From Actinomycetes bacterium (lineage in GTDB: Bacteria; Actinomycetota; Acidimicrobiia; Acidimicrobiales; Palsa-688), in the NCBI GenBank assembly GCA_021809105.1, contig JAKBAM010000002.1, positions 124,001 to 188,000 of the forward strand: a DNA stretch of 64,000 bases, written 5' to 3'. A model generated the notes under the pieces. The model saw only the letters and a list, made by a program, of their open reading frames with translations, made no database searches and had not been told where the DNA came from. Of the stretch, positions 1 to 64,000 are shown in pieces; position 1 is the stretch's first letter, and the number at the start of each line of letters is the position of its first letter. The position numbers were made by a program, and so were the translations under genes.

Positions 1-1
1 C

Positions 2-238
2 AACTCGGTTGGACCGATCGATGAGGTGCCCAACTACCGGCGCATCCTGAGCGCAGGCGGCAACAAGAGCGCGGCAGAAGCCGCAATAGTGGGCAGCGCT
101 AGCTCGGTCCGTGGCCAGCTGCAGGCTCTGCTCGACGCGGGGGCGACCGACATTTGGGCTGGGATCTTTCCGGTTGGCGACGACCCGCTTGCGTCGGTGC
201 GCCGGACCTACGAGGTCTTGGGGGAGCTGGTCGGATAA
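2..238 (+). CDS. LLM-class (F420-type) oxidoreductase, C-terminal end only
   Basis: The window opens inside this gene, which reads in frame from base 2 to a TAA at 236-238. The 78 visible residues match the C-terminal helix-turn of luciferase-like monooxygenases: a G-S/T-x-x-x-V-x-x-x-L segment, then LDAGATDIWAGIFP and a final helix ending VLGELVG. The LLM protein at 47733-48689 ends with the same layout. Members usually oxidise or reduce alcohols and ketones with coenzyme F420. The active-site part lies outside the window, so the substrate is unknown. An in-frame GTG at 26 is only an internal codon. Confidence 0.7.
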   Translation, partial: NSVGPIDEVPNYRRILSAGGNKSAAEAAIVGSASSVRGQLQALLDAGATDIWAGIFPVGDDPLASVRRTYEVLGELVG

Positions 239-282
239 TCGGGATCCGGCGAGCCCCTCGCCGGGGCTAGAAGGCGGCGAGG

Positions 283-1668
283 TTAGAAGCCGGCGGGCAA
301 GCTTGACCTGGCCTCGGCAACAAGGAGCTCGACGTCCCGAGCGAGCAAGACGCCGGCGTCGAACGCCGATCGAGCGGCCTGCTCGAAGGCCTCGAGGTAC
401 GTGGCGCTGTCACCGTAGCGGGCGCGCAATCGCTCGGGGGAGAGGGGCCGGTAGGTGCCTCCGAGCCGGCTCTGCGGGTCCGAGTCGACCGGCAGGGAGC
501 TGTTGCATGCCACAGGACTCTCCACCTGCGGTAGCCGTATACCTCCGATGGCCAATCCGTCCTCATCGCGCATTATCCGAGGGGGGTCGCCGCTGAAGAC
601 GATACGCGGCTGCACCGGGGGTGGAGGGCCACCGGCAGCCCAGTGGCGCATGTGGTGCAGGGCCGCCTCGAACACCGGGCGGGTCGAAACCCGGTTCATC
701 CCCTCAGGCACCGGCAGAGCGAAGCCGAAGTCGCGTTCCACCACCTGCGACAGCGTCCGCATGACTTGGGCCGAGCTATGAGCGGTGCCGGCAAGCTCCC
801 ACCAGCGGAAACGATCGGTGTCGGGCTGTCGGACACGATGACAGGGCACGGCCTCCAGCTCCGAGTTCAAGATCATCACGGGGACGTCGGCATCATCGCG
901 CAACAGGTGTGACCCCCGTTCGGTCAGGCTTCGGAACGCCTCGGGATCGGCGACGTCGAATACGGCGTCGCCCACCTCGAGGGGCGAGCCCGTCCCGAAG
1001 TAGACGGTGAGAAGGAAACCGTCGATTACTCCGCTCAGGGGCTGGACGGCGTTGACGTATGTGGCCAGACGTGCGGCTGACTGTGAACCTCCGCTGGCGA
1101 TTACGTGGCGCACCGCCGCGCCACCCATCGGATCGACGCCATCAGCCCTGCGCCGGGGTCCGACAGCCTGCGACACCTGGGAGAATATGTCGTAGGAGAA
1201 GTCGTCGCTGGGAAGTGACAGCGACCCGTAGCGATCTACATCCCAGGCCACCAAACCCATCGGCGAGCGGCCTTGGCCGTGCACCCCCACCCGTTGGGCG
1301 GTAACCCCGACTACGGCGTATCCGTCACGGAGCAACCCGGCGCAGTCAACGACTCCGAAGGCGTCGAACCCGCCGGAGACGTTGTTCCAAAGCAAAAGCA
1401 CGGTCCCGTTGAAGTTCGCGGGCTCGGTCGGGCGGATTACCACCATCCTCGTCCTGAAGGGCGAAGTGCCGGTCGGGCACACCTTCCAGCGTCCGTCCGT
1501 GGACAGGGAGTGGCCCGCTGCAAGTCCGTAGCGGGTGGCGACGCCCTCCATGAAAAACTCGTCCGCTCGGTAGCCGGCACGCTCGAAGTCCAGGATCGGC
1601 AGGCCAAATGCCCAGCCATGAGATCCCCCGGTTACAGGACCGTGCACCATCGTCGCCTCGGCGCTCAT
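283..1668 (-). CDS. alpha/beta-hydrolase domain protein (long, 461 aa)
   Basis: The protein has the layout of the large alpha/beta-hydrolase-domain family seen in actinobacterial catabolic clusters. The predicted nucleophile elbow is GGSQS (Ser near residue 195), and a conserved LNSELEAV-type strand lies further on. There is no signal peptide, so it is probably cytosolic and acts on an ester or lactone that I cannot name. It starts at ATG 1668, 20 bases after the TetR gene on the same strand, so the two may be co-transcribed. ATG at residue 7 is an alternative start. Confidence 0.75.
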   Translation of the reverse strand: MSAEATMVHGPVTGGSHGWAFGLPILDFERAGYRADEFFMEGVATRYGLAAGHSLSTDGRWKVCPTGTSPFRTRMVVIRPTEPANFNGTVLLLWNNVSGGFDAFGVVDCAGLLRDGYAVVGVTAQRVGVHGQGRSPMGLVAWDVDRYGSLSLPSDDFSYDIFSQVSQAVGPRRRADGVDPMGGAAVRHVIASGGSQSAARLATYVNAVQPLSGVIDGFLLTVYFGTGSPLEVGDAVFDVADPEAFRSLTERGSHLLRDDADVPVMILNSELEAVPCHRVRQPDTDRFRWWELAGTAHSSAQVMRTLSQVVERDFGFALPVPEGMNRVSTRPVFEAALHHMRHWAAGGPPPPVQPRIVFSGDPPRIMRDEDGLAIGGIRLPQVESPVACNSSLPVDSDPQSRLGGTYRPLSPERLRARYGDSATYLEAFEQAARSAFDAGVLLARDVELLVAEARSSLPAGF

Positions 1669-1688
1669 AGTGACTGGGCGCTCGGTGC

Positions 1689-2402
1689 CTACGTGGACCT
1701 AGTCGAAGTGGCCCGCTTGACGCTGCTAGTGCGCCTTGTCGCCTTCTGCCCCGATCGCGACGGATTGACCTCGATCCGCTCGAGATAGCCCTCAACGAGA
1801 TCGATCACGTCGGCACGTCCCTTGACCACCCCGAGGTCGGCGTCCATGAGGAGGAGCTTCGGCAGGCCAGTGAGAAGGACCAGCAGCGCGTCGATCGATA
1901 CGACCGAGCCCTCGAACCGGTAGGTTCTCGGGACCTTGGCGAGGGCCTCCCTCTCGGCCCGGTGAAGCCGCTCGGTAACTGCGGCTATCTCGGTGCGGAT
2001 GGCCTTGCGATGGTTCCCGAGGGCCATCACTTCGGCGAACATCGCGGCGGTGGTCTCGTCGGTACAGTATTCCCAGATGGCTCGTAGGGGATTCCCGGGG
2101 TGCGCTTCGAGGAACTCTGCCAGGACCCGGAGGTTCTGCTCCAAACGAAGCTCCAGCAGCGCCACGAAAAGATCGTCAATAGACGGAAAGTAGTACTGGA
2201 CCAGACCAGCGGTGACACCAGCCTTCGCTGCCACGCGGCGGTAGGTCACCGCGGCGTAGCCGTCCTCGAGCATGAGCTCCTCGGTCCGCTGCAGCAGCAA
2301 GCGGCGGGTGGCGGATGTCTCTGCACCCACCCTGCGCGGGGACCGGCTCCCTGACTTGGCGCTGTTGCGCGCAGGCGATCCAGATTCGCTCGAGGTGTGC
2401 AC
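1689..2402 (-). CDS. TetR-family transcriptional regulator
   Basis: An N-terminal helix-turn-helix is plain at about residues 32-75: TRRLLLQRTEELML, then TYRRVAAKAGVTAGLVQYYFPS, the usual recognition helix followed by a YYF motif. The rest is a variable ligand-binding domain. A basic Ser/Arg-rich stretch precedes the HTH, so the GTG start at 2402 may be too far upstream. It lies between an SDR (2492-3259) and a hydrolase (283-1668) on the same strand and probably represses this small group. The ligand is unknown. Confidence 0.85.
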   Translation of the reverse strand: MHTSSESGSPARNSAKSGSRSPRRVGAETSATRRLLLQRTEELMLEDGYAAVTYRRVAAKAGVTAGLVQYYFPSIDDLFVALLELRLEQNLRVLAEFLEAHPGNPLRAIWEYCTDETTAAMFAEVMALGNHRKAIRTEIAAVTERLHRAEREALAKVPRTYRFEGSVVSIDALLVLLTGLPKLLLMDADLGVVKGRADVIDLVEGYLERIEVNPSRSGQKATRRTSSVKRATSTRST

Positions 2403-2491
2403 AGAGATATTGTACGTCTCCGCACGCGAAGAGGGTTCTGGCGCCTCGCGAAGCGTCCCGGACGAAGGTTCGGGCCGCTGCAGAGACGTCG

Positions 2492-3259
2492 CTACGGGCA
2501 GACGAAGCCCCCGTCGACGGGCAAGGCCACCCCGGTGATGAACGACGACTCGTCGCTGGCGAGGAAGAGCGCTGTGTTCGCGATCTCAGAAGCAAGGCCC
2601 CAGCGGTTCATCGGAACGTTCTTCGGAGGCGGGTATGCCTCGGAGGGGGGCTGCTGACCTGCGGTACCGCTGTCCCGGGCTCCCTTGACCAAGCCGGTCC
2701 AAAACATCCCGGGACAGATCACATTGCAACGGATGCCGAGCTCGGCATAGTCCATTGCTGCGGCTTTGCTGAGCTGGATGGCCCCCGCCTTAGCGGCACC
2801 GTAGATGGAATGCCCCTTCCAACCGATCAGCCCCGCAGCTGATGCAGTAGTGACGATCGAGCCGCCGCCGTTACGAAGCATGGCCTGGATGCCGTACTTC
2901 ATTCCAAAGAAGACGCCCTTGAGGTTGGTGCCCAGCACGACATCCCAATTCTCCATGGTTTGCTCGTGGAGAGGCATGATCGGACCACCGAACCCGGCGT
3001 TGTTGAAAAGTACATCGAGCTTGCTGAAATGTCCCTCCGCCGTCGCGATCATTTGCTCGACGTCCGACTCGACGGAGATATCTACGTGGACGGCCACTGC
3101 ATCGTCGCCGATGAGCTTGGCGGTCACTTCTTCCTCGCCGCTCCGGTCGGCACAGACGACCTTGGCCCCCTCTCGGGCGAACAGCACCGCGGAGGCTCGC
3201 CCCATGCCTGAGCCCGCTCCCGTTATGACGGCTACCTTCCCGTCAAGCCTTCCCACCAC
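2492..3259 (-). CDS. SDR-family NAD(P)-dependent oxidoreductase
   Basis: This is a classical short-chain dehydrogenase of 255 aa. The cofactor motif TGAGSGMGRA is near residue 14, an NNAG strand near 87, a Ser in TTASAAG near 138 and the catalytic YGAAK near 154. A terminal FLASDESSFITGVALPVDGG segment closes the fold. An Asp-Arg (CADRS) after the second strand favours NAD over NADP. The start is GTG 3259 behind an AGGAGG box about five bases upstream. It likely oxidises a secondary alcohol; the substrate is unknown. Confidence 0.9.
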   Translation of the reverse strand: MVGRLDGKVAVITGAGSGMGRASAVLFAREGAKVVCADRSGEEEVTAKLIGDDAVAVHVDISVESDVEQMIATAEGHFSKLDVLFNNAGFGGPIMPLHEQTMENWDVVLGTNLKGVFFGMKYGIQAMLRNGGGSIVTTASAAGLIGWKGHSIYGAAKAGAIQLSKAAAMDYAELGIRCNVICPGMFWTGLVKGARDSGTAGQQPPSEAYPPPKNVPMNRWGLASEIANTALFLASDESSFITGVALPVDGGFVCP

Positions 3260-3389
3260 CTGAGCCTCCTAGTAGATCGTGGCACATGCCAGTAAAACCG
3301 GCGTGAGCTGCCTTACATATGTCTAACATGGTTCGACGACGCCGTCAAGCCGTCGGCGCTCGGACCGTTTTGACCCCAAGGGAGCTGAC

Positions 3390-3953
3390 ATGACCAACGA
3401 CGATGACCTCCAAAGCCTGCGCCGCGATGTGAATTATCTCAAGGATCGACAAGCTATCCTCGACTGCATTGCCAGTCAGTCACGCGGCCACGACCGCCAT
3501 GACGTCGACGTGCTAACCGGTGCCTACCATCCGGACGGCTGGGACGAACATGGCACGGCCGTCAAGAGCGGTTCCGAGTATGCCGGTTGGGCCAACGCTA
3601 CGCATGCCGCCGGGTCGCAGGTCAATATGCATCATGTCACTACCCATCTATGTGAAATAGAAGGCGAGGTAGCTCATGCCGAGAGCTATGTGATAGGTGC
3701 GATGCTCAATCACGACGGTGTGACGGCCAGACTCCTGTGCGGTCGCTACATCGACCGGCTGGAAAAGCGCGACGGCATATGGCGACTGGCGGTGCGTCGC
3801 TCGACCGTAGAGGTGGCCTTGACCGCTGACGCGTCGATCCTGGAAGCAGACGTCTTTCGCGACCGCCACTTCGCTAAGGGCTCGCGCGACGAGCGGGATC
3901 TCTCGTACCGACGTCCCCTGGAGATCGACACTCCAGCGCCCGAAGTCTGGTAG
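3390..3953 (+). CDS. SnoaL-like (NTF2-fold) protein
   Basis: The 187-residue protein fits the SnoaL_4 type of NTF2-like fold. An N-terminal helix (RDVNYLKDRQAILDCIASQSRGHDRHDVD) is followed by a cone-shaped sheet with HHVTTHLCEIEGEVAHAESYV and RYIDRLEKRDGIWRLAVRR. Such proteins occur beside Rieske oxygenases and SDRs as cyclases, dehydratases or small accessory subunits. The start is ATG 3390 behind AAGGGAG. It is divergent from the SDR at 2492-3259, with a 130-base gap. Its role here is not known. Confidence 0.8.
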   Translation: MTNDDDLQSLRRDVNYLKDRQAILDCIASQSRGHDRHDVDVLTGAYHPDGWDEHGTAVKSGSEYAGWANATHAAGSQVNMHHVTTHLCEIEGEVAHAESYVIGAMLNHDGVTARLLCGRYIDRLEKRDGIWRLAVRRSTVEVALTADASILEADVFRDRHFAKGSRDERDLSYRRPLEIDTPAPEVW

Positions 3954-3993
3954 CCCTTTGGTTCGGAGTCGGTGTGGCATACCGGAGGTACGC

Positions 3994-4197
3994 ATGGCTG
4001 TGCGCTACGAGATCAAGCACGGTGCGCACCTGAGCAAGATCTCGGCTTCGGGTGGGGTCATGTCGCACAACACGCTGGCGGCAAGCAGCACTACTCCGAC
4101 GGCCAAATTCGCAGGGTCTACCTTCCATCTCGTACGAGGAGCTGACCCGTTGTGCGGTCACGTCGTCCCCGGCAAGACGGTGGCTCCGTCCCAGTGA
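3994..4197 (+). pseudogene. C-terminal fragment of an ABC-type substrate-binding protein
   Basis: The last 35 or so residues copy the C-terminus of the binding lipoprotein at 13481-14719. Here the text is KFAGSTFHLVRGADPLCGHVVP; there it is KFAGSTFHLVPHADPICGSIIP. A weaker LSxIxxxSAGG match lies just before it, with about ten residues apparently lost between. No lipobox or sugar-cleft domains precede it, so this cannot be a working binding protein. A CGGAGG box lies six bases before ATG 3994, so a 67-residue peptide could still be translated. It sits directly before an esterase, as the intact gene does. Confidence 0.7.
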
Positions 4198-4210
4198 TGA
4201 GTTGTCGACC

Positions 4211-5143
4211 ATGACTAGCACGCCACCGACGTGGTACCAGATGATCCACGCTCTCGAACTGATGACCCAAGAGGAGCGGAAGGCAGCGATGCCGGCGACG
4301 CTCTCCACCGACGAGCTCGTTGCGCGGTTCCCCGAGCTAGCTGCTGTCAAGGCCTGCGACTTTGCGATCGAGGGTCCGCACGGCACTATCCCTTGCCGGA
4401 GTTACCGCTTACCGGGCGACGGCACCCGGGCCTGCCTCGTGTGGGCACATGGTGGCGGGTTCGTCGCTGGCGACTTGGACATGGCCGAGGCGCACTGGGT
4501 GGGCCTCATGATCGCGGCGCGTGGGGTCAACGTTATGAGTATCGACTACCACAAATGCCTCGACGGAGCGCGGTTCCCGCTGCCATCCGATGACGTACTA
4601 GCGGCATGGCTGTGGGCAGTCACCAACGCGGCCTGGCTGGGAACGACGGCCCAGAACATCCATCTCGGCGGGGCCAGCGCAGGCGCCAACCTGGTCGCTG
4701 GTGTAACCAAGCGGCTGCGAGACGGCGCCGGTCTTATGCCCAAGTCCACGATCCTCGCGTACCCATTGGTCCACCAAGAGCTCCCACCAGCGAGCGCGGA
4801 GTTGGCCGCCAGGCTCGCCACCGAATCGACGGCGTTTACCGCTGAGGCAGTCCAGCAGATCAACATGCATTACGCAGGCACTCGGGAGGCTCTCGACGAT
4901 CCCTACGCCTTTGCCTCCAACGGTGACATTTCTGGTCAGCCGCCTTTCTTCATCCTCAACTCCGAAGCAGACTCGCTGCGCTCGTCGGGGGAGGCCTACG
5001 CCGCCCAGCTAGAGGCTGCCGGGGTGACGGTCGTCGCAACATACGAGCCTGGCACGTCGCACGGCCACCTGAACGAGCCGGCATTGCCTGCGGCAGCAAC
5101 GAGCATCCAACGCATCTTCGGCTGGATCGACACCTACCGTTGA
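4211..5143 (+). CDS. HSL-family alpha/beta-hydrolase (esterase)
   Basis: This is a hormone-sensitive-lipase-type esterase of 310 aa. It has the oxyanion motif HGGGF near residue 82, the nucleophile elbow GASAG near 155, ILNSEADSLRS for the acid and TSHGH for the base near 284. ATG 4211 is chosen because the in-frame extension upstream overlaps the binding-protein fragment. It is only distantly like the two related esterases at 5190 and 14747. It probably hydrolyses a short-chain or aryl ester in the cytosol. Confidence 0.85.
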   Translation: MTSTPPTWYQMIHALELMTQEERKAAMPATLSTDELVARFPELAAVKACDFAIEGPHGTIPCRSYRLPGDGTRACLVWAHGGGFVAGDLDMAEAHWVGLMIAARGVNVMSIDYHKCLDGARFPLPSDDVLAAWLWAVTNAAWLGTTAQNIHLGGASAGANLVAGVTKRLRDGAGLMPKSTILAYPLVHQELPPASAELAARLATESTAFTAEAVQQINMHYAGTREALDDPYAFASNGDISGQPPFFILNSEADSLRSSGEAYAAQLEAAGVTVVATYEPGTSHGHLNEPALPAAATSIQRIFGWIDTYR

Positions 5144-5189
5144 CCTGAGAACCCCACCGTGTCGAACTCGCACAAAGGAGCCGATAGAG

Positions 5190-6221
5190 TTGGCAGACGC
5201 CAGGTTTCAGTCTCAGGGAGCGCTCCACCTGCCGGCTAGGGACATACCTGTCCCTACCTCTGTGAGCAGAGAAGCGCAAGCTCTCCTTGCGCTGGGTCAG
5301 CTGGCCCCAGCTGGTGGCGTTGTATGGCCGCTCCCAGCTGACGTCGACGGCTGGAAGGTGCTGATCCTAGAGCAGGACAGAGTTACCCTAGAGGTCCTCT
5401 CGCAGGGCACTATGGCGTCTATCGTGGGCTTCACATCGCCACGGTCCAGCGCAAGCGTGGAGGTCGAGGACATGCTGGTGGCCGGCGTGAGCGTCTATGT
5501 GGCGACCCCGGGAGGAGTGGCTGAGGACGACCGCCGGGTCTATCTCGACCTGCATGGCGGCGGGTTCGTTTTCGGTGGAGGCGATCTGTGCCGCTGGGCC
5601 ACGGCCGACATGGCGCCGTGGATCGGGGCCCGCGTGTGGTCCATCGATTATCGGATGCCACCGGACCATCCCTATCCTGCGGCACTCGATGATTGTGTGG
5701 CGGTGTACCGCGCCCTGCTCGAGCAGCGCGACCACACCGAAATAATCGTCGGCGGTGGATCTGCGGGTGGCAATCTGGCCGCCGCCCTTGTACTGCGAGC
5801 CAGGGACGAAGGCCTTCCATTGCCTGCTGCAGCGGTGTTGATGACCCCAGCCGTCGACCTAACCGCCTCGGGCGACACGTGGCAGACAAACATGGGAGTC
5901 GATTGGGGATTCGGCGGTAGCTTCCAGCCGGCGTTCAGCTTGTACGCCGGCGAGCAGGATGTGCACCACCCGTACGTCTCGCCGTTGTACGGCGACTTCT
6001 CGAAGGCGTTCCCGCCGACGATTCTCACCAGTGGCACGCGAGACGTTGTTTTGTCTGACACGGTCCGCATGCACCGAGCGCTTCGAGCCGCCGGCATCTC
6101 GGCAGAGCTGCACGTTTGGGAAGCTGCGAGCCATGGCATGTTCATGGGATTGGCGGCAGAAGACGCCGAGCACAAGCAGGAGATCCGGCGATTCATCGAC
6201 CTGCACTGGCCGCCTTCATGA
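5190..6221 (+). CDS. HSL-family alpha/beta-hydrolase (esterase), paralogue of 14747-15715
   Basis: This 343-residue esterase carries LHGGGFVFGGGDLCR, the nucleophile elbow GGGSAGGN, ILTSGTRD and ASHGMF. It is a clear paralogue of the protein at 14747-15715. Shared stretches include RDIPVPxSVSREAQ, the GGGSAGGN elbow and LLRARDEGLPLPAAAV-like text. The start is TTG 5190, nine bases after AAAGGAG, with no ATG that would keep the conserved N-terminus. Its stop overlaps the ATG of the rhamnosidase gene (ATGA at 6218-6221), so the two are translationally coupled. That suggests joint removal of acyl and rhamnosyl groups. Confidence 0.87.
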   Translation: MADARFQSQGALHLPARDIPVPTSVSREAQALLALGQLAPAGGVVWPLPADVDGWKVLILEQDRVTLEVLSQGTMASIVGFTSPRSSASVEVEDMLVAGVSVYVATPGGVAEDDRRVYLDLHGGGFVFGGGDLCRWATADMAPWIGARVWSIDYRMPPDHPYPAALDDCVAVYRALLEQRDHTEIIVGGGSAGGNLAAALVLRARDEGLPLPAAAVLMTPAVDLTASGDTWQTNMGVDWGFGGSFQPAFSLYAGEQDVHHPYVSPLYGDFSKAFPPTILTSGTRDVVLSDTVRMHRALRAAGISAELHVWEAASHGMFMGLAAEDAEHKQEIRRFIDLHWPPS

Positions 6222-8817
6222 GCTCGCCACTGGCAGGCGCTCCAAGCCACCTGCGGGTTGAGCACCTAGACGGTGCCGTCCTAGGGCTCGGCGACCGCTG
6301 CCCTCGGCTCTCGTGGCGACTCCCCGCTGGAGCCATCAGCCAGCGTTCGTACCGGATCGAGGTCGACGGCAGGGAGGCCGGGGAGATTCGCTCCGAGCAG
6401 AGTGTGCTGGTGCCGTGGCCGGCAGAGGCGGTTGCGTCTCGCCGGCGAGTCGAGTGGCGGGTGCGGGTGTGCACCGACGCGGGCGAGAGCGACTGGTCGG
6501 AACCCGCCTGGTTCGAGACTGGCCTGCTCGATCCTTCCGATTGGGTGGCTCGGTGGGTGGAGCCCGTCGAAGAACAGCGTACCGCCCACGTCCTCCGTCA
6601 CACCTTCGAGCTGGGGGGAGCGGTGGCGGGTGGGCGCCTGTATGCCACGGCTCACGGGATCTACGAGACGTTTCTAAACGGCGAAAGGGTCGGGGATGTC
6701 GAGCCGCCCCCGGTTTTACCAGCTACGGAACGAGGCTGCAGGTCCAGGTCTACGACGTGTCGGGGCTCCTGGCAACGGGGCCGAACGTCTGGGAGGTGGC
6801 TCTGAGCGATGGCTGGTACCGAGGTCGTACAAGCTTCACCCAGAGTCGGGACGGGTACGGGAGCCGCCTGGCGTTTCTCGGCCAGCTGCATGCCGGTGAG
6901 GTCGTGGTGGCGACTGGACGGGATTGGCACTCGTCGGACGGCCGTGTTGTCACCGCCGACTTGATGGCCGGCCAGGTCGAGGACCATAGGCGCCTGGGCG
7001 GGGAGGGGAGACCGGTTGCGGTGTGTGATTACGACCTGGCTCGTCTGGTCTATTCGCCCGCGCCACCCAGCCGGCGGGTGCAGGAGGTCAGGCCGGTGTC
7101 GGTGACCCGTCCAGCCCCGGATCGTCAGGTCGTCGATTTGGGACAGAACATCAATGGATGGGTGCGCCTCGGGGATCTGGGGCCAGCCGGCACGTCAGTG
7201 GCGTTGGTCCACGGTGAGGCGCTCGACGAGAGGGGCGATGTGACCCAGGAGCACCTGGCGGCGATCGACTTCGTCACCGGTGAAAGGCTGTCCGTTGGCC
7301 AGACTGACTTGGTGATCTCGGCGGGGACCGAAGGCGACGTGTTCGAGCCCCGCCATACCACCCACGGCTTCCAGTACGTCCGGGTCGAGGGTCATCCTCG
7401 CCGGCTGAGCCCCGACGATGTCACCGGAGTCGTGGTGCACACCGACTTGCGGCGGACCGGATGGTTCCGCTGCAGCGACCAGCGACTCAACCGGCTCCAT
7501 GATATCGCCGAGTGGAGTTTCCGGGACAACGCCTGCGAGATACCCACCGACTGCCCGCAGCGCGAGCGCGCCGGCTGGACCGGGGACTGGCAGGTGTTCG
7601 TACCTACTGCAGCGTTTCTCTATGACGTTGCCGGTTTCTCACTGAAGTGGCTGCGCGACGTGGCCGCCGAGCAGCTGCCCGACGGATGTATCACCAACTA
7701 CGTCCCCGATCCCCACCGCCATCTCGCCACGTCGGAAACATGGCCTTTCCATCACGGCGCTGCCGGCTGGGGCGATGCGATCGTCATGGTGCCGTGGGAG
7801 TTGTGGCGAGCGTACGCTGACCTCGAAGTACTCGCCGAGATGTGGCCATCGATGGTCAAATGGGTCGAATACGCGGCGAATTCGGCGCGCAACTGGCGTC
7901 ACCGAAGCCGGGCAGAATCCCGGCCGGCGCCGGCTCCCCATGAGGTATTCGTCTGGGACGGTACCTTTCACTGGGGCGAGCATGCCGAGCCTGGCCCCTA
8001 CGACGTCTCAGTCCTCAGTGCGGATCACGGGGCGGTAGCCACGGCGTTCCTGCAGCACTCCTCGGTTCTCCTCGCCCGCGTCGCGCAGCTGCTCGGGCGG
8101 GATCGCGAGGCACGAAGTTACGACGCGCTCGCTGCCAACGTGCTCGGCGCCTGGCAGAAAGAGTTCATTAGCCCCGACGGATCGCTGATCCCCGATACCC
8201 AGGCCAACCACGTTCGGGCCCTCGCATTCCATCTGGTGCCCGACGAGCTTCGTGCTCAGACTGCCGCTCGACTGGTAGAGCTGATCCGCGAGGCCGGCAC
8301 GCACCTCGGAACCGGCTTCCTCGCGACCCCATACCTCCTGCCGGTGCTGGCCGAGACCGGCTACCTCGACGTCGCCTACGAGCTCTTGCTTCAAGATTCC
8401 TGTCCTTCGTGGCTCTATATGGTCGAGAACGGGGCAACAACCGTATGGGAAACCTGGGAGGGTCTTGACGTGGAAGTCGTGTCTCCCTCCCTCAACCACT
8501 ACAGCAAAGGGGCGGTAATCTCTTTCCTCCACCGCTACGTCGCTGGCATCCAGATCCTCGACGACCATCCGGGCTACAGCCGCTTCCGGGTCCGGCCCCT
8601 GATCGGTGGGCGGCTGACCTGGGCCGACGCAGTACACGACTCGCCCTACGGGCGGATCGAGTCTTCCTGGCGCATCATCGACGACCGCACCCTGACGTTG
8701 ACCGTGACGGTCCCGCCGGGGAGTACTGCTGTGGTGGTGCTTCCAGACGGCTCCCAGCTGGAGCAGCGCGCCGGGACTGCCAGCTACCGATGCCAAGTCG
8801 ACGGATCGGGGGCATGA
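6218..8817 (+). CDS. alpha-L-rhamnosidase, GH78, with one frameshift
   Basis: This is a GH78 alpha-L-rhamnosidase read in two frames. The N-terminal beta-sandwich runs from ATG 6218 in one frame. From about 6707 the reading moves to the next frame (PGFTSYGTRLQ onward) and continues to 8817. The switch falls in a run of five C at 6707-6711, and one added C gives an unbroken protein of about 866 aa. The catalytic motif DCPQRERAGWTGD gives the Asp, Glu (general acid) and Asp near corrected residues 445, 450 and 457. TVWETWEG gives the likely general base near 745. There is no signal peptide, so it acts on imported rhamnosides. The shift may be a sequencing error or a true mutation. Confidence 0.85.
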
Positions 8818-8966
8818 AGGTCATCGTTTGCCGGTGGCTATCCCACGCGGCTACCTACCGTAATCAGCAGGAGCATCTCCTCGTTGTACTGGATCACGCC
8901 GGCGAGCTGCTTTTCGGCGTCCTTGCCGACGGGCTCATACCTCAGATGCACGAGGTATCGTCGTGA
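8814..8966 (+). CDS. small ORF, 50 aa, unknown
   Basis: An ATG at 8814 overlaps the rhamnosidase stop (ATGA) and opens a 50-codon frame ending TGA at 8966. The peptide has a plausible mix of hydrophobic and charged residues (EHLLVVLDHAGELLFGVLADGLIPQMHEV) with no cysteine pairs or clear signal. Its position and overlap fit translational coupling. I recognise no family. It could equally be a non-coding gap that happens to be open. Confidence 0.3.
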   Translation: MKVIVCRWLSHAATYRNQQEHLLVVLDHAGELLFGVLADGLIPQMHEVSS

Positions 8967-8991
8967 GCCGAGCCACCGCCGGGAGGGCGTC

Positions 8992-9801
8992 GTGAAGGTT
9001 GGATTCATTGGTCTAGGCAGCATGGGCTTGCCCATGGCACAAAGGATGCATGCCCAGGGTCATGAGCTCACGCTCTACGCCCGCCGGCCCGAATCGCTAA
9101 GACCGTTTTCGGGCACCGACGTCCAGGTGGCGGCCAGTCCAGCGGAGATGGATCCGGCCGTCGAGGCTGTCGGGATCTGCGTCTTCGATGCGGCAGGGGT
9201 GGAGGAGGTCATGTTCGGACCGAGTGGGTTGGTGCGAGCCCTGGCGCCCGGGACGGTTATCCTCGTGCACAGCACAGTTTCACCCACGGAGGTGACGGAG
9301 ATCGCCGAGCAGGCGGCGACTCACGGCCTCCGCGTCCTCGATGCGCCGGTGAGCGGCGGAGGTACGCGGGCGCTGGCTGGAGAGCTGACGATCATGGTGG
9401 GGGGTGACACCGAAGTGCTTGCCGACGTCGGGGCACTCCTCTCGACCCTCTCGGACAACGTCGTGCACCTCGGTGGCATCGGATGCGGTTCCCAAGCAAA
9501 GCTCATCAACAACGCCCTGTTTGCCGCACAGATCGCGTTGGCCGACGACGCGCTCAGCGCCGGATCGTCACTCGGTGTAGATCCAGAAGGCCTCGCTGCT
9601 ATCCTGATGACGAGCAGCTCCGCCTGCGTCGCCTCCGGCGTGCGGTTGCGCTCGTCGTCCTACGCCGAGATGGCGGCCTCGCAAAACTACGCCACGCTCG
9701 TAAAGGACGTCGGTCTCATGGCGGATGTTCTCGGCGACGCTCCCGGCCGTGAGCTGGTCGAGGCCGCGCAGCGCTTCGTCGCCGGCATGCTGGCCGGCTG
9801 A
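8992..9801 (+). CDS. NAD(P)-dependent beta-hydroxyacid dehydrogenase (3-hydroxyisobutyrate dehydrogenase family)
   Basis: The N-terminal Rossmann motif GFIGLGSMGLPMAQ begins at residue 4. The substrate-binding signature DAPVSGGGTRALAGELTIMVGG and the catalytic-lysine region GSQAKLINN follow. This identifies a 6-phosphogluconate/3-hydroxyisobutyrate dehydrogenase-like enzyme of 269 aa. The start is GTG 8992 with GGGAGGG just upstream; the longer frame has no domain text. A late NYATLVKDVGLMADV matches the family's KDLxLA helix. It may oxidise a hydroxyacid released in the sugar or side-chain pathway. Confidence 0.88.
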   Translation: MKVGFIGLGSMGLPMAQRMHAQGHELTLYARRPESLRPFSGTDVQVAASPAEMDPAVEAVGICVFDAAGVEEVMFGPSGLVRALAPGTVILVHSTVSPTEVTEIAEQAATHGLRVLDAPVSGGGTRALAGELTIMVGGDTEVLADVGALLSTLSDNVVHLGGIGCGSQAKLINNALFAAQIALADDALSAGSSLGVDPEGLAAILMTSSSACVASGVRLRSSSYAEMAASQNYATLVKDVGLMADVLGDAPGRELVEAAQRFVAGMLAG

Positions 9802-9809
9802 GTACTCCG

Positions 9810-10775
9810 GTGAGCGGCGATGCCTGGTCGGTCCTTGCCGACCAGTTCGTGGACAGGTCTTACGCGTCGGCTATAGGGCAGGTCCGCACGTACGTGCTGC
9901 ACCATCAACTTATGCACCACCTAGCCGAGCCGCCAGGGGCCGTCTTGGACGTCGGGGGCGGGGCCGGCCACCAGTCCTTCCCGCTTGCTCGGGCGGGCTA
10001 CGACGTGACTGTCCTCGATTCGTCTCCAGCCATGCTGGCCAAGGCTCGGCATCGGCTGGCCTCCGAAGCTCCAGAGGTGCGTGATCGCGTACGCTTGGTG
10101 GAGGCCCGGGGCGAGGACGCCGCTGAGGCGACCGGCGGGCAGCAGTTCGGGGCTGTGTTGTGTCACGGGGTCCTGATGTACGTCGATCCGCCGGAGCCAC
10201 TCGTCAGGTCTCTATGCGAACGCCTCGCCCCCGACGGAGTCCTGTCGTTGATGGCTCTGAACGCCAAGACCCTGGCAATCCGCCCAGCGCTGGAACGCCG
10301 CTGGACTGACGCGCTCGCAGCATTCGGCGCCAGCGGTGAGAGGGGGGTCCTCGGTGTCGACACTCGGGCTGACACCGTGGAAGGGCTGTCGGAGCTACTG
10401 CGTTCCGAGCAGGTCGAGCCGTTGGCCTGGTACGGAGTGTGGCTGTTCAGCGATTTGGTGGATCTCGCCGCGGCCGACACAAATGAGATCCGGTCCGCCG
10501 CCGCGGTTGAACTGCAGGCCAGTCGCCGTGACCCGTATCGCCAGCTCAGCCGGGTCTTCCACTTGGTCGCCCGCAGGCCTGCCAGCGGCCATCAGGACGA
10601 TGAAGCGTCCGGGAAGCGACTTGCCGGCGGGACTGCCTGGAACTCGAGCGAGGCCGGTCGGAGTCCTGCGGCTGCGACGCTGAGAGAGAAGGGGCCCGGG
10701 GTCTCGGGGCCTCGAACGATAGCCAGGGCGTGGCCATTGAACGCCGGCCGACGCGACTCTGCGGACGGGACGTGA
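9810..10775 (+). CDS. class I SAM-dependent methyltransferase, CmoM/SmtA-like
   Basis: Motif I is VLDVGGGAGHQSFPLARAG near residue 45, followed by VTVLDSSPAMLAKA. A CHGVLMYVDPPEPLVRSLCERLAPDGVLSLMALNAKTL segment is typical of CmoM (SmtA) tRNA uridine-oxyacetate methyltransferases, and DPYRQLSRVFHLVARRP matches their usual C-terminal end. From about residue 258 on, the frame runs through bases antisense to the end of the GH2 gene (10592-10775). That 60-residue tail is therefore unusual and may come from loss of the original stop. The real substrate may be a small molecule. Confidence 0.75.
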   Translation: MSGDAWSVLADQFVDRSYASAIGQVRTYVLHHQLMHHLAEPPGAVLDVGGGAGHQSFPLARAGYDVTVLDSSPAMLAKARHRLASEAPEVRDRVRLVEARGEDAAEATGGQQFGAVLCHGVLMYVDPPEPLVRSLCERLAPDGVLSLMALNAKTLAIRPALERRWTDALAAFGASGERGVLGVDTRADTVEGLSELLRSEQVEPLAWYGVWLFSDLVDLAAADTNEIRSAAAVELQASRRDPYRQLSRVFHLVARRPASGHQDDEASGKRLAGGTAWNSSEAGRSPAAATLREKGPGVSGPRTIARAWPLNAGRRDSADGT

Positions 10776-13102
10776 TCAGAGGGCGAACCGTTGCCGGTGC
10801 CGAGCACGACCGCGTCTCGGTCACACGCGAACTCTAGTGTCGGGCAGGCGTCAGGAACGATGCGCCCGGAGGCGTCGAGGACGTCGACGCGGGCGATGAC
10901 GACATCATGTCCACCGGCGCTGCAGGTGCTGTCGTCGGTTGAGAGCTGGAGGGCGGCGGCCGGGCCGGTCGTCTCCCTGGAGCTGGTCACGACTACGGCC
11001 CCTGCTCGCTTTGCGCGGACCTCGAGCAGTCCCGGCTCGTAGATCACGGTGGCGGTGGCGATCCCGGTCGAAGGCACCTCCGTCACGCCGACGAGCTGAC
11101 CGTTGAGCACGAGCTCGAGCTCGTCGCAGTTGGTGTAGATCACCACCTGCAGGGTCCGACCCTCGAGCCCGTCCCAGTTCCAGTGCGGAAAGGCGTGGAC
11201 GACCGGCATCTCGCTCCAACGGCTGCGCCAGTAGTGGTAAACGTCCTTCGGGAAGCCGCAGAAATCCATGAAGCCGTACGGGGCGTTGACTGCTGGCCAA
11301 CCAAATGGTGCGGCCTCGCCTCGGTAGTCGAAGCCGGTCCACACGAACGTGCCCCCCAGGTAGGGATGGGCCAAGCGGTTCGTCTCCGTCGCCGCCAGCC
11401 GAGTACCTTCGGTGCCCAAGGCGCCCCCCGCCGCACCAGCGTCAACGGCGGCGAGCCCTTCTTTCCCGCCCCGCTCGATCAGCCCCCCTTCGTCGTAGCT
11501 AGACGTGAGACCCCGCTCAGGATCGTCCTCGTAGATGCCACGCGTCGACATGTAAGAAGCGTCCTCGGTCGCCATTACACGGCCACCCGGGATCGCGTGG
11601 CGGTAGCGGCCGGATGCACCCCCGTCGTAGTTGAAGCCAGCGACGTCCGGGATGGACATGTAGGCGGCGTCCTCCTTGCCGAACGCCGCGGCGATCGTCG
11701 TCGGTCGCGTTCCGTCGAGCTGGTGGGCGACATCCACGAGACGGCGCAGCAGCCGGCGAGATGCCGGCGTTCCCTCGATCAATTCCTCGTTCTGAAGGCT
11801 CCACATGAAGACGCTCGGGTGGTTGCGATCGCGTCGGATCAGCTCCGCGAGATCGGCGAGACCTTCTGCGTTCGACTCGAGTCGGCGGTTCTCGTCGAGC
11901 ACGAGCAGGCCGAGACGGTCGCAGGCGTCCAGGATCTCCGGCGCCGGTGGATGGTGCGCGGTGCGGTAGGCGTTGCATCCCGTCTCGCGCAGCAGCGCGA
12001 TCTTGTACTCTTGGACGCGGTCGGGTAAGGCAATTCCGACACCCCCGAAGTCCTGATGGCAACAGGCGCCGTGGATGGGCGTGTGCTCGCCGTTGAGGAA
12101 GAGGCCCTCGGACCGGTATTCGACTGTGCGGATGCCAAACGCGGTCTCGACCTCGTCCACGACGTTGCCCTCTACCCGCAGCTCGGTCGCAAGCTGGTGC
12201 AGCATGGGTGCCCTGAGGGTCCACAGCGTTGGCTGATCGATCACCGCTAGCTGCGTCATCGTCGCTCGGCCGAGCCCCTCGACGATCGTGGATTTGGCTG
12301 GCACCCGGACTGTCATTCCGCTTGGCGCCGTGATGACATGTTCGACGGCGACGCTCACCGCATCACGGCTGTCGTTGTCGATCTCCGTGTTGATCGCGAG
12401 CGTGGCGCTGCCGGCGTCAAGCTCGGCTGTCGAAATGAAGATGCCGTGGCGGGCAACATGTACCGGGTCGGTGACCACGAGCCAGGCGTGCCGGTAGATC
12501 CCCCCTCCCTCGGCCCACCATCCCTCCGTGCTCGAATTGTCCGTCCGCACCAGGACGACATTGCGGCCTTCGTCGCCGTAACGCAGGAACTCGGTGGCAT
12601 CGATACTGAACCCCGTGTAACCCGAGTAGTGACTGCCGAGGAAGCTGCCATTGACCCACACATGAGCGTCTCGCATCACGCCATCGAAGTCGATACGGAC
12701 TCGCCGACCGTCCCAATCGGCTGGTGCGTCGAAGACCTTGCGATACCACGCCGTCCCCGTAGGAAGGTAACCGCCACGTACCTGCGGGTCGGCGACGGCA
12801 CTGGGCCCGGCGGTGGGGGGTTGCGCTGGCGGCAAGGGGGACGCGCGGGTTGTCCAGTCGTCTGGCAGCTGCACTGGCAGCCATTCGCCGTGCAAGGATC
12901 TCGCCTTGCCCATGAACGCCTGCACCAGTTCGTCACCCAGCCGGGCGGCGATCGCATCCGGAAGGGGCAGCCGGCCGCCCTCGTCCAAGCTGAGGTCCGA
13001 CGCACCACCTGCGCTCCCGGTCTTCGCCGTGTTGCGCGGCACCGGAGGGTCCAGATCGCCGAGAAGCACCGCCCAGCCGTCGTCAAAATTGTTACGCATC
13101 AC
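10592..13102 (-). CDS. glycoside hydrolase family 2 (beta-galactosidase/beta-glucuronidase type)
   Basis: The 836-residue protein shows GH2 order. A jelly-roll sugar-binding domain (WYRKVFDAP ... DGVMRDAHVWVNGSFLGSHYSGY) is followed by an Ig-like domain and a TIM barrel. The acid/base Glu lies in FMWSLQNEE near residue 439, and the likely nucleophile Glu in VMATED near 513. C-terminal Ig-like domains of the DUF4982/GH2-C type come last (YWRSRW, LVLNGQLVG). There is no signal peptide, so it is intracellular. Start is GTG 13102 or ATG 13099 after CGGAG. It converges on, and overlaps, the methyltransferase frame. A candidate LacI-type operator lies about 100 bases upstream. Confidence 0.88.
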   Translation of the reverse strand: MMRNNFDDGWAVLLGDLDPPVPRNTAKTGSAGGASDLSLDEGGRLPLPDAIAARLGDELVQAFMGKARSLHGEWLPVQLPDDWTTRASPLPPAQPPTAGPSAVADPQVRGGYLPTGTAWYRKVFDAPADWDGRRVRIDFDGVMRDAHVWVNGSFLGSHYSGYTGFSIDATEFLRYGDEGRNVVLVRTDNSSTEGWWAEGGGIYRHAWLVVTDPVHVARHGIFISTAELDAGSATLAINTEIDNDSRDAVSVAVEHVITAPSGMTVRVPAKSTIVEGLGRATMTQLAVIDQPTLWTLRAPMLHQLATELRVEGNVVDEVETAFGIRTVEYRSEGLFLNGEHTPIHGACCHQDFGGVGIALPDRVQEYKIALLRETGCNAYRTAHHPPAPEILDACDRLGLLVLDENRRLESNAEGLADLAELIRRDRNHPSVFMWSLQNEELIEGTPASRRLLRRLVDVAHQLDGTRPTTIAAAFGKEDAAYMSIPDVAGFNYDGGASGRYRHAIPGGRVMATEDASYMSTRGIYEDDPERGLTSSYDEGGLIERGGKEGLAAVDAGAAGGALGTEGTRLAATETNRLAHPYLGGTFVWTGFDYRGEAAPFGWPAVNAPYGFMDFCGFPKDVYHYWRSRWSEMPVVHAFPHWNWDGLEGRTLQVVIYTNCDELELVLNGQLVGVTEVPSTGIATATVIYEPGLLEVRAKRAGAVVVTSSRETTGPAAALQLSTDDSTCSAGGHDVVIARVDVLDASGRIVPDACPTLEFACDRDAVVLGTGNGSPSDHVPSAESRRPAFNGHALAIVRGPETPGPFSLSVAAAGLRPASLEFQAVPPASRFPDASSS

Positions 13103-13480
13103 GCGAATCTCCGATCACATCCAGGGCGCGGTCGACCTACTGGCGCATGTGCCTCCAGCCGTGCGCTGCCCGGCCCCTCGGGTCCAGCCAAATTCACACT
13201 AGCAAACGGTTGCACCGACGACGCCACGATACGACCACTGGACCCCCCAGGCAAGCGCAGGCAGGCGCGCGAGGCCCTCGGGCAGACCGTCGAGGCAATG
13301 TGCCCGAAATGACCGATCGTCGTGTAGGCGTTGGAGCGCCGGCTTGTGGCGGCTCCCTGGAGGTTGTACGGTCGTAGGGCAGCAGGGGAGGCCCTGGCCG
13401 CGCAGGACCCATCGTGCATCAGATAGCCACCTCAGCCACGGGGACACCTGCGCACGCAAGCATGACCTCGGGGAGGAATA
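13103..13480. other. intergenic region between divergent GH2 and binding-protein genes
   Basis: This 378-base gap separates the divergent genes and should hold two promoters. I see one candidate operator (13201-13214) and the GGGGAGG ribosome site before GTG 13481. I see no convincing coding sequence, RNA gene or repeat. Confidence 0.5.
13201..13214. promoter_or_regulatory. candidate LacI/GalR-type operator
   Basis: The bases AGCAAACGGTTGCA, read on the minus strand as TGCAACCGTTTGCT, fit the general LacI-family pattern TGNAANCGNTTNCA at every fixed position but the last. The site sits about 100 bases before the GH2 start. LacI regulators often control glycosidase genes, but no lacI gene is in this window, so the regulator would act from elsewhere. 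Confidence 0.45.
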
Positions 13481-14719
13481 GTGACAGTTCATCGAAAGTT
13501 GGTCGTCGCCGTCGTGGCGGTGACTGTGATAGCGGCCGGCTGTGGTAGCGCAAAGTCCAGTTCTGCCGGCACCGCGGCGGCCGGCGCAAAGGGGACCATC
13601 TCCGTCGGGCTGCTCGTCGACGCGACCGGGCCCGGAGCGTCAGGCAATGGGTCTTCCGAGTTGGGCGTCCGGGCCGGGCAAGCTTGGGCCTTGAAGCAGG
13701 GCTACAAGGTCAATGTCGACATCGGCGACACTCAGACGTCGCCTGCGGGTGCCCTCGCTGCTGCGCAACGGATGGTTGAGAGAGATCATGTGCAGGTCGT
13801 GCTGGCGATCTCGGCCCTCACTTTCGCCGCAGCCGGCTACCTCACCTCCCATGGCGTTCCTGTGATTGGTGCAGCCGAGGACTCTACGGAGTGGCTCACG
13901 AGTAAGAACATGTTCTCGGTCATCGGTCTGGCCAACTCCCACCTTGTGCCCTCGTCATTCGGTCAATTGATGAAGATGGAGGGCGGTAGCAACCTGGCTT
14001 CCGTCGGCTACAGCATCTCGCCGGGTTCCTCCGAAGCAGCCAAGTCTGCCGCCGTGTCTGCCGAAGCGGCGGGTCTGAAGGCTGGCTATGTTGACGCTAG
14101 CCTGCCCTTCGGGAGCACGAACGTGGAACCCGTCGTATTGGCCATGAAGTCGGCTGCCGTCGACTCTTTCACGGCGGCAACGGACCCGAATACCGCGTTC
14201 GCATTCATCACGTCGTTGAGGCAGCAGGGAATAGATCTGAAGTTCGCGCTCCTCGATGACGGCTACGGGGGCGATCTCCTGCAGGCTGGCCCTGGTGCGG
14301 CGCAGGCAGCGCAAGACGTCTACTTCGAGCTCGGCGCCGAACCCGTCGAGATGCACACGTCCGCTACGGAGCAGTTTACCGGCTATCTGAAGCAAGCAGG
14401 CGTGACGGGCGATCCCACCTTCGCAGAATACAATGGTTACGAGTCCGTGCTCCTGCTTGTACAGGCACTGCAGGCGGCAGGCAAGGATCCGACCGACGCG
14501 GCGTTGCTCACGGCGCTGTCCGGCATACACCACTTCAGCGCCGGCGGCCTGTATGGCTCGCAAACGCTGGATCTCAGCAACCGGACAGGTCACGGTTCGG
14601 GAATCCTCAACTGCGTGTTCATCACCAAGTTCGCCGGATCCACGTTCCATCTGGTGCCTCACGCCGATCCGATCTGCGGCTCAATCATTCCAAACAGATC
14701 CGTCAATGCTTCCTCCTGA
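13481..14719 (+). CDS. ABC transporter substrate-binding lipoprotein (branched-chain amino acid type)
   Basis: An N-terminal hydrophobic segment (LVVAVVAVTVIAAGC) ends in a lipobox with Cys near residue 21, followed by a Ser/Ala-rich linker. The rest fits the periplasmic-binding fold of the LivJ-like family (TISVGLLVDATGPGASG ... ELGVRAGQAWALKQGYKVNVDIGDTQTSPAGALAAAQRMVERDHVQVV). It should be anchored outside the membrane and bind a small ligand, perhaps an aromatic or glycoside-derived acid. No permease or ATPase genes are next to it, so it is an orphan here. The start is GTG 13481 after GGGGAGG. A decayed copy of its C-terminus lies at 3994-4197. Confidence 0.85.
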   Translation: MTVHRKLVVAVVAVTVIAAGCGSAKSSSAGTAAAGAKGTISVGLLVDATGPGASGNGSSELGVRAGQAWALKQGYKVNVDIGDTQTSPAGALAAAQRMVERDHVQVVLAISALTFAAAGYLTSHGVPVIGAAEDSTEWLTSKNMFSVIGLANSHLVPSSFGQLMKMEGGSNLASVGYSISPGSSEAAKSAAVSAEAAGLKAGYVDASLPFGSTNVEPVVLAMKSAAVDSFTAATDPNTAFAFITSLRQQGIDLKFALLDDGYGGDLLQAGPGAAQAAQDVYFELGAEPVEMHTSATEQFTGYLKQAGVTGDPTFAEYNGYESVLLLVQALQAAGKDPTDAALLTALSGIHHFSAGGLYGSQTLDLSNRTGHGSGILNCVFITKFAGSTFHLVPHADPICGSIIPNRSVNASS

Positions 14720-14746
14720 GCGGGCCCAGACGATTAAGGGAGCATC

Positions 14747-15715
14747 ATGAGCACCACTGAGGGTCGTGCCGTGCTTCGAGTGCCGAGTAGGGATATCCCC
14801 GTGCCCTCATCCGTCAGCCGCGAAGCCCAGAGCATGCTCGCGGTTGGCATAATCGGCGGGAGTCCGGAGGGGGCCGACGGATCCGGCCAGGCACAAGGCG
14901 CCGCCAATACGCTGATCATGGAGCTGCTCGGCCACGTCCCCGAGGGGGTCGAGGTCGACGAGACCGAGATGGAAGGCGTTCGGACTTTTGTCGCCACGCC
15001 ACGTGGCCTCGACCCTGGCGACCCCCACGTGTACCTCGACATCCATGGGGGAGCGCTGGTTGGCGGCGGCGGCGACATGTGCCGGATGACGGCCATGAGG
15101 ATGGCCGACCGGTTCGGCCTCCCGGTCTACGCGCCAGACTATGGCCTACCCCCCGAGCGCCCTTACCCTGCGGGCCTCGATGACTGCATCGCCGTCTACC
15201 GGGGGCTGCTGGAATCTCACCGGGCTAAGGAGATCGTTGTTGGGGGCGGCTCGGCCGGGGGCAACATCGCCTCGTCCCTGCTGTTGCGCGCCAGGGACGA
15301 GGGCCTCCCGCTGCCGGCCGCCGCTGTCCTGCTCAGCCCTGAGGTCGACCTGACCGAGTCGGGCGACACGTTCCAGACCATGTACGGCATAGACAATGTT
15401 GGTGGCGGGCGGAGCCTCATGGAGGCTAATCTCCTCTACGCTAACGGGCACGATCTCACCCACCCGTACCTTTCTCCATTGTTTGGAGACTTCACCGAAG
15501 GTTTCCCGCCGACCCTACTGATGAGCGGGACACGCGACTTCTTCCTGTCGAACACCGTCCGCCTGCACCGTGCCCTCCGAGTGGCCGGCGTCTACGCCGA
15601 GCTCCACGTGCTCGAGGCGTGTCCGCACGGCGGCTTCATGGTCGACACGCCCGAAGAGCGCGAGCTGGATCGGGACATCCGCCGGTTCATCCGAGAGAGA
15701 CTCGCCAGCGGGTGA
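14747..15715 (+). CDS. HSL-family alpha/beta-hydrolase (esterase), paralogue of 5190-6221
   Basis: This 322-aa esterase has the nucleophile elbow GGGSAGGN, LMSGTRD and CPHGGF as Ser/Asp/His motifs. The oxyanion motif reads IHGGALVGGGGD, so the usual Phe after HGGG is replaced. It shares the N-terminal RDIPVPSSVSREAQ and much of the core with the protein at 5190-6221. ATG 14747 lies 27 bases after the binding-protein gene, so the two probably form an operon. The binding-protein/esterase order mirrors the decayed unit near 4 kb. Confidence 0.87.
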   Translation: MSTTEGRAVLRVPSRDIPVPSSVSREAQSMLAVGIIGGSPEGADGSGQAQGAANTLIMELLGHVPEGVEVDETEMEGVRTFVATPRGLDPGDPHVYLDIHGGALVGGGGDMCRMTAMRMADRFGLPVYAPDYGLPPERPYPAGLDDCIAVYRGLLESHRAKEIVVGGGSAGGNIASSLLLRARDEGLPLPAAAVLLSPEVDLTESGDTFQTMYGIDNVGGGRSLMEANLLYANGHDLTHPYLSPLFGDFTEGFPPTLLMSGTRDFFLSNTVRLHRALRVAGVYAELHVLEACPHGGFMVDTPEERELDRDIRRFIRERLASG

Positions 15716-15774
15716 CTTCCAGACCTGCGGATGGGGGAGTAGATTCACTGGACTGCTGAGGGGGGCCAGGGACG

Positions 15775-16596
15775 GTGGCGTCGATGCGTAGGCTGGAGGG
15801 AAAGGTAGCGTTCATCACGGGCGCCGCCCGCGGACAGGGAAGAGCTGAGGCGGTGCGCCTCGCGGACGAGGGGGCCTCCATCGTGGCGCTCGACTCGTGC
15901 GCGACGGCTGCCACGGTCGCCTATCCAGGGCCGACGGCGGCGGACTTGGACCAGACGGCGGCCGAGGTGCGCGCCGTGGGCGGAGAGGTCGTGACCGGGG
16001 TGGCCGACGTCTGTGACCTTCAGGGTCTGCAGAAAGTCTGGGACGACGGCGTAGCTGCGTTCGGGGCCATCGAGGTGGTCGTCGCGAATGCTGGCATCTC
16101 GTCGGCCAACTGGCTGTGGGAGACCAGCGAGGAGCAGTGGGAGGAGACGTTGGCGATCAACCTGACCGGCGTCTTCCACACCATGAAGGTTGCAGCGCCC
16201 GCGATGATCCGGCAGGCGCGGGGTGGATCTATCATCGCCATCAGCTCGACAGCCGGACTGAAGGGCGTCCCGTACCTCGGGGCCTATTCGGCGTCGAAGC
16301 ATGGCGTTGTCGGCTTGGTTCGGACGTTGGCCAACGAGCTGGCCGAGCACCAGATCCGGGTCAACTCCGTGCACCCATCGGCAGTGGATGGCACGGGCAT
16401 GGACGTGGTCGACATGCACGCTTTGGTCGCTCGCGGCCCGGAGCACCTCCGGGCCAGGTTCAGCAACCCGTTGCCCGGCCCCACGAGCGCTCAGCCTTCG
16501 GACATCGCCGCTACCGTGGCGTGGCTGGCCAGCGACGATGCCCGCTTCATCACCGGGGCACAGATCCCCGTGGATCTCGGGACGATGGCGCGCTGA
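15775..16596 (+). CDS. mycofactocin-coupled SDR-family oxidoreductase
   Basis: This is an SDR with TGAARGQGRAEAVRLA, VVANAGIS, ISSTAG and YSASKHG. Between the second strand and helix C it carries the extra stretch CATAATVAYPGPTAADLDQTAAEVRAVGG. That insertion is the hallmark of the mycofactocin-coupled SDR subfamily, whose NAD cofactor is held tightly and re-oxidised by mycofactocin. No mycofactocin maturation genes are in the window. The start may be GTG 15775 or ATG 15784. It follows the esterase and may share its transcript. It probably oxidises an alcohol from the ester pathway. Confidence 0.85.
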   Translation: MASMRRLEGKVAFITGAARGQGRAEAVRLADEGASIVALDSCATAATVAYPGPTAADLDQTAAEVRAVGGEVVTGVADVCDLQGLQKVWDDGVAAFGAIEVVVANAGISSANWLWETSEEQWEETLAINLTGVFHTMKVAAPAMIRQARGGSIIAISSTAGLKGVPYLGAYSASKHGVVGLVRTLANELAEHQIRVNSVHPSAVDGTGMDVVDMHALVARGPEHLRARFSNPLPGPTSAQPSDIAATVAWLASDDARFITGAQIPVDLGTMAR

Positions 16597-16634
16597 AGCT
16601 GGTGACGCTCCCGAGGCGCATGCGCAGACTGATG

Positions 16635-17048
16635 TCAGCGCATGCGGGTCGCTCCCGCCTCGTCCAAAGTCCACCCCGGATGGTGAATTACCTCCCAAGG
16701 ATTGCCGTCGGGATCGAAGAAGAGTCCCGTGTAGCCCCAGTACCTCTGCAGGCCCGGCCGCCCGATGCTGCCGCCGGCTGCCTCGGCGTTGGCCAGGACG
16801 GCATCGACGTCATCTTTGGAGGGGACCCACTGGCAGAGCGTGATGCCGCCCCAGCCTCCAATGTCCTCGACGACAGTGTCCTCGGCGAGCTTTGCGCGAT
16901 CCCACAATCCGAGGATCATCCCGTTTAGCTGGAACAACCAGATGTCGCCGTCTGGGGACGTACCGGTCCAGCCGAGTGACTCATAGAATCGATGCGCTCG
17001 CTCTAGGTCGGAGACCCCGAGCGTGATCAATGAAAGCCGCTGCTCCAT
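16635..17048 (-). CDS. VOC-family (glyoxalase/dioxygenase fold) protein
   Basis: Two beta-alpha-beta-beta-beta units are visible: LSLITLGVSDLERAHRFYESLGW near the start and GYTGLFFDPDGNPWEVIHHP near the end, the latter with the conserved DPDGNxWE signature. ATG 17048 (MEQRLSLITLGV) fits the domain boundary, although I see no good ribosome site; a GTG-led extension of 19 residues is possible. Members range from glyoxalase-like isomerases to resistance proteins, so the role is open. It is convergent with the SDR before it. Confidence 0.8.
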   Translation of the reverse strand: MEQRLSLITLGVSDLERAHRFYESLGWTGTSPDGDIWLFQLNGMILGLWDRAKLAEDTVVEDIGGWGGITLCQWVPSKDDVDAVLANAEAAGGSIGRPGLQRYWGYTGLFFDPDGNPWEVIHHPGWTLDEAGATRMR

Positions 17049-17182
17049 AGGAGGGACGTTAGCGCCCCTGATTCCGAAGGAGACGATAACGCAGTGCGAT
17101 AGCATGTCGCGACCAGCCGTTCCTGCGTCCGCTGGGGGAGCGTCAGCTCGAGCGGTCGGTCCGGGGCTAGTGAAGGAGATCT

Positions 17183-17788
17183 ATGACTGCACCTGTCGAC
17201 CGCATCCCCCCGCTCCTGTTCGCCGATTGGGACGAGAGCGCCCGGAGGATCCTTCCTGGTTACCTTCGAAGGCCGGAGCTGTACGAGTCGCACGGGGGAC
17301 CCCGCCCTATGCCGGGTGCCCTCGGCCATTACGCGCATCACGTTCGGTTGGGTGACGCCTGGATGAACTTCAGCGATGTGTTGGCCAAGGATCCGTTGCT
17401 CGACCCGCGCTATCGCGAGATTCTCGTCCTGCGTGTGGCATGGCGGACCCGCTCCGGCTACGAGTGGTATCAGCACGTGCGCATCGCGCAGCAGTGCGGT
17501 CTCACCGTCGAGCACATCGAGGCGGCCATGGAAGGCCCGGATGCGACGCTGTGGACCCCCTTGGAGCGTGGGCTCGTCGCGGCCGTCGACGACATGGTCG
17601 ACCGGTTCGTGGTCTCGGACGCGACATGGAAGCAGCTCAGACCCCATTTCGACGATCCTCAGCTCACCGAGCTGCTGTACGTGGTTGGTTCGTACCTCTG
17701 CCTGGCGTTGGTTTGCAACAGTGTCGGCTTGGCCCCCGATCCTGCGCCGGAGGTCGAGGTGCCGCCGATCCCCCCCCTGGAGGTCTGA
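17183..17788 (+). CDS. carboxymuconolactone decarboxylase/AhpD-like protein
   Basis: The 201-aa protein carries PRYREILVLRVAWRTRSGYEWYQHVRIAQQCGLT, the core helix of the carboxymuconolactone decarboxylase-like family. It has Glu and His in EWYQH instead of the CxxC of peroxidase types. It starts at ATG 17183 after GAAGGAGATCT. It is followed within two bases by a TIM-barrel isomerase gene and then a second one. Such proteins often appear in aromatic and terpenoid catabolism. Its reaction here is unknown. Confidence 0.82.
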   Translation: MTAPVDRIPPLLFADWDESARRILPGYLRRPELYESHGGPRPMPGALGHYAHHVRLGDAWMNFSDVLAKDPLLDPRYREILVLRVAWRTRSGYEWYQHVRIAQQCGLTVEHIEAAMEGPDATLWTPLERGLVAAVDDMVDRFVVSDATWKQLRPHFDDPQLTELLYVVGSYLCLALVCNSVGLAPDPAPEVEVPPIPPLEV

Positions 17789-17789
17789 G

Positions 17790-18437
17790 TTGCGCCGCTA
17801 CGCCCTGGGTGTCGTCGCAGTCACGTTTGCGCCGCTCCCGGCGCTGGGGGCGGCGCTACGAGCTCGGGAGCTCGGCTTCGAGTTCATCGACCCCGCAGTG
17901 GATGTCGATCCGTCGACGCTGACCCTTCCGGTGGGCTGCCCTGCGTCGGACCCGCACCCAGTCGCGGGGTGGGGCTATTGCCCTGCTCCACGGGATGGAC
18001 CGGGCCAGTGGGAGGCCACGGTGGAGCGCTTCAGGGCGGCGCCAGGGTGTTTGATGGAGCCGTGGGCAGGCGCCTGCGTCAATTCGCTCGAGAGTGTCCG
18101 TGCTATGGCTGCGGAGGTGCCCGGGCTGCGGTTCCTCGTGGACACCGGGCATGTGGCTGCGTGGGGCGGGGATCCAGTCGAGCTGTTGGAATATGCCGAC
18201 CACGTGCAGCTTCGTCAAGGTAAGCCGGGTCATGGCCAGCTCCACATCGACGATCCCGGCGGAACGGTCGAATTCGCGGAAGTGATTCGCCGCTTGGACC
18301 AGATCGACTATCCAGGCAAGTTGGCGGTTGAGTATTTCAGCCTCCCTGACCTCGGTTGGCCCCTCGACGATCCTGTGGGTTGGGCGGCCGACCTTGCCGC
18401 TCACGTGCGCCCTCTGCTCGGAGATCACCGGCAGTGA
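17790..18437 (+). CDS. sugar phosphate isomerase/epimerase-like TIM-barrel protein (short)
   Basis: A TTG start at 17790 after CTGGAGG gives 215 aa. The sequence has AP-endonuclease-2-like barrel features: ELGFEFIDPAV, EPWAGACVNSLESVRAMAAEVPGLRFLVDTGHVAAWGGDPVELLEYADHVQLRQGKPGHGQLHIDDPGGTVEF and KLAVEYF. The Glu, Asp-Thr-Gly-His, His and final Glu are the expected metal ligands. It is shorter than the usual 270-300 aa. Its stop overlaps the GTG of the next gene (GTGA), so the two may be subunits of one enzyme. Confidence 0.78.
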   Translation: MRRYALGVVAVTFAPLPALGAALRARELGFEFIDPAVDVDPSTLTLPVGCPASDPHPVAGWGYCPAPRDGPGQWEATVERFRAAPGCLMEPWAGACVNSLESVRAMAAEVPGLRFLVDTGHVAAWGGDPVELLEYADHVQLRQGKPGHGQLHIDDPGGTVEFAEVIRRLDQIDYPGKLAVEYFSLPDLGWPLDDPVGWAADLAAHVRPLLGDHRQ

Positions 18438-19207
18438 CTGCGCACTCTCGCCTGTCTGTCAACAGCATCTGCTCGATCAGGCAGCCGTTTGCGGATGACC
18501 TAGCCCTGTGGGCAGAGCTCGGGATTCGGGATGTCGGCCTCATATCTCCGAAGCTGCAGGCTGCGGGTTGGGAGTCCGGCCGCGACGCGGTTGTCGAGGC
18601 CGGACTTCGGGTGTCGAGCATGTCGGCGTTTCGCGACGAGATCGTCGACGGTTTGCTGCCCTTCCTGGTGGCCGTCGGGTGCGACGTGCTCTACACCGTG
18701 TCGGGCAGTTTCGGCGTGGTCCCCTGGTCAACGTCGGCGGAGATGTTCTGCAAGGCGATGGGTCCGATCATCGCCAGCGCCAAGGATCTCGGGGTGAGGC
18801 TGGCCGTGGAGCCCACTAATCCGCTGAGGAGCGACGTGAGCTTTGTCTTCTCCGTCCGCGACGCGATGGATCTGGCGAGGATGGCTGGCATCGGGGTGGT
18901 GGTCGACTTCTACTCTTCGTGGTACGAGCGCGGGCTGGACGAGTTGGTGCGGGCCAACATCGACCTCGTCACCCTGGTGCAGATCGGCGATTACAAGAAG
19001 GGCACGTTCGACGTACCCAACCGTTGTGCGATCGGCGATGGAGATGTTCCAGTGGAGAGGCTTCTTGGGATGCTGCTCGAGGCCGGGTATGAGGGCCAGT
19101 TCGATCTGGAGATCCTCGGGCCGACGATCGAGGCAGAAGGATACCGGGCGCCGATAGTCCGCAGCGTCGAGCGGGCCAGCCAGATCCTGTCGCGCCTGGG
19201 AGTGTGA
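18434..19207 (+). CDS. sugar phosphate isomerase/epimerase-like TIM-barrel protein
   Basis: GTG 18434 overlaps the stop of the upstream barrel gene and gives 257 aa. Barrel features include ELGIRDVGLISPKLQAAGWE, AKDLGVRLAVEPTNP, GIGVVVDFYSSWYERG, LVTLVQIGDYKKGT and GQFDLEILGP, with Glu, Asp, His-less Gln and Glu at the metal-site positions. The pair may isomerise a sugar freed by the glycosidases or a keto intermediate. I cannot name the reaction. Confidence 0.78.
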   Translation: MTAHSRLSVNSICSIRQPFADDLALWAELGIRDVGLISPKLQAAGWESGRDAVVEAGLRVSSMSAFRDEIVDGLLPFLVAVGCDVLYTVSGSFGVVPWSTSAEMFCKAMGPIIASAKDLGVRLAVEPTNPLRSDVSFVFSVRDAMDLARMAGIGVVVDFYSSWYERGLDELVRANIDLVTLVQIGDYKKGTFDVPNRCAIGDGDVPVERLLGMLLEAGYEGQFDLEILGPTIEAEGYRAPIVRSVERASQILSRLGV

Positions 19208-19231
19208 GATAGCTTGTACCGACCGGTCGCC

Positions 19232-19260
19232 TTGACCACCAGTCGGCTGTGACTTAGGGT
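19232..19260 (+). promoter_or_regulatory. candidate sigma-70-type promoter
   Basis: TTGACC at 19232-19237 and TAGGGT at 19255-19260 are spaced by 17 bases. They lie 38 bases before the start of the Rieske-like gene at 19298. A GGGGAGG ribosome site follows. Confidence 0.45.
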
Positions 19261-19297
19261 CCTGGAAGTTCGCTCGCGGACCAGGGGAGGTGGTTCG

Positions 19298-20428
19298 ATG
19301 ATCACCCAGACCGAAAACGAGCTGATGACCCGAGTCGAGGGCGACGCGCCCATGGGCCAGCTCATGCAGAACCACTACTGGATCCCCTTCGCGCTGTCGT
19401 CTCATTTGCTGAACGAGCGGGCTCCGATGCCGGTCCGACTGTTCGGCGGCGACTTCGTTGCCCTCCGGGGCGAGGACGGCCGGGTGAGATTCCTCGACGA
19501 GACTTGCCGTCATCGAGGCGGAGCGGTCGCCCACTTCCCCGTACACGAGGCGGGTGGCCTGTCATGGGTGTGGCAAGGCGGCGGTGAGGCCCCCCCGTTC
19601 CCGGACCTGCCTTTCGATGGTACGGACCTGTACCAATTCTGGTGTGTGTGCCAGGTGCCCTGCAACTGGCTGCAAGGGGTCGAGGGCACGATCGACTCTG
19701 CCCATGTCGGCGTGCTGCACCAGACGTGGATTGCTGAGGCGGCCAAGATGGCGGAGCACTCAAACCTCGGGCTCGCTCTGGTGCAGCCACCCACCTACGA
19801 GACCGAAGCCACCTCGTATGGCATGCGCGCCGCTGCGCTTCGCAAGACAGCGGATGGAGGCGCGTACGTGCGGATCACCGAGCATTTGATGCCTTTGGTG
19901 ACGGTGGTGCCGATCGGGCGCGCCATGCCTAGATCGGGTTCGGTGTTTGCCATATCACCGACGGATGACACCCACCACCACCTCTTCTTCGGGACCTTCG
20001 GGGACACGCCCCACAGTGCCGAGCCGCCGGAGCGGACTGCGATGCAAGATCCGCGATACGTCCCAGAGGACCTGGACTACACGGGACTGCGGGGAGATCG
20101 GTCCAACGCCTGGGGCCAGGACCGGGGTCGCATGGGCCGCGGTCATTTCTCGGGCTTTTGGCGGAGCCTGCTGGAGGAAGACGCCGTAGTCCAAACGAGC
20201 ATGGGTCCGATCGTCGATCGGACCAGGGAGAACCTCTCCTCTGGAGATGTAGCAGTGGTCCAGGCTCGACGCCTCTTGCTCGAAGCCCTGGACGCCGCAG
20301 GGTCCGGGCGCCTGCCGCCCGGGAGCGCGCTGTCTCACGATGACGTCAAGCTCCCCAATGCGTCCGAGGTCTTCATTGGAGACGGGGAGCGTTGGGAGGA
20401 CGCAGCGATCAATCCACTGGCAAGCTGA
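19298..20428 (+). CDS. phthalate/vanillate-type Rieske oxygenase with half of the Rieske motif missing
   Basis: The 376-aa protein aligns with oxygenase subunits of the phthalate 4,5-dioxygenase/VanA type: MGQLMQNHYWIPFALSS at the N-terminus, then VRLFGGDFVALRGEDGRVRFLDETCRHRGG. The mononuclear-iron motif NWLQGVEGTIDSAHVGVLH gives Asp 133, His 136 and His 141. After Cys 70 and His 72 the text jumps to FPVHEAGGLSWVWQGGGEAPPFPDLPF. The stretch with the second Cys-x-x-His pair is absent. It is an in-frame loss of about 40-45 residues, so a normal [2Fe-2S] Rieske centre cannot form. The gene is otherwise full and open. Confidence 0.8.
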   Translation: MITQTENELMTRVEGDAPMGQLMQNHYWIPFALSSHLLNERAPMPVRLFGGDFVALRGEDGRVRFLDETCRHRGGAVAHFPVHEAGGLSWVWQGGGEAPPFPDLPFDGTDLYQFWCVCQVPCNWLQGVEGTIDSAHVGVLHQTWIAEAAKMAEHSNLGLALVQPPTYETEATSYGMRAAALRKTADGGAYVRITEHLMPLVTVVPIGRAMPRSGSVFAISPTDDTHHHLFFGTFGDTPHSAEPPERTAMQDPRYVPEDLDYTGLRGDRSNAWGQDRGRMGRGHFSGFWRSLLEEDAVVQTSMGPIVDRTRENLSSGDVAVVQARRLLLEALDAAGSGRLPPGSALSHDDVKLPNASEVFIGDGERWEDAAINPLAS

Positions 20429-20433
20429 GCCCG

Positions 20434-21015
20434 CTAATCGTCGGGGACTCTGTAGCCGTCGCGGGTGAGGAGTCTCACGGGATCGGTGCCGTCCCAGTCG
20501 GCGCAGGTTTGAGAGATCTTCTCCAGCTGAGCCATGAAGCGGGAGGTTCGCTCGACGACTTCGGTGTAGAAGCCGAAGTCAGCGACGGTGTCGAAGTAGG
20601 CGACGCGAAACCGGCCGGAGGTGCTCTCGGCTGCCAGCTGGTATCCGAGCCTCTCGTAGTGCTCCTTCTTGCCGTCGTAGTCATCGGTGACGGTCGCCAG
20701 CTGGTGGAACCCCGATGTTCCCTGGCGGCTCCACTCGCGGAAGATGCTCGGGCGGTCGCAGTGCTGCTGGATCAATTCGATCTGCACAGGGCCTGCTTGC
20801 GCCACTGCGACCTGGAGGGAGACGGTGGAAGGCCCGCCCGGGTACACGGCGTTCTGATCGACGACGGGCAGCACGTGGAACGGTCCGATGGCGAACAGGC
20901 GCGCCCATCGGGCGGCAGCGGCAAGCACGTCGTCGACGACGAAGCCGAGCTGGAAGAACTGGTATGCGCCCTCGGGCCATGACTGCTCGACGAGGGGATG
21001 AGCCGGGCCGGTCAT
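20434..21015 (-). CDS. VOC-family protein (glyoxalase_4 type)
   Basis: The protein begins YQFFQLGFVVDDVLAAAARWARLFAIGPFHVL and has VQIELIQQHCDRPSIFREW with a following HQLATVTDDYD, the pattern of methylmalonyl-CoA epimerase-like VOC proteins (PF13669 type). Expected metal ligands are His/Glu in these stretches. ATG 21015 overlaps the stop of the thioesterase gene by four bases, so it is the downstream partner in a two-gene operon. It may epimerise or cleave an acyl-CoA-derived substrate. The exact role is unknown. Confidence 0.78.
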   Translation of the reverse strand: MTGPAHPLVEQSWPEGAYQFFQLGFVVDDVLAAAARWARLFAIGPFHVLPVVDQNAVYPGGPSTVSLQVAVAQAGPVQIELIQQHCDRPSIFREWSRQGTSGFHQLATVTDDYDGKKEHYERLGYQLAAESTSGRFRVAYFDTVADFGFYTEVVERTSRFMAQLEKISQTCADWDGTDPVRLLTRDGYRVPDD

Positions 21016-21908
21016 CGGGGCGGGCGAGGCCGCACGACGACCTCCTGCATGACGCTGGCGGCGAGGTGACCCTCGAGATCGTGGATCGCGCCACTGGCGA
21101 GCCCGCGCTCGCCGACAAGGGCCACGGCCTCCTGCGTGTGGAGGTGCCAGCGGTCGAAGCGCACGGGACGATGGAACCAGATGGCGTGATCGCAGCTGAA
21201 GCCGTTCGCGTTGCGTGGCCCCAGCTCGAGCGGATGGGCTCGGAAGATCATGTCCATCAGGAAGAAGTCGCTGGCATAGGCCAGGAGCGCTGCGTGGAGC
21301 ACGTCGTCGCTGCCGACGGGACGGGGGAGCCGCATCCAGTGCGAGCGGGCGGCGCCGGCGTGGCCTCCACCGAGGAAGGCCGGTGCCTCCGGGATGCGCA
21401 TCTCCAGCGCAGGTGGCCGCTCGATCCAGTGACGGCCCCGCGCTCGCAGCTCCGGCGGCAGCTCGTTGGCCCAGGTCTGAAGTAGCGGGACCTCGGCCGG
21501 CGGCGAGACCTCTGGGGGTGGGCCGGTGACATCCGGCTCCCCGCTGTTGTCATGGAACGAGACGACGCCGATGAGCAGTCTTGCGTCCTCCTGGAGCACC
21601 GACACCTGACGAGTCACCATCGAGCGGCCGTCTCGGATGCGGTCGACGACCACCTCCAGCGGTCTACCCGGCTCTCCGGGTCTCAGGAAGTTCGCATGGA
21701 GCGATTGAGGACCTTTGCCCTCAACAGTCGCAGCGGCGCCCACCAGGGCCTGCGCCAGTAGGGAGCCGCCGTAGATCCGGTCGAACATCAAGGTGGTCTC
21801 GGCTGGAACCGCGAACCGGTCGCCACCGAGTGGACGCAGCTCGAGCGATGCGAGTAAGTCGTCGAGCGATGCAAGGATCCCGGAGCGGAGAGCACTGTCG
21901 ACGCCCAT
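21012..21908 (-). CDS. acyl-CoA thioesterase II (TesB-like)
   Basis: Two hot-dog domains in tandem identify a TesB-type thioesterase of about 298 aa. The first has FDRIYGGSLLAQALVGAAATV and SLHANFLRPGEPGRPLEVVVDRIRDGRSMVTRQVSVLQ. The second has LAYASDFFLMDMIF, SCDHAIWFHRPVRFDRWHLHTQEA and GLASGAIHDLEGHLAASVMQE. It releases free acid and CoA from acyl-CoA esters. ATG 21908 is chosen because it precedes the conserved LDDLLASLEL; the frame stays open further upstream but crosses the marR operator. The start is not certain. Confidence 0.83.
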   Translation of the reverse strand: MGVDSALRSGILASLDDLLASLELRPLGGDRFAVPAETTLMFDRIYGGSLLAQALVGAAATVEGKGPQSLHANFLRPGEPGRPLEVVVDRIRDGRSMVTRQVSVLQEDARLLIGVVSFHDNSGEPDVTGPPPEVSPPAEVPLLQTWANELPPELRARGRHWIERPPALEMRIPEAPAFLGGGHAGAARSHWMRLPRPVGSDDVLHAALLAYASDFFLMDMIFRAHPLELGPRNANGFSCDHAIWFHRPVRFDRWHLHTQEAVALVGERGLASGAIHDLEGHLAASVMQEVVVRPRPPR

Positions 21909-21983
21909 GGCCACACGGCCATCATGCAGCATGCACGCCACGGGATCCAAGACCGTGATGCGCGGATGCGCCTCGAGGTGGGG

Positions 21984-21989
21984 TAATAT
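21984..21989 (+). promoter_or_regulatory. candidate -10 box for marR
   Basis: TAATAT is a good -10 hexamer and overlaps the left end of the palindrome. No clear -35 is visible. Repressor binding to the palindrome would block this promoter. Confidence 0.45.
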
Positions 21990-22022
21990 GCAGAGGTTCC
22001 TCATCATGAGGAACCTCTGCAT
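21988..22022. promoter_or_regulatory. 35-bp perfect palindrome, probable MarR operator
   Basis: The left arm ATGCAGAGGTTCCTCAT is repeated exactly on the other strand after a single central C (17 + 1 + 17 bases). It lies 18 bases before the MarR gene and overlaps a -10-like box. MarR regulators bind such palindromes in their own promoters, so autorepression is the simplest reading. As RNA it would also form a strong hairpin just before the ribosome site. Confidence 0.75.
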
Positions 22023-22040
22023 GTTGAGGAGAGAGGGTAT

Positions 22041-22499
22041 TTGGTGGTGACCCAAGATGCGTCGGCGCTCGAGGTTGGGCAGGCTTACTTCGAGTTGCAC
22101 CACCAGTTGCACCGGCTGGTAGATCAAACGATGTCGTCTGCCGGGTTGTCCCTGGCGCGGGCCAAGGTGTTGATGCGCCTCAATGAACGCGGCCCGATGA
22201 ACCAGGCCACGCTGGCGGGACTGCTCGGATTCGCGCCGCGCTCGATCACCGATACCGTCGATGCACTGGAGCGCGACGGAATGGTCATCCGCAGCGAGGA
22301 CAAATGCGACCGGCGGGCGCGGATCGTCGCGCTGACGCCGGCCGGGCACGAGGCTTTTGCCGCGGCTCAGATCACGAAGCTCGAAGCGATGGATCGGATC
22401 TTCGGGTGCTTGTCCGCTCGTGAGCGCGGCACCTTTGTTTCGCTTCTCAACAGGATCCGCACGAACTTACCGTCAGGAGACAGCACCTGTGGCGACTAA
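22041..22499 (+). CDS. MarR-family transcriptional regulator
   Basis: This is a winged-helix MarR protein of about 150 aa. A helical dimer segment (ALEVGQAYFELHHQLHRLVDQTMSSAGLSLARAKVLMRL) is followed by the HTH MNQATLAGLLGFAPRSITDTVDALERDGMVIR and the wing DKCDRRARIVALTPAGHEAF, with the typical Asp-Arg-Arg. Starts TTG 22041, GTG 22044 and GTG 22047 all follow GGAGAGAGGG. Its stop overlaps the MFS gene by 11 bases. It most likely represses itself and the efflux pump and responds to an exported toxic compound. Confidence 0.9.
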   Translation: MVVTQDASALEVGQAYFELHHQLHRLVDQTMSSAGLSLARAKVLMRLNERGPMNQATLAGLLGFAPRSITDTVDALERDGMVIRSEDKCDRRARIVALTPAGHEAFAAAQITKLEAMDRIFGCLSARERGTFVSLLNRIRTNLPSGDSTCGD

Positions 22500-23982
22500 C
22501 GCACTCACTCGACCGCAGCCGGCACCGGCGAAATCCGATCACCGCTGGCTCGTGCTCGTCGTCGTCTCGGTTGCCCAGCTGATGGTCGTGCTCGACGCGA
22601 CCGTCGTCAACATCGCACTACCGTCGGCGCAGGCAGACCTCGGCTTCGACAACAGCCAGCGGCAATGGATTGTCACCGCGTACGCGTTGGCGTTTGGGAG
22701 CCTGTTGCTGCTCGGGGGCCGTGTCGGCGATATCGTCGGCCGCAAGCGGACTTTTCTGATCGCGCTCGTGGCTTTTGCAGGGGCGTCGGCCCTCGGTGGC
22801 GCGTCGCCGTCCTTCGGGGTGCTGGTCATTGCCCGGACCCTGCAGGGCGCAGCCGGGGCGATGCTCGCGCCCGCCGCGCTCGGCACGCTTGTGACGACCT
22901 TCCAAGACCCGCGAGATCGCGGCAAGGCCTTCGGGGTCTTCGGCACCGTCGCGGTCGCCGGCGGTGCGGTCGGGCTCATCCTTGGTGGCATCCTCACGCA
23001 ATACCTGTCGTGGCGCTGGTGCATGTACGTCAACGTGCTGTTCGCCGCGGCCGCCGTTTTCGGTGCGCTGGTCTACATGAGCGAGACAAAGCCGGCCGTG
23101 CGGCCCCGCATCGACGTGGGAGGCACCGTACTCGCCGCATTGGGACTGTTCGGCCTGGTTTTCGGCTTCGCGCAGGCCGAGAGCCACGGCTGGAGCTCGA
23201 GTGTTACGACGACGTCGCTGGCCCTGGGCGTGGCGTTGCTGGTGGCATTCGTCCGAGTCGAGCAGCGAGTACGCCAACCGCTGCTTCCCCTGCGGGTGGT
23301 GTCCGACCGTTCACGGGGCATGGCCTTCGCTGCGGTGGGCATCGCGGGCGTGGCGATGTTCGGCCTGTTCCTGTTCCTCACCTATTACCTGCAGCTGGTG
23401 AAGCACTTCAGTCCGGTCCTCTCTGGACTGGCCTTCTTGCCGATGATCGGCAGCATCATGATCAGCTCGAACACGTCGAACATCGTCACGCTCCCGAGGT
23501 TCGGGCCGCGCGCCGTGATCACCACGGGGATGTTGACGGGTTTCGTCGGGCTGGGATACCTCAGCCGGATCACCGTCCACTCGTCCTATGCCGGCGGGGT
23601 GCTGCCTGCGCTGATCCTCGTGGGACTGGCGATGGGCATGGTGATGGCGCCGTCTATGAACACCGCTACCGCCGGCGTGCAGCCGCAGGATTCGGGTGTC
23701 GCCGCCGCCCTCGTCAGCACCATGCAGCAGGTTGGAGGCTCGATCGGCACTGCTGTGATGAGCACGATCGCCGCGTCCGCGACGACCTCCTACACCGCGG
23801 CGCACGCGCCCGTCTCGGGCCTCGCTGCGGCCGCCGCCACGCACGGGTACGCCGCTGTGTTCCTCGGTTCCTGTGTCGTCTTTGCCGTCGGCGGAGCGCT
23901 AGCCGCCGTGCTGTTCCCGTCGAAGGAGCGGCTAGCGGCGATGCGCGAATCGGTCATACCTGCCGCTGCGGTCCAGGGCTGA
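22489..23982 (+). CDS. MFS transporter, DHA2 (14-helix) drug efflux type
   Basis: The 497-aa membrane protein starts at GTG 22489 after CAGGAGA. It shows motif D1 (VVLDATVVNIALPSAQADLGF), motif A (GGRVGDIVGRKRTFL), LARxxQGxxGA-like text (ARTLQGAAGAMLAPAALG) and about 14 hydrophobic segments, as in the EmrB/QacA group. It would export hydrophobic or cationic compounds using the proton gradient. The MarR gene overlaps its start, which gives a classic repressor-pump operon. Confidence 0.9.
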   Translation: MATNALTRPQPAPAKSDHRWLVLVVVSVAQLMVVLDATVVNIALPSAQADLGFDNSQRQWIVTAYALAFGSLLLLGGRVGDIVGRKRTFLIALVAFAGASALGGASPSFGVLVIARTLQGAAGAMLAPAALGTLVTTFQDPRDRGKAFGVFGTVAVAGGAVGLILGGILTQYLSWRWCMYVNVLFAAAAVFGALVYMSETKPAVRPRIDVGGTVLAALGLFGLVFGFAQAESHGWSSSVTTTSLALGVALLVAFVRVEQRVRQPLLPLRVVSDRSRGMAFAAVGIAGVAMFGLFLFLTYYLQLVKHFSPVLSGLAFLPMIGSIMISSNTSNIVTLPRFGPRAVITTGMLTGFVGLGYLSRITVHSSYAGGVLPALILVGLAMGMVMAPSMNTATAGVQPQDSGVAAALVSTMQQVGGSIGTAVMSTIAASATTSYTAAHAPVSGLAAAAATHGYAAVFLGSCVVFAVGGALAAVLFPSKERLAAMRESVIPAAAVQG

Positions 23983-24050
23983 GCCCACTAGATGCAACTA
24001 CACGCCAGGCTGGGAGACTGGAACCGATTGGCATAGGCTCCCCGCCTGCT

Positions 24051-25310
24051 GTGATCAGTGCTCTGCATCCCCTTCGCTATCGAAATTTTGCGCTCATCTG
24101 GTCAGCGGCCCTCCTGTCCAACGTCGGTTCGTGGATGCAGACCGTGGCAGTGGGCGTGTACGTGACCGCTCGAACGGGTCGCCCCGGGTGGACCGGCCTT
24201 GTGGCGGCCGCCGCTTTCCTTCCCATCGGACTGCTATCACCATTGGGCGGAGTGATGGCCGACAGGCTCGATCGCCGGCTCTGGTTGTTCGTGACGACCA
24301 CCGGCGAGACCGCCTTCGCGGTCTGCCTGACCGTGCTGGCCGCTACCGGGCATGCCACTCCGGCAGTCGTCACGGTCTTGGTGTTCGGTGGGGGAGCCAT
24401 GGCCGCCGTGGGGTTCCCGGCGTACCAGGCACTGCTTCCGGACCTGGTACCGGTCGACGAGCTGGGGTCGGCCATCTCCTTGTCGTCCGCCCAGTTCAAC
24501 ATGGGACGGGTGATCGGGCCGGCCCTGGCCGGCTTGGCGATCATCGCCGGCGGTTATGCGTGGGCGTTCGCCATCAACGCTGGGTCGTTCTTCGCCGTGC
24601 TCATTGCCCTAGTCCTGGTACGCCTGCCCGACCTCGGCGCAAGGGTGCCTGCCGCGTCGCTGTGGCAGCGGCTGGCCGAGGGCGGACGCGCAACTTTCGC
24701 CAACCCGCCGGCGCGCCTGGCCGTCGGTCTGATCTCCGCGGTGGCCCTTACCGCCTCACCGTTCATCGCCCTGGTGCCAGCGGTCGCGCTCGAGGAGTTC
24801 GCGTCCAAGGCGACTGGGACATCGGTCCTGATCACTGCCCAGGGCATCGGCGCGGTGGCAGGCGCGCTGGCCCTGACTCCTTTGACCCATCGCTACGGGC
24901 GGCGCCGCGTCTTACTGGCAGATCTCGTTGCCGTCTGCCTCTCCCTGGCCGCCTACGGCATGGCGCCGAACCTATGGGTCGGCGCGTGTGCCCTGGTCCT
25001 GGTCGGGGCTTCCTATATCGGCGTCCTTGCCGGATGCAACACCATCGTCCAGCTCAACGCGCCCGGCGCCGTCCGCGGTCGCATGCTCGGGATCTACATG
25101 ATGGCCCTCGGGATTCTCTATCCTATAGGAGCTCTGGCCCAGGGGGCCATTGCGAACGCCGTCGGGATCCGCGCCGTCACCGTGGGGGGCGCAGCCCTCC
25201 TGCTCGCGCTGGTCGCCACCGTTCTCCCTCGCCACATCCCGGACCACCTCGACGGGGGCACTTTGGCTGGCCGGCCCGATCAAACGACAATGACGTCCGC
25301 CGGTGACTAA
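24051..25310 (+). CDS. MFS transporter, EntS-like (MFS_3 type)
   Basis: The 419-aa protein starts at GTG 24051 with LHPLRYRNFALIWSAALLSNVGSWMQTVAVGVYV, the signature N-terminus of the EntS/enterobactin-exporter-like group. GGVMADRLDRRLWL (motif A) and QFNMGRVIGPALAGLAI follow, with about 12 membrane segments. The substrate cannot be told from sequence. It lies 68 bases after the DHA2 pump on the same strand, so it may be part of the MarR-controlled unit or have its own promoter. Confidence 0.85.
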   Translation: MISALHPLRYRNFALIWSAALLSNVGSWMQTVAVGVYVTARTGRPGWTGLVAAAAFLPIGLLSPLGGVMADRLDRRLWLFVTTTGETAFAVCLTVLAATGHATPAVVTVLVFGGGAMAAVGFPAYQALLPDLVPVDELGSAISLSSAQFNMGRVIGPALAGLAIIAGGYAWAFAINAGSFFAVLIALVLVRLPDLGARVPAASLWQRLAEGGRATFANPPARLAVGLISAVALTASPFIALVPAVALEEFASKATGTSVLITAQGIGAVAGALALTPLTHRYGRRRVLLADLVAVCLSLAAYGMAPNLWVGACALVLVGASYIGVLAGCNTIVQLNAPGAVRGRMLGIYMMALGILYPIGALAQGAIANAVGIRAVTVGGAALLLALVATVLPRHIPDHLDGGTLAGRPDQTTMTSAGD

Positions 25311-25457
25311 GTAACTGACCTCACGACCGCCCGTCGGAGACGGCCAAAAGCTCGTGCAATTTGGCCAAACGCGAAGCGGACCGCCGATAGCCCCTGGTTA
25401 GCATCAGATCCGTGGCACAATGGGAACGGTACATATCAATTACTGGAGGACTTCCCC

Positions 25458-25787
25458 GTGGCCCAAATACTGAAGATCACTCTCACTGACGACCTCACCG
25501 GAGGCGACGCTGACGAGACCGTGGTGTTCGGACTCGACGGCAGAACCTACGAGATCGACCTCTCCGAGAAGAACGCGTCGGCGCTCCGCAAAGCGCTCGA
25601 GAGGTACGTGGCTGCCGGGCGGACCAGCGCAGCTACCCGCCCGGGACGTCGGGGCGGCGCGTCGAGCCACAAATCCGGAGCCGTAGATCCCAAGGCCGTG
25701 CGCGCTTGGGCCAACGATCAGGGCATAGCGGTGTCCGCTCGGGGCCGGATCCCCTCGGTGATCCTCGAGAAGTACCTCAGCCGCTGA
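25458..25787 (+). CDS. lsr2: Lsr2 nucleoid-associated protein
   Basis: The 109-aa protein has the two Lsr2 domains. The N-terminal dimerisation sheet is QILKITLTDDLTGGDADETVVFGLDGRTYEIDLSEKNASALRKALERYV. The C-terminal DNA-binding part is DPKAVRAWANDQGIAVSARGRIPSVILEKY. The AT-hook-like core reads ARGRIP, with Arg-Gly-Arg intact. Lsr2 bridges AT-rich DNA and silences foreign genes, and is confined to Actinobacteria. The start is GTG 25458 after TGGAGGA. Confidence 0.95.
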   Translation: MAQILKITLTDDLTGGDADETVVFGLDGRTYEIDLSEKNASALRKALERYVAAGRTSAATRPGRRGGASSHKSGAVDPKAVRAWANDQGIAVSARGRIPSVILEKYLSR

Positions 25788-25794
25788 TCGCACA

Positions 25795-25828
25795 GATGCG
25801 GCGATCGAGAAGGTTCGGTCGCCGCATC
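25795..25828 (+). terminator. stem-loop after lsr2
   Basis: GATGCGGCGA at 25795-25804 and its exact complement TCGCCGCATC at 25819-25828 form a 10-bp stem with a 14-base loop, starting 7 bases after the lsr2 stop. There is no U-run, as is common for actinobacterial terminators. Confidence 0.6.
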
Positions 25829-25877
25829 GATGGCAGCACATGACCTGGACGGACTCGGGCGCGGGTAGAGTCGGGGC

Positions 25878-26048
25878 ATGAGACGTCGCCTGGTCCGAGC
25901 GGCGGTGGTGGCACTGGTCCTGCCGGCAGGCGTCAAGGCTATGGAGCTGGCGGCTGACCGCCTTGAGGCAGCCCACGGTCCGACCCCGTCGTCGAAGTTC
26001 CTGCGCCGCGGTTCGACGATCGGCAGACGGATCAGCCGCAGGATCTAG
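25878..26048 (+). CDS. small basic protein, 56 aa, possibly leaderless
   Basis: ATG 25878 opens a 56-codon frame: MRRRLVRAAVVALVLPAGVKAMELAADRLEA at the front and a basic tail rich in Arg (FLRRGSTIGRRISRRI). The front half could be a short membrane or amphipathic helix. A TAGAGT -10-like box at 25866-25871 places a transcript start on or next to the ATG, and there is no ribosome site, which fits leaderless translation. I know no family for it. The rest of the gap to 26214 shows no other gene. Confidence 0.5.
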   Translation: MRRRLVRAAVVALVLPAGVKAMELAADRLEAAHGPTPSSKFLRRGSTIGRRISRRI

Positions 26049-26214
26049 GCGGGCCGGTCCAGCGGAGGCGGCGCGCCGGCGCCTTGCCCCGTGTCAAGCC
26101 TTTGAGATATCCTGCTTCCAAGGCCTCGGTTGACCTCGAGGCTCCGTCGGTGTACGAGCCGACGCAGACTTAGTGGACATCGATCGGTGAGCTCCGGTCG
26201 GAAAGGGTGGGACG

Positions 26215-27498
26215 ATGGCCCGATATCCCAAGCCAGCCGAAGGCAGCTGGACCGAGCACTATCCCGAGCTCGGTACCGGTCCCCTCTCCAGCGAGGACTC
26301 GATCTCGCCGGAGTTCTACGAACTCGAGCGCGAGGCGATCTTCAAGAGGGCCTGGCTGAATGTGGGGCGGGTCGAAGAGCTACCCCGCAAAGGCAGCTTC
26401 TTCACCAAGGAGCTGGTGGCTGCCGGGACCTCCGTCATAATCGTGCGTGACATGAAGGGCGAGATCCGCGCGTTCCACAACATATGCCGCCATCGTGGCA
26501 ACAAGCTGGTTTGGAAAGACTTCCCGGGAGAAGAGACACGAGGAAGCTGCCGTCAGTTCGTCTGCAAGTACCACATGTGGAGCTACGACCTCGACGGCGC
26601 GCTCAACACCGTGCCGCAGGAAGAAGAGTTCTTCGATCTCGATAAGGCGATTATGGGCCTCCTCCCGGTGCACTGCGACGTCTGGGCCGGTTTCATCTTC
26701 GTCAACGTAGCGACCGAGCCGAGTCAGACGCTGACGGAGTACCTAGGACCGATGGTGCTCGCCCTGAGCGACTACCCCTTCCACGAGCAAAGTGATCGCT
26801 ACGCCTTCAGGGCGACTGTCGGGTCGAACTGGAAGCTGTTCATGGACGCCTTTCAAGAGTTCTATCACGCACCTTATCTGCATGGTGGACAGACTCCGAC
26901 CAAGTTCACGAATATGATCCGACAGTTTGGCTTCGAGGCCCCTTTCTACAAACTAGAAGGGCCGCATAGGGTCGTGTCGACCGGGGGTGTCCGCGGCGAG
27001 GATCAGCCCGAAGACATGATCAAGCCGATCGAACGGAAGCTCCGCAGCGGACTGTTCGGTCCATGGGATCATGCCGACCTCAGTATCGAAAACGAGCAGG
27101 ATATCGCGGGTGTCAACCCGAGCGGCGCAAATCCCTGGGGTCTTGACTCCTACCAGGTATGGCCGAACTTCGTCATCTTGATCTGGGCCGGAGGGTGGTA
27201 CCTCACCTACCACTACTGGCCTACCTCTGCGAACAGTCACGTGTTCGAGTCGAGCCTGTACTTCGTGCCGCCGAAGAACGCCTCGGAGAGACTGGCTCAA
27301 GAGCTTGCCCTGGTCAGCTTCAAGGAGTACGGCCTGCAAGATGCCAACACCCTCGAGGCCACGCAAAAGATGCTCGAGACGCGAGTGATGAGTGAGTACG
27401 TCCTCAATGACCAGGAAGTCCTCTGTCGCCATCTCCACAAGGAAGTGGCCAACGCCGTAGAGGAATACAAGAAGGAAACGCAAGGAGCGATCGTCTGA
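26215..27498 (+). CDS. aromatic ring-hydroxylating (Rieske) oxygenase alpha subunit
   Basis: This is an intact 427-aa Rieske oxygenase. The cluster ligands are Cys 91 and His 93 in CRHRGNK and Cys 117 and His 120 in CKYHMW. The spacing between the pairs is longer than usual because of an insert (DFPGEETRGSCRQF). The iron site is NWKLFMDAFQEFYHAPYLH with His 218 and His 223. It should hydroxylate or demethylate an organic substrate, fed by a ferredoxin and reductase encoded elsewhere. The next gene starts on its stop codon. Confidence 0.9.
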   Translation: MARYPKPAEGSWTEHYPELGTGPLSSEDSISPEFYELEREAIFKRAWLNVGRVEELPRKGSFFTKELVAAGTSVIIVRDMKGEIRAFHNICRHRGNKLVWKDFPGEETRGSCRQFVCKYHMWSYDLDGALNTVPQEEEFFDLDKAIMGLLPVHCDVWAGFIFVNVATEPSQTLTEYLGPMVLALSDYPFHEQSDRYAFRATVGSNWKLFMDAFQEFYHAPYLHGGQTPTKFTNMIRQFGFEAPFYKLEGPHRVVSTGGVRGEDQPEDMIKPIERKLRSGLFGPWDHADLSIENEQDIAGVNPSGANPWGLDSYQVWPNFVILIWAGGWYLTYHYWPTSANSHVFESSLYFVPPKNASERLAQELALVSFKEYGLQDANTLEATQKMLETRVMSEYVLNDQEVLCRHLHKEVANAVEEYKKETQGAIV

Positions 27499-27839
27499 TG
27501 GGCACCGACAGCGCGCTTCTGCCTAGCGCATTCTCCGATCTCGAACCCTACGCTCAGGCCTGGTGCCTGCCGACTGAGAACCAGCGCTTCGCGAAGCGTA
27601 TGTCCAGCTCGATGGACGAGATGGAGTCGTTCTACAACGCCGCCTTCCCCCGCCTCGAGGAGGCCAAGGCATACCTGGACGAGCTAGACGTCCACGACCT
27701 CCCCGGGGATGCCGAGAACCTCATGCACATGATGTTTTCTCTGATCATCGTGTCATTCCCGATCGAGCTCTGGCGGCAGCCCGCCGTCCCGGACGCAGGG
27801 GCGGCGGAGATCGTCTGCTGGCTGGAAGCGCCGTTGTAG
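27498..27839 (+). CDS. small Rieske-partner protein, 113 aa
   Basis: ATG 27498 shares its first base with the stop of the Rieske gene, so the two are coupled. The protein is acidic and helical (FSDLEPYAQAWCLPTENQRFAKRMSSSMDEMESFYNAAFPRLEEAKAYLDELDVHDLPGDAENL) and ends WRQPAVPDAGAAEIVCWLEAP. I recall similar small proteins next to Rieske oxygenases in other actinobacteria, but I cannot give them a function. No metal or nucleotide motif is visible. A role in oxygenase assembly or stability is an inference from position. Confidence 0.7.
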   Translation: MGTDSALLPSAFSDLEPYAQAWCLPTENQRFAKRMSSSMDEMESFYNAAFPRLEEAKAYLDELDVHDLPGDAENLMHMMFSLIIVSFPIELWRQPAVPDAGAAEIVCWLEAPL

Positions 27840-27870
27840 TCCCCTCAGGGGCGAGCTCGGCCAGGCGGCG

Positions 27871-28782
27871 GTGATGTACCGTTCGGCGATGCCGGTCAAT
27901 GCGCGGGCCGCTGGCTCCTTCGTCGGAGCGGCGACGGCGATGCAAGATCCCGGGACTACCCCGGTGAGAGCCGGTACGTTCTCGGCTGAAGTGGGGGAGG
28001 CGGTGGTCACCGGCTGGCACTCGCACGACCGCCACCAACTTGAGTATGCGTTCGAAGGTGTGGCCGAAGTCGAGACGGAGACCGCTCGCTACCTCCTGCC
28101 CCCGCAACAGGCGGTGTGGATACCGGCCGGCGTTCACCACTCGAGCACGCTCACCCATGTGAAGGCGGTCTCGGTCTTCTTCGATCCGGCGATGGGGTTC
28201 GCGGCCGGTGATCGGGTCCGGATACTGGCCGCCGCGCCGGTGATCCGGGAGATGATCCTCTACGCTCGCAGGTGGCCGGTCAGTCGCAGCAGTTCGGACC
28301 GACCAGCCGATACCTTCTTCGAGGTCCTGGCGAACCTGGTGGTTGACTGGCTCGATCACGAAACCCCGCTCTGCCTTCCCACGACTCGCGATCCGCTCAT
28401 TGGAGCCGCGATGGCCTTTACGGCTGAGCACCTGGCACGGGTGACCCTCGGCGATGTCTGCTCCGCGGTAGGAGCGTCGGAGCGCACGCTGCGCCGGACC
28501 TTCCTCACCGTAGCCGGCATGTCGTGGCGCAAGTATCTACAGGAGAGCCGCCTCCTGAAGGCCATGGCGCTCCTGGCAAATGACGATGGCAACTTGCTGA
28601 CGATCGCCCAGACGGTCGGATTCGAAAGCGCCAGTGCGTTCACTCGCGCCTTCGGGCGCTACGCCGGCGAGTCGCCTCACGCCTACCGCCAACGCATCGG
28701 CGCCACGCCCTCGGCCCCCCCCAACGCCGGCGAGGCGCCGAGCAGGGAGGCCGACGCGGTCCGTGCGTGGTCTCATTTCTAG
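27871..28782 (+). CDS. AraC-family transcriptional regulator
   Basis: An N-terminal cupin-like sensor (WHSHDRHQLEYAFEGVAEVETETARYLLPPQQAVWIPAGVHHSSTL) is followed by two HTH motifs at the C-terminus: VTLGDVCSAVGASERTLRRTFLTVAGMSWRKYLQESRLLKAMALL and TIAQTVGFESASAFTRAFGRYAGESPHAYRQR. This matches AraC regulators with a cupin-like sensor. Starts GTG 27871, ATG 27874 and ATG 27889 are all possible. It lies between two Rieske genes and probably activates one or both. Confidence 0.88.
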   Translation: MMYRSAMPVNARAAGSFVGAATAMQDPGTTPVRAGTFSAEVGEAVVTGWHSHDRHQLEYAFEGVAEVETETARYLLPPQQAVWIPAGVHHSSTLTHVKAVSVFFDPAMGFAAGDRVRILAAAPVIREMILYARRWPVSRSSSDRPADTFFEVLANLVVDWLDHETPLCLPTTRDPLIGAAMAFTAEHLARVTLGDVCSAVGASERTLRRTFLTVAGMSWRKYLQESRLLKAMALLANDDGNLLTIAQTVGFESASAFTRAFGRYAGESPHAYRQRIGATPSAPPNAGEAPSREADAVRAWSHF

Positions 28783-28980
28783 CTAGTCGTTCGGTCATCC
28801 ACGGGTGGGCTGCCGGTCAGGCCGCGAGGTTGGCCGATAGGGTCAATGACTTGGCCGGGTGCGCATTGACCATCCCGGCTCCCGGGTGCATGCTGGCAAG
28901 CTGAGAGCTGTTGTGGTGTCTCGGTCGGGCGTCTGGCTGCAGGCTGTCGGCCTATCACTGCCGTAGACCAGGGAGGGCTG

Positions 28981-30321
28981 ATGACGGTGACCGAGGAGCG
29001 TCCGAGCGGGACGGCGCACGTGCCTTTCGCCATGCGGGATCCGTTGCGGGTGCCGCGTGAGCGCTACTTCGATCGCGGGTTCTTCGAGCTAGAGAAGCAG
29101 CGCCTTTGGCCAAGGGTCTGGCAGATGGCCTGCCGGCTCGAGGAGATCCCGAGCCCCGGTGACTTCGTCGAATACGAGATCTGCGATCAGTCCATCATCA
29201 TGGTGCGCCAGGCAGATAGGTCGGTCAAGGCGTTCTACAACGCTTGCCGACATCGGGCCACCGAGCTGTGCAAGGGATCGGGTCGCCTTCCCGGAGGGCA
29301 GATCAGGTGCCCCTTCCACGGCTGGCGCTGGAACCTCGACGGCTCGACCTCGTTCCTCTATGGCGCCGACGGCTTCGATCCGGAGAGCCTGCAGCCCCAG
29401 GATGTCCGTTTGAGGGAGTGCAAGGTAGACATCTGGGGAGCGTGCGCCTGGATCAACATGGACCCCGATGCGCGTCCCCTCCGTGAGGCACTCTCACCGG
29501 CCGCTGAGATCATGGAGTCTTTCGGAGTCGACGATCTGCGCGTGTACTGGTGGAAGGAGGCCATCATCCCGGCGAACTGGAAGCTGGCGCAAGAGGCATT
29601 CCACGAAGGTTGGCACGTGATGGCGACACATCCGCAGCTCACATTGGGTGCGGGGGAGGACTACCCCCCGGGCGCGGCGGAGCACGCAACGTTCGAGAAC
29701 GGCCACGCCCGTTTCCAGGGTCGTCACGACCCGTCTTCCATGGTTGTGTCGAAGAGCCGGGGAGCCCAGGGCTTCCTCGACTCCATGCGTTTGCTGTGGG
29801 AGGGGCAGGACGCCATGGTTCTCGAGCGCGACGTGCGCGTCTTCGAGGGCGTCCGCAACCTCGTGGGGCCCGGAGAGGACTACCCCACGGCGGCGGTCAA
29901 GGCGCTCGTAGAGTATGCGGCCGGTGCCGGGGTGCCACTTCGCGCTACGCCCGAGAGCATGCGGCTGTGGGGCGGTGAGGTCTTCCTCTTTCCCAACTTC
30001 TTCTTCCTGCCGATGTACAGCAATGCACTGTCATACCGAGTGCGGCCCTACAACGACGATCCTGAGATGTGTCGCTTCGAGGTGTGGTCGCTCACCATGC
30101 CGGCTGAGGGTGCGGAGCCGCAGCGGGCCCGCCTGAAGGGGCGCTTCGCCACCGACGACGCTGACAACTGGGGGCGGATACCGCGACAGGACTTCAGCAA
30201 CCTTCAGCGGCAGCAGCGGGGTCTTCACTCCCACAGCTTCGATTCGCACCGCCTGTCGAGGGAGTGGGAGCGTGCGATAAGCAACATGCACGAGGAACTT
30301 GATAGGCGACTCGCCACATGA
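28981..30321 (+). CDS. aromatic ring-hydroxylating (Rieske) oxygenase alpha subunit
   Basis: This is a full 446-aa Rieske oxygenase with ligands Cys 89/His 91 (CRHRATELC) and Cys 110/His 113 (CPFHGWRWNLDG). The iron site is NWKLAQEAFHEGWHVMATH with two His. The C-terminal half has the long WSLTMPAEG sheet of the family. It belongs to a different branch from the 26215 protein. It follows the AraC gene with a 198-base gap in which I see only the AGGGAGG ribosome site. Substrate unknown. Confidence 0.9.
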   Translation: MTVTEERPSGTAHVPFAMRDPLRVPRERYFDRGFFELEKQRLWPRVWQMACRLEEIPSPGDFVEYEICDQSIIMVRQADRSVKAFYNACRHRATELCKGSGRLPGGQIRCPFHGWRWNLDGSTSFLYGADGFDPESLQPQDVRLRECKVDIWGACAWINMDPDARPLREALSPAAEIMESFGVDDLRVYWWKEAIIPANWKLAQEAFHEGWHVMATHPQLTLGAGEDYPPGAAEHATFENGHARFQGRHDPSSMVVSKSRGAQGFLDSMRLLWEGQDAMVLERDVRVFEGVRNLVGPGEDYPTAAVKALVEYAAGAGVPLRATPESMRLWGGEVFLFPNFFFLPMYSNALSYRVRPYNDDPEMCRFEVWSLTMPAEGAEPQRARLKGRFATDDADNWGRIPRQDFSNLQRQQRGLHSHSFDSHRLSREWERAISNMHEELDRRLAT

Positions 30322-30366
30322 CGTGAATGGAGCGTTCAGGTTTCGTCGGGCGTTGGGAGATGCTCG

Positions 30367-32154
30367 TCATCGGCGCCGGCACAGCGAACCGCGACGCATC
30401 ACGTCGCAAACCTCGCCCGCCTCCATGGGATGCGCGAAGTGGAAGCCTTGGGAGAGATCGCACCCGAGCATGGTGACCTCGTGGTGCTGATCGGCGCTCT
30501 CCACCCCTTCTGCGACCACGACCATCCCGAGGAGGTGGGCGAGCTCGACGATGGCGTAGACGATGGCATGGCTCTCAGGGCTCGTTCCCAGGTCGGCCAC
30601 GAAGGAGCGGTCGATCTTCACGATGTCGACTGGGAAGCGCTTGAGGTAGCTCATCGAGGAGTATCCGGTGCCGAAGTCGTCCAAGGCGATCGTCGTCCCG
30701 AGACTCTTGAGATCCTCGAGTACGACCAAAGCCCGGTCGCTGTCGTGGAGAAACACGTCTTCGGTGATCTCCAGGGTCACGAGCGCTGGGTCGGTCCGCG
30801 TCGCGTCGAGCACGCTCGCTACGGCAGTGACATAGTCCGGCGACATCAGCTGGCGGGCGGATACGTTGACCGACAAGTCGAGGCGCGCCCTGCCGACGGA
30901 GGCCCATTGCTGACGGTCCATGCACGCTTGCTCCAGTACCCACCGCCCGATCTCGTTGATCATGCCGGTCTGCTCGGCCACGGGTATGAATGCCGAGGGG
31001 GCTATCGGCCCCCTACGGGGGCTGGTCCAGCGAAGGAGTACCTCCACGCCTGCTGGGGCTCCGTCGACGCTGCGGACTATGGGCTGATAGAGCGGCCTCA
31101 TCTCGGCGCGCGTCCACGCTCCACGTAACTCTTCTTCCAGGATCGCTCGATCTCGGGCGTGGTGCCGCTCGCGTAGATCGAGCACCTGGTGGCGGCCGCC
31201 GCCTCGGCGCTTCGCTTGGTACATCGCCGCGTCGGCGTCTCCGAGCAGCTGCTCTGAGACAGCGCCAGCGTGGCCTGCGAAAGCGATGCCGACGCTCGCC
31301 GACATGGAGATCGTACCGGTGGACAGCTTGAAAGGTGCCCTCAATGCTGACCTCAACCGGGCGGCGATGACATGGGCTTCGGACTCGTCTTTCAGGTTCT
31401 CGCACAGCACGACGAACTCATCGCCTGCGAGACGGGCTGCTGTGTCTCCTGGGCGCAGCGCCTCTTGCAATCTCACTGCGAAGGCAACCAACAACTCGTC
31501 CCCGACCCGGTGCCCGTACAGGTCGTTCACCCTCTTGAACCGGTCGAGGTCCGCGAAGAAGACGGCGATCAGCTGGCCCAGCCTTCCACTTCGAGTCAGG
31601 GCCTGGTCGATCCTGTCCACGAGGAGAACCCGGTTGGGAAGGCCGGTCAGAGGGTCGTGGAGCGACGTGTCTCGGGTCTGCTCCATCGCCGCCACGAGGT
31701 CCGCGTAAGCCCGAACGTTGACCATGGCCGCGGCGGCTACCTCCAACAGCACGCCCATGGCCTCGAGGGCCTCCTGGCTCAGGTCAGCGCCGGGCGGTAG
31801 CCGCAAGTCCAGGTGGGCGAGATGCACCCCCTGGTGCTGGACCTCGAAAGTGACGCAGTCCGGACGTCGAACGGCGGTTGGCCGGTCGGGTGGCCGCCGG
31901 CGATAGGGGTCGGCGATGAGAGTAAACGCAGCCGTGGCGCCCGGCACCAAGGTCGTCGCCGCAATGCAGAGCTGGTCCAGGACCCCTTCGGCCGTGACGT
32001 CTCGGACCGACAGGCACGCGAGTCCAGCCAGCCCCTTGCCGAGCTCGCTCGTAGGCACAGCTTCTCTTTCCCCGTCTCGCACCTGGGTGTACCCAAATGA
32101 GTCTTCTCGGGGCGCACGGAGCCGCCGGCGCCTCGCGGGTCGCCTGAAGCTCAT
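30367..32154 (-). CDS. GGDEF-EAL (diguanylate cyclase/phosphodiesterase) protein
   Basis: Starting at ATG 32154 the protein has about 595 aa: an N-terminal GAF-like sensor region, a GGDEF domain (DPLTGLPNRVLLVDRI, FFADLDRFKRVND, RLAGDEFVVL) and an EAL domain (GVEVLLRW, LEITEDVFL, LDDFGTGYSSMSYLKRFPVDIVKIDRSFV). The signature is AGDEF, and an RPGD inhibition site lies five residues before it. EAL reads EVL, a common active variant. It has no membrane segments. It would make or break cyclic di-GMP. The longer frame upstream has no domain character. Confidence 0.9.
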   Translation of the reverse strand: MSFRRPARRRRLRAPREDSFGYTQVRDGEREAVPTSELGKGLAGLACLSVRDVTAEGVLDQLCIAATTLVPGATAAFTLIADPYRRRPPDRPTAVRRPDCVTFEVQHQGVHLAHLDLRLPPGADLSQEALEAMGVLLEVAAAAMVNVRAYADLVAAMEQTRDTSLHDPLTGLPNRVLLVDRIDQALTRSGRLGQLIAVFFADLDRFKRVNDLYGHRVGDELLVAFAVRLQEALRPGDTAARLAGDEFVVLCENLKDESEAHVIAARLRSALRAPFKLSTGTISMSASVGIAFAGHAGAVSEQLLGDADAAMYQAKRRGGGRHQVLDLRERHHARDRAILEEELRGAWTRAEMRPLYQPIVRSVDGAPAGVEVLLRWTSPRRGPIAPSAFIPVAEQTGMINEIGRWVLEQACMDRQQWASVGRARLDLSVNVSARQLMSPDYVTAVASVLDATRTDPALVTLEITEDVFLHDSDRALVVLEDLKSLGTTIALDDFGTGYSSMSYLKRFPVDIVKIDRSFVADLGTSPESHAIVYAIVELAHLLGMVVVAEGVESADQHHEVTMLGCDLSQGFHFAHPMEAGEVCDVMRRGSLCRRR

Positions 32155-32213
32155 GTCCCGTGTCTTCGGCGCGGATGCCCTGATCACCTGCGGGTGTCCC
32201 CTACCGTGAAGGC

Positions 32214-32945
32214 ATGATTGCCACGGAGAGGTTCGCGGCCCACGACGGTGTGCGGATACGTTATCTGGACAACCAGCCGCCAGAGCCTGCAGGGCAGCCG
32301 GTGGTGTTCGTGCCGGGAATCGCTGATTTCGCGGACGACTACGGCGCGGTGTTCGATCGCTTCGGTGACCGGCGTCTCGTCGTGGTCGAGGTGAGGGGCC
32401 GGGGCGGCAGTGATACGCCGCCGAGCGGGTACTCGGCACAGGATCAGGCAAGCGACGTCGATGCCGTGCTAGCGGCGATCGGGATCGACGCCTTCCACCT
32501 CATGACCTTTTCGCGCGGAACCACGGCGGCCCTGGATGTGGCTGTCGCAAGGGCTGATCAGATCCTGACCTTGTCAATCGGTGACTACCTGCCGGCTGAG
32601 GTGGCCCTGCCTGATGGCTTCACCGAACGCATGTGGGGCACGACATGGCGGGGACGACCGATCTCCTGCCGGCTGGCTCGTCACGTGCTCGAGGGCATAC
32701 AGGCGGCATCGAAAAGTCGCGAGATGTGGGACCAAGCGGCGTTGCTGGGGGTGCCGGTGCTGGTGGCCAGGGGATCGGGGGGCGGCGTGATCGATGACCA
32801 GTTGGAGGAGAGGTACCGGCGGTCGGTACCCGGCGTCGAGGTGGTGACGATCGCCGGCTCGGGTCACGACCTGTTCCGCCCGTCCCGCACGGCGTATCCC
32901 GACGCCGTCTTGGAGTTCATTGGCCGGCGCAGGCCGGGCAGCTGA
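32214..32945 (+). CDS. alpha/beta-hydrolase
   Basis: The 243-aa protein has a small alpha/beta-hydrolase fold: VVFVPGIADFADDYGAVFDRFGDRRLVVVEVRGRGGSDTP, the nucleophile elbow TFSRGTTAA and a late AGSGHDLF with the catalytic His. GFSxG is replaced by FSRG-T, which is seen in some family members. It is divergent from the GGDEF-EAL gene by 59 bases. The substrate is unknown. Confidence 0.82.
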   Translation: MIATERFAAHDGVRIRYLDNQPPEPAGQPVVFVPGIADFADDYGAVFDRFGDRRLVVVEVRGRGGSDTPPSGYSAQDQASDVDAVLAAIGIDAFHLMTFSRGTTAALDVAVARADQILTLSIGDYLPAEVALPDGFTERMWGTTWRGRPISCRLARHVLEGIQAASKSREMWDQAALLGVPVLVARGSGGGVIDDQLEERYRRSVPGVEVVTIAGSGHDLFRPSRTAYPDAVLEFIGRRRPGS

Positions 32946-33076
32946 GGCCGTCGCCATGCACGCTTGAGGATTACCAACAACATCGTCGATGATGGGCTCA
33001 TCGGCAACAGGGACCGTCCGCCTCGTGAGAGCGGCACCGGCCCCGGGTGGGAGCAGCCTTGACAGAGAGATTGACC

Positions 33077-34750
33077 ATGGACGGCACCGAGCGGCCTCTC
33101 CCGCTCCTCGACGAGGAGAGCCGCCCGTTCTGGGAGGCAGGCCGGGAAGGGGTGCTCTCCTTCGTCTCGTGCAACTCGTGCATGGCGCTGCTGCATCCTC
33201 CGGCGCCGGTGTGCAGGTACTGTCGGTCGGGAGACCTCGGCCGGCGGAGCGTCGCTGGGCGAGGGGTGGTGGTCGGCTTCACCATCAACCACCAGCAGTG
33301 GGACCCGAGGTTCCCGCCGCCCTACTGCGTGGCCACGGTCGCGCTCGAGGAGGATCCCCGCGTCCGCCTCACGACCAACATCGTGGACGTCGAGATCGGC
33401 GAGCTGCGCGTCGGCATGAGGGTTACGGCGAGGTTCGAGCACCGAGATGACGTGTGGATCCCGTTGTGGGCGCCGAGTGGCGAGGCGGACGCGGAGCTGC
33501 CCGAGGACGAGACCGCGCCCGGGGACCATCGGCGCTGGGCCCGTCCGGTGGTGAAGACCGACCGCTTCGAGGAGAAGGTGGCGATCACCGGGATCGGGAT
33601 GTCGGACATCGGCAGGCGTCTCATGCGGCCGCCCTTGTCGCTGACCGTAGACGCCGTCAAGGCCGCTGTGGCCGATGCCGGCCTGGAGCTCGACGACATA
33701 GATGGCCTCTCCACCTACCCCGGGAGCATGACGGCGGCAGGGATGGGGGAGGGGGGTGTGAGCGCGTTGGAAGACGCCCTCGGAATCCGGCCGACGTGGT
33801 TCAACGGCGGCATGGAGACATTCGGGCCGGCCGGCTCGGTGATCGCCGCCATGCTGGCGGTGGCGGGAGGCCTGGTTCGCCACGTCGTCTGCTTCCGCAC
33901 CGTGTGGCAGGCGACGTTCGCAGCCCAGATGCGCGCCGAGGGAGCGGGCGGAGCCACGCCGTCGGGGATGGGCCGCCCACCGGGACGAGTGCCCGGATAC
34001 AGCGGTCCTTACGGCGAGGGGTCAGCGGCCATACCACTGGCCATCCGCGCCTCCAACCACTTCGCCAGGTACGGGACGACCCGGGAGACCCTCGGGTGGA
34101 TCGCGGTCACAGAGCGAGCCAACGCCGCCCTGAACCCATCGGCGATCTACCGGGACCCGATGACGATGGACGACTATCTGTCTGCCCGAATGATCACCAC
34201 CCCCTTCGGGCTCTACGACTGCGACGTGCCCGCCGACGCTGCGGTGGCGGTTGTGGTGTCAGCGGTGGAAGCTGCTCGCGACCTGCCTCGGACGCCGGTG
34301 CTGGTAGAGGCGGTGGGCACTCAGATGACCGAGCGGATCACCTGGGACCAGTCCACAATGACCCACGAACCGCATTCGCTCGGCCCGTCGGCCCATCTGT
34401 GGAGCCGAACCTCGCTCACCCCCGACGACGTCGATGTGGCCTTGCTCTACGACGGGTTCAGCTTCAACTGCTTGTCGTGGCTGGAGGGCCTCGGGTTTTG
34501 CAAGATCGGTGAATCCAAGGACTTCCTCGACGGGGGAAGGAACATCGCGCGGAATGGCGGCGTGGTGGCCCTGAATCCCCATGGGGGACAGCTCTCCGCT
34601 GGCCGGACTCACGGGATGGGGTTCGTACACGAGGCCGTGTTGCAGCTGCGCGGAGACGGAGGGGACCGCCAGGTCTCAGGCGCGCGGGTGGCTGTCGTGA
34701 CGAGCGGGGGCTTGACGCCGGCCGGAGTGATCCTTTTCCGCCGGGAGTGA
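33077..34750 (+). CDS. DUF35/OB-fold - thiolase-fold fusion (Ltp2-like)
   Basis: One 557-aa chain joins two domains that are usually separate. Residues 1 to about 150 are a DUF35 protein: a zinc ribbon with Cys 32, 35, 46 and 49 and then an OB fold (RGVVVGFTINHQQWDPRFPPPYCVATVAL). From about 160 comes a thiolase-fold domain of the SCP2/Ltp2 type (KVAITGIGMSDIG ... VALLYDGFSFNCLSWLEGLGFC ... LNPHGGQLSAGRTHGMGFVHEAVLQLRG). The N-terminal nucleophile Cys and the GHP motif of true thiolases are missing, which favours retro-aldol cleavage as in Ltp2 with its DUF35 partner. ATG 33077 starts the DUF35 domain; GTG 33047 is an alternative. Confidence 0.85.
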   Translation: MDGTERPLPLLDEESRPFWEAGREGVLSFVSCNSCMALLHPPAPVCRYCRSGDLGRRSVAGRGVVVGFTINHQQWDPRFPPPYCVATVALEEDPRVRLTTNIVDVEIGELRVGMRVTARFEHRDDVWIPLWAPSGEADAELPEDETAPGDHRRWARPVVKTDRFEEKVAITGIGMSDIGRRLMRPPLSLTVDAVKAAVADAGLELDDIDGLSTYPGSMTAAGMGEGGVSALEDALGIRPTWFNGGMETFGPAGSVIAAMLAVAGGLVRHVVCFRTVWQATFAAQMRAEGAGGATPSGMGRPPGRVPGYSGPYGEGSAAIPLAIRASNHFARYGTTRETLGWIAVTERANAALNPSAIYRDPMTMDDYLSARMITTPFGLYDCDVPADAAVAVVVSAVEAARDLPRTPVLVEAVGTQMTERITWDQSTMTHEPHSLGPSAHLWSRTSLTPDDVDVALLYDGFSFNCLSWLEGLGFCKIGESKDFLDGGRNIARNGGVVALNPHGGQLSAGRTHGMGFVHEAVLQLRGDGGDRQVSGARVAVVTSGGLTPAGVILFRRE

Positions 34751-34856
34751 GCAAGGCTCAAGGCCGCCTACGGAAGCGCCGAGAGATGGTTGCCGACGAG
34801 TTGCCGTTGGGAGGACCGGCCCGGCGGTCCCCATCTAGCCTCCAGGAGAGCTGTCC

Positions 34857-36200
34857 ATGCTGACCGAGAGCCACTGGGAAGAAGCCCACCGTTCGCGCGC
34901 CCGGCTGAGTTGGGCTATCGCCGGCGTAGGCATGGTGGCGGTTGGCCTGCTGAATGTGCCGGCCATGGCGCTTTCGGTCATCCTCGTGTCGGGCGGCTGG
35001 CGATATCCGGTGTCCGGCGCGTTTGCGGTGGTGATGGGTGCTCCATTCGTCGTTCTTATGGTGCGCGTCGCCGAGCGCCAGGCCGACAGGACCGACGAGA
35101 GCCACCGCCGCATGGCCGACCAGTTGAACGACGCCGTGGCACGCGCCGACCGGGAGGCCAAGAGCCGGGATGCGCAGGCCAGCCGGCAGCAGTTCGAGAC
35201 CCATCTCGCCAACGCGCTGGAGATGGCTGAGGGCGAACCGGAGGTCCTCGATGTGATCGAGCGTTCGCTCGCGAAGGTGGCGCCAGGCGTCCCGGCGGAG
35301 CTTCTCCTGGCGGACAACAGCCATGCTCATCTCGTCAGGATGGCTGCGGTCGGATTCCCGGCCGACGGGCAAGGATGCTCGGTCGACTCGCCGGCGCAGT
35401 GCCCGGCTGCACGGCGGGCTCAGATCCAGGTGTTCGAGGACAGCGAAGCGCTCGACTCCTGCCCGAAGCTGCGGCAGAGGTCCGAGGAGAGGATGGCCGC
35501 ACTCTGCGTGCCGGTCTCGATCATGGGTCGAACGGTCGGGGTGATACACAGCACCGCCGCCGCCGGTACGGTACCGCCCGATGAGCAGGTCCACGACCTG
35601 GCCACACTGGCCAAGCTGGGAGGGGCACGGATAGGGCTACTCCGAGCGATGGCTGAGACGCAGCTACAGGCGACCACGGACAACTTGACGGGACTGTTGA
35701 ACCGCCGGGCCTTCGAGCAGCGCGTCACCGAGGCCAGGCGGGGGCATCCGTCGATCTCCGTGGCGATGGCGGACCTGGATCATTTCAAGACGCTCAACGA
35801 CACCTATGGCCACGAGGCCGGCGACCGGGCGCTGCGGCTCTTCGCTCGGGTTTTGCGGGAGTCGCTCAGGAGTGACGACGTGATCTGCCGTTACGGAGGG
35901 GAGGAGTTCGCGCTCGCCTTTCCGGGGTGCGCCCCTGCGGACGCGAAGCGGGCACTGGACTCCGTGCGGGGCCGGCTGGACGCGGCCGTGACCGTCAATG
36001 GCCTACCGAAGTTCACGGCCACCTTCGGCGTGACCGGGTTGCGAGGCCACGAGGACCTGCCGGTCGCCATCGGGCGTTCCGACGCGACGTTGTTCTCGGC
36101 GAAGCGTCTCGGGCGCGACAGGGTGCTCATCGATGAGGAGCTCCCTCAGGGCCAGGCCCAGCCGGATGGATGCGTCCCGTCGGAGATCCTTGCGGAGTGA
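34857..36200 (+). CDS. membrane GAF-GGDEF diguanylate cyclase
   Basis: Two hydrophobic segments near residues 18-36 and 42-66 anchor the protein. A short coiled coil follows, then a GAF-like domain (residues about 120-265, with several Cys: GCSVDSPAQCPAARR) and a GGDEF domain. The last has TTDNLTGLLNRRAFEQ, VAMADLDHFKTLNDTYGHEAGD and an intact GGEEF. An RSDD inhibition site lies five residues before the signature. It should synthesise cyclic di-GMP in response to a cytosolic signal. It starts at ATG 34857 after CAGGAGA. Confidence 0.9.
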   Translation: MLTESHWEEAHRSRARLSWAIAGVGMVAVGLLNVPAMALSVILVSGGWRYPVSGAFAVVMGAPFVVLMVRVAERQADRTDESHRRMADQLNDAVARADREAKSRDAQASRQQFETHLANALEMAEGEPEVLDVIERSLAKVAPGVPAELLLADNSHAHLVRMAAVGFPADGQGCSVDSPAQCPAARRAQIQVFEDSEALDSCPKLRQRSEERMAALCVPVSIMGRTVGVIHSTAAAGTVPPDEQVHDLATLAKLGGARIGLLRAMAETQLQATTDNLTGLLNRRAFEQRVTEARRGHPSISVAMADLDHFKTLNDTYGHEAGDRALRLFARVLRESLRSDDVICRYGGEEFALAFPGCAPADAKRALDSVRGRLDAAVTVNGLPKFTATFGVTGLRGHEDLPVAIGRSDATLFSAKRLGRDRVLIDEELPQGQAQPDGCVPSEILAE

Positions 36201-36209
36201 GCGCTCGTT
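36196..36209 (+). promoter_or_regulatory. operator-like repeat (AGTGAGCGCTCGTT)
   Basis: This matches the recurring semi-palindrome AGTRAG-CA-CTYACT with three or four differences. It overlaps the end of the cyclase gene and lies 53 bases before the kinase-like gene at 36263. It is one of the weaker copies. Confidence 0.35.
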
Positions 36210-36262
36210 GAGTTAGCGTCGGGCGTGGCGCTGAGCACCTTGTAGCGCGGAGGGAGCAGGCG

Positions 36263-37342
36263 ATGGGAGTTGCGCTCGGTCCGTCCCAGATCCCGGCCGA
36301 CTGGGCCGCTGTGACGCCGGAGTGGATGACAGCTGCGATCGAAGGTCGCCACCCCGACGCGCGTGTGAGCGAGGTCTCCCTCCTCATGACCGACGACGGC
36401 ACCAACCGGAGGGCGAGGTTCGGGCTGCGCTACTGCGCAGGAAGTGGTCCTGAAGTTGTGTTCATGAAGGCTGAGGGGGTCCATCGGGAGGTCCACGCCC
36501 GCAATGGCAACATGTTCAACGAGCCGGACCTCTTCGCATCGGGCGTTCAGCTCGGCGTCGATCACCCGCTCGCCTACAGAGTCCTGATCGACAGAGCTGG
36601 CCTCGACTACCTGATCGTGATGGAGGATGTCACGAGGCGAGGCGCCGATCCGAGGGACGCCACCCGGCCGATGAACGTTGACCAAGTCGCCAACGGTTTG
36701 AGGGGTTTGGCCCGCCTGCACAGCCGGTACTGGGGTTTCACCGAGGTGACACGTCCGGAGTTGGCCTGGGTGCAGACCTGGCAGGCCACCGAGGGGTACC
36801 TCGGTCCGCTGCGGGAGCGCGTCCCGGCTGGCCTCCAACGGTTCACTGGCCATCTGCCAGGAGCGGTTTCCACGTATGGCACTGACAAGATCGTCGACTT
36901 CTTGGCCCGGTTCATGACCTCGCTCGCCAGCGGGCCCATGACGTTGCTTCACGGGGACCCGCACGTCGGCAACACCTACGTGCTGAGCGACGACGACGTC
37001 GGCTTCCTCGACTGGCAGGTGGTGCGGCGCGGGAACTGGAGCCACGACGTCGGGTACTTCCTCATCAGCGCGCTCACTCTGGAAGACCGGCGCAGCAGCG
37101 AGGCCGACCTGGTTGAGGGTTACCGCGAGGCGCTGGAGGTACCCGATGCGCATCGACCCTCGTCGGAGGAGGCTTGGCTGCGGTACCGGGCGTCACCCGC
37201 CTACGGGCTGGGCGTCTGGTTGGCGACGCTGGGCGTGGACACCGCGCAGTCACGAGAGGTCTGCCTGGCGTTGTCGGAGAGGTACGCGGCGGCCTTCAGC
37301 GAGCTCGGTACGGCGGAGGCCCTGGCGACGCTCGGGTTCTGA
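36263..37342 (+). CDS. phosphotransferase of the APH/ecdysteroid-kinase-like family
   Basis: The 359-aa protein has kinase-like features: an N-terminal lobe with VVFMKAEGVHREV, the catalytic loop LLHGDPHVGNTY and the metal motif GFLDWQVVRRGNWSHDVGYFL. This is the EcKinase/APH type common in actinobacterial lipid and steroid clusters, where the small-molecule substrate is usually unknown. The start is ATG 36263 after CGGAGGGAGC. It is convergent with the dehydrogenase at 37367. Confidence 0.83.
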   Translation: MGVALGPSQIPADWAAVTPEWMTAAIEGRHPDARVSEVSLLMTDDGTNRRARFGLRYCAGSGPEVVFMKAEGVHREVHARNGNMFNEPDLFASGVQLGVDHPLAYRVLIDRAGLDYLIVMEDVTRRGADPRDATRPMNVDQVANGLRGLARLHSRYWGFTEVTRPELAWVQTWQATEGYLGPLRERVPAGLQRFTGHLPGAVSTYGTDKIVDFLARFMTSLASGPMTLLHGDPHVGNTYVLSDDDVGFLDWQVVRRGNWSHDVGYFLISALTLEDRRSSEADLVEGYREALEVPDAHRPSSEEAWLRYRASPAYGLGVWLATLGVDTAQSREVCLALSERYAAAFSELGTAEALATLGF

Positions 37343-37366
37343 CCGGTCGACGGGCTCCGTCGCGCC

Positions 37367-38851
37367 TCAGTGGTGGGTCGGGAACCCGAGGTCGAGCGTG
37401 TTGGAGGGGCCCTCGGGCCAGCGGGACGTAACGACCTTGGGCCGGGTGTAGAAGCGGATCCCCTCTGGACCATAGATCGGGCTATCGCCGAAGATGGATG
37501 CCTTCCAGCCGCCGAATGAGTGTGAGGCGACCGGGACCGGGATGGGGACGTTGACCCCCACCATCCCCACCTTGACCGACCGCTCGAACCGGCGGACCGC
37601 TCCGCCGTCCCGTGAGAAGATGGCGACACCGTTGCCGTAGGGGTTGGAGTTCACCAGATCGATGGCCTCGGCGAAGGTCGGGACCCGCACGACGCTGAGG
37701 ACGGGCCCGAAGATCTCGTCGTCGTAAACTCTCATCCCGGGCCTGACGCCGTCGATGAGCGAGCAGCCGAGGAAAAAGCCCTCGTCGGTGTCTACCTCGG
37801 TGCCGTCCACCACGACCGTCGCTCCTTCGGCAGGGGCGCCCTCCACATAGGAGCGCACCCGCTCCCGGTGCTGGCCGGTGATCAAGGGCCCCATCATCGA
37901 CTCCGGGGCGTCCCCGGGTCCTATCACCACGTCTGGGATGCGGAGAGCGATGGCTTCCACGAGTTGGTCTGCAACCGCTCCGACTGCCACCACCACCGAG
38001 ATAGCCATGCAGCGCTCGCCCGCGGATCCGTAGCCAGCTGACACGGCGGCGTCAGCGGCCACGTCGATGTCGGCGTCCGGCAGGACGACCATGTGGTTCT
38101 TGGCTCCTCCGAGGGCCTGAACCCGCTTACCGTTACGGGTGCCCGTCTCGTAGACGTGGCGGGCCACGGGGGTGCTGCCGACGAACGACACCGCGTCGAC
38201 ACCCGGATGGGTGAGGAGGGCGTCCACGGCCTCTGCGTCCCCCTGCACCACGTTGAACACCCCGTCCGGGAAGCCGGCGTCGTGCACCAGCTCCGCCAGC
38301 ATCAGCGACGGCGACGGGTCCCGTTCCGAAGGTTTGAGGACAAAGGCGTTACCGCACGCCACAGCGTTGGCCAGCATCCATAGCGGCACCATCACGGGGA
38401 AGTTAAAAGGTGTGATGCCGGTCACGACCCCTACGGGCTCCAACAGCGTGTGGACATCGATGCCGGTGGAGACCTGCGGCGTGTAGGAGCCTTTGAGGAG
38501 GTTGGGGATGCCGCACGAGAACTCCACGCACTCCAGACCGCGCGCCACCTCTCCCAGCGCGTCGGAGTGAACCTTTCCGTGTTGCTTGGTCACTAGTCTT
38601 GCCAAGTCGTCCCTACGGCGGTCCACGAGATCCCGCAGCCGAAAGAGGAGGTTGGCTCGCGCTCCTAGGGACGAGTCGGCCCAGTCCTCGGATGCATCCA
38701 AAGCTGACTTGATGGTGTCGTCGATCTCGCCGCTCGAGGCCAGGCTCACCTCGGCGACCTGCACACCCCGGGCGGGGTCGTAGACGGCACTGACGCGCCC
38801 TGAGGAACCAGCCACCGCTCGGCCGTGGATCCAATGCGGTATAGCTTCCAT
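37367..38851 (-). CDS. mmsA: methylmalonate-semialdehyde dehydrogenase (CoA-acylating)
   Basis: This ALDH-family enzyme has the features of MmsA: MEAIPHWIHGRAVAGSSGR, LLEPVGVVTGITPFNFPVMVPLWM, LKPSERDPS and the catalytic GYGSAGERCMAISV with Cys near residue 283. The end reads MVGVNVPIPVPVASHSFGGWKASIFGD. It converts methylmalonate or malonate semialdehyde plus CoA and NAD to propionyl- or acetyl-CoA. ATG 38851 fits the family start, and a GTG-led extension to 38887 is possible. It would finish degradation of branched side chains. Confidence 0.88.
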   Translation of the reverse strand: MEAIPHWIHGRAVAGSSGRVSAVYDPARGVQVAEVSLASSGEIDDTIKSALDASEDWADSSLGARANLLFRLRDLVDRRRDDLARLVTKQHGKVHSDALGEVARGLECVEFSCGIPNLLKGSYTPQVSTGIDVHTLLEPVGVVTGITPFNFPVMVPLWMLANAVACGNAFVLKPSERDPSPSLMLAELVHDAGFPDGVFNVVQGDAEAVDALLTHPGVDAVSFVGSTPVARHVYETGTRNGKRVQALGGAKNHMVVLPDADIDVAADAAVSAGYGSAGERCMAISVVVAVGAVADQLVEAIALRIPDVVIGPGDAPESMMGPLITGQHRERVRSYVEGAPAEGATVVVDGTEVDTDEGFFLGCSLIDGVRPGMRVYDDEIFGPVLSVVRVPTFAEAIDLVNSNPYGNGVAIFSRDGGAVRRFERSVKVGMVGVNVPIPVPVASHSFGGWKASIFGDSPIYGPEGIRFYTRPKVVTSRWPEGPSNTLDLGFPTHH

Positions 38852-38859
38852 CGTTGAAA

Positions 38860-38873
38860 AGTAACCGCTTACC
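38860..38873 (-). promoter_or_regulatory. operator-like repeat (weak copy)
   Basis: AGTAACCGCTTACC resembles the recurring semi-palindrome, with the outer arms AGTAA and CTTAC kept. It sits just before the mmsA start. The match is weaker than the others, and the site would be very close to the ribosome site. Confidence 0.3.
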
Positions 38874-38950
38874 TCGTTGGGGTGCAACGGAGCGACTGGC
38901 CCACGAGGTCCTCTGGTCGGGTCACGGCTCGGACCTGCGGTGATCGCCGC

Positions 38951-39823
38951 CTAGGGGAGTGTGGCCGACCACTCCAGGAGCCGGGGTGCCAGTTGGGGCC
39001 ATCCGATGAAGAGTCCCTCGCCTCTTCCGCCCGGTCGCGCGGCGGAGCGGTGGTTCCACTCGTTGTCGCCCCAAGGTGGATCCTCGATCCGCGCTCTCGG
39101 GAGTAGGGCGGCCACCTGCTCGGACGCAGCCCGGGTGTGGTTGGCGTCGCTCGTGCCGCTACGGAAGACGAGGGTCGGCACGTCGAGCGTCCTGGCGTCT
39201 GCGTCAGGCAGGCCGGGTACCGTCTCGTCGCCGCAGGGGCAGTATGCGAGCATCCACCGCTCGAGGGTGGCGATGAATCCGGCCCGGTCGAGGTCGAGGT
39301 CGCGGCGCCGGTTCGCAGGGTTGCGCTCTAGCACCTCTTCCCATTCGGGGAGCTCCACCACCGCTTCCATGCCGCCGGACTTCCATGCTGCGGAGAGCGA
39401 TCCGCCGCAGTAGTGGACGCCGAGGGTCATGAGGCCGTAAACGCCTCCGCTGATCCACCACATGGCGAGCCCGCCCGCCACCTTTCGGTGGCGGGCCGCG
39501 GTCAACAGTGACACTCGTGCCCCTCCGGATCCACCCACGATCACCGCGGGCGCCATGTCGAGCTCGGTGAGCAGGCTGGCGAGGACATCGGCTTGCATGG
39601 CGCTCTCCGACGGGCCAGTGAAGGCGACGTCTGAGGCGCCGCAGTTGGGCCTGTCCCAGATGAGCACCCGGCTCCCTCCGGTGGCCAGCGCCTGCGCCAG
39701 CTCTCGGACACCCGGAGAGTCCTTGCTGAAACGGCCGCCGGGTGTTATCACCCACGGCCGCCCATCACCCTCGCCGATTACCTCGTAGGCGATCTTCAGC
39801 CCCTCCACCGTTGCGTCAGCCAT
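38951..39823 (-). CDS. alpha/beta-hydrolase
   Basis: The 290-aa protein has WVITPGGRFSKDSPGVRELAQALATGGSRVLIWDRPNCGASD and the nucleophile elbow VIVGGSGGARVSLLTAARH, as in epoxide-hydrolase and C-C hydrolase-like proteins. A late WGDNEWNHRS probably carries the catalytic His. It is divergent from the P450 at 39921 and shares the 97-base promoter region that contains one or two operator-like repeats. Confidence 0.83.
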   Translation of the reverse strand: MADATVEGLKIAYEVIGEGDGRPWVITPGGRFSKDSPGVRELAQALATGGSRVLIWDRPNCGASDVAFTGPSESAMQADVLASLLTELDMAPAVIVGGSGGARVSLLTAARHRKVAGGLAMWWISGGVYGLMTLGVHYCGGSLSAAWKSGGMEAVVELPEWEEVLERNPANRRRDLDLDRAGFIATLERWMLAYCPCGDETVPGLPDADARTLDVPTLVFRSGTSDANHTRAASEQVAALLPRARIEDPPWGDNEWNHRSAARPGGRGEGLFIGWPQLAPRLLEWSATLP

Positions 39824-39852
39824 GCATACGACAGTAGCTTCCGGGTGACGTC

Positions 39853-39866
39853 AAGGAGTGCTCACT
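39853..39866 (-). promoter_or_regulatory. operator-like repeat (AGTGAGCACTCCTT on the minus strand)
   Basis: This is a good copy of the recurring semi-palindrome, with core GAGTGCTCACTC on the plus strand. It lies between the divergent hydrolase and P450 genes. A second, looser copy (ACGAGCACTCGAG) follows at 39881-39893. Confidence 0.6.
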
Positions 39867-39920
39867 CACTTCAGGGCGATACGAGCACTCGAGCGAGGGT
39901 TACCCAGGGGGGTTGACTGA

Positions 39921-41102
39921 ATGCGCAGGCAACTGGACGTAAACGTGATGGACCCGAGCGTGGTCGAGGACCCGTTCCCGTTCTACGAGGAGGTTCGGTC
40001 GACTGGTCGCGTCGTGTGGAACAGCAGCCTGGGAGGCTGGATGGTTCCGGGCTTCGACGACTGCTCGACCGTGCTGACCGATCACGGCGCGCACTTCGCC
40101 GCAGTACCGACGAACCCTGAGGTGCTGCCGTGGTTCGAGGCTCCGACCATGATCTCAGTAGACGGCTCCACTCACCGGCGGCTTCGGGGCTGCCTCTCGC
40201 CCCTTTTCACCCGGAGTTCCGTGGCGAGGTGGGAGCAGCGGGTCCGCGTCGTGGTTGACAAGTTGTTGGAGCCTCTCCTCGACGGTCATGAAAGCTTCGA
40301 CCTCATCGCAGACTTCACGATGATCCCGACGGTCATCGTCGCCGAGATGCTCGGCGTCCCCGCCGAGCGTCACGGTGACTTCCGGCGCTGGTCCAACACC
40401 ATCGTGAGCAACCTGTCGTGGGGTCACGAAGACGCGTCGGCTCGTGCCACCTTGCTGCGGGCCGCGACCGACCTGAACATCTACCTTCGCGAGGAGATCC
40501 AGAGGCACCGTCGTGACCGCCCCGACGACTTGCTCACCGCCATGGTTCAGATGGCGGAGGCCGGGGAGATGGACGAAGAGGAGGTGCGGGCCGCAGCGGT
40601 CCTCCTGTTGATCGCCGGTTACGACACGACGGCCAAGGTTCTGTCGAACACCCTCGTCGCACTGGAACGCCACCCGGACCAACGTCGGGTCGTGGTCGAC
40701 GACCCGACGTTGGTGCCGGCCGCGATAGAAGAGGTACTCCGCTGGTGCGGCACCGTCCAGGCCGTCCCTCGCGTCGCAACCAACGACGTGTCCCTCGGGG
40801 GGTCCGACCTGGCTGCGGGCGATATGGTCTATGCCTTCGTCGCAGCGGCGGGCCGGGACCCGGCTCGCTGGTCGGATCCGGCTCGCTTGGATGTCAAGCG
40901 TGAGGCGAAAGCCAACTACGGCTTCGGATGGGGTCCGCACCTGTGCCTCGGTGCTCCGCTCGCACGCCTGGAGTCGGCTGTCGCCATCGAGCAGCTGCTC
41001 CTCCGGGCTCCTGAATACCGACTGCACGACATCGAGCTGGGACCGTCCTTTTTCGTGCGCGGCCCCGAACGTGGGCTACTCGACGCCCGGGCGCGGGCCT
41101 GA
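39921..41102 (+). CDS. cytochrome P450
   Basis: The 393-aa protein has the P450 signatures: I-helix AGYDTT near residue 236, ExxR in IEEVLRW and the haem-binding loop FGWGPHLCLGAPLAR with the ligand Cys near residue 341. It is soluble, as bacterial P450s are, and needs a ferredoxin and reductase from elsewhere. It is a close paralogue of the P450 at 43398 (shared DPFPFYEEVRxxGRVVWN-like start, FDLIADFTMIPTVI, RPDDLLTA). It likely hydroxylates an alicyclic or branched intermediate. Confidence 0.95.
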   Translation: MRRQLDVNVMDPSVVEDPFPFYEEVRSTGRVVWNSSLGGWMVPGFDDCSTVLTDHGAHFAAVPTNPEVLPWFEAPTMISVDGSTHRRLRGCLSPLFTRSSVARWEQRVRVVVDKLLEPLLDGHESFDLIADFTMIPTVIVAEMLGVPAERHGDFRRWSNTIVSNLSWGHEDASARATLLRAATDLNIYLREEIQRHRRDRPDDLLTAMVQMAEAGEMDEEEVRAAAVLLLIAGYDTTAKVLSNTLVALERHPDQRRVVVDDPTLVPAAIEEVLRWCGTVQAVPRVATNDVSLGGSDLAAGDMVYAFVAAAGRDPARWSDPARLDVKREAKANYGFGWGPHLCLGAPLARLESAVAIEQLLLRAPEYRLHDIELGPSFFVRGPERGLLDARARA

Positions 41103-41131
41103 GGTCTCTGCTGGCGCTCGTCGCCTCCCGG

Positions 41132-41145
41132 AGTGAGCACTTACT
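41132..41145 (+). promoter_or_regulatory. operator-like repeat (AGTGAGCACTTACT)
   Basis: This is the best copy of the recurring semi-palindrome: arms AGTGAG and CTTACT around CA, one mismatch between arms. It sits 49 bases before the amidohydrolase start at 41195. Confidence 0.65.
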
Positions 41146-41194
41146 GAGGACAGCTGGTTGCGCGTAGGATAGGCCGTCATAGAGAGAGGGGTCC

Positions 41195-42409
41195 ATGATG
41201 CCGAGGCCGAAGTGGGGACTGCTGCCGGACCCCGAGCCGCAGGAGCGGAGCTATTCGATCGTATCGGTGGACGACCACCTGACGGAGCCTCCTGGTGTGT
41301 TCGTCGACAGGTTTCCCTCCCGCCTCCGGGACCGGGCCCCCCACGTCATCACCACGCCTGACGGATCCGAGGCCTGGCTGTATCGGGACCGCCTGTACCG
41401 GGACAACGGGATGAGTGTGGTGGCCGGGAGGCCGCAGAGTGAGTGGACCATGGATCCACTGAACTTCGACGAGATGCGCCGGGCTGCCTGGGATGTGCAC
41501 GCCCGGGTGGCGGACATGGATGTAGACGGTATCTGGGCGTCTCTCTGCTTCCCTTCGGGGGCCTGGGGTTTCACTGGCCGGGTGCTGTCGATGAACAACG
41601 ACGAGGAGGTGGGGTTGGCCGCGATCCGGGCGTGGAACAGCTGGATGCTGGAAGCTTGGCATGGCGCCTATCCCGAGCGGTTCGTTCCCATGCAGCTCCC
41701 CTGGCTGAAGGACCCGAAGCTGGCCGGGGAAGAGGTGCGCCGAAACTCGGACCTGGGTTTCAAATCAGTCTCGTTCCTGGAGTCGCCTCACCTGCTGAAG
41801 TTGCCTCCGATCACCGATCGCCGTCACTGGGAGCCGTTCTTCATCGCGTGCGAGGAGACCGAAACGGTCATCTCAATCCACTGCGGTGCCAGCGGGTTCG
41901 TGCTGCAGGGGTCACCTGGGGCGGGACTCAATGTGCAGACGTCGTTGTTCCCAGCGACCTCCTTCTGCGCCGCAGTTGACTGGGTGTGGGCAGGAATCCC
42001 CGCCTTGTACCCGAACTTGAAGATCGCTCTGAGCGAGGGGGGTATCGGCTGGGTCCCGATGGCTATCAACCGGTTGGACTATGTGCTGGAGCATTCCGGT
42101 GCCGGGGGAAAGCCTTGGGGGTTCGATCTGAAGCCCAGCGAGGTGCTTCGCCGCAACTTCTACTTCTGCATGATCGATGACCCAGGGACTTTGGATCATC
42201 GAGAGATGATCGGTATCGATCACATCATGTTCGAGACCGATTTCCCTCATGCCGATTCCACCTGGCCGCATTCGCAACAGTTGCTGCGCAAGAGGCTGTC
42301 GGGCATCCCGGAGCACGAGGCGGTGATGATCGCCGGCGGTAACGCCGCCCGGCTCTTCCGCCATCCTGTTCCCACCGGCAGCACTTGGCCGGCCCTCGAG
42401 CGGCAATAG
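41195..42409 (+). CDS. amidohydrolase (amidohydrolase_2, decarboxylase-like family)
   Basis: The 404-aa protein begins with the metal-site variant VSVDDHLTEPP near residue 24 and continues with MDVDGIWASLCFPSGAWGF, an SIHCGASGF strand and FETDFPHADSTWPHS, which carries the conserved late Asp. This layout matches the amidohydrolase_2 family, where members act as hydrolases or decarboxylases. It is related to the protein at 54237. The start is ATG 41195 (or 41198) after AGAGAGGGG. It probably opens an operon with the gene at 42434. Confidence 0.85.
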   Translation: MMPRPKWGLLPDPEPQERSYSIVSVDDHLTEPPGVFVDRFPSRLRDRAPHVITTPDGSEAWLYRDRLYRDNGMSVVAGRPQSEWTMDPLNFDEMRRAAWDVHARVADMDVDGIWASLCFPSGAWGFTGRVLSMNNDEEVGLAAIRAWNSWMLEAWHGAYPERFVPMQLPWLKDPKLAGEEVRRNSDLGFKSVSFLESPHLLKLPPITDRRHWEPFFIACEETETVISIHCGASGFVLQGSPGAGLNVQTSLFPATSFCAAVDWVWAGIPALYPNLKIALSEGGIGWVPMAINRLDYVLEHSGAGGKPWGFDLKPSEVLRRNFYFCMIDDPGTLDHREMIGIDHIMFETDFPHADSTWPHSQQLLRKRLSGIPEHEAVMIAGGNAARLFRHPVPTGSTWPALERQ

Positions 42410-42433
42410 TCACCGCAAACCAAGGAGAGCGAT

Positions 42434-42838
42434 GTGGCGAAGGGCGTCATGATCGTCATGAGCCAGGCGATTCCCGGCCAGGAAGACGAGTTCAACGACT
42501 GGTACGACAGCAAGCACATTCCGGAGCTGCTGGCCGTTCCGGGGGTCACCTCCGCCCAGCGGTTCGTGGCGCTTCCGTCCGCCCGGGGGCAGCTCCCGCC
42601 TCAGGGCTACCTGGCTGTGTACGAGTTAGACGGCGACATCGACGAGATCATGGGACACATGCGGGCTGGCGCCCCGGGCCGGACCGCTCCAGAAGGATTG
42701 GATGTTGCCGCCGCGACGAACTACGTCTACCGCGCCATGGGCGAGCGGGTCACCACTGTCCCTGGGCTGGCGCCCGCCTCCAGCCCTTTCATCCACTCGT
42801 CGATAGCCGGGCCGCCCGGGTCCACCGGTTCGGAGTAG
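42434..42838 (+). CDS. EthD-like ferredoxin-fold protein (DUF4286 type)
   Basis: The 134-aa protein reads KGVMIVMSQAIPGQEDEFNDWYDSKHIPELLAVPGVTSAQRFVAL and GYLAVYELDGDIDEIMGHM, a dimeric alpha-beta barrel fold with a WYDxxHIPELL motif found in many small catabolic proteins. The start is GTG 42434 after AAGGAGA. The last 37 codons are antisense to the end of the SnoaL-like gene at 42727. Its role is unknown. Confidence 0.75.
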   Translation: MAKGVMIVMSQAIPGQEDEFNDWYDSKHIPELLAVPGVTSAQRFVALPSARGQLPPQGYLAVYELDGDIDEIMGHMRAGAPGRTAPEGLDVAAATNYVYRAMGERVTTVPGLAPASSPFIHSSIAGPPGSTGSE

Positions 42839-43155
42839 TAGCGGCCGCGCCGGACGGTGTCGGTCTGGGGGTCGATCTCGTAGATGACGACCGCCGCCAT
42901 CTGGAGACCGACGGCTCGGTAGGCGTTCTCGATCCAGACTTCCGGCAGGTCCTCGACCATACGCTGGACCTCGATCCGGCCGTCCGGATGGGCCTCCATG
43001 AGGAAGCGCATGTTCTTGACTTCTTGGTCCCTGCCTTTGAATCCTCGGGCCGGGTGCTGGGGGACGATCATCTCGAAGTCCGGGTGGAATGCCGCTTCGA
43101 GGGCGGTGAGATCCCCAGCATTGACGGCTTCGATGAAGCGAAGGACGGCGTTCAC
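42727..43155 (-). CDS. SnoaL-like (NTF2-fold) protein
   Basis: The 142-aa protein has NAVLRFIEAVNAGDLTALEAAFHPDFEMIVPQHPARGFKGRDQEVKNMRFLMEAHPDGRIEVQRMV, a standard SnoaL-like polyketide-cyclase fold. Its ATG overlaps the stop of the Rieske fragment upstream (ATGA), so the two are coupled. It belongs to the minus-strand operon led by the P450 at 43398-44588. It overlaps the end of the 42434 gene on the other strand. Confidence 0.8.
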   Translation of the reverse strand: MNAVLRFIEAVNAGDLTALEAAFHPDFEMIVPQHPARGFKGRDQEVKNMRFLMEAHPDGRIEVQRMVEDLPEVWIENAYRAVGLQMAAVVIYEIDPQTDTVRRGRYYSEPVDPGGPAIDEWMKGLEAGASPGTVVTRSPMAR

Positions 43156-43370
43156 CTGGCCTCCGTGCGGGTCGCAGCCGGGATGTCTGCGCTCAGAGCG
43201 ATCAGCATCGGCTTCCGAGCGAAGATTCCGGCGCGCTCCTCTTCGAGCCGCCGCCTGCTGGTGTACGCATCCACGGACTCGTACATGATGTCCGGAGCCA
43301 GATCGGTGGCATGGCGGTCCAGCAGGCCGATCATCCGGCGGGTGAGTCCCATCAGCAGGTCATTGGGCAT
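43152..43370 (-). pseudogene. N-terminal stub of a Rieske oxygenase alpha subunit
   Basis: About 70 residues match the extreme N-terminus of Rieske oxygenases: LLDRHATDLAPDIMYESVDAYTSRRRLEEERAGIFARKPMLIALSADIP. This is the helix pair before the Rieske domain, ending at the usual SAExPEPG turn. The rest, including both metal sites, is absent. ATG 43370 has GGAG at a good distance; ATG 43379 is also possible. It sits between the P450 and the SnoaL-like gene and shares four bases with the latter. It is either a relic or a short protein kept for translation of its neighbour. Confidence 0.6.
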
Positions 43371-43397
43371 CGTGGGCATCTCCGTGGCAGCGCCGGA

Positions 43398-44588
43398 TCA
43401 GGCGGCCGCGACGGTGGCGGCGTGGAGGAGGCCTCGGACGGGTCCGCGGAGGTACCAGGCTGTTCCATAATCGACGTCTGTCAGGTGATATTCCGGCGCC
43501 ATGCGGAGCAGCGTCTGGAGTGCGACCCTGGTTTCGAGGCGGGCGAGCGGCGCCCCGATGCAGAGGTGGGGCCCGTATCCGAATCCGAGGTGGGCGCGCT
43601 GCTCCCGGTCGATGTCGAAGCGGTCCGGTTCCGCCCACCGCTGCGGATCCCGGTTCGCCGCTGCTGGAAGGGTACAGACCATGTCGCCCACCTCGACGGT
43701 CACACCCGCCAGCTCGGTCGTCGTCTCCACGGTGCGTAGGACCCCGTGAAGAACGCCACACCAGCGCAGCACCTCCTCGACTACTGCGGGAATTAGACCG
43801 GGATCGGCGGCGGCTCTGCGACGTTGATCCGCGTACTGCTCGAGTACCACCAGGGCGTTCGACATGAGCTTGGCGGTTGTGTCGTAGCCGGCCAGCAGCA
43901 GCACCGATATGGCCGAGCGGATCTCTGGATCGGACATCCGGCTGTCGGCAGGCTGGTCGAGAAGCGCGGTGAGCAGGTCGTCGGGCCGGTCCTGCCGGTG
44001 ACGCTCGAACTCTTCGGCGAGGTACAGCCGCAGCTCGGCGCTGGCCTGACGCATCGCGCCCAGGGTTTCTGGGTCCTCGAGCCCGTAGGCCAGGGAGCCG
44101 GCGATCGTGCTCGACCACCGGCGGAAGTCGTCGCGCCGGTCAGCCGGGACTCCGATCATCTCCGCCAGGACCACCGTCGGGATCATCGTGAAGTCGGAGA
44201 TTATGTCGAAGCGGTCCGCCCCGTCTCGTAGCGGTTCCAGGAGATGCTCGACGGTCTCCGCGACATGGCCCTCCAAGCGGGCCACGGCAGTCCGGGTCAA
44301 CATCGGAGCGAGGGGGTTGCGCAAGCGGTGGTGTTCAGGCGGCTCGACCATGACCATGTTGCTGTCCTCGAACCACCAGACCTTCTCCCGGTCCCGGTAC
44401 TGGGCGTTCGAGAAGCGGCCGTAGTCGGTCAACACGGTCCGGCAGTCGTCGTAGCCGGGCACCATCCACGCCCGCATGGCGCCGTTCCAGACCACCCGCC
44501 CCGCGGCCCGGACCTCTTCGTAGGCGGCGAAGGGGTCAGCGATCAGCACCGGATCGAAAAAGTTGATGTCCAGACTCGCGATCGTCAC
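43398..44588 (-). CDS. cytochrome P450
   Basis: The 396-aa protein has I-helix AGYDTT, ExxR in VEEVLRW and the haem loop FGYGPHLCIGAPLAR. It is a paralogue of the P450 at 39921. GTG 44588 is chosen because AGGGGGAG lies just upstream and the paralogue starts at a similar point. It heads a minus-strand operon (P450, Rieske stub, SnoaL-like). An operator-like repeat lies 47 bases upstream. Confidence 0.95.
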   Translation of the reverse strand: MTIASLDINFFDPVLIADPFAAYEEVRAAGRVVWNGAMRAWMVPGYDDCRTVLTDYGRFSNAQYRDREKVWWFEDSNMVMVEPPEHHRLRNPLAPMLTRTAVARLEGHVAETVEHLLEPLRDGADRFDIISDFTMIPTVVLAEMIGVPADRRDDFRRWSSTIAGSLAYGLEDPETLGAMRQASAELRLYLAEEFERHRQDRPDDLLTALLDQPADSRMSDPEIRSAISVLLLAGYDTTAKLMSNALVVLEQYADQRRRAAADPGLIPAVVEEVLRWCGVLHGVLRTVETTTELAGVTVEVGDMVCTLPAAANRDPQRWAEPDRFDIDREQRAHLGFGYGPHLCIGAPLARLETRVALQTLLRMAPEYHLTDVDYGTAWYLRGPVRGLLHAATVAAA

Positions 44589-44634
44589 GCTGCTCCCCCT
44601 ACCGACGTCGGCCCCCACCGTACCAGGCGAGGCG

Positions 44635-44648
44635 AGTGAGCACCCGCT
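44635..44648 (+). promoter_or_regulatory. operator-like repeat (AGTGAGCACCCGCT)
   Basis: This copy of the recurring semi-palindrome lies between the P450 start (44588) and the end of the SDR gene (44669), where the P450 promoter should be. The left arm and centre are exact; the right arm has three changes. Confidence 0.5.
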
Positions 44649-44668
44649 CTGTTCGGCGGCTGCTCCCG

Positions 44669-45463
44669 TCAGCGGGCCAGGTCACCGCCGTCGACCACCA
44701 AGGTGCTGCCCGTCATGAACATGGAGAGGTCACTAGCGCAGAAGAGCACCACTCTGGCGACGTCGTCGGGCTGGCCTGCCCGTCCGAGCGGCCCGGCCAG
44801 CCGTGCCTCCAGATCCGGCGGCCGCCCCAGCCCGGCCTGGACGCCGGGTGTCACGATGGTGGTCGGGGCCACCGCAAGTACGCGTATGCCGGCGCCAGCG
44901 AACTCGAGTGCCAGCTGCTTGGTGAGCCCGACTATCCCGTGCTTGGTGGCCACGTAGTGCGGGATCGCCAGCCCGCGCCCACGAAGCCCTGCCACGGATG
45001 CCAGGTTGACGATAACCCCGCCGTGACCGGCTGCGACCATCCGGCGGGCCGCCTCCCGGGCGCCAGTGAAGCTCCCGGTCAGGTTGACCCCGACGACTCG
45101 ATCCCAGTCGGCATCCGACATCTCGAGAACCGGTTTCGAGGGGTATATGCCGGCGTTGTTGACCCACACGTCGAGTCGACCGAAGCGGTCGAGCGCCGAG
45201 TCGGCCGCCGCGATGATCGATGCGGAGTCGGTGACATCGAGTCCTGTGGCCGAGAGTGTCCCGCCGGTCTGACGGCCGATCTCATCCCTGGCGGCCTCCG
45301 CCGCACGCACGTCGATGTCTGCCAGCAGTACCGAAGCCCCGGCTTCGGCGAGTCGCCGGGCGATGGCACGGCCCAGACCTCTCGCTGCGCCGGTGACCAC
45401 GGCCGCCCGCCCCATGAGGGATACCAGGTCGGCCAGGGGGCGCTCAGCGGGGTCCGGGATCAA
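44669..45463 (-). CDS. SDR-family NAD(P)-dependent oxidoreductase
   Basis: SDR motifs are complete: VTGAARGLGRAIARRLAEAG, DVWVNNAGIYP, NLASVAG, YVATKHG and MTGSTLVVDGG. LLADIDV after strand 2 suggests NAD use. The frame can start at TTG 45463, which overlaps the stop of the upstream SnoaL-like gene (TTGA), or at ATG 45415. It is the second gene of a SnoaL-SDR operon on the minus strand and probably oxidises a hydroxyl group. Confidence 0.9.
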   Translation of the reverse strand: MIPDPAERPLADLVSLMGRAAVVTGAARGLGRAIARRLAEAGASVLLADIDVRAAEAARDEIGRQTGGTLSATGLDVTDSASIIAAADSALDRFGRLDVWVNNAGIYPSKPVLEMSDADWDRVVGVNLTGSFTGAREAARRMVAAGHGGVIVNLASVAGLRGRGLAIPHYVATKHGIVGLTKQLALEFAGAGIRVLAVAPTTIVTPGVQAGLGRPPDLEARLAGPLGRAGQPDDVARVVLFCASDLSMFMTGSTLVVDGGDLAR

Positions 45464-45879
45464 CGGCTGGTTGCGGTCCCCGGGTTGAGGCTCTCGACGA
45501 ACCCGTCCATACTGAGGCCATCGCGCATCGGGACATCGGTGTAGACGCGAGCCCGGCGGATCAGGCCGTCCTCGACCTCGAGTACGTTCATGTTGGGAAC
45601 CATCGTGCCGTTGGCGTGCTCGACAAGCGCCTCGAGGTAGACGCGGTTACCCACTACGGCGGTGGAGATCACCTCGAATCGGCTCGCTGGGTTGTCCTCC
45701 CAGATCCGAGCCCACGCCCGGCGGTACGTCTCCCGCCCACTCCAGCTCCGGTCCGGGCGCAACGGATGGACCGCCACGACCTCCGGGTGCCAGCACGAGA
45801 CCAGGGACTCGAGGTCCTTGTTCGTCTGGGCGTTCAGATACCGATCCAGCAGTGCTGCTGGCTCGTCCGAGTCGTCCAC
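45460..45879 (-). CDS. SnoaL-like (NTF2-fold) protein
   Basis: From GTG 45879, behind AAGGGAGGGG, the 139-aa protein reads DEPAALLDRYLNAQTNKDLESLVSCWHPEVVAVHPLRPDRSWSGRETYRRAWARIWEDNP and then VPNMNVLEVEDGLIRRARVYTDVP. This is a typical SnoaL-like fold. It overlaps the SDR gene downstream and is divergent from the DUF35 gene at 46048. The region between carries an operator-like repeat. Confidence 0.8.
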   Translation of the reverse strand: MDDSDEPAALLDRYLNAQTNKDLESLVSCWHPEVVAVHPLRPDRSWSGRETYRRAWARIWEDNPASRFEVISTAVVGNRVYLEALVEHANGTMVPNMNVLEVEDGLIRRARVYTDVPMRDGLSMDGFVESLNPGTATSR

Positions 45880-45969
45880 GGCTGGCCCCTCCCTTCCGTG
45901 ACAAGTCTCCTCGCAGGACCAAACTATCGCTGCTCCAGGCATTCTAGGACGGTGGCGGCGACTCACGTT

Positions 45970-45983
45970 AGCGAGCACTCATT
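45970..45983 (+). promoter_or_regulatory. operator-like repeat (AGCGAGCACTCATT)
   Basis: This copy of the recurring semi-palindrome lies in the gap between divergent genes (45879 and 46048). The centre GAGCACTCA is exact. Confidence 0.55.
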
Positions 45984-46047
45984 CTGCTCAGCTGATTAGA
46001 GTGCCGGAGGGCTTGGGGCTGGCACAGCGGAGGAGGGGTGGGCGACC

Positions 46048-46482
46048 TTGAACAATCCGGAAGGCTTGAACCGACCGGAAGCGATGCCCGCGCCTGTCGT
46101 TGCGCCGATCAACGAGGTGATGTTCGCGGCAGCGGCGGAGGGCCGCCTGTCCGTGCAGCGTTGCGTCCGGTGCGGCGCCCATCGCTACCCCCCCGCCGAG
46201 GGTTGCTACCGCTGCGGTGGCCTCGACTGGGCCTGGAGCGATCTCCCCGGCACCGGGACGGTCTACTCGTACACATGGATCCCCGACCGTGGGCGTGACG
46301 GCCGGCTCTACAACGTCGCAGTGGTGGATGTCGACGGGACCGAGGGCGATCCTGTCCGAGTCCTCGCCAACGTGGTCGATGCCTGGTGTCAAGGAGAGAT
46401 AGTGGTCGGGCAACGGGTGGAGATGATACCGGTGCCTTTCGGCGACCGGCTCGCGCTTCCGGGCTTCAGGAGACTGCAATGA
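46048..46482 (+). CDS. DUF35 / OB-fold zinc-ribbon protein
   Basis: The 144-aa protein has a rubredoxin-like zinc ribbon with Cys 39, 42, 53 and 56 (CVRCGAHRYPPAEGCYRC), then an OB fold (GTGTVYSYTWIPDRGRDGRLYNVAVVDVDG). DUF35 proteins are acyl-CoA-binding partners of thiolase-fold enzymes; in steroid catabolism the DUF35 part of ChsH2 works with Ltp2. The start is TTG 46048 after a GGAGGAGGGG stretch. Its stop overlaps the ATG of the thiolase gene by four bases. Confidence 0.88.
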   Translation: MNNPEGLNRPEAMPAPVVAPINEVMFAAAAEGRLSVQRCVRCGAHRYPPAEGCYRCGGLDWAWSDLPGTGTVYSYTWIPDRGRDGRLYNVAVVDVDGTEGDPVRVLANVVDAWCQGEIVVGQRVEMIPVPFGDRLALPGFRRLQ

Positions 46483-47663
46483 CCGAACGCTTTGGTGCCG
46501 ACGCGGCGTGCGTGGTCGGGATCGGCCACTCTGAGTACGGTGGCCGGGGTACGTTGGCGGCCAAGGGTCTGAGCCGCCTTGCTGTCGACGCCGTCAGGGA
46601 CGCTTGCGACGACGCCGGTCTGGATCCCGCAGACGTCGATGGCTTCTCCGGTTACTGTGACGATCCCACCGTGCCCGCTGACCTGGCGGTTTCGCTCGGT
46701 ACCAGGGAGCTGCGCTACTCCGGGCTCGTTTGGGGTGGCCGCGGTTCGGGGCTCCCGGGGGCCATGGCCAACGCCTACATGGCCGTGAGCTCGGGGATGG
46801 CCAGGTATGTGGTCGTGGTCCGCTCGCTCGTCCAGCAGGCCCGGCTCGGCCAGTCCCTGGCGGCTGGGGTCCAGCCGGGCGACCCACTCCCGCTGGCGGC
46901 GTCATATACGGCGCCGTTCGGGATGGTGCTACCCGCCGCGATCTACGCTTTGAAGGCCCGACGCCACATGGCCCTTTACGGCACCAGCACTGATCACTTC
47001 GCCGCTGTCAGCATTCATGCGAGACGCAACGCCGCCACGAATCCCGACGCCCGTTTCCGCTCTGAGATAACTCTGGAGGAGCATCACGCCTCCCGCCTAA
47101 TCGCCGACCCGTTGCGCCTGCTCGACTGCTGCATGGAGTCCGACGGCGCCGCCGCGGCGGTTATCACCACGCCGGAGCGGGCTCGCGACCTGCGCCGACC
47201 GGCTGTGTCGATACGAGCGGTCTCCATGACCGGGGAGTACAAGTGGGCGACCGCGTCGTTCAACACTATCGACGAGGACTATGCCAGCACCGGGCAGAGA
47301 CGAGCGGCCCGGGACCTATGGGTCCGGGCCGCCATGGGTCCCGACGATGTCGACGTCGCGCTCATCTATGATGCGTTCACCCCCTCCGTGATCATGAGCC
47401 TGGAAGACTGGGGGTTCTGCCCCATCGGCGAAGGGGGCCCTTTCGTCGCCGAGGGACGGATCGACCGGGACGGCACCATCCCGGTGAACCCCCACGGAGG
47501 CCACCTGGCGGAGGTATACCTGCAGGGCATCACCCACCTCCTGGAAGGCGTGCGCCAGCTGCGGGGAACCGCGTGCAACCAAATTGCCGGGGCGGAGACC
47601 GCCCTGTACGCCTCAGGGGTGGGGGCGTCCCCCGGCGGTGGCTTCGTCCTGACCAGGATGTAG
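46479..47663 (+). CDS. thiolase-fold lyase (Ltp2-like) partner of DUF35
   Basis: The 394-aa protein is SCP2/Ltp2-like: VVGIGHSEYGGRGTLAAKGLSRLAVDAVRDACDDAGLDPADVDGFSGY, VDVALIYDAFTPSVIMSLEDWGFC and NPHGGHLAEVYLQGITHLLEGVRQLRG. The N-terminal nucleophile region reads GLVWGGRGSGLPG with no Cys, and no GHP motif is seen, so Claisen thiolysis is unlikely. Retro-aldol cleavage of a beta-hydroxyacyl-CoA is the better guess. It is co-translated with the DUF35 gene. Confidence 0.87.
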   Translation: MTERFGADAACVVGIGHSEYGGRGTLAAKGLSRLAVDAVRDACDDAGLDPADVDGFSGYCDDPTVPADLAVSLGTRELRYSGLVWGGRGSGLPGAMANAYMAVSSGMARYVVVVRSLVQQARLGQSLAAGVQPGDPLPLAASYTAPFGMVLPAAIYALKARRHMALYGTSTDHFAAVSIHARRNAATNPDARFRSEITLEEHHASRLIADPLRLLDCCMESDGAAAAVITTPERARDLRRPAVSIRAVSMTGEYKWATASFNTIDEDYASTGQRRAARDLWVRAAMGPDDVDVALIYDAFTPSVIMSLEDWGFCPIGEGGPFVAEGRIDRDGTIPVNPHGGHLAEVYLQGITHLLEGVRQLRGTACNQIAGAETALYASGVGASPGGGFVLTRM

Positions 47664-47677
47664 GGTCCGAACAAGTG

Positions 47678-47691
47678 AGTAAGCACTGACT
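47678..47691 (+). promoter_or_regulatory. operator-like repeat (AGTAAGCACTGACT)
   Basis: This copy of the recurring semi-palindrome lies 42 bases before the LLM gene at 47733. Only one position departs from AGTRAG-CA-CTYACT. It is preceded by CAAGTGAG, an extra half-site. Confidence 0.6.
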
Positions 47692-47732
47692 ACGCTACTG
47701 AGTACCGCCGACCACCCGAGAAGGAGGCCTGG

Positions 47733-48689
47733 ATGACCCCGCGGATCTCCTCGGATCGCATCGTCATGGGTGCTGCCGCGTTGCCGGAGCCCGAGCGAGA
47801 ATGGCTGGCGGAGGCGGAACGCCTGCCGATCGAGTCGGTGTGGCAGGGCGGCCACGTCCTGCCGCCCACCTACACCGGTGAGACCATCACTCGCCTGGCG
47901 CTCATGGCGGCGTGGACGGAGAGATTGCGGGTCGGTACGTCGGTGCTGGTGCTCCCTTTGTACAACCCGGTGATGGTCGCCAAGCAGCTAGCCGATATCG
48001 ACTCCCGCTCGGGCGGCCGCCTGTCCGTGGGCCTCGGAGTGGGCGGCGAGTTCGCGAAGGAGTTCGAGGCGGTCGGCGTGGACATCAAGCAACGAGGGGC
48101 CCGCACCGACGAAGCCATCGCCGTGCTGCGCCAGCTGTGGACCGGCCGGCGGGTCAGCCACCACGGGCGGTTCTTCCATTTCGACGACGTCGAGATGCAT
48201 CCGGTCGAGGAGCCCTCGGCGGGCCGACCGCTCATGCACGATGGCGGCCCGCCGCTGTTGATCTCCGGCCGCAAGGATTTGGCCATGAGGCGCGCCGCCC
48301 GGCTGGGTGACGGGTGGATGCCCTACCTGGTGTCCCCGAGGGCGTATGCCCGGTCGGTCGAAGTGATCCGCAAGGAGGCGGCGGAAGCGGGACGCGACCT
48401 GGGCGGGTTCGAGTGGGCGATGTACGCGTACTGCTCCATCCGGGCCGACGGCGACCGAGCCCGCTCGGACGTCAGGCAGTTCCTGGGCAGCGCCTACGGT
48501 GACAAGCCGCAGGAGCTTCTCGACCGGATCGCACCCTCGGGCACGCCCGGGGAGGTGGCCGAGCGCCTCCAGGAGTACGCGGACGCGGGGGTTCGCCACT
48601 TCATCGTCAGCCCGGCCGCTCATCGCGACACCCTGGAGGTAGTGCGGTTGGCGGCACTCGAGGTCCTACCGCAGCTGGTCACGCGATGA
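47733..48689 (+). CDS. LLM-class F420-dependent oxidoreductase
   Basis: The 318-aa TIM-barrel protein shows the luciferase-like fold: ERLRVGTSVLVLPLYNPVMVAKQLADIDSRSGGRLSVGLGVGGEFAKEFEAVGVD, RGARTDEAIAVLRQLW and LISGRKDLAMRRAARLGDGWMP. The gaps at NPVMVAKQLA and GVGGEF match the F420 subgroup. It would transfer hydride between F420 and an alcohol, ketone or enoyl group. The start is ATG 47733 after AGAAGGAGG. Its stop overlaps the CoA-transferase start (ATGA). Confidence 0.87.
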   Translation: MTPRISSDRIVMGAAALPEPEREWLAEAERLPIESVWQGGHVLPPTYTGETITRLALMAAWTERLRVGTSVLVLPLYNPVMVAKQLADIDSRSGGRLSVGLGVGGEFAKEFEAVGVDIKQRGARTDEAIAVLRQLWTGRRVSHHGRFFHFDDVEMHPVEEPSAGRPLMHDGGPPLLISGRKDLAMRRAARLGDGWMPYLVSPRAYARSVEVIRKEAAEAGRDLGGFEWAMYAYCSIRADGDRARSDVRQFLGSAYGDKPQELLDRIAPSGTPGEVAERLQEYADAGVRHFIVSPAAHRDTLEVVRLAALEVLPQLVTR

Positions 48690-50932
48690 CCGGTCCCTGC
48701 ACCGGCCTGCGGGTGGTGGAGCTGGCGGCCGGCGTGAGCGAGCTGGGTCTCGGGCTGGCCGGAGGTTTCCCCGGCGCGCTGCTCGCTGATCTGGGTGCCG
48801 AGGTGACACGGGTCGTGTCATCGTCGACAGCACCGATTGACGCGGGAGTCGAGTGGGGTCGGGTGTGGCACCGCGGCAAGACGACGCTTCGGCGGGACGA
48901 TCCGGCGGAGATCAGGCCCCTGCTGGCCCGGGCGGACGTCGCCTTGGTGTACGGGCCCGAGGAGCTCGTCGAGGGCCGGGGTCTCGGTTGCAGCGACCTG
49001 TCCGGGGAGCCGACGCTCGTGTATGCCCGATGCCGGCCGAGCCGCACCGCGAAGGGCGCAGCATCCGACTACGGCCTCTTGGTGGAGGCGCGCGCCGGGT
49101 TCTGCACTCAGCTTCCGGGCCACCGCAGCGGCCCGACCTTCGTCGACGTGAGGGCCCCGGGATCAGGTGCCGCCTTCGTGCTGACCGCGTCGGTTCTCGC
49201 CTTGTTGAGGAGACGCGAGGTGACGGGTGAGGGCGGATGGTGCGAGACCTCCCTCTACGACGGAATGCTGGCGACGCTCGGGTGCATGATCGGGAGGTCC
49301 GAGCGGGGTGGTCCCGGTATCGAGACCTACTGGGAGAAGGGCTCCTGGTTCCCCAACTTCCTGTACCGCTGCGCCGACGGCCGCCTTTTGCAGGTCTGGT
49401 TCGGCGGCAAGGGCATGTACGCCAAGCTGATCCAGGTGCTGGGTGACGAGCCGAGCGATCGGGGCTACTACGCCGACCAGGCGACCGGCCGGCTGAATGA
49501 CCGGGCTCTCCGGTGGCAGGCGGCCTTCGCTACGGAGGTCCGCGACGTGTGGATCGGCAGGCTCAGGGAGGCCGGCGTGGCATGCGAGCCCGTCCTCGGG
49601 CCCGGCGAGGCGCTGGCCGACCCCCACCTCGAGGAGACCGGGCTCGCGATCAGGGAGTCCAACGGGGATCTGATGGTCGGCTGCCCGGTGGCGGTGGAGC
49701 CGACTCATGGGATCTCAGGCTCGTCCAGCGAGCCGCCGCCGGTGAGGTCGCTGCTCGACGGACTCAAGGTCGTCGACTTCTCCATGTTCGTCGCCGGGCC
49801 GCTGGCGGGGCAGGTGCTGGCGGACCTCGGTGCAGAGGTGGTCAAAGTCGAGCCTCCGACGGGCGAGGCCATGCGCGGCGCGGCCTACGCGGTGGCGGCC
49901 TGCCAGAGAGGTAAGCGGAGCCTCGCGATCGACATCAACGAGCCCATGGCTCGTCCGGTCGTGGAGCGGCTGCTGCGGTGGGCGGACGTGGTCCTTCACA
50001 ACTTTCGAGTGGGAGTGTCGGAACGCCTCGGCATCGACGAGGCCACCGTGGCGCGCCTCAACCCCCGAGCGGTGTACTGCCACGTCAGCGGATTCGGGAA
50101 TACAGGACACCGGGCCCGCTTCCCCGGGAACGACGCCTTGATGCAGGCGCTCACGGGGTTCGAGGCCGCGGTTGGAGGAGCTGGCAACGATCCCATCGCC
50201 GCCACGTGGATACCGATCGACATGTCCGGAGGCTGGATCGCTGCCGCCGGGCTACTGGCAGGCCTTTACGCCCGGGCCCGTACCGGCCAGGGGCAGACAG
50301 TGAGGTGCAGCTTGCTGGGTGCCGGCATGGTTCTGCAGAGCGGGGTGTTCCACCGCCATGGTGCGCTGGTGCAAGGCCCGCGCCTCGATGGCGATCAGAC
50401 GGGCTACGGGCCGGGCTACCGGATCTATCGCGCTGGCGACGGGCAGTGGATCGCCGTCGTCGTGGCCGATCCCGACGCCTGGGCCCGTATGCGCGGGGAG
50501 CCGGCGTTTGCCGGACTGCCGGCGGAGTACACCCCTCTGAGGCGGGGAGACGACGACCGGCCCGCCGTCGAGGCCGAGCGGGTGGTGGCGGCCGGGTTGG
50601 AGACGGCGCCGGCGGGCATCTGGGTCGATCGCCTCCGGGAGCTGGGCGTGTCCGCCGAGGTGGTTGTCGAGGCTGACCGAGACGAGTTCCGAAGTGGGAT
50701 CCTCGACGACCCCGTCAACCGGCAGCTCGGCAGGGTCGTAACCTATGAGACCGCCGACTGGGGTCGTTTCGAGCAGATCGGTCCGCTGGTGCGGACCGGT
50801 CCCGCCCCTTTATCGGGACCGGAGCTCATGCTTCCGGGCATCGGCGAGCACAGCAGGCGGGTGCTGGCCGATCTAGGGTTCGCCGAAGAGGAGATCAACG
50901 CCTTGGTGGAAGCCAAGGTGGTGGTCGAGTAG
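48686..50932 (+). CDS. double-length CaiB/BaiF family CoA-transferase
   Basis: This 748-aa protein holds two family III CoA-transferase units in tandem. The first begins LRVVELAAGVSELGLGLAGGFPGALLADLGAEVTRV. The second, from about residue 355, begins LKVVDFSMFVAGPLAGQVLADLGAEVVKVEPPTGEAMRG and has YCHVSGFGNTGHRARFPGNDALMQALTGFE and IPIDMSGGWIAAAGLLAGLYAR with the expected Asp. Single-unit enzymes have about 400 aa and dimerise in linked rings, so this could be one ring in one chain. It would move CoA between acids. It is paralogous to 59599-61863. ATG 48686 overlaps the LLM stop. Confidence 0.88.
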   Translation: MTGPCTGLRVVELAAGVSELGLGLAGGFPGALLADLGAEVTRVVSSSTAPIDAGVEWGRVWHRGKTTLRRDDPAEIRPLLARADVALVYGPEELVEGRGLGCSDLSGEPTLVYARCRPSRTAKGAASDYGLLVEARAGFCTQLPGHRSGPTFVDVRAPGSGAAFVLTASVLALLRRREVTGEGGWCETSLYDGMLATLGCMIGRSERGGPGIETYWEKGSWFPNFLYRCADGRLLQVWFGGKGMYAKLIQVLGDEPSDRGYYADQATGRLNDRALRWQAAFATEVRDVWIGRLREAGVACEPVLGPGEALADPHLEETGLAIRESNGDLMVGCPVAVEPTHGISGSSSEPPPVRSLLDGLKVVDFSMFVAGPLAGQVLADLGAEVVKVEPPTGEAMRGAAYAVAACQRGKRSLAIDINEPMARPVVERLLRWADVVLHNFRVGVSERLGIDEATVARLNPRAVYCHVSGFGNTGHRARFPGNDALMQALTGFEAAVGGAGNDPIAATWIPIDMSGGWIAAAGLLAGLYARARTGQGQTVRCSLLGAGMVLQSGVFHRHGALVQGPRLDGDQTGYGPGYRIYRAGDGQWIAVVVADPDAWARMRGEPAFAGLPAEYTPLRRGDDDRPAVEAERVVAAGLETAPAGIWVDRLRELGVSAEVVVEADRDEFRSGILDDPVNRQLGRVVTYETADWGRFEQIGPLVRTGPAPLSGPELMLPGIGEHSRRVLADLGFAEEEINALVEAKVVVE

Positions 50933-50934
50933 CG

Positions 50935-52116
50935 CTACCAGCCGGTGAGGATGGCGGCGCCAGCCTCGAATCCGCCGACGTTTGCCACTGCGGCCACCTC
51001 CGCGCCTTCGACCTGGCGGTCGCCGGCTTCACCTCGCAGTTGCCTGACCGCCTCGGCGGTGTGGCCGAACCCGGCGTGGAGACGGCCCCCCGAGAGCTGA
51101 CCACCCCAGGTGTTGAGAGGAAGCTGGCCGTCGAGGGCGATCCTGGCGCCCCCTTCTACGAATTGGCCTGCCTCGCCCGCCTGACAGAAGCCCATCGCCT
51201 CCAGCCACCACACCGCTTCGATCATAAAACCGTCGTAGAGCTGGGCCACATCGACGTCCGTGGGTCGTAGGTCGGTACGGCTCCACATGGCCTGGGCGGT
51301 GGCGTAACCGACCCGGGTGAAGTCCTCGAGTAGCTCCCAGGCCGGCCGGCCGTCGATCACCCCAGCCATGGCCTCGATGCGCACCGGCGAGCGGAGATCG
51401 CCTGCCGCCTCCGACGTCGATACAACGATGGCGGTAGAGCCGTCGGCGGGAACGTCACAGTCGTAGAGGCAAATGGGGTACGAGATCATCCTGGACCCCA
51501 TGTACTCGTCCAAGGTCAGGGGTTGGCGGTACACCGCGTCGGGGTTCAAGGCGGCGTGGGCCCGCTGGGTTATAGGGATCCATGCCAGCTGCTCCCGCTT
51601 GACCCCGAAATCGTGCAGGTAGCGGGTGGCGTAGGGCGCGACTTGGCAGACGGGTGAGAGCGCGCCGACAGGCAGCAGCCACGCCAGGGGCCCCTCCGCC
51701 CGGGGATGGATCGAGCCGTAAGCTGGCCTACCACCGGCCTTCCTTGCCGCGCTGCCCTCCTTCACGGTTCGCCAGACCACGGCGTGACGGGCCTCGCCCG
51801 TCGCCACTGCCTGCGCCGGTCCGTAGAACGGGAGGCTCATACCCTCCACTTGTCCCTGCCGCCAGGTCGTGGTGATGCCGAGGGCGTCTTGAACCTCGTA
51901 CAGGTTGCCGTTGGCGTAGCCAGGCAAGTTGGCCTTGCCGCCACCGGGGAACATCGCGAGGCCGTCGATATCGTCGATAGTTAGGCCGGCGTCATGGACG
52001 GCCGCGGTGATGGCGTCCAGAGTTAGCTGCAGGCCCGAGCGGTCAATCTGGCGGCCGATGACCGACTGCCCGACTCCCGAGATGACCGCTCGCCTCTCGA
52101 GGCGGTCGTGTCCCAT
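50935..52116 (-). CDS. thiolase-fold lyase (Ltp2-like) partner of DUF35
   Basis: The 393-aa protein has RRAVISGVGQSVIGRQIDRSGLQLTLDAITAAVHDAGLTIDDIDGLAMFPG, VDVAQLYDGFMIEAVWWLEAMGFC and NTWGGQLSGGRLHAGFGHTAEAVRQLRG. It resembles the C-terminal part of the fusion at 33077. No nucleophile Cys is found near MSLPFYGPAQAVATG. ATG 52116 shares one base with the DUF35 stop, so the pair is coupled. The function is inferred as aldol-type cleavage. Confidence 0.87.
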   Translation of the reverse strand: MGHDRLERRAVISGVGQSVIGRQIDRSGLQLTLDAITAAVHDAGLTIDDIDGLAMFPGGGKANLPGYANGNLYEVQDALGITTTWRQGQVEGMSLPFYGPAQAVATGEARHAVVWRTVKEGSAARKAGGRPAYGSIHPRAEGPLAWLLPVGALSPVCQVAPYATRYLHDFGVKREQLAWIPITQRAHAALNPDAVYRQPLTLDEYMGSRMISYPICLYDCDVPADGSTAIVVSTSEAAGDLRSPVRIEAMAGVIDGRPAWELLEDFTRVGYATAQAMWSRTDLRPTDVDVAQLYDGFMIEAVWWLEAMGFCQAGEAGQFVEGGARIALDGQLPLNTWGGQLSGGRLHAGFGHTAEAVRQLRGEAGDRQVEGAEVAAVANVGGFEAGAAILTGW

Positions 52117-52547
52117 CAAGGTGCCGGCCCGAGCATCACGAACGAGGGAATGGCGTAGCCGCCCGGACCTGGCTCGAAGCCCACCTCCACCTCGGCGTCG
52201 ATGGCCGCCTCCTCCGGGGCGCACCCCCGGAGGCGCCCCACGACCCTCACACCTGGGCAGCCAGGGAACTCGACGATGGCGATGGCGTAGGGCACCTCCA
52301 GATCAGGAAGCCAACGCTGGTAGTTGACTGTGTAGCTGTAGATCCGGCCGCGCCCGGTGACCTCGACGGAGCGCATCGACCGGGACCGGCAAGTGCGGCA
52401 CATACCCCGCGGTGGGAAGGAGAAGGCGCTGCAGTCATCGCACTGGTCCACCACCAGACGCCCCTCGGAGGCCGCTGTCCAGAATGCCTCCGTCTCCTCG
52501 GTCACATCCGGCGGTATGCCCACCGTCGCATCCGTTCCGCCGCTCAC
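52116..52547 (-). CDS. DUF35 / OB-fold zinc-ribbon protein
   Basis: From GTG 52547 the protein has 143 aa. The zinc ribbon uses Cys 36, 39, 50 and 53 (CDDCSAFSFPPRGMCRTC) and the OB fold reads GRGRIYSYTVNYQRWLPDLEVPYAIAIVEF. It is translated between the acyl-CoA ligase (4-base overlap, GTGA) and its thiolase-fold partner (1-base overlap). This order, ligase then DUF35 then thiolase, links CoA activation to chain cleavage. Confidence 0.87.
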   Translation of the reverse strand: MSGGTDATVGIPPDVTEETEAFWTAASEGRLVVDQCDDCSAFSFPPRGMCRTCRSRSMRSVEVTGRGRIYSYTVNYQRWLPDLEVPYAIAIVEFPGCPGVRVVGRLRGCAPEEAAIDAEVEVGFEPGPGGYAIPSFVMLGPAP

Positions 52548-54148
52548 CTGCACATCTTTCCCGTACGGGCGTCCCAGGTGTGCCCGTTGAGCGGGTCGGC
52601 CCGGAGCGCCACCTTCCTGATCCGCTTCATGGCTTCCGTCCGCTCGGGTTCCTCGACGAACTCGATGAAGGTCGGGACCATGAAGGTCGGCATGCGCTCG
52701 GCCAGGAACTCCCTGAGCTCGGCATGGCTGACCGCCGCAGGCGCGTGGAGCACCACGCAGATCTTCACCTCGTCTTCTCCGTGGTCCGCGGGAACCCCGA
52801 TCGCCGCCGTCTCCGAGACGTCGGGGTGTTCGTTGACGTAGGCCTCCACCTCCATGGAGGAGATGTTCTCTCCCCGTCGCCGCATCGAGTCCTTGATGCG
52901 GTCGACGAAGTGGTAGCAGCCCCTCTCGTCCCGTAGCACCCCGTCGCCAGTGTGGAACCAGCCGTTGCGCCACGCCTCGGCTGTCTTCTCCGGCATGCCG
53001 AAGTACCCGACCATCATCCGCCACGGTTCATCGGTGCGCACGAGCAGCTCGCCGATGTCCCCGTCGGGGACCTCGTAGTCGCTCGTGTCGGCGACGCGCA
53101 CTTGGTAGCCGGGCGTCACCCACTTCCCAGTGGATGCTCTGTCGGCGGTGACGTCGGGTCCGGCGTACAGCGGCGTGCCCACCTCGGTGTTGCCGAAATT
53201 GGTCCGCATTTGCACCCCGAACCTCTCTTTGAAGGCCTCGACGCGAGGCACCACCGGCGCGCCGGCCACATACCGTAGGGGGTTGTCGAAGTCGTCGGGC
53301 CTCTCCGGCTGGTCGAGCAGCCAGTTCATCATGGCGGGTATCAAAGCGGTGACGGTGCAGCCGTACTTGCGCACGTCGTCCCAGAAGCTCTGGGTTTTGA
53401 ACGAATCCCGGAGGACCACCTGTCCGCCGGGGAAGCCGAGCCAGGCGAGGGGCAGCATGCCCGAGAGGTGGAACACCGGGAACGCGCAGTAATAGGTGTC
53501 GTCGCCGGACATGTCGATCCACGACTCATTGGGCCACATTCGTCCCCACGGGATGATCACGCCCTTGGATGGTCCGGTGGTGCCCGACGTGTAGCTGATG
53601 CAGGCGATCTCGTGGCGCTGGGGGATGGTCAGATCCCGGGCCGGTGAAGCATCCGCCCAGAGCTCCGAGGCGCTGACCACGCGAACCGGGAAGTCCGAGG
53701 GCAGTTCGGCGGGTTCGGCGTCGGGGACGATGACCAGCGAGAGGCCGAGCGATGGAGCGACCTCGGCCACCCGGTCCAGGAACTCGGCGGCGCAGATCAT
53801 CCGCTCCGCCTTGGAGTTGGTGAGCACGTACTCCAGCATCCGGCCCCGGAAGTCGACGTTGACCCCCGTCTGCACCGCCCTCATCCAGCCGAGCCCGTGC
53901 CAGTTCTCCTCGGCACGGATGGACGTCCGTACCATGGTGGGGACGTTGTCACCCGGCCGGATGCCCGCCCTGCAGAAGGCATCCGCCCACCGCAGGGAAG
54001 CTTCGTGGAACTCCCCGTAGGAGCGCGAGCTCCCGTGCACATCACGCAGGTAGGGCCGATCGGGTTCGCGTTCGGCCCAGCCCCGGATGGCGCCGGGCAG
54101 CGTTTCGTCGGGCTGGAACGTGGGATGCGGGCTGTCTGCCATGGGCAC
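52544..54148 (-). CDS. acyl-CoA ligase (AMP-forming, CaiC-like)
   Basis: The 534-aa ANL-family enzyme has the P-loop-like motif ISYTSGTTGPSKGV near residue 186, FGNTEVGTP, GWFHTGDGVLRDERGCYHFVDRIKDSMRRRGENIS and a late Lys region RTEAMKRIRK. The closest type is crotonobetaine/carnitine-CoA ligase-like. It activates a carboxylic acid with ATP and CoA. It is the first gene of a minus-strand operon (ligase, DUF35, thiolase) and is divergent from the amidohydrolase at 54237. Start is ATG 54148 or 54142. Confidence 0.9.
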   Translation of the reverse strand: MPMADSPHPTFQPDETLPGAIRGWAEREPDRPYLRDVHGSSRSYGEFHEASLRWADAFCRAGIRPGDNVPTMVRTSIRAEENWHGLGWMRAVQTGVNVDFRGRMLEYVLTNSKAERMICAAEFLDRVAEVAPSLGLSLVIVPDAEPAELPSDFPVRVVSASELWADASPARDLTIPQRHEIACISYTSGTTGPSKGVIIPWGRMWPNESWIDMSGDDTYYCAFPVFHLSGMLPLAWLGFPGGQVVLRDSFKTQSFWDDVRKYGCTVTALIPAMMNWLLDQPERPDDFDNPLRYVAGAPVVPRVEAFKERFGVQMRTNFGNTEVGTPLYAGPDVTADRASTGKWVTPGYQVRVADTSDYEVPDGDIGELLVRTDEPWRMMVGYFGMPEKTAEAWRNGWFHTGDGVLRDERGCYHFVDRIKDSMRRRGENISSMEVEAYVNEHPDVSETAAIGVPADHGEDEVKICVVLHAPAAVSHAELREFLAERMPTFMVPTFIEFVEEPERTEAMKRIRKVALRADPLNGHTWDARTGKMCR

Positions 54149-54172
54149 CTTGACACCTCGGGATTCATACTG

Positions 54173-54186
54173 AGCAGGTGCTTACT
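54173..54186 (-). promoter_or_regulatory. operator-like repeat (AGTAAGCACCTGCT on the minus strand)
   Basis: This copy of the recurring semi-palindrome sits in the 88-base gap between the divergent ligase and amidohydrolase genes. It is followed by TATAT-rich sequence that may be a -10. Confidence 0.55.
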
Positions 54187-54236
54187 ATATTGGGGGCGCG
54201 GCCGCCGTCCGGTGGCTGGCGACGAGGAGGCCTGGG

Positions 54237-55406
54237 ATGGCGGTTGTGGACAGGGCTTTGCGGGTGATCGATGCAGACACCCACCTGACCGAGCCCGTCG
54301 ACCTGTGGACCTCCCGACTGCCCGAGCGGTTCCGCGGAAGCGCTCCTCACGTGCGCTTCCACGAGCCGTCAGGGACATGGAGGTGGGTGATCGGCGAGAA
54401 GTGGTGCAGTCTCGTCGGCAACTACAGCATGGCTGGCTGGCCCGAATTCCCCCCGTCGTGCCCGCCCTCGCTGGACGAGGCTGACCCTGCCTGCTACGAC
54501 GCCAAGGCTCGCCTCGCCCACATGGAGGCCAACGGCATCTACGCGCAGGTGCTGTACCCCAACGTGATCGCTTTCGAAGGACACGCGTTCATGGCCCTGG
54601 ACGACGAGGCACTGAAGCTCGCTTGCGTTCGAACCTACAACGAGTATCAGGCCGAGTTCGCGTCTGTGGCACCGGAAAGGTTCGTGACCTTGGCCGTGTT
54701 GCCCTTCTGGGATCTCGAGGCGTCCATCGAGGAGTTGCGGAAGTGCCACGAGTCAGGACACCGGGGAGTGCTGTGGGCGGCCACCCTGGAGAAGCACGGC
54801 CTGCCCGACTTCACCAGCAGCCACTGGGACCCGTTATACGCGGAAGCCCAGGAGCGCGGCCTGTCCATCAACTTTCACGTGGGAGTTGGTAACACCGCAG
54901 AGGAGATCGAGCAGGCCATGAATCGCAGCTCGTATGACCCGGCGGCCAACGCCGCCCGCTCGAGCATGTCGTTCATAAGTAACGCCCGCACCCTTGGCTT
55001 ACTCCTCACGAGTGGTCTCTGCGATCGCTTTCCCCGGCTCAACTTCGTATCGGTGGAGAGTGGGTTCGGTTACGTGCCTTTCCTGCTTGACAGCCTGGAC
55101 TGGCAGTGGGCCAACTCCAACGCGCCCGCCGTATACCCGGACCGGATGTTCCCGAGCGAGTACTTCAAGCGTCAGGTGTATGCCATGTTCTGGTTCGAGC
55201 ACAAGTCCTTGGCGTTGCTGCCCGACTACCAGGACAACGTGATGTTCGAGACCGACTTCCCCCACCCCACCTGCCTACACCCCGGTCTCGGAAGTGCCGC
55301 CCCTGCGCCCGCCGAGGTGATCGAACGCGACACGGCGATCGTCGGCGACGACGTCATGCGCAAGGTCCTGTCGGACAACGCCAGGCGCGTTTATCATATC
55401 GACTGA
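54237..55406 (+). CDS. amidohydrolase (amidohydrolase_2, decarboxylase-like family)
   Basis: The 389-aa protein opens with LRVIDADTHLTEPVDLWTSRLPERFRG, has INFHVGVGN with the mid-barrel His, SVESGFGYVPFLLDSLDWQW and FETDFPHPTCLHP with the late Asp. It is a paralogue of the protein at 41195, with the same N- and C-terminal motifs. Members act as hydrolases or metal-dependent decarboxylases. Start is ATG 54237 after GAGGAGG. It is divergent from the ligase operon and shares its operator-like repeat. Confidence 0.87.
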   Translation: MAVVDRALRVIDADTHLTEPVDLWTSRLPERFRGSAPHVRFHEPSGTWRWVIGEKWCSLVGNYSMAGWPEFPPSCPPSLDEADPACYDAKARLAHMEANGIYAQVLYPNVIAFEGHAFMALDDEALKLACVRTYNEYQAEFASVAPERFVTLAVLPFWDLEASIEELRKCHESGHRGVLWAATLEKHGLPDFTSSHWDPLYAEAQERGLSINFHVGVGNTAEEIEQAMNRSSYDPAANAARSSMSFISNARTLGLLLTSGLCDRFPRLNFVSVESGFGYVPFLLDSLDWQWANSNAPAVYPDRMFPSEYFKRQVYAMFWFEHKSLALLPDYQDNVMFETDFPHPTCLHPGLGSAAPAPAEVIERDTAIVGDDVMRKVLSDNARRVYHID

Positions 55407-55415
55407 CGGCACCCG

Positions 55416-56528
55416 TCAGAACTCGATGAGTCCCCGGATGTTGCGGCCGGCGTGCAGGTCGTCGTAGCCGACATTGATCTCCTCCAGGTCGTATGTGCGC
55501 GATACGAGCTCGTCGAGCTTTAGCTTGCCCTGCTCGTACATCGTGAGCAGTCGCGGCATGTCCGCCGAGGGCGACATCATCCCATAGAGGCAGCCCTGCA
55601 ACCGCTTCTGGTACATGGCCAGCATGAAAGGGCTGATCGGTATGTTCTCCAGTCGCATTGGAGCGACCGCGGTGACGACCACTGTTCCCCCCTTGCGCAC
55701 CGAATCGAATGCTTCCGACAGATGCTCTCCCGACAGCACCCCGACGCAGACGATGGCCGAGTCGGCGCCCTGGCCATCGGTGAGCTGGCGAGCCAGGTCA
55801 GCGGCTTCGGCCATGGTCCCGAGGGAGTCGGTGGCCCCGAGCCTCAGGGCGGCCTCCCGCTTCAGTTCCACTGGGTCGACGGCGATGACCCGGTTGGCAC
55901 CGGCGTGAGCGGCGCCCTGCACGGCGTTGATTCCGATCCCTCCCACCCCCATTACGATGACGATGTCACCGGGGGCGACCTCGGCAGCGTTGACCGCCGA
56001 ACCCCAGCCGGTGGGGACCCCGCATCCGACCAGGGCGGCCGACGCGAGGGGGATACGGGCGGGGACCTTGACGCACGACCACTCCGACATCACGCTCCAT
56101 TCGGAGAACGCCCCGATGCCCGACGACCGGGCGACGTCCATCCCCTTGAAGTGCATACGGAACGAACCGTCGAGCTGGGTGCCCTTTCCGAGCATGGACC
56201 CCGTCTGGCAGAGGTTTTGCATTCCTCGCCCGCAGAACCGGCACCTCCCGCACCCGGGGATGAAGGATGTCACCACGTGGTCGCCCGGCGCCAGTCCCCG
56301 CACCCCGGGCCCGACCTCCTCCACCACGCCGGCTCCTTCGTGCCCCCCGCAGTACGGGAAGTGCCCGACCTTCCCGTCGGCCTTGGCGACGTGGTCATCG
56401 CTGTGGCAGAGCCCGGCCGCCACCATCCGGACGAGGACCTCGTGGTCCCGCGGCTCTTCGAGGTCTACCTCCATCACTTCCCATGTGCCTGGCTGCTCCA
56501 TGAGCAGCGCTGCCTTGGTTTTGATCAT
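55416..56528 (-). CDS. zinc alcohol dehydrogenase, NDMA-dependent (mycofactocin-linked) type
   Basis: The 370-aa MDR enzyme has catalytic-zinc residues in AAGLCHSDDH (Cys 41) and GGHEGAG (His 63, Glu 64). Structural-zinc Cys are at 93, 96, 99 and 107, and the Rossmann motif is GVGGIGINAVQGA. The MIKTKAALL start and overall text fit the NDMA-dependent subfamily, whose tightly held NAD is recycled by mycofactocin. ATG 56528 follows ACAGGAG. It is divergent from the TetR gene at 56636. It would oxidise a primary alcohol to the aldehyde. Confidence 0.85.
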   Translation of the reverse strand: MIKTKAALLMEQPGTWEVMEVDLEEPRDHEVLVRMVAAGLCHSDDHVAKADGKVGHFPYCGGHEGAGVVEEVGPGVRGLAPGDHVVTSFIPGCGRCRFCGRGMQNLCQTGSMLGKGTQLDGSFRMHFKGMDVARSSGIGAFSEWSVMSEWSCVKVPARIPLASAALVGCGVPTGWGSAVNAAEVAPGDIVIVMGVGGIGINAVQGAAHAGANRVIAVDPVELKREAALRLGATDSLGTMAEAADLARQLTDGQGADSAIVCVGVLSGEHLSEAFDSVRKGGTVVVTAVAPMRLENIPISPFMLAMYQKRLQGCLYGMMSPSADMPRLLTMYEQGKLKLDELVSRTYDLEEINVGYDDLHAGRNIRGLIEF

Positions 56529-56580
56529 CACGTGCTCCTGTAATGAGGTCCGCTGAGACCGGTGCGGTTTGCCGACGTAT

Positions 56581-56598
56581 GTAGGCATTTGCTCTCTC
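56581..56598 (-). promoter_or_regulatory. variant operator-like repeat before TetR and ADH
   Basis: The minus strand reads GAGAGAGCAAATGCCTAC. It shares GAGCRAATG with the site at 57911-57928 and is looser relative to the main consensus. It lies between the divergent ADH and TetR genes. Confidence 0.4.
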
Positions 56599-56635
56599 GA
56601 CGACGTACTCTCGTCGCCGATGAAGACGACCATCG

Positions 56636-57337
56636 ATGTTTTCCCCTGGCGTGCCTGTGGCTAGGGAGGCCGCCATCAGAAAGCTGCCCCGGACGGGGGA
56701 GCGGCCCCGTGCCCGGCGGCTCACTGCTGAGGCTCGGCGCAGCTCGATTCTCAAAGCAGCTCGAAAGGCGTTCAGTGAGACCGGCGATGTCAACGGCACG
56801 ACGATCAAGGTGATCGCCGAGCACGGTGGCATCAGCGAGGGGGTGATCTACCGGCACTTCGAGAGCAAGGACCAGCTCTTCTTCGAGGCAGTCGTCGAGC
56901 CCCTCGGCGAGGCGGTGGACCGCCTGGTCGCCGCCACCGAGAGCGTCGACCGCCACGCGCCGCTCACGCCCGAGCGGCAGGTCTCCACGCTCGAGTTGCT
57001 CTATCGCCAGCTCATCTCCACTCTCGAAGAGGTCCTTCCCCTGCTGGGCCTGGTGCTCTTCGGTGATCCCAAGGTGGCGCGCCGGTTCTACCGGGAGAAC
57101 TTCGCAGTCGCCATGGACCGGCTGGCCTCGGCGTGGGCGCAGGTCGAGGACCGCTACGGGTACGAGCCCGCCAACGCCGACATATCCGCCCGAGCCGTCA
57201 TGGGCGTGGCCCTGATGCTCGCTCTCGAGAGTCATCACAACGGACGTTTCGACATGGACCGGGCCATCAAGCTGGCCAGCGACGGCACGGTCACGGGTTA
57301 CTTCCCGAGGCTCGGGCCGTCCCGCCGGCGGGCCTGA
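56636..57337 (+). CDS. TetR-family transcriptional regulator
   Basis: The 233-aa protein has an HTH at about residues 36-80: SSILKAARKAFSETGDVNGTTIKVIAEHGGISEGVIYRHFESKDQLFFEAVV. A helical ligand domain with VLPLLGLVLFGDPKVARRFYRENFAVAMDRL follows. It is the only regulator inside the 36-64 kb cluster and is divergent from the ADH gene. It is therefore the best local candidate for the factor that binds the repeated sites, probably released by an acyl-CoA. Confidence 0.88.
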   Translation: MFSPGVPVAREAAIRKLPRTGERPRARRLTAEARRSSILKAARKAFSETGDVNGTTIKVIAEHGGISEGVIYRHFESKDQLFFEAVVEPLGEAVDRLVAATESVDRHAPLTPERQVSTLELLYRQLISTLEEVLPLLGLVLFGDPKVARRFYRENFAVAMDRLASAWAQVEDRYGYEPANADISARAVMGVALMLALESHHNGRFDMDRAIKLASDGTVTGYFPRLGPSRRRA

Positions 57338-57360
57338 CCACTCGGCTTCCTCCGCAAGTC

Positions 57361-57879
57361 TCATGAGCCGAGCTCCTCGGCCCATGCGTCCCGATTCGCC
57401 CTTACGCCCCCGAGGATGCGCGCCCATCCGATCGGGGACTCACGCACCTGCGAGTCATAGCTGCTGGTCGGACGAAACTCGAGGATCTCGACCCCACCCG
57501 GACCGGCTGTGTATCCGTAGGGGGCGCCAGCGGCGACGAAGAAGCCCTGTCCTGCCGTCAGGACCCGGCTGCCCAGGTGGATGTCACCCGACAGGATGTA
57601 ATAGAGGCAGTCGACGCTGTGCGAGTGTCGGGGCAGAGGGTAGTTGGCGCCGAAGCGAACGCGGACGAGGCTCATGCCGCCGCCGTCCTCGGATTCGGGA
57701 TTCCCGTAGAGCAGGCTGGTGATCGAACCCCCGGCCTGGCGGAACTCCGGTAACGCGTCCCGTGCGGCCTGGTCGAGCTCGGGCGGTCGCTGCATGGGTG
57801 TGTCATCGACCCGCACGGCCTTCGCGCTATCGAACGTCTTGATTCCCCGTTGCGTGCTGGCACCCCCAGCAGTCGTCAT
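57361..57879 (-). CDS. cupin-domain protein
   Basis: From ATG 57879, behind GGGAGG, the protein has 172 aa. The cupin motifs are PLPRHSHSVDCLYYILSGDIHLGSRVLTAGQGFFVAAGAPYGYTAGPGGVEILEFRP. His in RHSHS and the second-motif residues could bind metal. It may be an enzyme or a sensor. It is divergent from the amidohydrolase at 57962 and shares a promoter region with a variant operator-like repeat. Confidence 0.82.
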   Translation of the reverse strand: MTTAGGASTQRGIKTFDSAKAVRVDDTPMQRPPELDQAARDALPEFRQAGGSITSLLYGNPESEDGGGMSLVRVRFGANYPLPRHSHSVDCLYYILSGDIHLGSRVLTAGQGFFVAAGAPYGYTAGPGGVEILEFRPTSSYDSQVRESPIGWARILGGVRANRDAWAEELGS

Positions 57880-57910
57880 GCGAGCCTCCCCTGTGGCGAC
57901 GCCCGCCGGA

Positions 57911-57928
57911 AGTGAGCGAATGTTTGCT
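57911..57928 (+). promoter_or_regulatory. variant operator-like repeat between cupin and amidohydrolase
   Basis: AGTGAGCGAATGTTTGCT keeps the left arm AGTGAG, but its inner palindrome is AGCGAA-TG-TTTGCT. It lies between divergent starts at 57879 and 57962 and resembles the site at 56581. Confidence 0.45.
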
Positions 57929-57961
57929 ATCTTACGGCTCCACGCGAGCGATCGGAGGGTT

Positions 57962-59602
57962 ATGGATCTTCTGCTGCGCGGAGGCCTGCTAATTGACGGC
58001 ACGGGCCGGCCGCTGCGTCGGGCTGATGTGGGTGTGCAGGGCGACCGCATCGCCGCTGTGGCCGAACCCGGGGCCGTCCCGCGGCGCGCAGGCACCCGGG
58101 TGGTGGACCTGGACGGCCTGGTGCTGGCTCCGGGCTTCATCGATGTCCACACCCACTACGACGCACAGATCCTCTGGGACAGTGACCTGACCCCGTCGAG
58201 CTGGCACGGTGTGACGAGCGTAGTCATGGGCAACTGTGGGTTCACCGTCGCCCCCACCCGAGCCGAGCATCGCGACATCATCGTCCGCACTTTGGAAAAC
58301 GTCGAGGGCATGTCGATGGAGGCCCTCAACCAGGGCATCGACTGGTGCTTCGAGACATTCCCGGAATACCTAGCGGCCATAGAAAAGCGGCCGAAGCGGA
58401 TAAACGTGGCCGCCTTCATCGGCCACTCCGCCCTGCGGGTGTTCGTGGTGGGAGCGGAAGAGAGGGCGGCTAGCGCCGCCGAGGTGCAGCGGATGCAGGA
58501 CGTCCTGCGGGAGGCCCTGCTCGCCGGGGCGATCGGCTTCTCCACCTCACGTCAGCCCAACCACCAGGGGGCGTTCGGCCGTCCCGTGCCGAGCCGGTTC
58601 GCCGAGGTCGACGAGGTCTACGCGCTGGCGTCGGTCCTCGGTGATACCGGCAAGGGAGTCCTCGCTGTTTCAATCGGCCCGGGGCTGTTCGTGGATCAGT
58701 TCTCGGAGCTGGCCGTCCGCTACGGCGTACCGGTAACATGGACGGCTCTGGTCGCCCGGGCCGATCGTCCCGGTGCAGCCCTGCGCACCGTCGAGCGGGG
58801 CGGCGCCCTGCCGGGAGAGGTCTACCCCCAGATCGCCTGCCGGCCCATCGTCATGCAGATGAACCTGGCCGACCCCACCCCCCTGGGTGAGGTGGACGAA
58901 TGGAAAGAGGTACTGGCCCTGCCCCGCCAGGAGAGGGCGGCACTCTACGCCGATCCGTCCTGGAGGGATCGGGCCCGCCCCACCACGCTCGAGAGGTGGA
59001 GCCACCGCTGGGGCAAGGTGGATGTCGAGGAGACGCTCGCGCACCAGGCCCTGGTCGGGCGAAGGCTCGACGAACTAGCTCGGGAGCGGCGGTCCACGCC
59101 CTTCGACGTGATGCTCGACCTTGCTCTCGAGGATGGCCTGGCGACGCGCTACCGGGTCGTGATGGACAACGACGGCGACGACGAGATTGCCGGGCTCCTA
59201 GCGGACAAGCGCACCCTTCTCGGACTGTCCGACGCGGGCGCCCACGCCAGCCAGCTCTGCGACGCCTGCTACTCCACGCACCTCCTCGGCTACTGGGTCC
59301 GCGAGCGCCAGGCCATCAGTCTCGAGGAGGCGGTGTGGCGGCTCACGGGCCAGCCCGCTGAGGCTTTCCGCATTCCCGGCCGGGGCCTGGTCAAGGAGGG
59401 CTTCTTCGCCGACCTGGTTGCCTTCGACCCCGAGTCGGTGGGTACTACTCCCGCCGAGCGGGTCTGGGACCAGCCGGGCGGCGCGGACCGGCTGCTAGTA
59501 GGCAGCACGGGCGTCGAGCACATGTGGGTCAACGGGATAGCCACTCGCGCTGCAGGCCAGGAGGTCGCCGGCGCCATCTCCGGACGGCTCATCCGCAGTT
59601 GA
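57962..59602 (+). CDS. amidohydrolase, D-aminoacylase/dihydroorotase-like (amidohydro_3)
   Basis: The 546-aa protein has the small beta-sandwich start LLLRGGLLIDGTGRPLRRADVGVQGDRIAAVAE, the metal motif GFIDVHTHYDAQI (His 63, His 65), NCGFTVAPT and LSDAGAHASQLCDA. The sandwich closes with GRGLVKEGFFADLVAFDP. This is the N-acyl-D-amino-acid deacylase-like type common in actinobacterial catabolic islands. Start is ATG 57962 after GGAGGGTT. Its stop overlaps the next CoA-transferase start. Confidence 0.88.
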   Translation: MDLLLRGGLLIDGTGRPLRRADVGVQGDRIAAVAEPGAVPRRAGTRVVDLDGLVLAPGFIDVHTHYDAQILWDSDLTPSSWHGVTSVVMGNCGFTVAPTRAEHRDIIVRTLENVEGMSMEALNQGIDWCFETFPEYLAAIEKRPKRINVAAFIGHSALRVFVVGAEERAASAAEVQRMQDVLREALLAGAIGFSTSRQPNHQGAFGRPVPSRFAEVDEVYALASVLGDTGKGVLAVSIGPGLFVDQFSELAVRYGVPVTWTALVARADRPGAALRTVERGGALPGEVYPQIACRPIVMQMNLADPTPLGEVDEWKEVLALPRQERAALYADPSWRDRARPTTLERWSHRWGKVDVEETLAHQALVGRRLDELARERRSTPFDVMLDLALEDGLATRYRVVMDNDGDDEIAGLLADKRTLLGLSDAGAHASQLCDACYSTHLLGYWVRERQAISLEEAVWRLTGQPAEAFRIPGRGLVKEGFFADLVAFDPESVGTTPAERVWDQPGGADRLLVGSTGVEHMWVNGIATRAAGQEVAGAISGRLIRS

Positions 59603-61863
59603 CTCCGCTTCGGGGCCCTCTGGAGGGGGTCGCCGTGGTGGAGGTGTCGGCAGGCGTGCCGATGGTCGGGGGTGGGATGGCCGCCTGCCTGCCCGGCGCC
59701 CTCCTCCGGGACCTCGGGGCCGACGTGGTGAGGGTCGAGAGCGGTGCGCCGTCGACGCTCGACTACGGCGTCAAGTTCGGCCGGGTCTGGAACCGGGGCA
59801 AGCACACCATCAGTGCGGCGGAAGGCGATCTGGCGGCCGTGGTGAACAACCGGGTTGCCGACGCCGACGTCGTGTTCCTAAGCGGCGCCGAAGCAGCCAT
59901 CGAGCAACGCGGCATCGGGACCCGCCAGCTGGGGCGGAAGAACCCTCGGCTCGTAGCAGTGCGAGTCCGACCCAGCTACAACGCCGGCGGGGCCATGCCC
60001 GACCTGGAGCTGCTCGTAGCCGCCCGTGCCGGCCTCATGACCCAGATCCGGGGTCACGAGTCGGGGCGGCCGGTCTTCCCCGATCTGGCGGTCGGCCAGG
60101 CCGGCGCGGCCGTCTCGGCAGCGGTCGCCGCCCTCGTCGGGCTCTACGAGCGGGCAGCTACGGGCTCGGGGCGCTGGGCGGAGACGTCGCTCTACGACGG
60201 GATGATGGCCACCCTCCCGATGATCATCGGGAGGGTGGAGAACCATTCCCCCTCCACCCGGCTCCTGTGGCAACAACAGGGCCCGGCGGAGTCCATCTGC
60301 TACCGCTGCGCCGACGGCCGCTACGTGCAGCTGTGGTTCGGCGCGAAGGGAGCGTACGAGCAGTTCCTGGAAAAGATCGGCGATGCGCCCACTGAGGTGG
60401 GTTACAACGCCGAGCTGATCAGCGGCCGGATGGTGGAGCGCGGACGGAGGTGGTCCGAGCTGTTCTCCACCGAGGGCCGCGACTGGTGGGTGGAGGAGCT
60501 GGCCGGTCACAGCTTCCGCTGCGAGCCGGTACTCCGCCCCGGCGAAGCGCTGCGCGATGACCACACGCGCGCTGTCGGCCTGGCCGTGGACTGCGCGGAC
60601 GGGACCGGCCCCCTGACGGTGGTGGGTCCGCCGGTATCGGTCACTGCGGTCGGTACAGCGGCCCTCGAGGCGGGCGCAAACGGCGGTCGGCTCCTGTCCG
60701 GAGTAAAAGTCCTCGACCTGTCCGCTTTCCTCGCCGGGCCTGTGGCTGCGCTGGTCATGGCGGAGCTCGGCGCCGACGTCGTCAAGGTGGAGCCGCTGAC
60801 TGGAGACGTCCACCGCGCAATGGAGCCCATGTTCGCCGCCGGCCAGAGGGGCAAGCGGACTGTGGCGCTCGACCTCAAGTCACCGGGCGCCCCGCTGGTC
60901 CTCCAGCAACTCTTCGAGTGGGCGGATGTGGTCCACCACAACTCCAGGTTGGGGGTGGCCGAACGGCTCGGCTACGACGAGCCGACGGCCAGGGCGGCCA
61001 ATCCCGACCTCGTGTACAGCTTCGCCAGCGGGTTCGGGGAGACGGGCCCCAAGGCGTCGCTGCCCGCCAACGATCAGCTGATCCAGGCGCTCAGCGGCAT
61101 CGAGCACGGGCAGGCGGGGGAGGGGAGACCGCCGTCGTTCCTCGTATGGGGAGCGGTGGACGTGGTTGGCGGTTGGCTGGCCGCCTGCGGGATCCTCGCC
61201 GGCCTCTACGCCCGGCGGGTGGGAAGAGGGGGCCAGTCGGTGCGCAGCTCCCTCTACGGGGCCGGCCTCACCCTCAAGTCCGGGGCGCATCTGGACGGAG
61301 GAAGCCTGGAGGCGGGCCCGTCGATCGACGACCGCCAGATGGGCTACGGAGTCGCCTATCGCATCTACCGGGGCGGCGACGATCGGTGGTTCGCACTGGC
61401 CATTGGCTCCGAGCACGAGTGGCGCGCCCTGCGAGAGGTCACCGGTGCCGAGATTCCCGCCGCCCCGCCGCCTCTGCGGACGGCGGGATCCGAGCCGCAG
61501 CCCGAGGAGCTGGTGCTGGAGGCCGTCTTCGCCGGTCGTCCAGCCGCCCAATGGATCGCCGTGCTGGCCGATGCCGGCCTGGCGGTGGAGGCGGTGGTCG
61601 AAGTCGACCGGGAGGGTTTCGTCGCCGGCTTCGTCGACGATCCGGTCAACCGCCAGCTCAACAGGGTCGTCACCTATCAGTGGGGAGCCCGCGGGAAGGT
61701 CGATCAGCTTTGCTTTCCGCCCCGCCTGCCGTCGGCGGAGCGATCCGCGGCGGCTCACATAGCCGGCCTTGGTCAGCACACCGCCGAGGTGCTGGCTGAA
61801 GCCGGCATAGGGGCCGAGCAGCAGGCCGAGTTGGCAGCCGGGGGCACCCTGTCGCCGACCTGA
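59599..61863 (+). CDS. double-length CaiB/BaiF family CoA-transferase
   Basis: TTG 59599 overlaps the amidohydrolase stop (TTGA) and gives 754 aa. Unit 1 begins LEGVAVVEVSAGVPMVGGGMAACLPGALLRDLGADVVRVES. Unit 2, from about residue 370, begins VKVLDLSAFLAGPVAALVMAELGADVVKVEPLTGDVHRAM. Both keep an Asp at the catalytic position (PDLAVGQAG and AVDVVGGWLAACG). It is a paralogue of the protein at 48686, with the same two-unit layout, and is likewise coupled to the preceding gene. It should exchange CoA between organic acids. Confidence 0.88.
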   Translation: MTPLRGPLEGVAVVEVSAGVPMVGGGMAACLPGALLRDLGADVVRVESGAPSTLDYGVKFGRVWNRGKHTISAAEGDLAAVVNNRVADADVVFLSGAEAAIEQRGIGTRQLGRKNPRLVAVRVRPSYNAGGAMPDLELLVAARAGLMTQIRGHESGRPVFPDLAVGQAGAAVSAAVAALVGLYERAATGSGRWAETSLYDGMMATLPMIIGRVENHSPSTRLLWQQQGPAESICYRCADGRYVQLWFGAKGAYEQFLEKIGDAPTEVGYNAELISGRMVERGRRWSELFSTEGRDWWVEELAGHSFRCEPVLRPGEALRDDHTRAVGLAVDCADGTGPLTVVGPPVSVTAVGTAALEAGANGGRLLSGVKVLDLSAFLAGPVAALVMAELGADVVKVEPLTGDVHRAMEPMFAAGQRGKRTVALDLKSPGAPLVLQQLFEWADVVHHNSRLGVAERLGYDEPTARAANPDLVYSFASGFGETGPKASLPANDQLIQALSGIEHGQAGEGRPPSFLVWGAVDVVGGWLAACGILAGLYARRVGRGGQSVRSSLYGAGLTLKSGAHLDGGSLEAGPSIDDRQMGYGVAYRIYRGGDDRWFALAIGSEHEWRALREVTGAEIPAAPPPLRTAGSEPQPEELVLEAVFAGRPAAQWIAVLADAGLAVEAVVEVDREGFVAGFVDDPVNRQLNRVVTYQWGARGKVDQLCFPPRLPSAERSAAAHIAGLGQHTAEVLAEAGIGAEQQAELAAGGTLSPT

Positions 61864-61871
61864 GGCGTCTG

Positions 61872-62711
61872 CTACCCGTCCGGTTCGGCGATGGCTCTGA
61901 GATATGGGGCCATCATCAGCGGGGTGACGGACAGAACCCCGGATTCGACGGGTAGAACCGCGCCGGTGATCCACCGGGCCTCGTCACTGGCCAGGAACCC
62001 GACTGCCCAGCCGACGTCCCAGCCGTCCCCCGGGGTGCCGAGCAGCCCCGCTTCGGATCGCATGGCATTCATGAACTCGGCGCGCGGGCCGGGAGCAGAG
62101 ACCGACATGACCATCGGCGTGGTGATGTGTCCCGGGGCGATGGCATTGACGCGGATTCCCTGCCGTCCGTGGGAATACGCCATGTCCACGGTCATCGCGA
62201 TCATGCCCCCCTTGGCTGCCGAGTAGGCGATGGTCCCGTCCCCCCGCAGCGCGGAGATGGACGACACGTTGACGATCGAGCCCCCACCGCGCGCCGCTAT
62301 GGCCGGTACGGCGAACTTCGATGCCAGAAAGGCCGTCCGCAGGTTGATGGCCAGGGCCTGGTCCCAGTCCTCCTCGGTGGTGTCGACCACGGTGCCGACC
62401 TGGGCGCGGCCGATGTTGTTGACGAGTATGTCCAGACCGCCGAAGGTGTGCGTGGCCGCATCCACCATGGCCTCGGCGTCATCCGCCTTGGTGACATCGG
62501 CGGCGAAGACATGGCATGTACCGCCCTCCTCCTCGATCAGCTTCCTGGTCTCCGCCGCCCGCTCCGGGTACAGGTCCACTAGCAGAACGCTGGCCCCCTC
62601 CCGGGCGAGTACAACGGCGCTGGCCTTACCCGTGCCGATGCCAGGCCCGGGAGTGGACCCGGCTCCGGTTACGATCGCCACCTTGCCTTCGACGCGCCCG
62701 CGACGTTCCAT
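61872..62711 (-). CDS. SDR-family NAD(P)-dependent oxidoreductase
   Basis: From ATG 62711, behind GGAGGAG, the 279-aa SDR has VTGAGSTPGPGIGTGKASAVVLAREG, a cofactor loop longer than usual. It then shows LVNNIGR, NVSSISA and YSAAKGG and ends WITGAVLPVESG. LLVDLYP favours NAD. The inserted STPGPGIG in the glycine motif is seen in some actinobacterial SDRs. It follows a thiolase-fold gene on the same strand and has an operator-like repeat 35 bases upstream. Confidence 0.88.
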   Translation of the reverse strand: MERRGRVEGKVAIVTGAGSTPGPGIGTGKASAVVLAREGASVLLVDLYPERAAETRKLIEEEGGTCHVFAADVTKADDAEAMVDAATHTFGGLDILVNNIGRAQVGTVVDTTEEDWDQALAINLRTAFLASKFAVPAIAARGGGSIVNVSSISALRGDGTIAYSAAKGGMIAMTVDMAYSHGRQGIRVNAIAPGHITTPMVMSVSAPGPRAEFMNAMRSEAGLLGTPGDGWDVGWAVGFLASDEARWITGAVLPVESGVLSVTPLMMAPYLRAIAEPDG

Positions 62712-62745
62712 GCTGATCTCCTCCGTCGTGTCCCCGGATCGGGAG

Positions 62746-62759
62746 AGTATACGCTCACT
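62746..62759 (-). promoter_or_regulatory. operator-like repeat (AGTGAGCGTATACT on the minus strand)
   Basis: This copy of the recurring semi-palindrome is 35 bases upstream of the SDR start. Arms AGTGAG and TATACT are around CG. Confidence 0.5.
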
Positions 62760-62780
62760 CATCAAAGTGCGGCGATAGTG

Positions 62781-63935
62781 TCACGGACGGTCGGATCCGA
62801 CCACCCACATGGCAACGAAGTTGGCATAACCCCCGGCGGCGTGGCCGACAGCGAGGCGCGCCCCGTCGATCTGGTGCTGGCCGGCGGTGCCTCTCACCTG
62901 CATGGCCGCTTCCATGAACCTGATGAGACCCCCTGCGCCGATCGGGTTGGCTCCCAGGAGCCCTCCTGAGGGATTGACCGGGAGCCCACCCCCGATAGCG
63001 GTCAGGCCGTCATCCACTGCGCGCCATCCCTGCCCTTTTGCGACCAGCCCGACGTTCTCCAGGAGCAGCGGTTCCATCCAGCTGTAGGGGACGAACAGTT
63101 CCGCCGCGTCGAGCTGGCTGGCAGGGTCACTGATGCTGGCTTGGCGGTACACCGCGCTGGCACATTCCCGGCCGCAGGCCGGATCGACGCTGTCGTGCAG
63201 CGGGGCCACGGGCGGTTCGCTGCGCACGGCGCAGGCATGCACCCAGGCGGGCCGGGAGCACCGTGAGGCAGCTTCGTCATCACCTATCACCAAGGCGGCG
63301 GCCCCGTCCGACGACGGGGACGAGTGGAGCAGCCTGATGGGGTCCCAGAGCATCCGGGATGCCGCGATGTCCTCGAGGGTCAGGCCCGGGCGACGGACCT
63401 GGGCGTAGGGATTGAGGAGGGCGTTTTGGCGGTCCTTCAGGGCGGCCACATCGCCGATGTGGGCGGGAGCGCCGGACCGATGGATGTACTCCTGGCAGAG
63501 AGCGCCGAAAAGGCTTCCGGTTCCCCCCTGCCAGCGGGCCTCGAAGGGAAGGCGTTGCAGGGTCGCCCCGGCCGCGTCGGCCTCCGACTGCTTCTCGAAA
63601 GCGACCACCAGGACCCGTGAGTGGAGCCCTGACCGGATCAGCCCCACCCCCATGCTGGCGGCCATGCCGCCGGCGTTGCCGGACGTGTAAGCCCGGAAGA
63701 TCGGCTTCCCGGCCGCCGCCAGCGCATCGCCCAGGTGCAACTCCGGAGACATGACTCCTTCCATGATGTCTGGCGCCTTGCCGAGGACCACTGCGTCGAT
63801 GTCGGCCCAGTCGAGCTCCGCGTCGGCGAGCGCCCGCTCCGCCGCCTCGCGTACCAGCCCGGCCATGGAGACGTCGCTTCGTCTGGCCGCATGGTGGGTC
63901 TGCCCGGTCCCGACCACGGCACAACGGCCTGTCAC
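62781..63935 (-). CDS. thiolase-fold protein (Ltp2/SCP2-like)
   Basis: GTG 63935 overlaps the stop of the gene before it (GTGA) and gives 384 aa. The fold reads RCAVVGTGQTHHAARRSDVSMAGLVREAAERALADAELDWADIDAVVLG and NPSGGLLGANPIGAGGLIRFMEAAMQVRG. The nucleophile motif CxSG reads YTSGNAGG, so Cys is replaced by Tyr or Thr, and GHPxG becomes NPIGA. The C-terminal Cys region reads GHAAGGYAN. A classical thiolase reaction is unlikely. No DUF35 gene is visible yet, though one may lie just beyond the window. Confidence 0.85.
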   Translation of the reverse strand: MTGRCAVVGTGQTHHAARRSDVSMAGLVREAAERALADAELDWADIDAVVLGKAPDIMEGVMSPELHLGDALAAAGKPIFRAYTSGNAGGMAASMGVGLIRSGLHSRVLVVAFEKQSEADAAGATLQRLPFEARWQGGTGSLFGALCQEYIHRSGAPAHIGDVAALKDRQNALLNPYAQVRRPGLTLEDIAASRMLWDPIRLLHSSPSSDGAAALVIGDDEAASRCSRPAWVHACAVRSEPPVAPLHDSVDPACGRECASAVYRQASISDPASQLDAAELFVPYSWMEPLLLENVGLVAKGQGWRAVDDGLTAIGGGLPVNPSGGLLGANPIGAGGLIRFMEAAMQVRGTAGQHQIDGARLAVGHAAGGYANFVAMWVVGSDRP

Positions 63936-64000
63936 TTCTCGACCGCCTCCATCAGGCAGAGGAGGTTGTGCTGCAGGCACGCCCCGTTGGTGGCGTGGCC
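63932..64000 (-). CDS. C-terminal end of a gene upstream of the thiolase-fold gene (partial)
   Basis: Read from the window edge on the minus strand, 22 codons (GHATNGACLQHNLLCLMEAVEK) run in frame to TGA at 63932-63934. The stop overlaps the GTG of the next gene. The product is not recognisable from so little. By analogy with the other pairs it could be a DUF35 or second thiolase-type protein, but this is a guess. Confidence 0.5.
   Translation of the reverse strand, partial: GHATNGACLQHNLLCLMEAVEK

Follow-up and report, generated by a model that had tools for sequence, protein, structure and literature searches.

A perfect 35-bp palindrome upstream of a marR-MFS efflux operon is probably a twin operator for the MarR repressor of the operon

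Introduction

The MarR-family protein Rv2887 of M. tuberculosis binds a 30-bp DNA duplex as two dimers, which lie on nearly opposite faces of the helix and take up 15 bp each (PMC5526998). A palindrome (CGATCG) is present only in the part of this DNA that belongs to one of the dimers, and the authors propose indirect readout (PMC5526998). In S. aureus, two dimers of the TetR-family repressor QacR bind the IR1 element, which follows directly on the qacA promoter and covers the start site (PMC3617543, PMC6018408). An actinobacterial example is CouR of R. jostii RHA1. This MarR repressor recognizes an inverted repeat whose halves, cATTGA/TCAATg, are separated by 5 bp and which overlaps the -35 region, and its ligand is p-coumaroyl-CoA (PMC4737184).

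Here we describe a palindrome located upstream of a marR-MFS operon in a 64,000-nucleotide stretch of bacterial DNA, hereafter called the window. The locus resembles the Rv2887 system in that a MarR protein is involved and in that the 15 bp taken up by each Rv2887 dimer matches the 15-bp spacing between the centres of two dyads in the window. However, both of these dyads are near-perfect, the whole forms a perfect palindrome, and the associated genes constitute an efflux operon. The QacR-IR1 locus and that of the window share a large inverted repeat that accompanies an MFS efflux gene, is downstream of a promoter (predicted in the window) and overlaps the likely start, and we consider this arrangement to be the closest functional parallel, by analogy only. 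In that system qacR is divergent and QacR is a TetR protein. In the window, the operon opens with marR, and the product of this gene is a MarR protein, which places it outside the TetR-family repressors that act on IR1-type sites. CouR is an actinobacterial MarR repressor whose dimer binds an inverted repeat at a promoter, as is predicted for the protein examined here. The 5-bp spacer and the overlap with the -35 region distinguish the CouR site.

Results

The palindrome and its genomic context

The palindrome (ATGCAGAGGTTCCTCAT-C-ATGAGGAACCTCTGCAT; Table 1) has arms that are exact reverse complements, and it can be extended to 20-nucleotide arms at 95% (21985-22025). No other inverted repeat of the window with a gap of 8 or less has so long a perfect arm, and the longest arms in 60 dinucleotide shuffles measured 8-13. 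Two other long repeats were observed in apparent coding DNA. One is an inverted repeat at 40678-40714 with 16-base perfect arms and a 5-base gap, located in a frame that resembles a cytochrome P450 gene (AGYDTT motif), and the other is a 30-bp perfect palindrome at 60209-60238 with 15-base arms and no gap. In all, perfect arms of at least 15 bases occur three times in the 64-kb window, and none of the 60 shuffles contains one longer than 13. Because the two additional repeats sit in apparent coding DNA, the length of a palindrome is not by itself proof of function. Rather, it is conservation that argues for a function of the palindrome upstream of marR.

Table 1. Positions in the window of the palindrome, its dyads and the neighbouring features of the marR-MFS operon
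Feature	Position	Strand	Description
-10-like hexamer TAATAT	21984..21989	+	Overlaps the left end of the palindrome; L002 and L003 have TAnnAT at an equal offset from GAGG
Perfect 35-bp palindrome	21988..22022	.	17-base arms; central C at 22005
Operator dyad A1 (candidate)	21992..22003	.	AGAGGTTCCTCA; centre 21997.5; putative site of the first MarR dimer
Central dyad B	21999..22011	.	CCTCATCATGAGG; inner halves of A1 and A2
Operator dyad A2 (candidate)	22007..22018	.	TGAGGAACCTCT; centre 22012.5; putative site of the second MarR dimer
Shine-Dalgarno-like purine run	22026..22037	+	GAGGAGAGAGGG
marR-type repressor gene	22044..22499	+	PF01047, 45.2 bits (cut-off 24.6); recognition helix begins APRSIT
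DHA2-type MFS efflux gene	22489..23982	+	TIGR00711, 247.8 bits (cut-off 230.2); PF07690

The protein encoded by the first gene has a winged-helix domain that exceeds the curated cut-off, as does the match of the second protein to the DHA2 family of MFS efflux proteins. The MFS gene begins before marR ends, with an overlap of 11 bp. An AF2 model of the MarR protein (mean pLDDT 80, from three sequences) places the recognition helix at residues 65-77 with APR at its start. Foldseek matches of this model include MarR, ST1710, MftR, MexR and CouR. The operator complexes of MftR, ST1710 and MarR (8ylg, 3gfi and 5h3r; E values of 2.5e-8, 3.6e-8 and 2.7e-7) have the same fold as the model; identity is 18-29% among the 50 matches listed. 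A thioesterase gene is divergent from marR on the minus strand and starts at about 21911. An Lsr2-type nucleoid protein gene (25458-25787) lies a little downstream of two MFS genes, and genes of the LigXa-C/Rieske-like and ring-hydroxylating oxygenase types (19298-20428 and 26215-27498) flank the operon on both sides, which suggests a neighbourhood of aromatic degradation.

The -10-like hexamer is located three bases ahead of the first GAGG. Neither a -35 element nor a terminator-like site was found in 21800-22200, and the number of promoter-like sites in this interval was zero; the missing -35 element counts against the operator reading. The transcript likely starts at about 21995-21997, which is within dyad A1 and about 7 bases after the -10-like hexamer. 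GTG at 22044 is the preferred marR start over TTG at 22041, in that it aligns with the GTG of the L002 homologue introduced below.

The source genome (3.65 Mb in 118 contigs, 92% complete) contains no second copy of the 25-bp core of the palindrome with up to three mismatches allowed, and a degenerate form (GAGGnnCCTCAnnnTGAGGnnCCTC) is present at one other place with two mismatches and at four with three. With a single-copy core and a rare degenerate form, a widespread repeat or regulon can be ruled out for this genome. Single TGAGGnnCCTCA sites are barely enriched there (128, versus 112 for the reversed pattern, with up to one mismatch), and therefore the short site alone carries little specificity, which counts against the operator reading. 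In a sample of 396 genomes from the phylum, the double element (up to one mismatch) occurs in the genome of origin and in six others, each with one mismatch, and the reversed-pattern control matched 11 genomes.

What the initial annotation had observed at this locus was confirmed, and its interpretation is supported in part. The exact 17-base arms around one central base, the position in front of a MarR-MFS operon and the overlap with TAATAT are all present, with TAnnAT conserved at the same distance in both orthologues that are 68% identical, and the comparisons described below connect the palindrome with the MarR protein. It had also called for a search for the palindrome elsewhere in the genome and had raised the prospect of a widespread repeat unrelated to regulators; uniqueness of the core excludes such a repeat in the source genome. 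Its distance of 18 bases to the start is correct for TTG 22041 but becomes 21 bases for the favoured GTG.

Two dyads conserved in syntenic operons

Comparison with relatives resolves the palindrome into two 12-bp dyads with the form (T/A)GAGGnnCCTC(A/T). GAGGnnCCTC occurs twice, at 21993 and 22008, and the centres of the dyads are separated by 15 bp, or about 1.4 helical turns. Because each dyad is nearly symmetric, the pair reads as one large palindrome.

A pattern-seeded search of a GTDB-based collection recovered three MarR relatives, L002, L003 and L004. In L002 (a MAG labelled Acidobacteriota) and L003 (a Jatrophihabitans MAG), the MarR protein is 68% identical to that of the window, and the MFS protein is 80% and 81% identical, respectively. 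The L004 protein is 34% identical and its gene lacks such a site. When five proteins from the window were searched for in L002 and L003, matches were obtained for MarR and the first MFS protein only; the thioesterase, the second MFS protein and Lsr2 had none within 3 kb on each side of the match. The typed flanking genes also differ, with PemK-type and AAA/DUF4143 genes in L002 and a GAF-ANTAR gene in L003. The operon on the Acidobacteriota-labelled contig is close to those of the window and the Jatrophihabitans MAG, which could reflect horizontal transfer or a mis-binned contig.

Both dyads are kept in L002 and L003. The three leaders share TAnnAT-nnn-GAGGTnCCTCAnnnTGAGGnn(C/T)CTC, and their outer GAGG and CTC are invariant. 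The L002 site has one imperfect half-site. L003 carries one and the same dyad in two direct copies (TGAGGTGCCTCA in both places), and therefore perfect symmetry is not kept, although the outer flanks ATAA/TTAT still pair.

A fourth operon, L055, encodes a more distant MarR protein (38-39% identical) ahead of an orthologous MFS gene whose product is 62% identical to that of the window. Its leader carries TAAGGTGCCTAATGGTAAGGGTCCTTA, which comprises two dyads of the form TAAGGnnCCT(T/A)A with centres exactly 15 bp apart. Thus, paired sites at the spacing of the Rv2887 type are present in the window, L002, L003 and L055. In L055, AAGG replaces the GAGG half-site and the helix TPASVT replaces APRSIT. 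No other single line of evidence speaks as strongly as this joint change of protein and site for a site that the MarR protein would read as two dyads. The -10 sequence of L055 lacks its TA, which counts against the operator reading.

A search for further MarR-MFS operons, based on the MFS protein, yielded 30 loci, with a recognisable MarR gene within the retrieved stretch in L126 only; L055 and L126 are the same place. Viral contigs gave no MarR or MFS relative, and a search of plasmids returned 105 records, all under 60% identity, of which seven among the 30 listed were analysed.

Association between the recognition helix and the half-site

A wider set of loci was assembled by similarity to the MarR protein. 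Seventy-one of its 72 members could be oriented (L018 had no match), and together with the window they were reduced at 85% identity to 60 non-redundant loci. An upstream GAGG-n2/3-CCTC element is present in 19 of the 31 loci with a PR[ST]xT helix versus two of the 29 without (Fisher p 8.7e-6, to be taken as indicative because the helix pattern was chosen during the analysis and the loci are related). Both exceptions have the helix AARSVT. Shuffled sequences predict 0-0.07 such elements per locus. Counting against the association, 12 PR[ST]xT loci lack the exact element; three of these have APR (L049, L050 and L072), and in the other nine PR is preceded by V or Q.

The single-copy equivalent of dyad A1, TGAGGTACCTCA, is found in the Streptomyces plasmid homologues L046-L048 and L051. 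Counting non-redundant homologues, six have one copy, comprising L046 and L048 together with L053, L054, L101 and L102 from genus g233, and two further loci of this genus (L099 and L100) have it twice, at distances of 37 and 28 bp. TGAGGGCCCTCA accompanies the central dyad in another Streptomyces plasmid homologue (L052) and in L104. Upstream of the main site, the leader of L060 has a second, degenerate GAGGTACCCCAACTATGAG copy, as though the tandem had been extended.

Among 14 loci of family f142 that have a -PRTMT helix, the left dyad is present as GAGG-n3-CCTC (3-bp spacer) in every case. A TGAGG that follows forms the central CCTCAnnnTGAGG at nine of them, and the full right dyad is absent, which counts against the twin-dyad reading. 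In the window, L002, L003 and L104, CCTC and the GAGG that follows it are 5 bp apart, and the same gap is the best matched in eight f142 loci (mean 2.88 of 4 letters).

Tandem geometry among homologues

To compare spacing independently of the half-site letters, we used a letter-free score with a cut-off of 17 of 20 on 40 non-redundant loci that lack both exact GAGG-n2-CCTC and CCTCAnnnTGAGG. L006, which carries GAGG-n3-CCTC, is among them. A geometry with a 3-bp gap between two dyads reached the cut-off in 16 of the 40 loci. The remaining gaps between 0 and 20 gave 0-6 loci each, and 150 shuffled sets gave a mean of 2.3 (maximum 7); these statistics are indicative, since the loci are related and the cut-off was chosen during the analysis. 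Chance may explain several of the 16, such as L024, L034, L071 and L076, which are GC-rich. Seven of the 13 loci with a PR[ST]xT helix and nine of the 27 without it have this geometry, and therefore the helix pattern alone is no marker of the branch. None of the other 19 MarR-like matches in the source genome has it (three are under the curated cut-off, and their starts were placed crudely). This suggests that the geometry is a trait of this branch in particular, as opposed to one shared by MarR proteins in general.

The suggested pairings between helix and half-site are APR with TGAGG, TPAS with TAAGG, and VPR with TGAGn. VPR-type homologues (L008, L009, L012 and L017) display tandem dyads of the form TGAG...CTCA-nnn-...CTCA with the same 3-bp gap, and their leaders possibly represent a second half-site class. 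We tentatively propose that the branch could use a four-half-site operator for two dimers with the fixed geometry 5-2/3-5-3-5-2/3-5, wherein the half-site letters drift with the helix. The window is the most symmetric case among the loci compared.

Alternative explanations

The palindrome might instead be a single long operator, with one MarR dimer on the central dyad and the outer halves extending its contacts. This arrangement could account for the presence of CCTCAnnnTGAGG in nine of the 60 non-redundant loci (window counted), which in f142 is not accompanied by a complete right-hand dyad, and for the two loci, L052 and L104, that combine one full dyad with the central one. However, the invariance of the outer GAGG and CTC in the window, L002 and L003 makes it unlikely, as do four (L046, L047, L048 and L051) of the five Streptomyces plasmid homologues analysed, in which the TGAGGnnCCTCA dyad occurs without a central dyad. 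The f142 loci point in the same direction, as the left-hand element is universal among them and the right TGAGG is absent in five of 14. The initial annotation viewed the site as an unusually long and exact MarR operator. The palindrome itself stands, but it is better described as two ordinary 12-bp MarR-type dyads at a 15-bp spacing.

A function mainly as a leader RNA hairpin, acting through stability, attenuation or translation control, is very improbable. The full 35-mer does fold strongly (-27.6 kcal/mol, z -7.8), as does its L003 counterpart (-24.9, z -7.3), but the hairpin is lost in L002 (-11.5, z -1.2) and L055 (-8.4, z -0.9), where the DNA dyads are kept. Moreover, 8 of the 17 bases in the 5ˊ arm would be missing from a transcript that begins at 21996, and RNAs folded from the predicted start give z values of -1.15 for the window, -2.2 for L003 (mild) and -0.5 for L002. 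The region has no terminator-like site, as stated above, and no Rfam match reached the gathering threshold in the window. An RNA role is unsupported because the hairpin is weak in L002 and L055 and the predicted transcript of the window folds without unusual stability. The RNA-level contribution put forward in the initial annotation is therefore not sustained, with a strong hairpin in the window and L003 only and about half of the 5ˊ arm untranscribed from the putative promoter. A cis-acting RNA element was likewise rejected, as only two of the four syntenic operons exhibit a strong fold and structure is not conserved. The location of the palindrome in a divergent intergenic region would also permit a site for another regulator, or control of the thioesterase gene. 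There is scant likelihood of this, because MarR and MFS genes are retained in L002 and L003 where no thioesterase relative was found within 3 kb on each side, and because the site tracks the MarR recognition helix.

Discussion

Our analyses indicate that the palindrome is probably the operator for the MarR repressor that the operon itself encodes, composed of two adjacent 12-bp dyads for two dimers. Each dyad would be a complete site for one MarR dimer, and the 15-bp spacing of their centres would place two dimers next to each other, with the DNA approached from roughly opposite faces. Because the two dyads are located directly downstream of the -10-like hexamer and cover the likely transcription start, the bound repressor would prevent transcription of marR and the MFS gene from being initiated. 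Release of the repressor would presumably be brought about by a ligand that, to judge from the operon, is probably one of the pump's substrates.

For the organism, this is most likely an ordinary self-regulated efflux operon, and the kind of switch appears to be essentially known. What is new is the candidate operator itself, the correlation between helix and half-site, and the tandem geometry proposed across the branch. No description of this half-site, and no joint occurrence of GAGGTACCTC and the MarR family, was found in the searchable open-access literature, outside of which most subscription papers lie. In a paper on CrtR, TGAGG and CCTCA strings are located in a primer table.

An eye-catching palindrome is thereby converted into a specific operator hypothesis and the beginnings of a protein-DNA code. 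The pairing of helix type with half-site may offer a route to sequence-based target prediction for this MarR branch, and at an MFS efflux gene the locus would parallel the QacR-IR1 arrangement, with a MarR protein in place of the TetR repressor.
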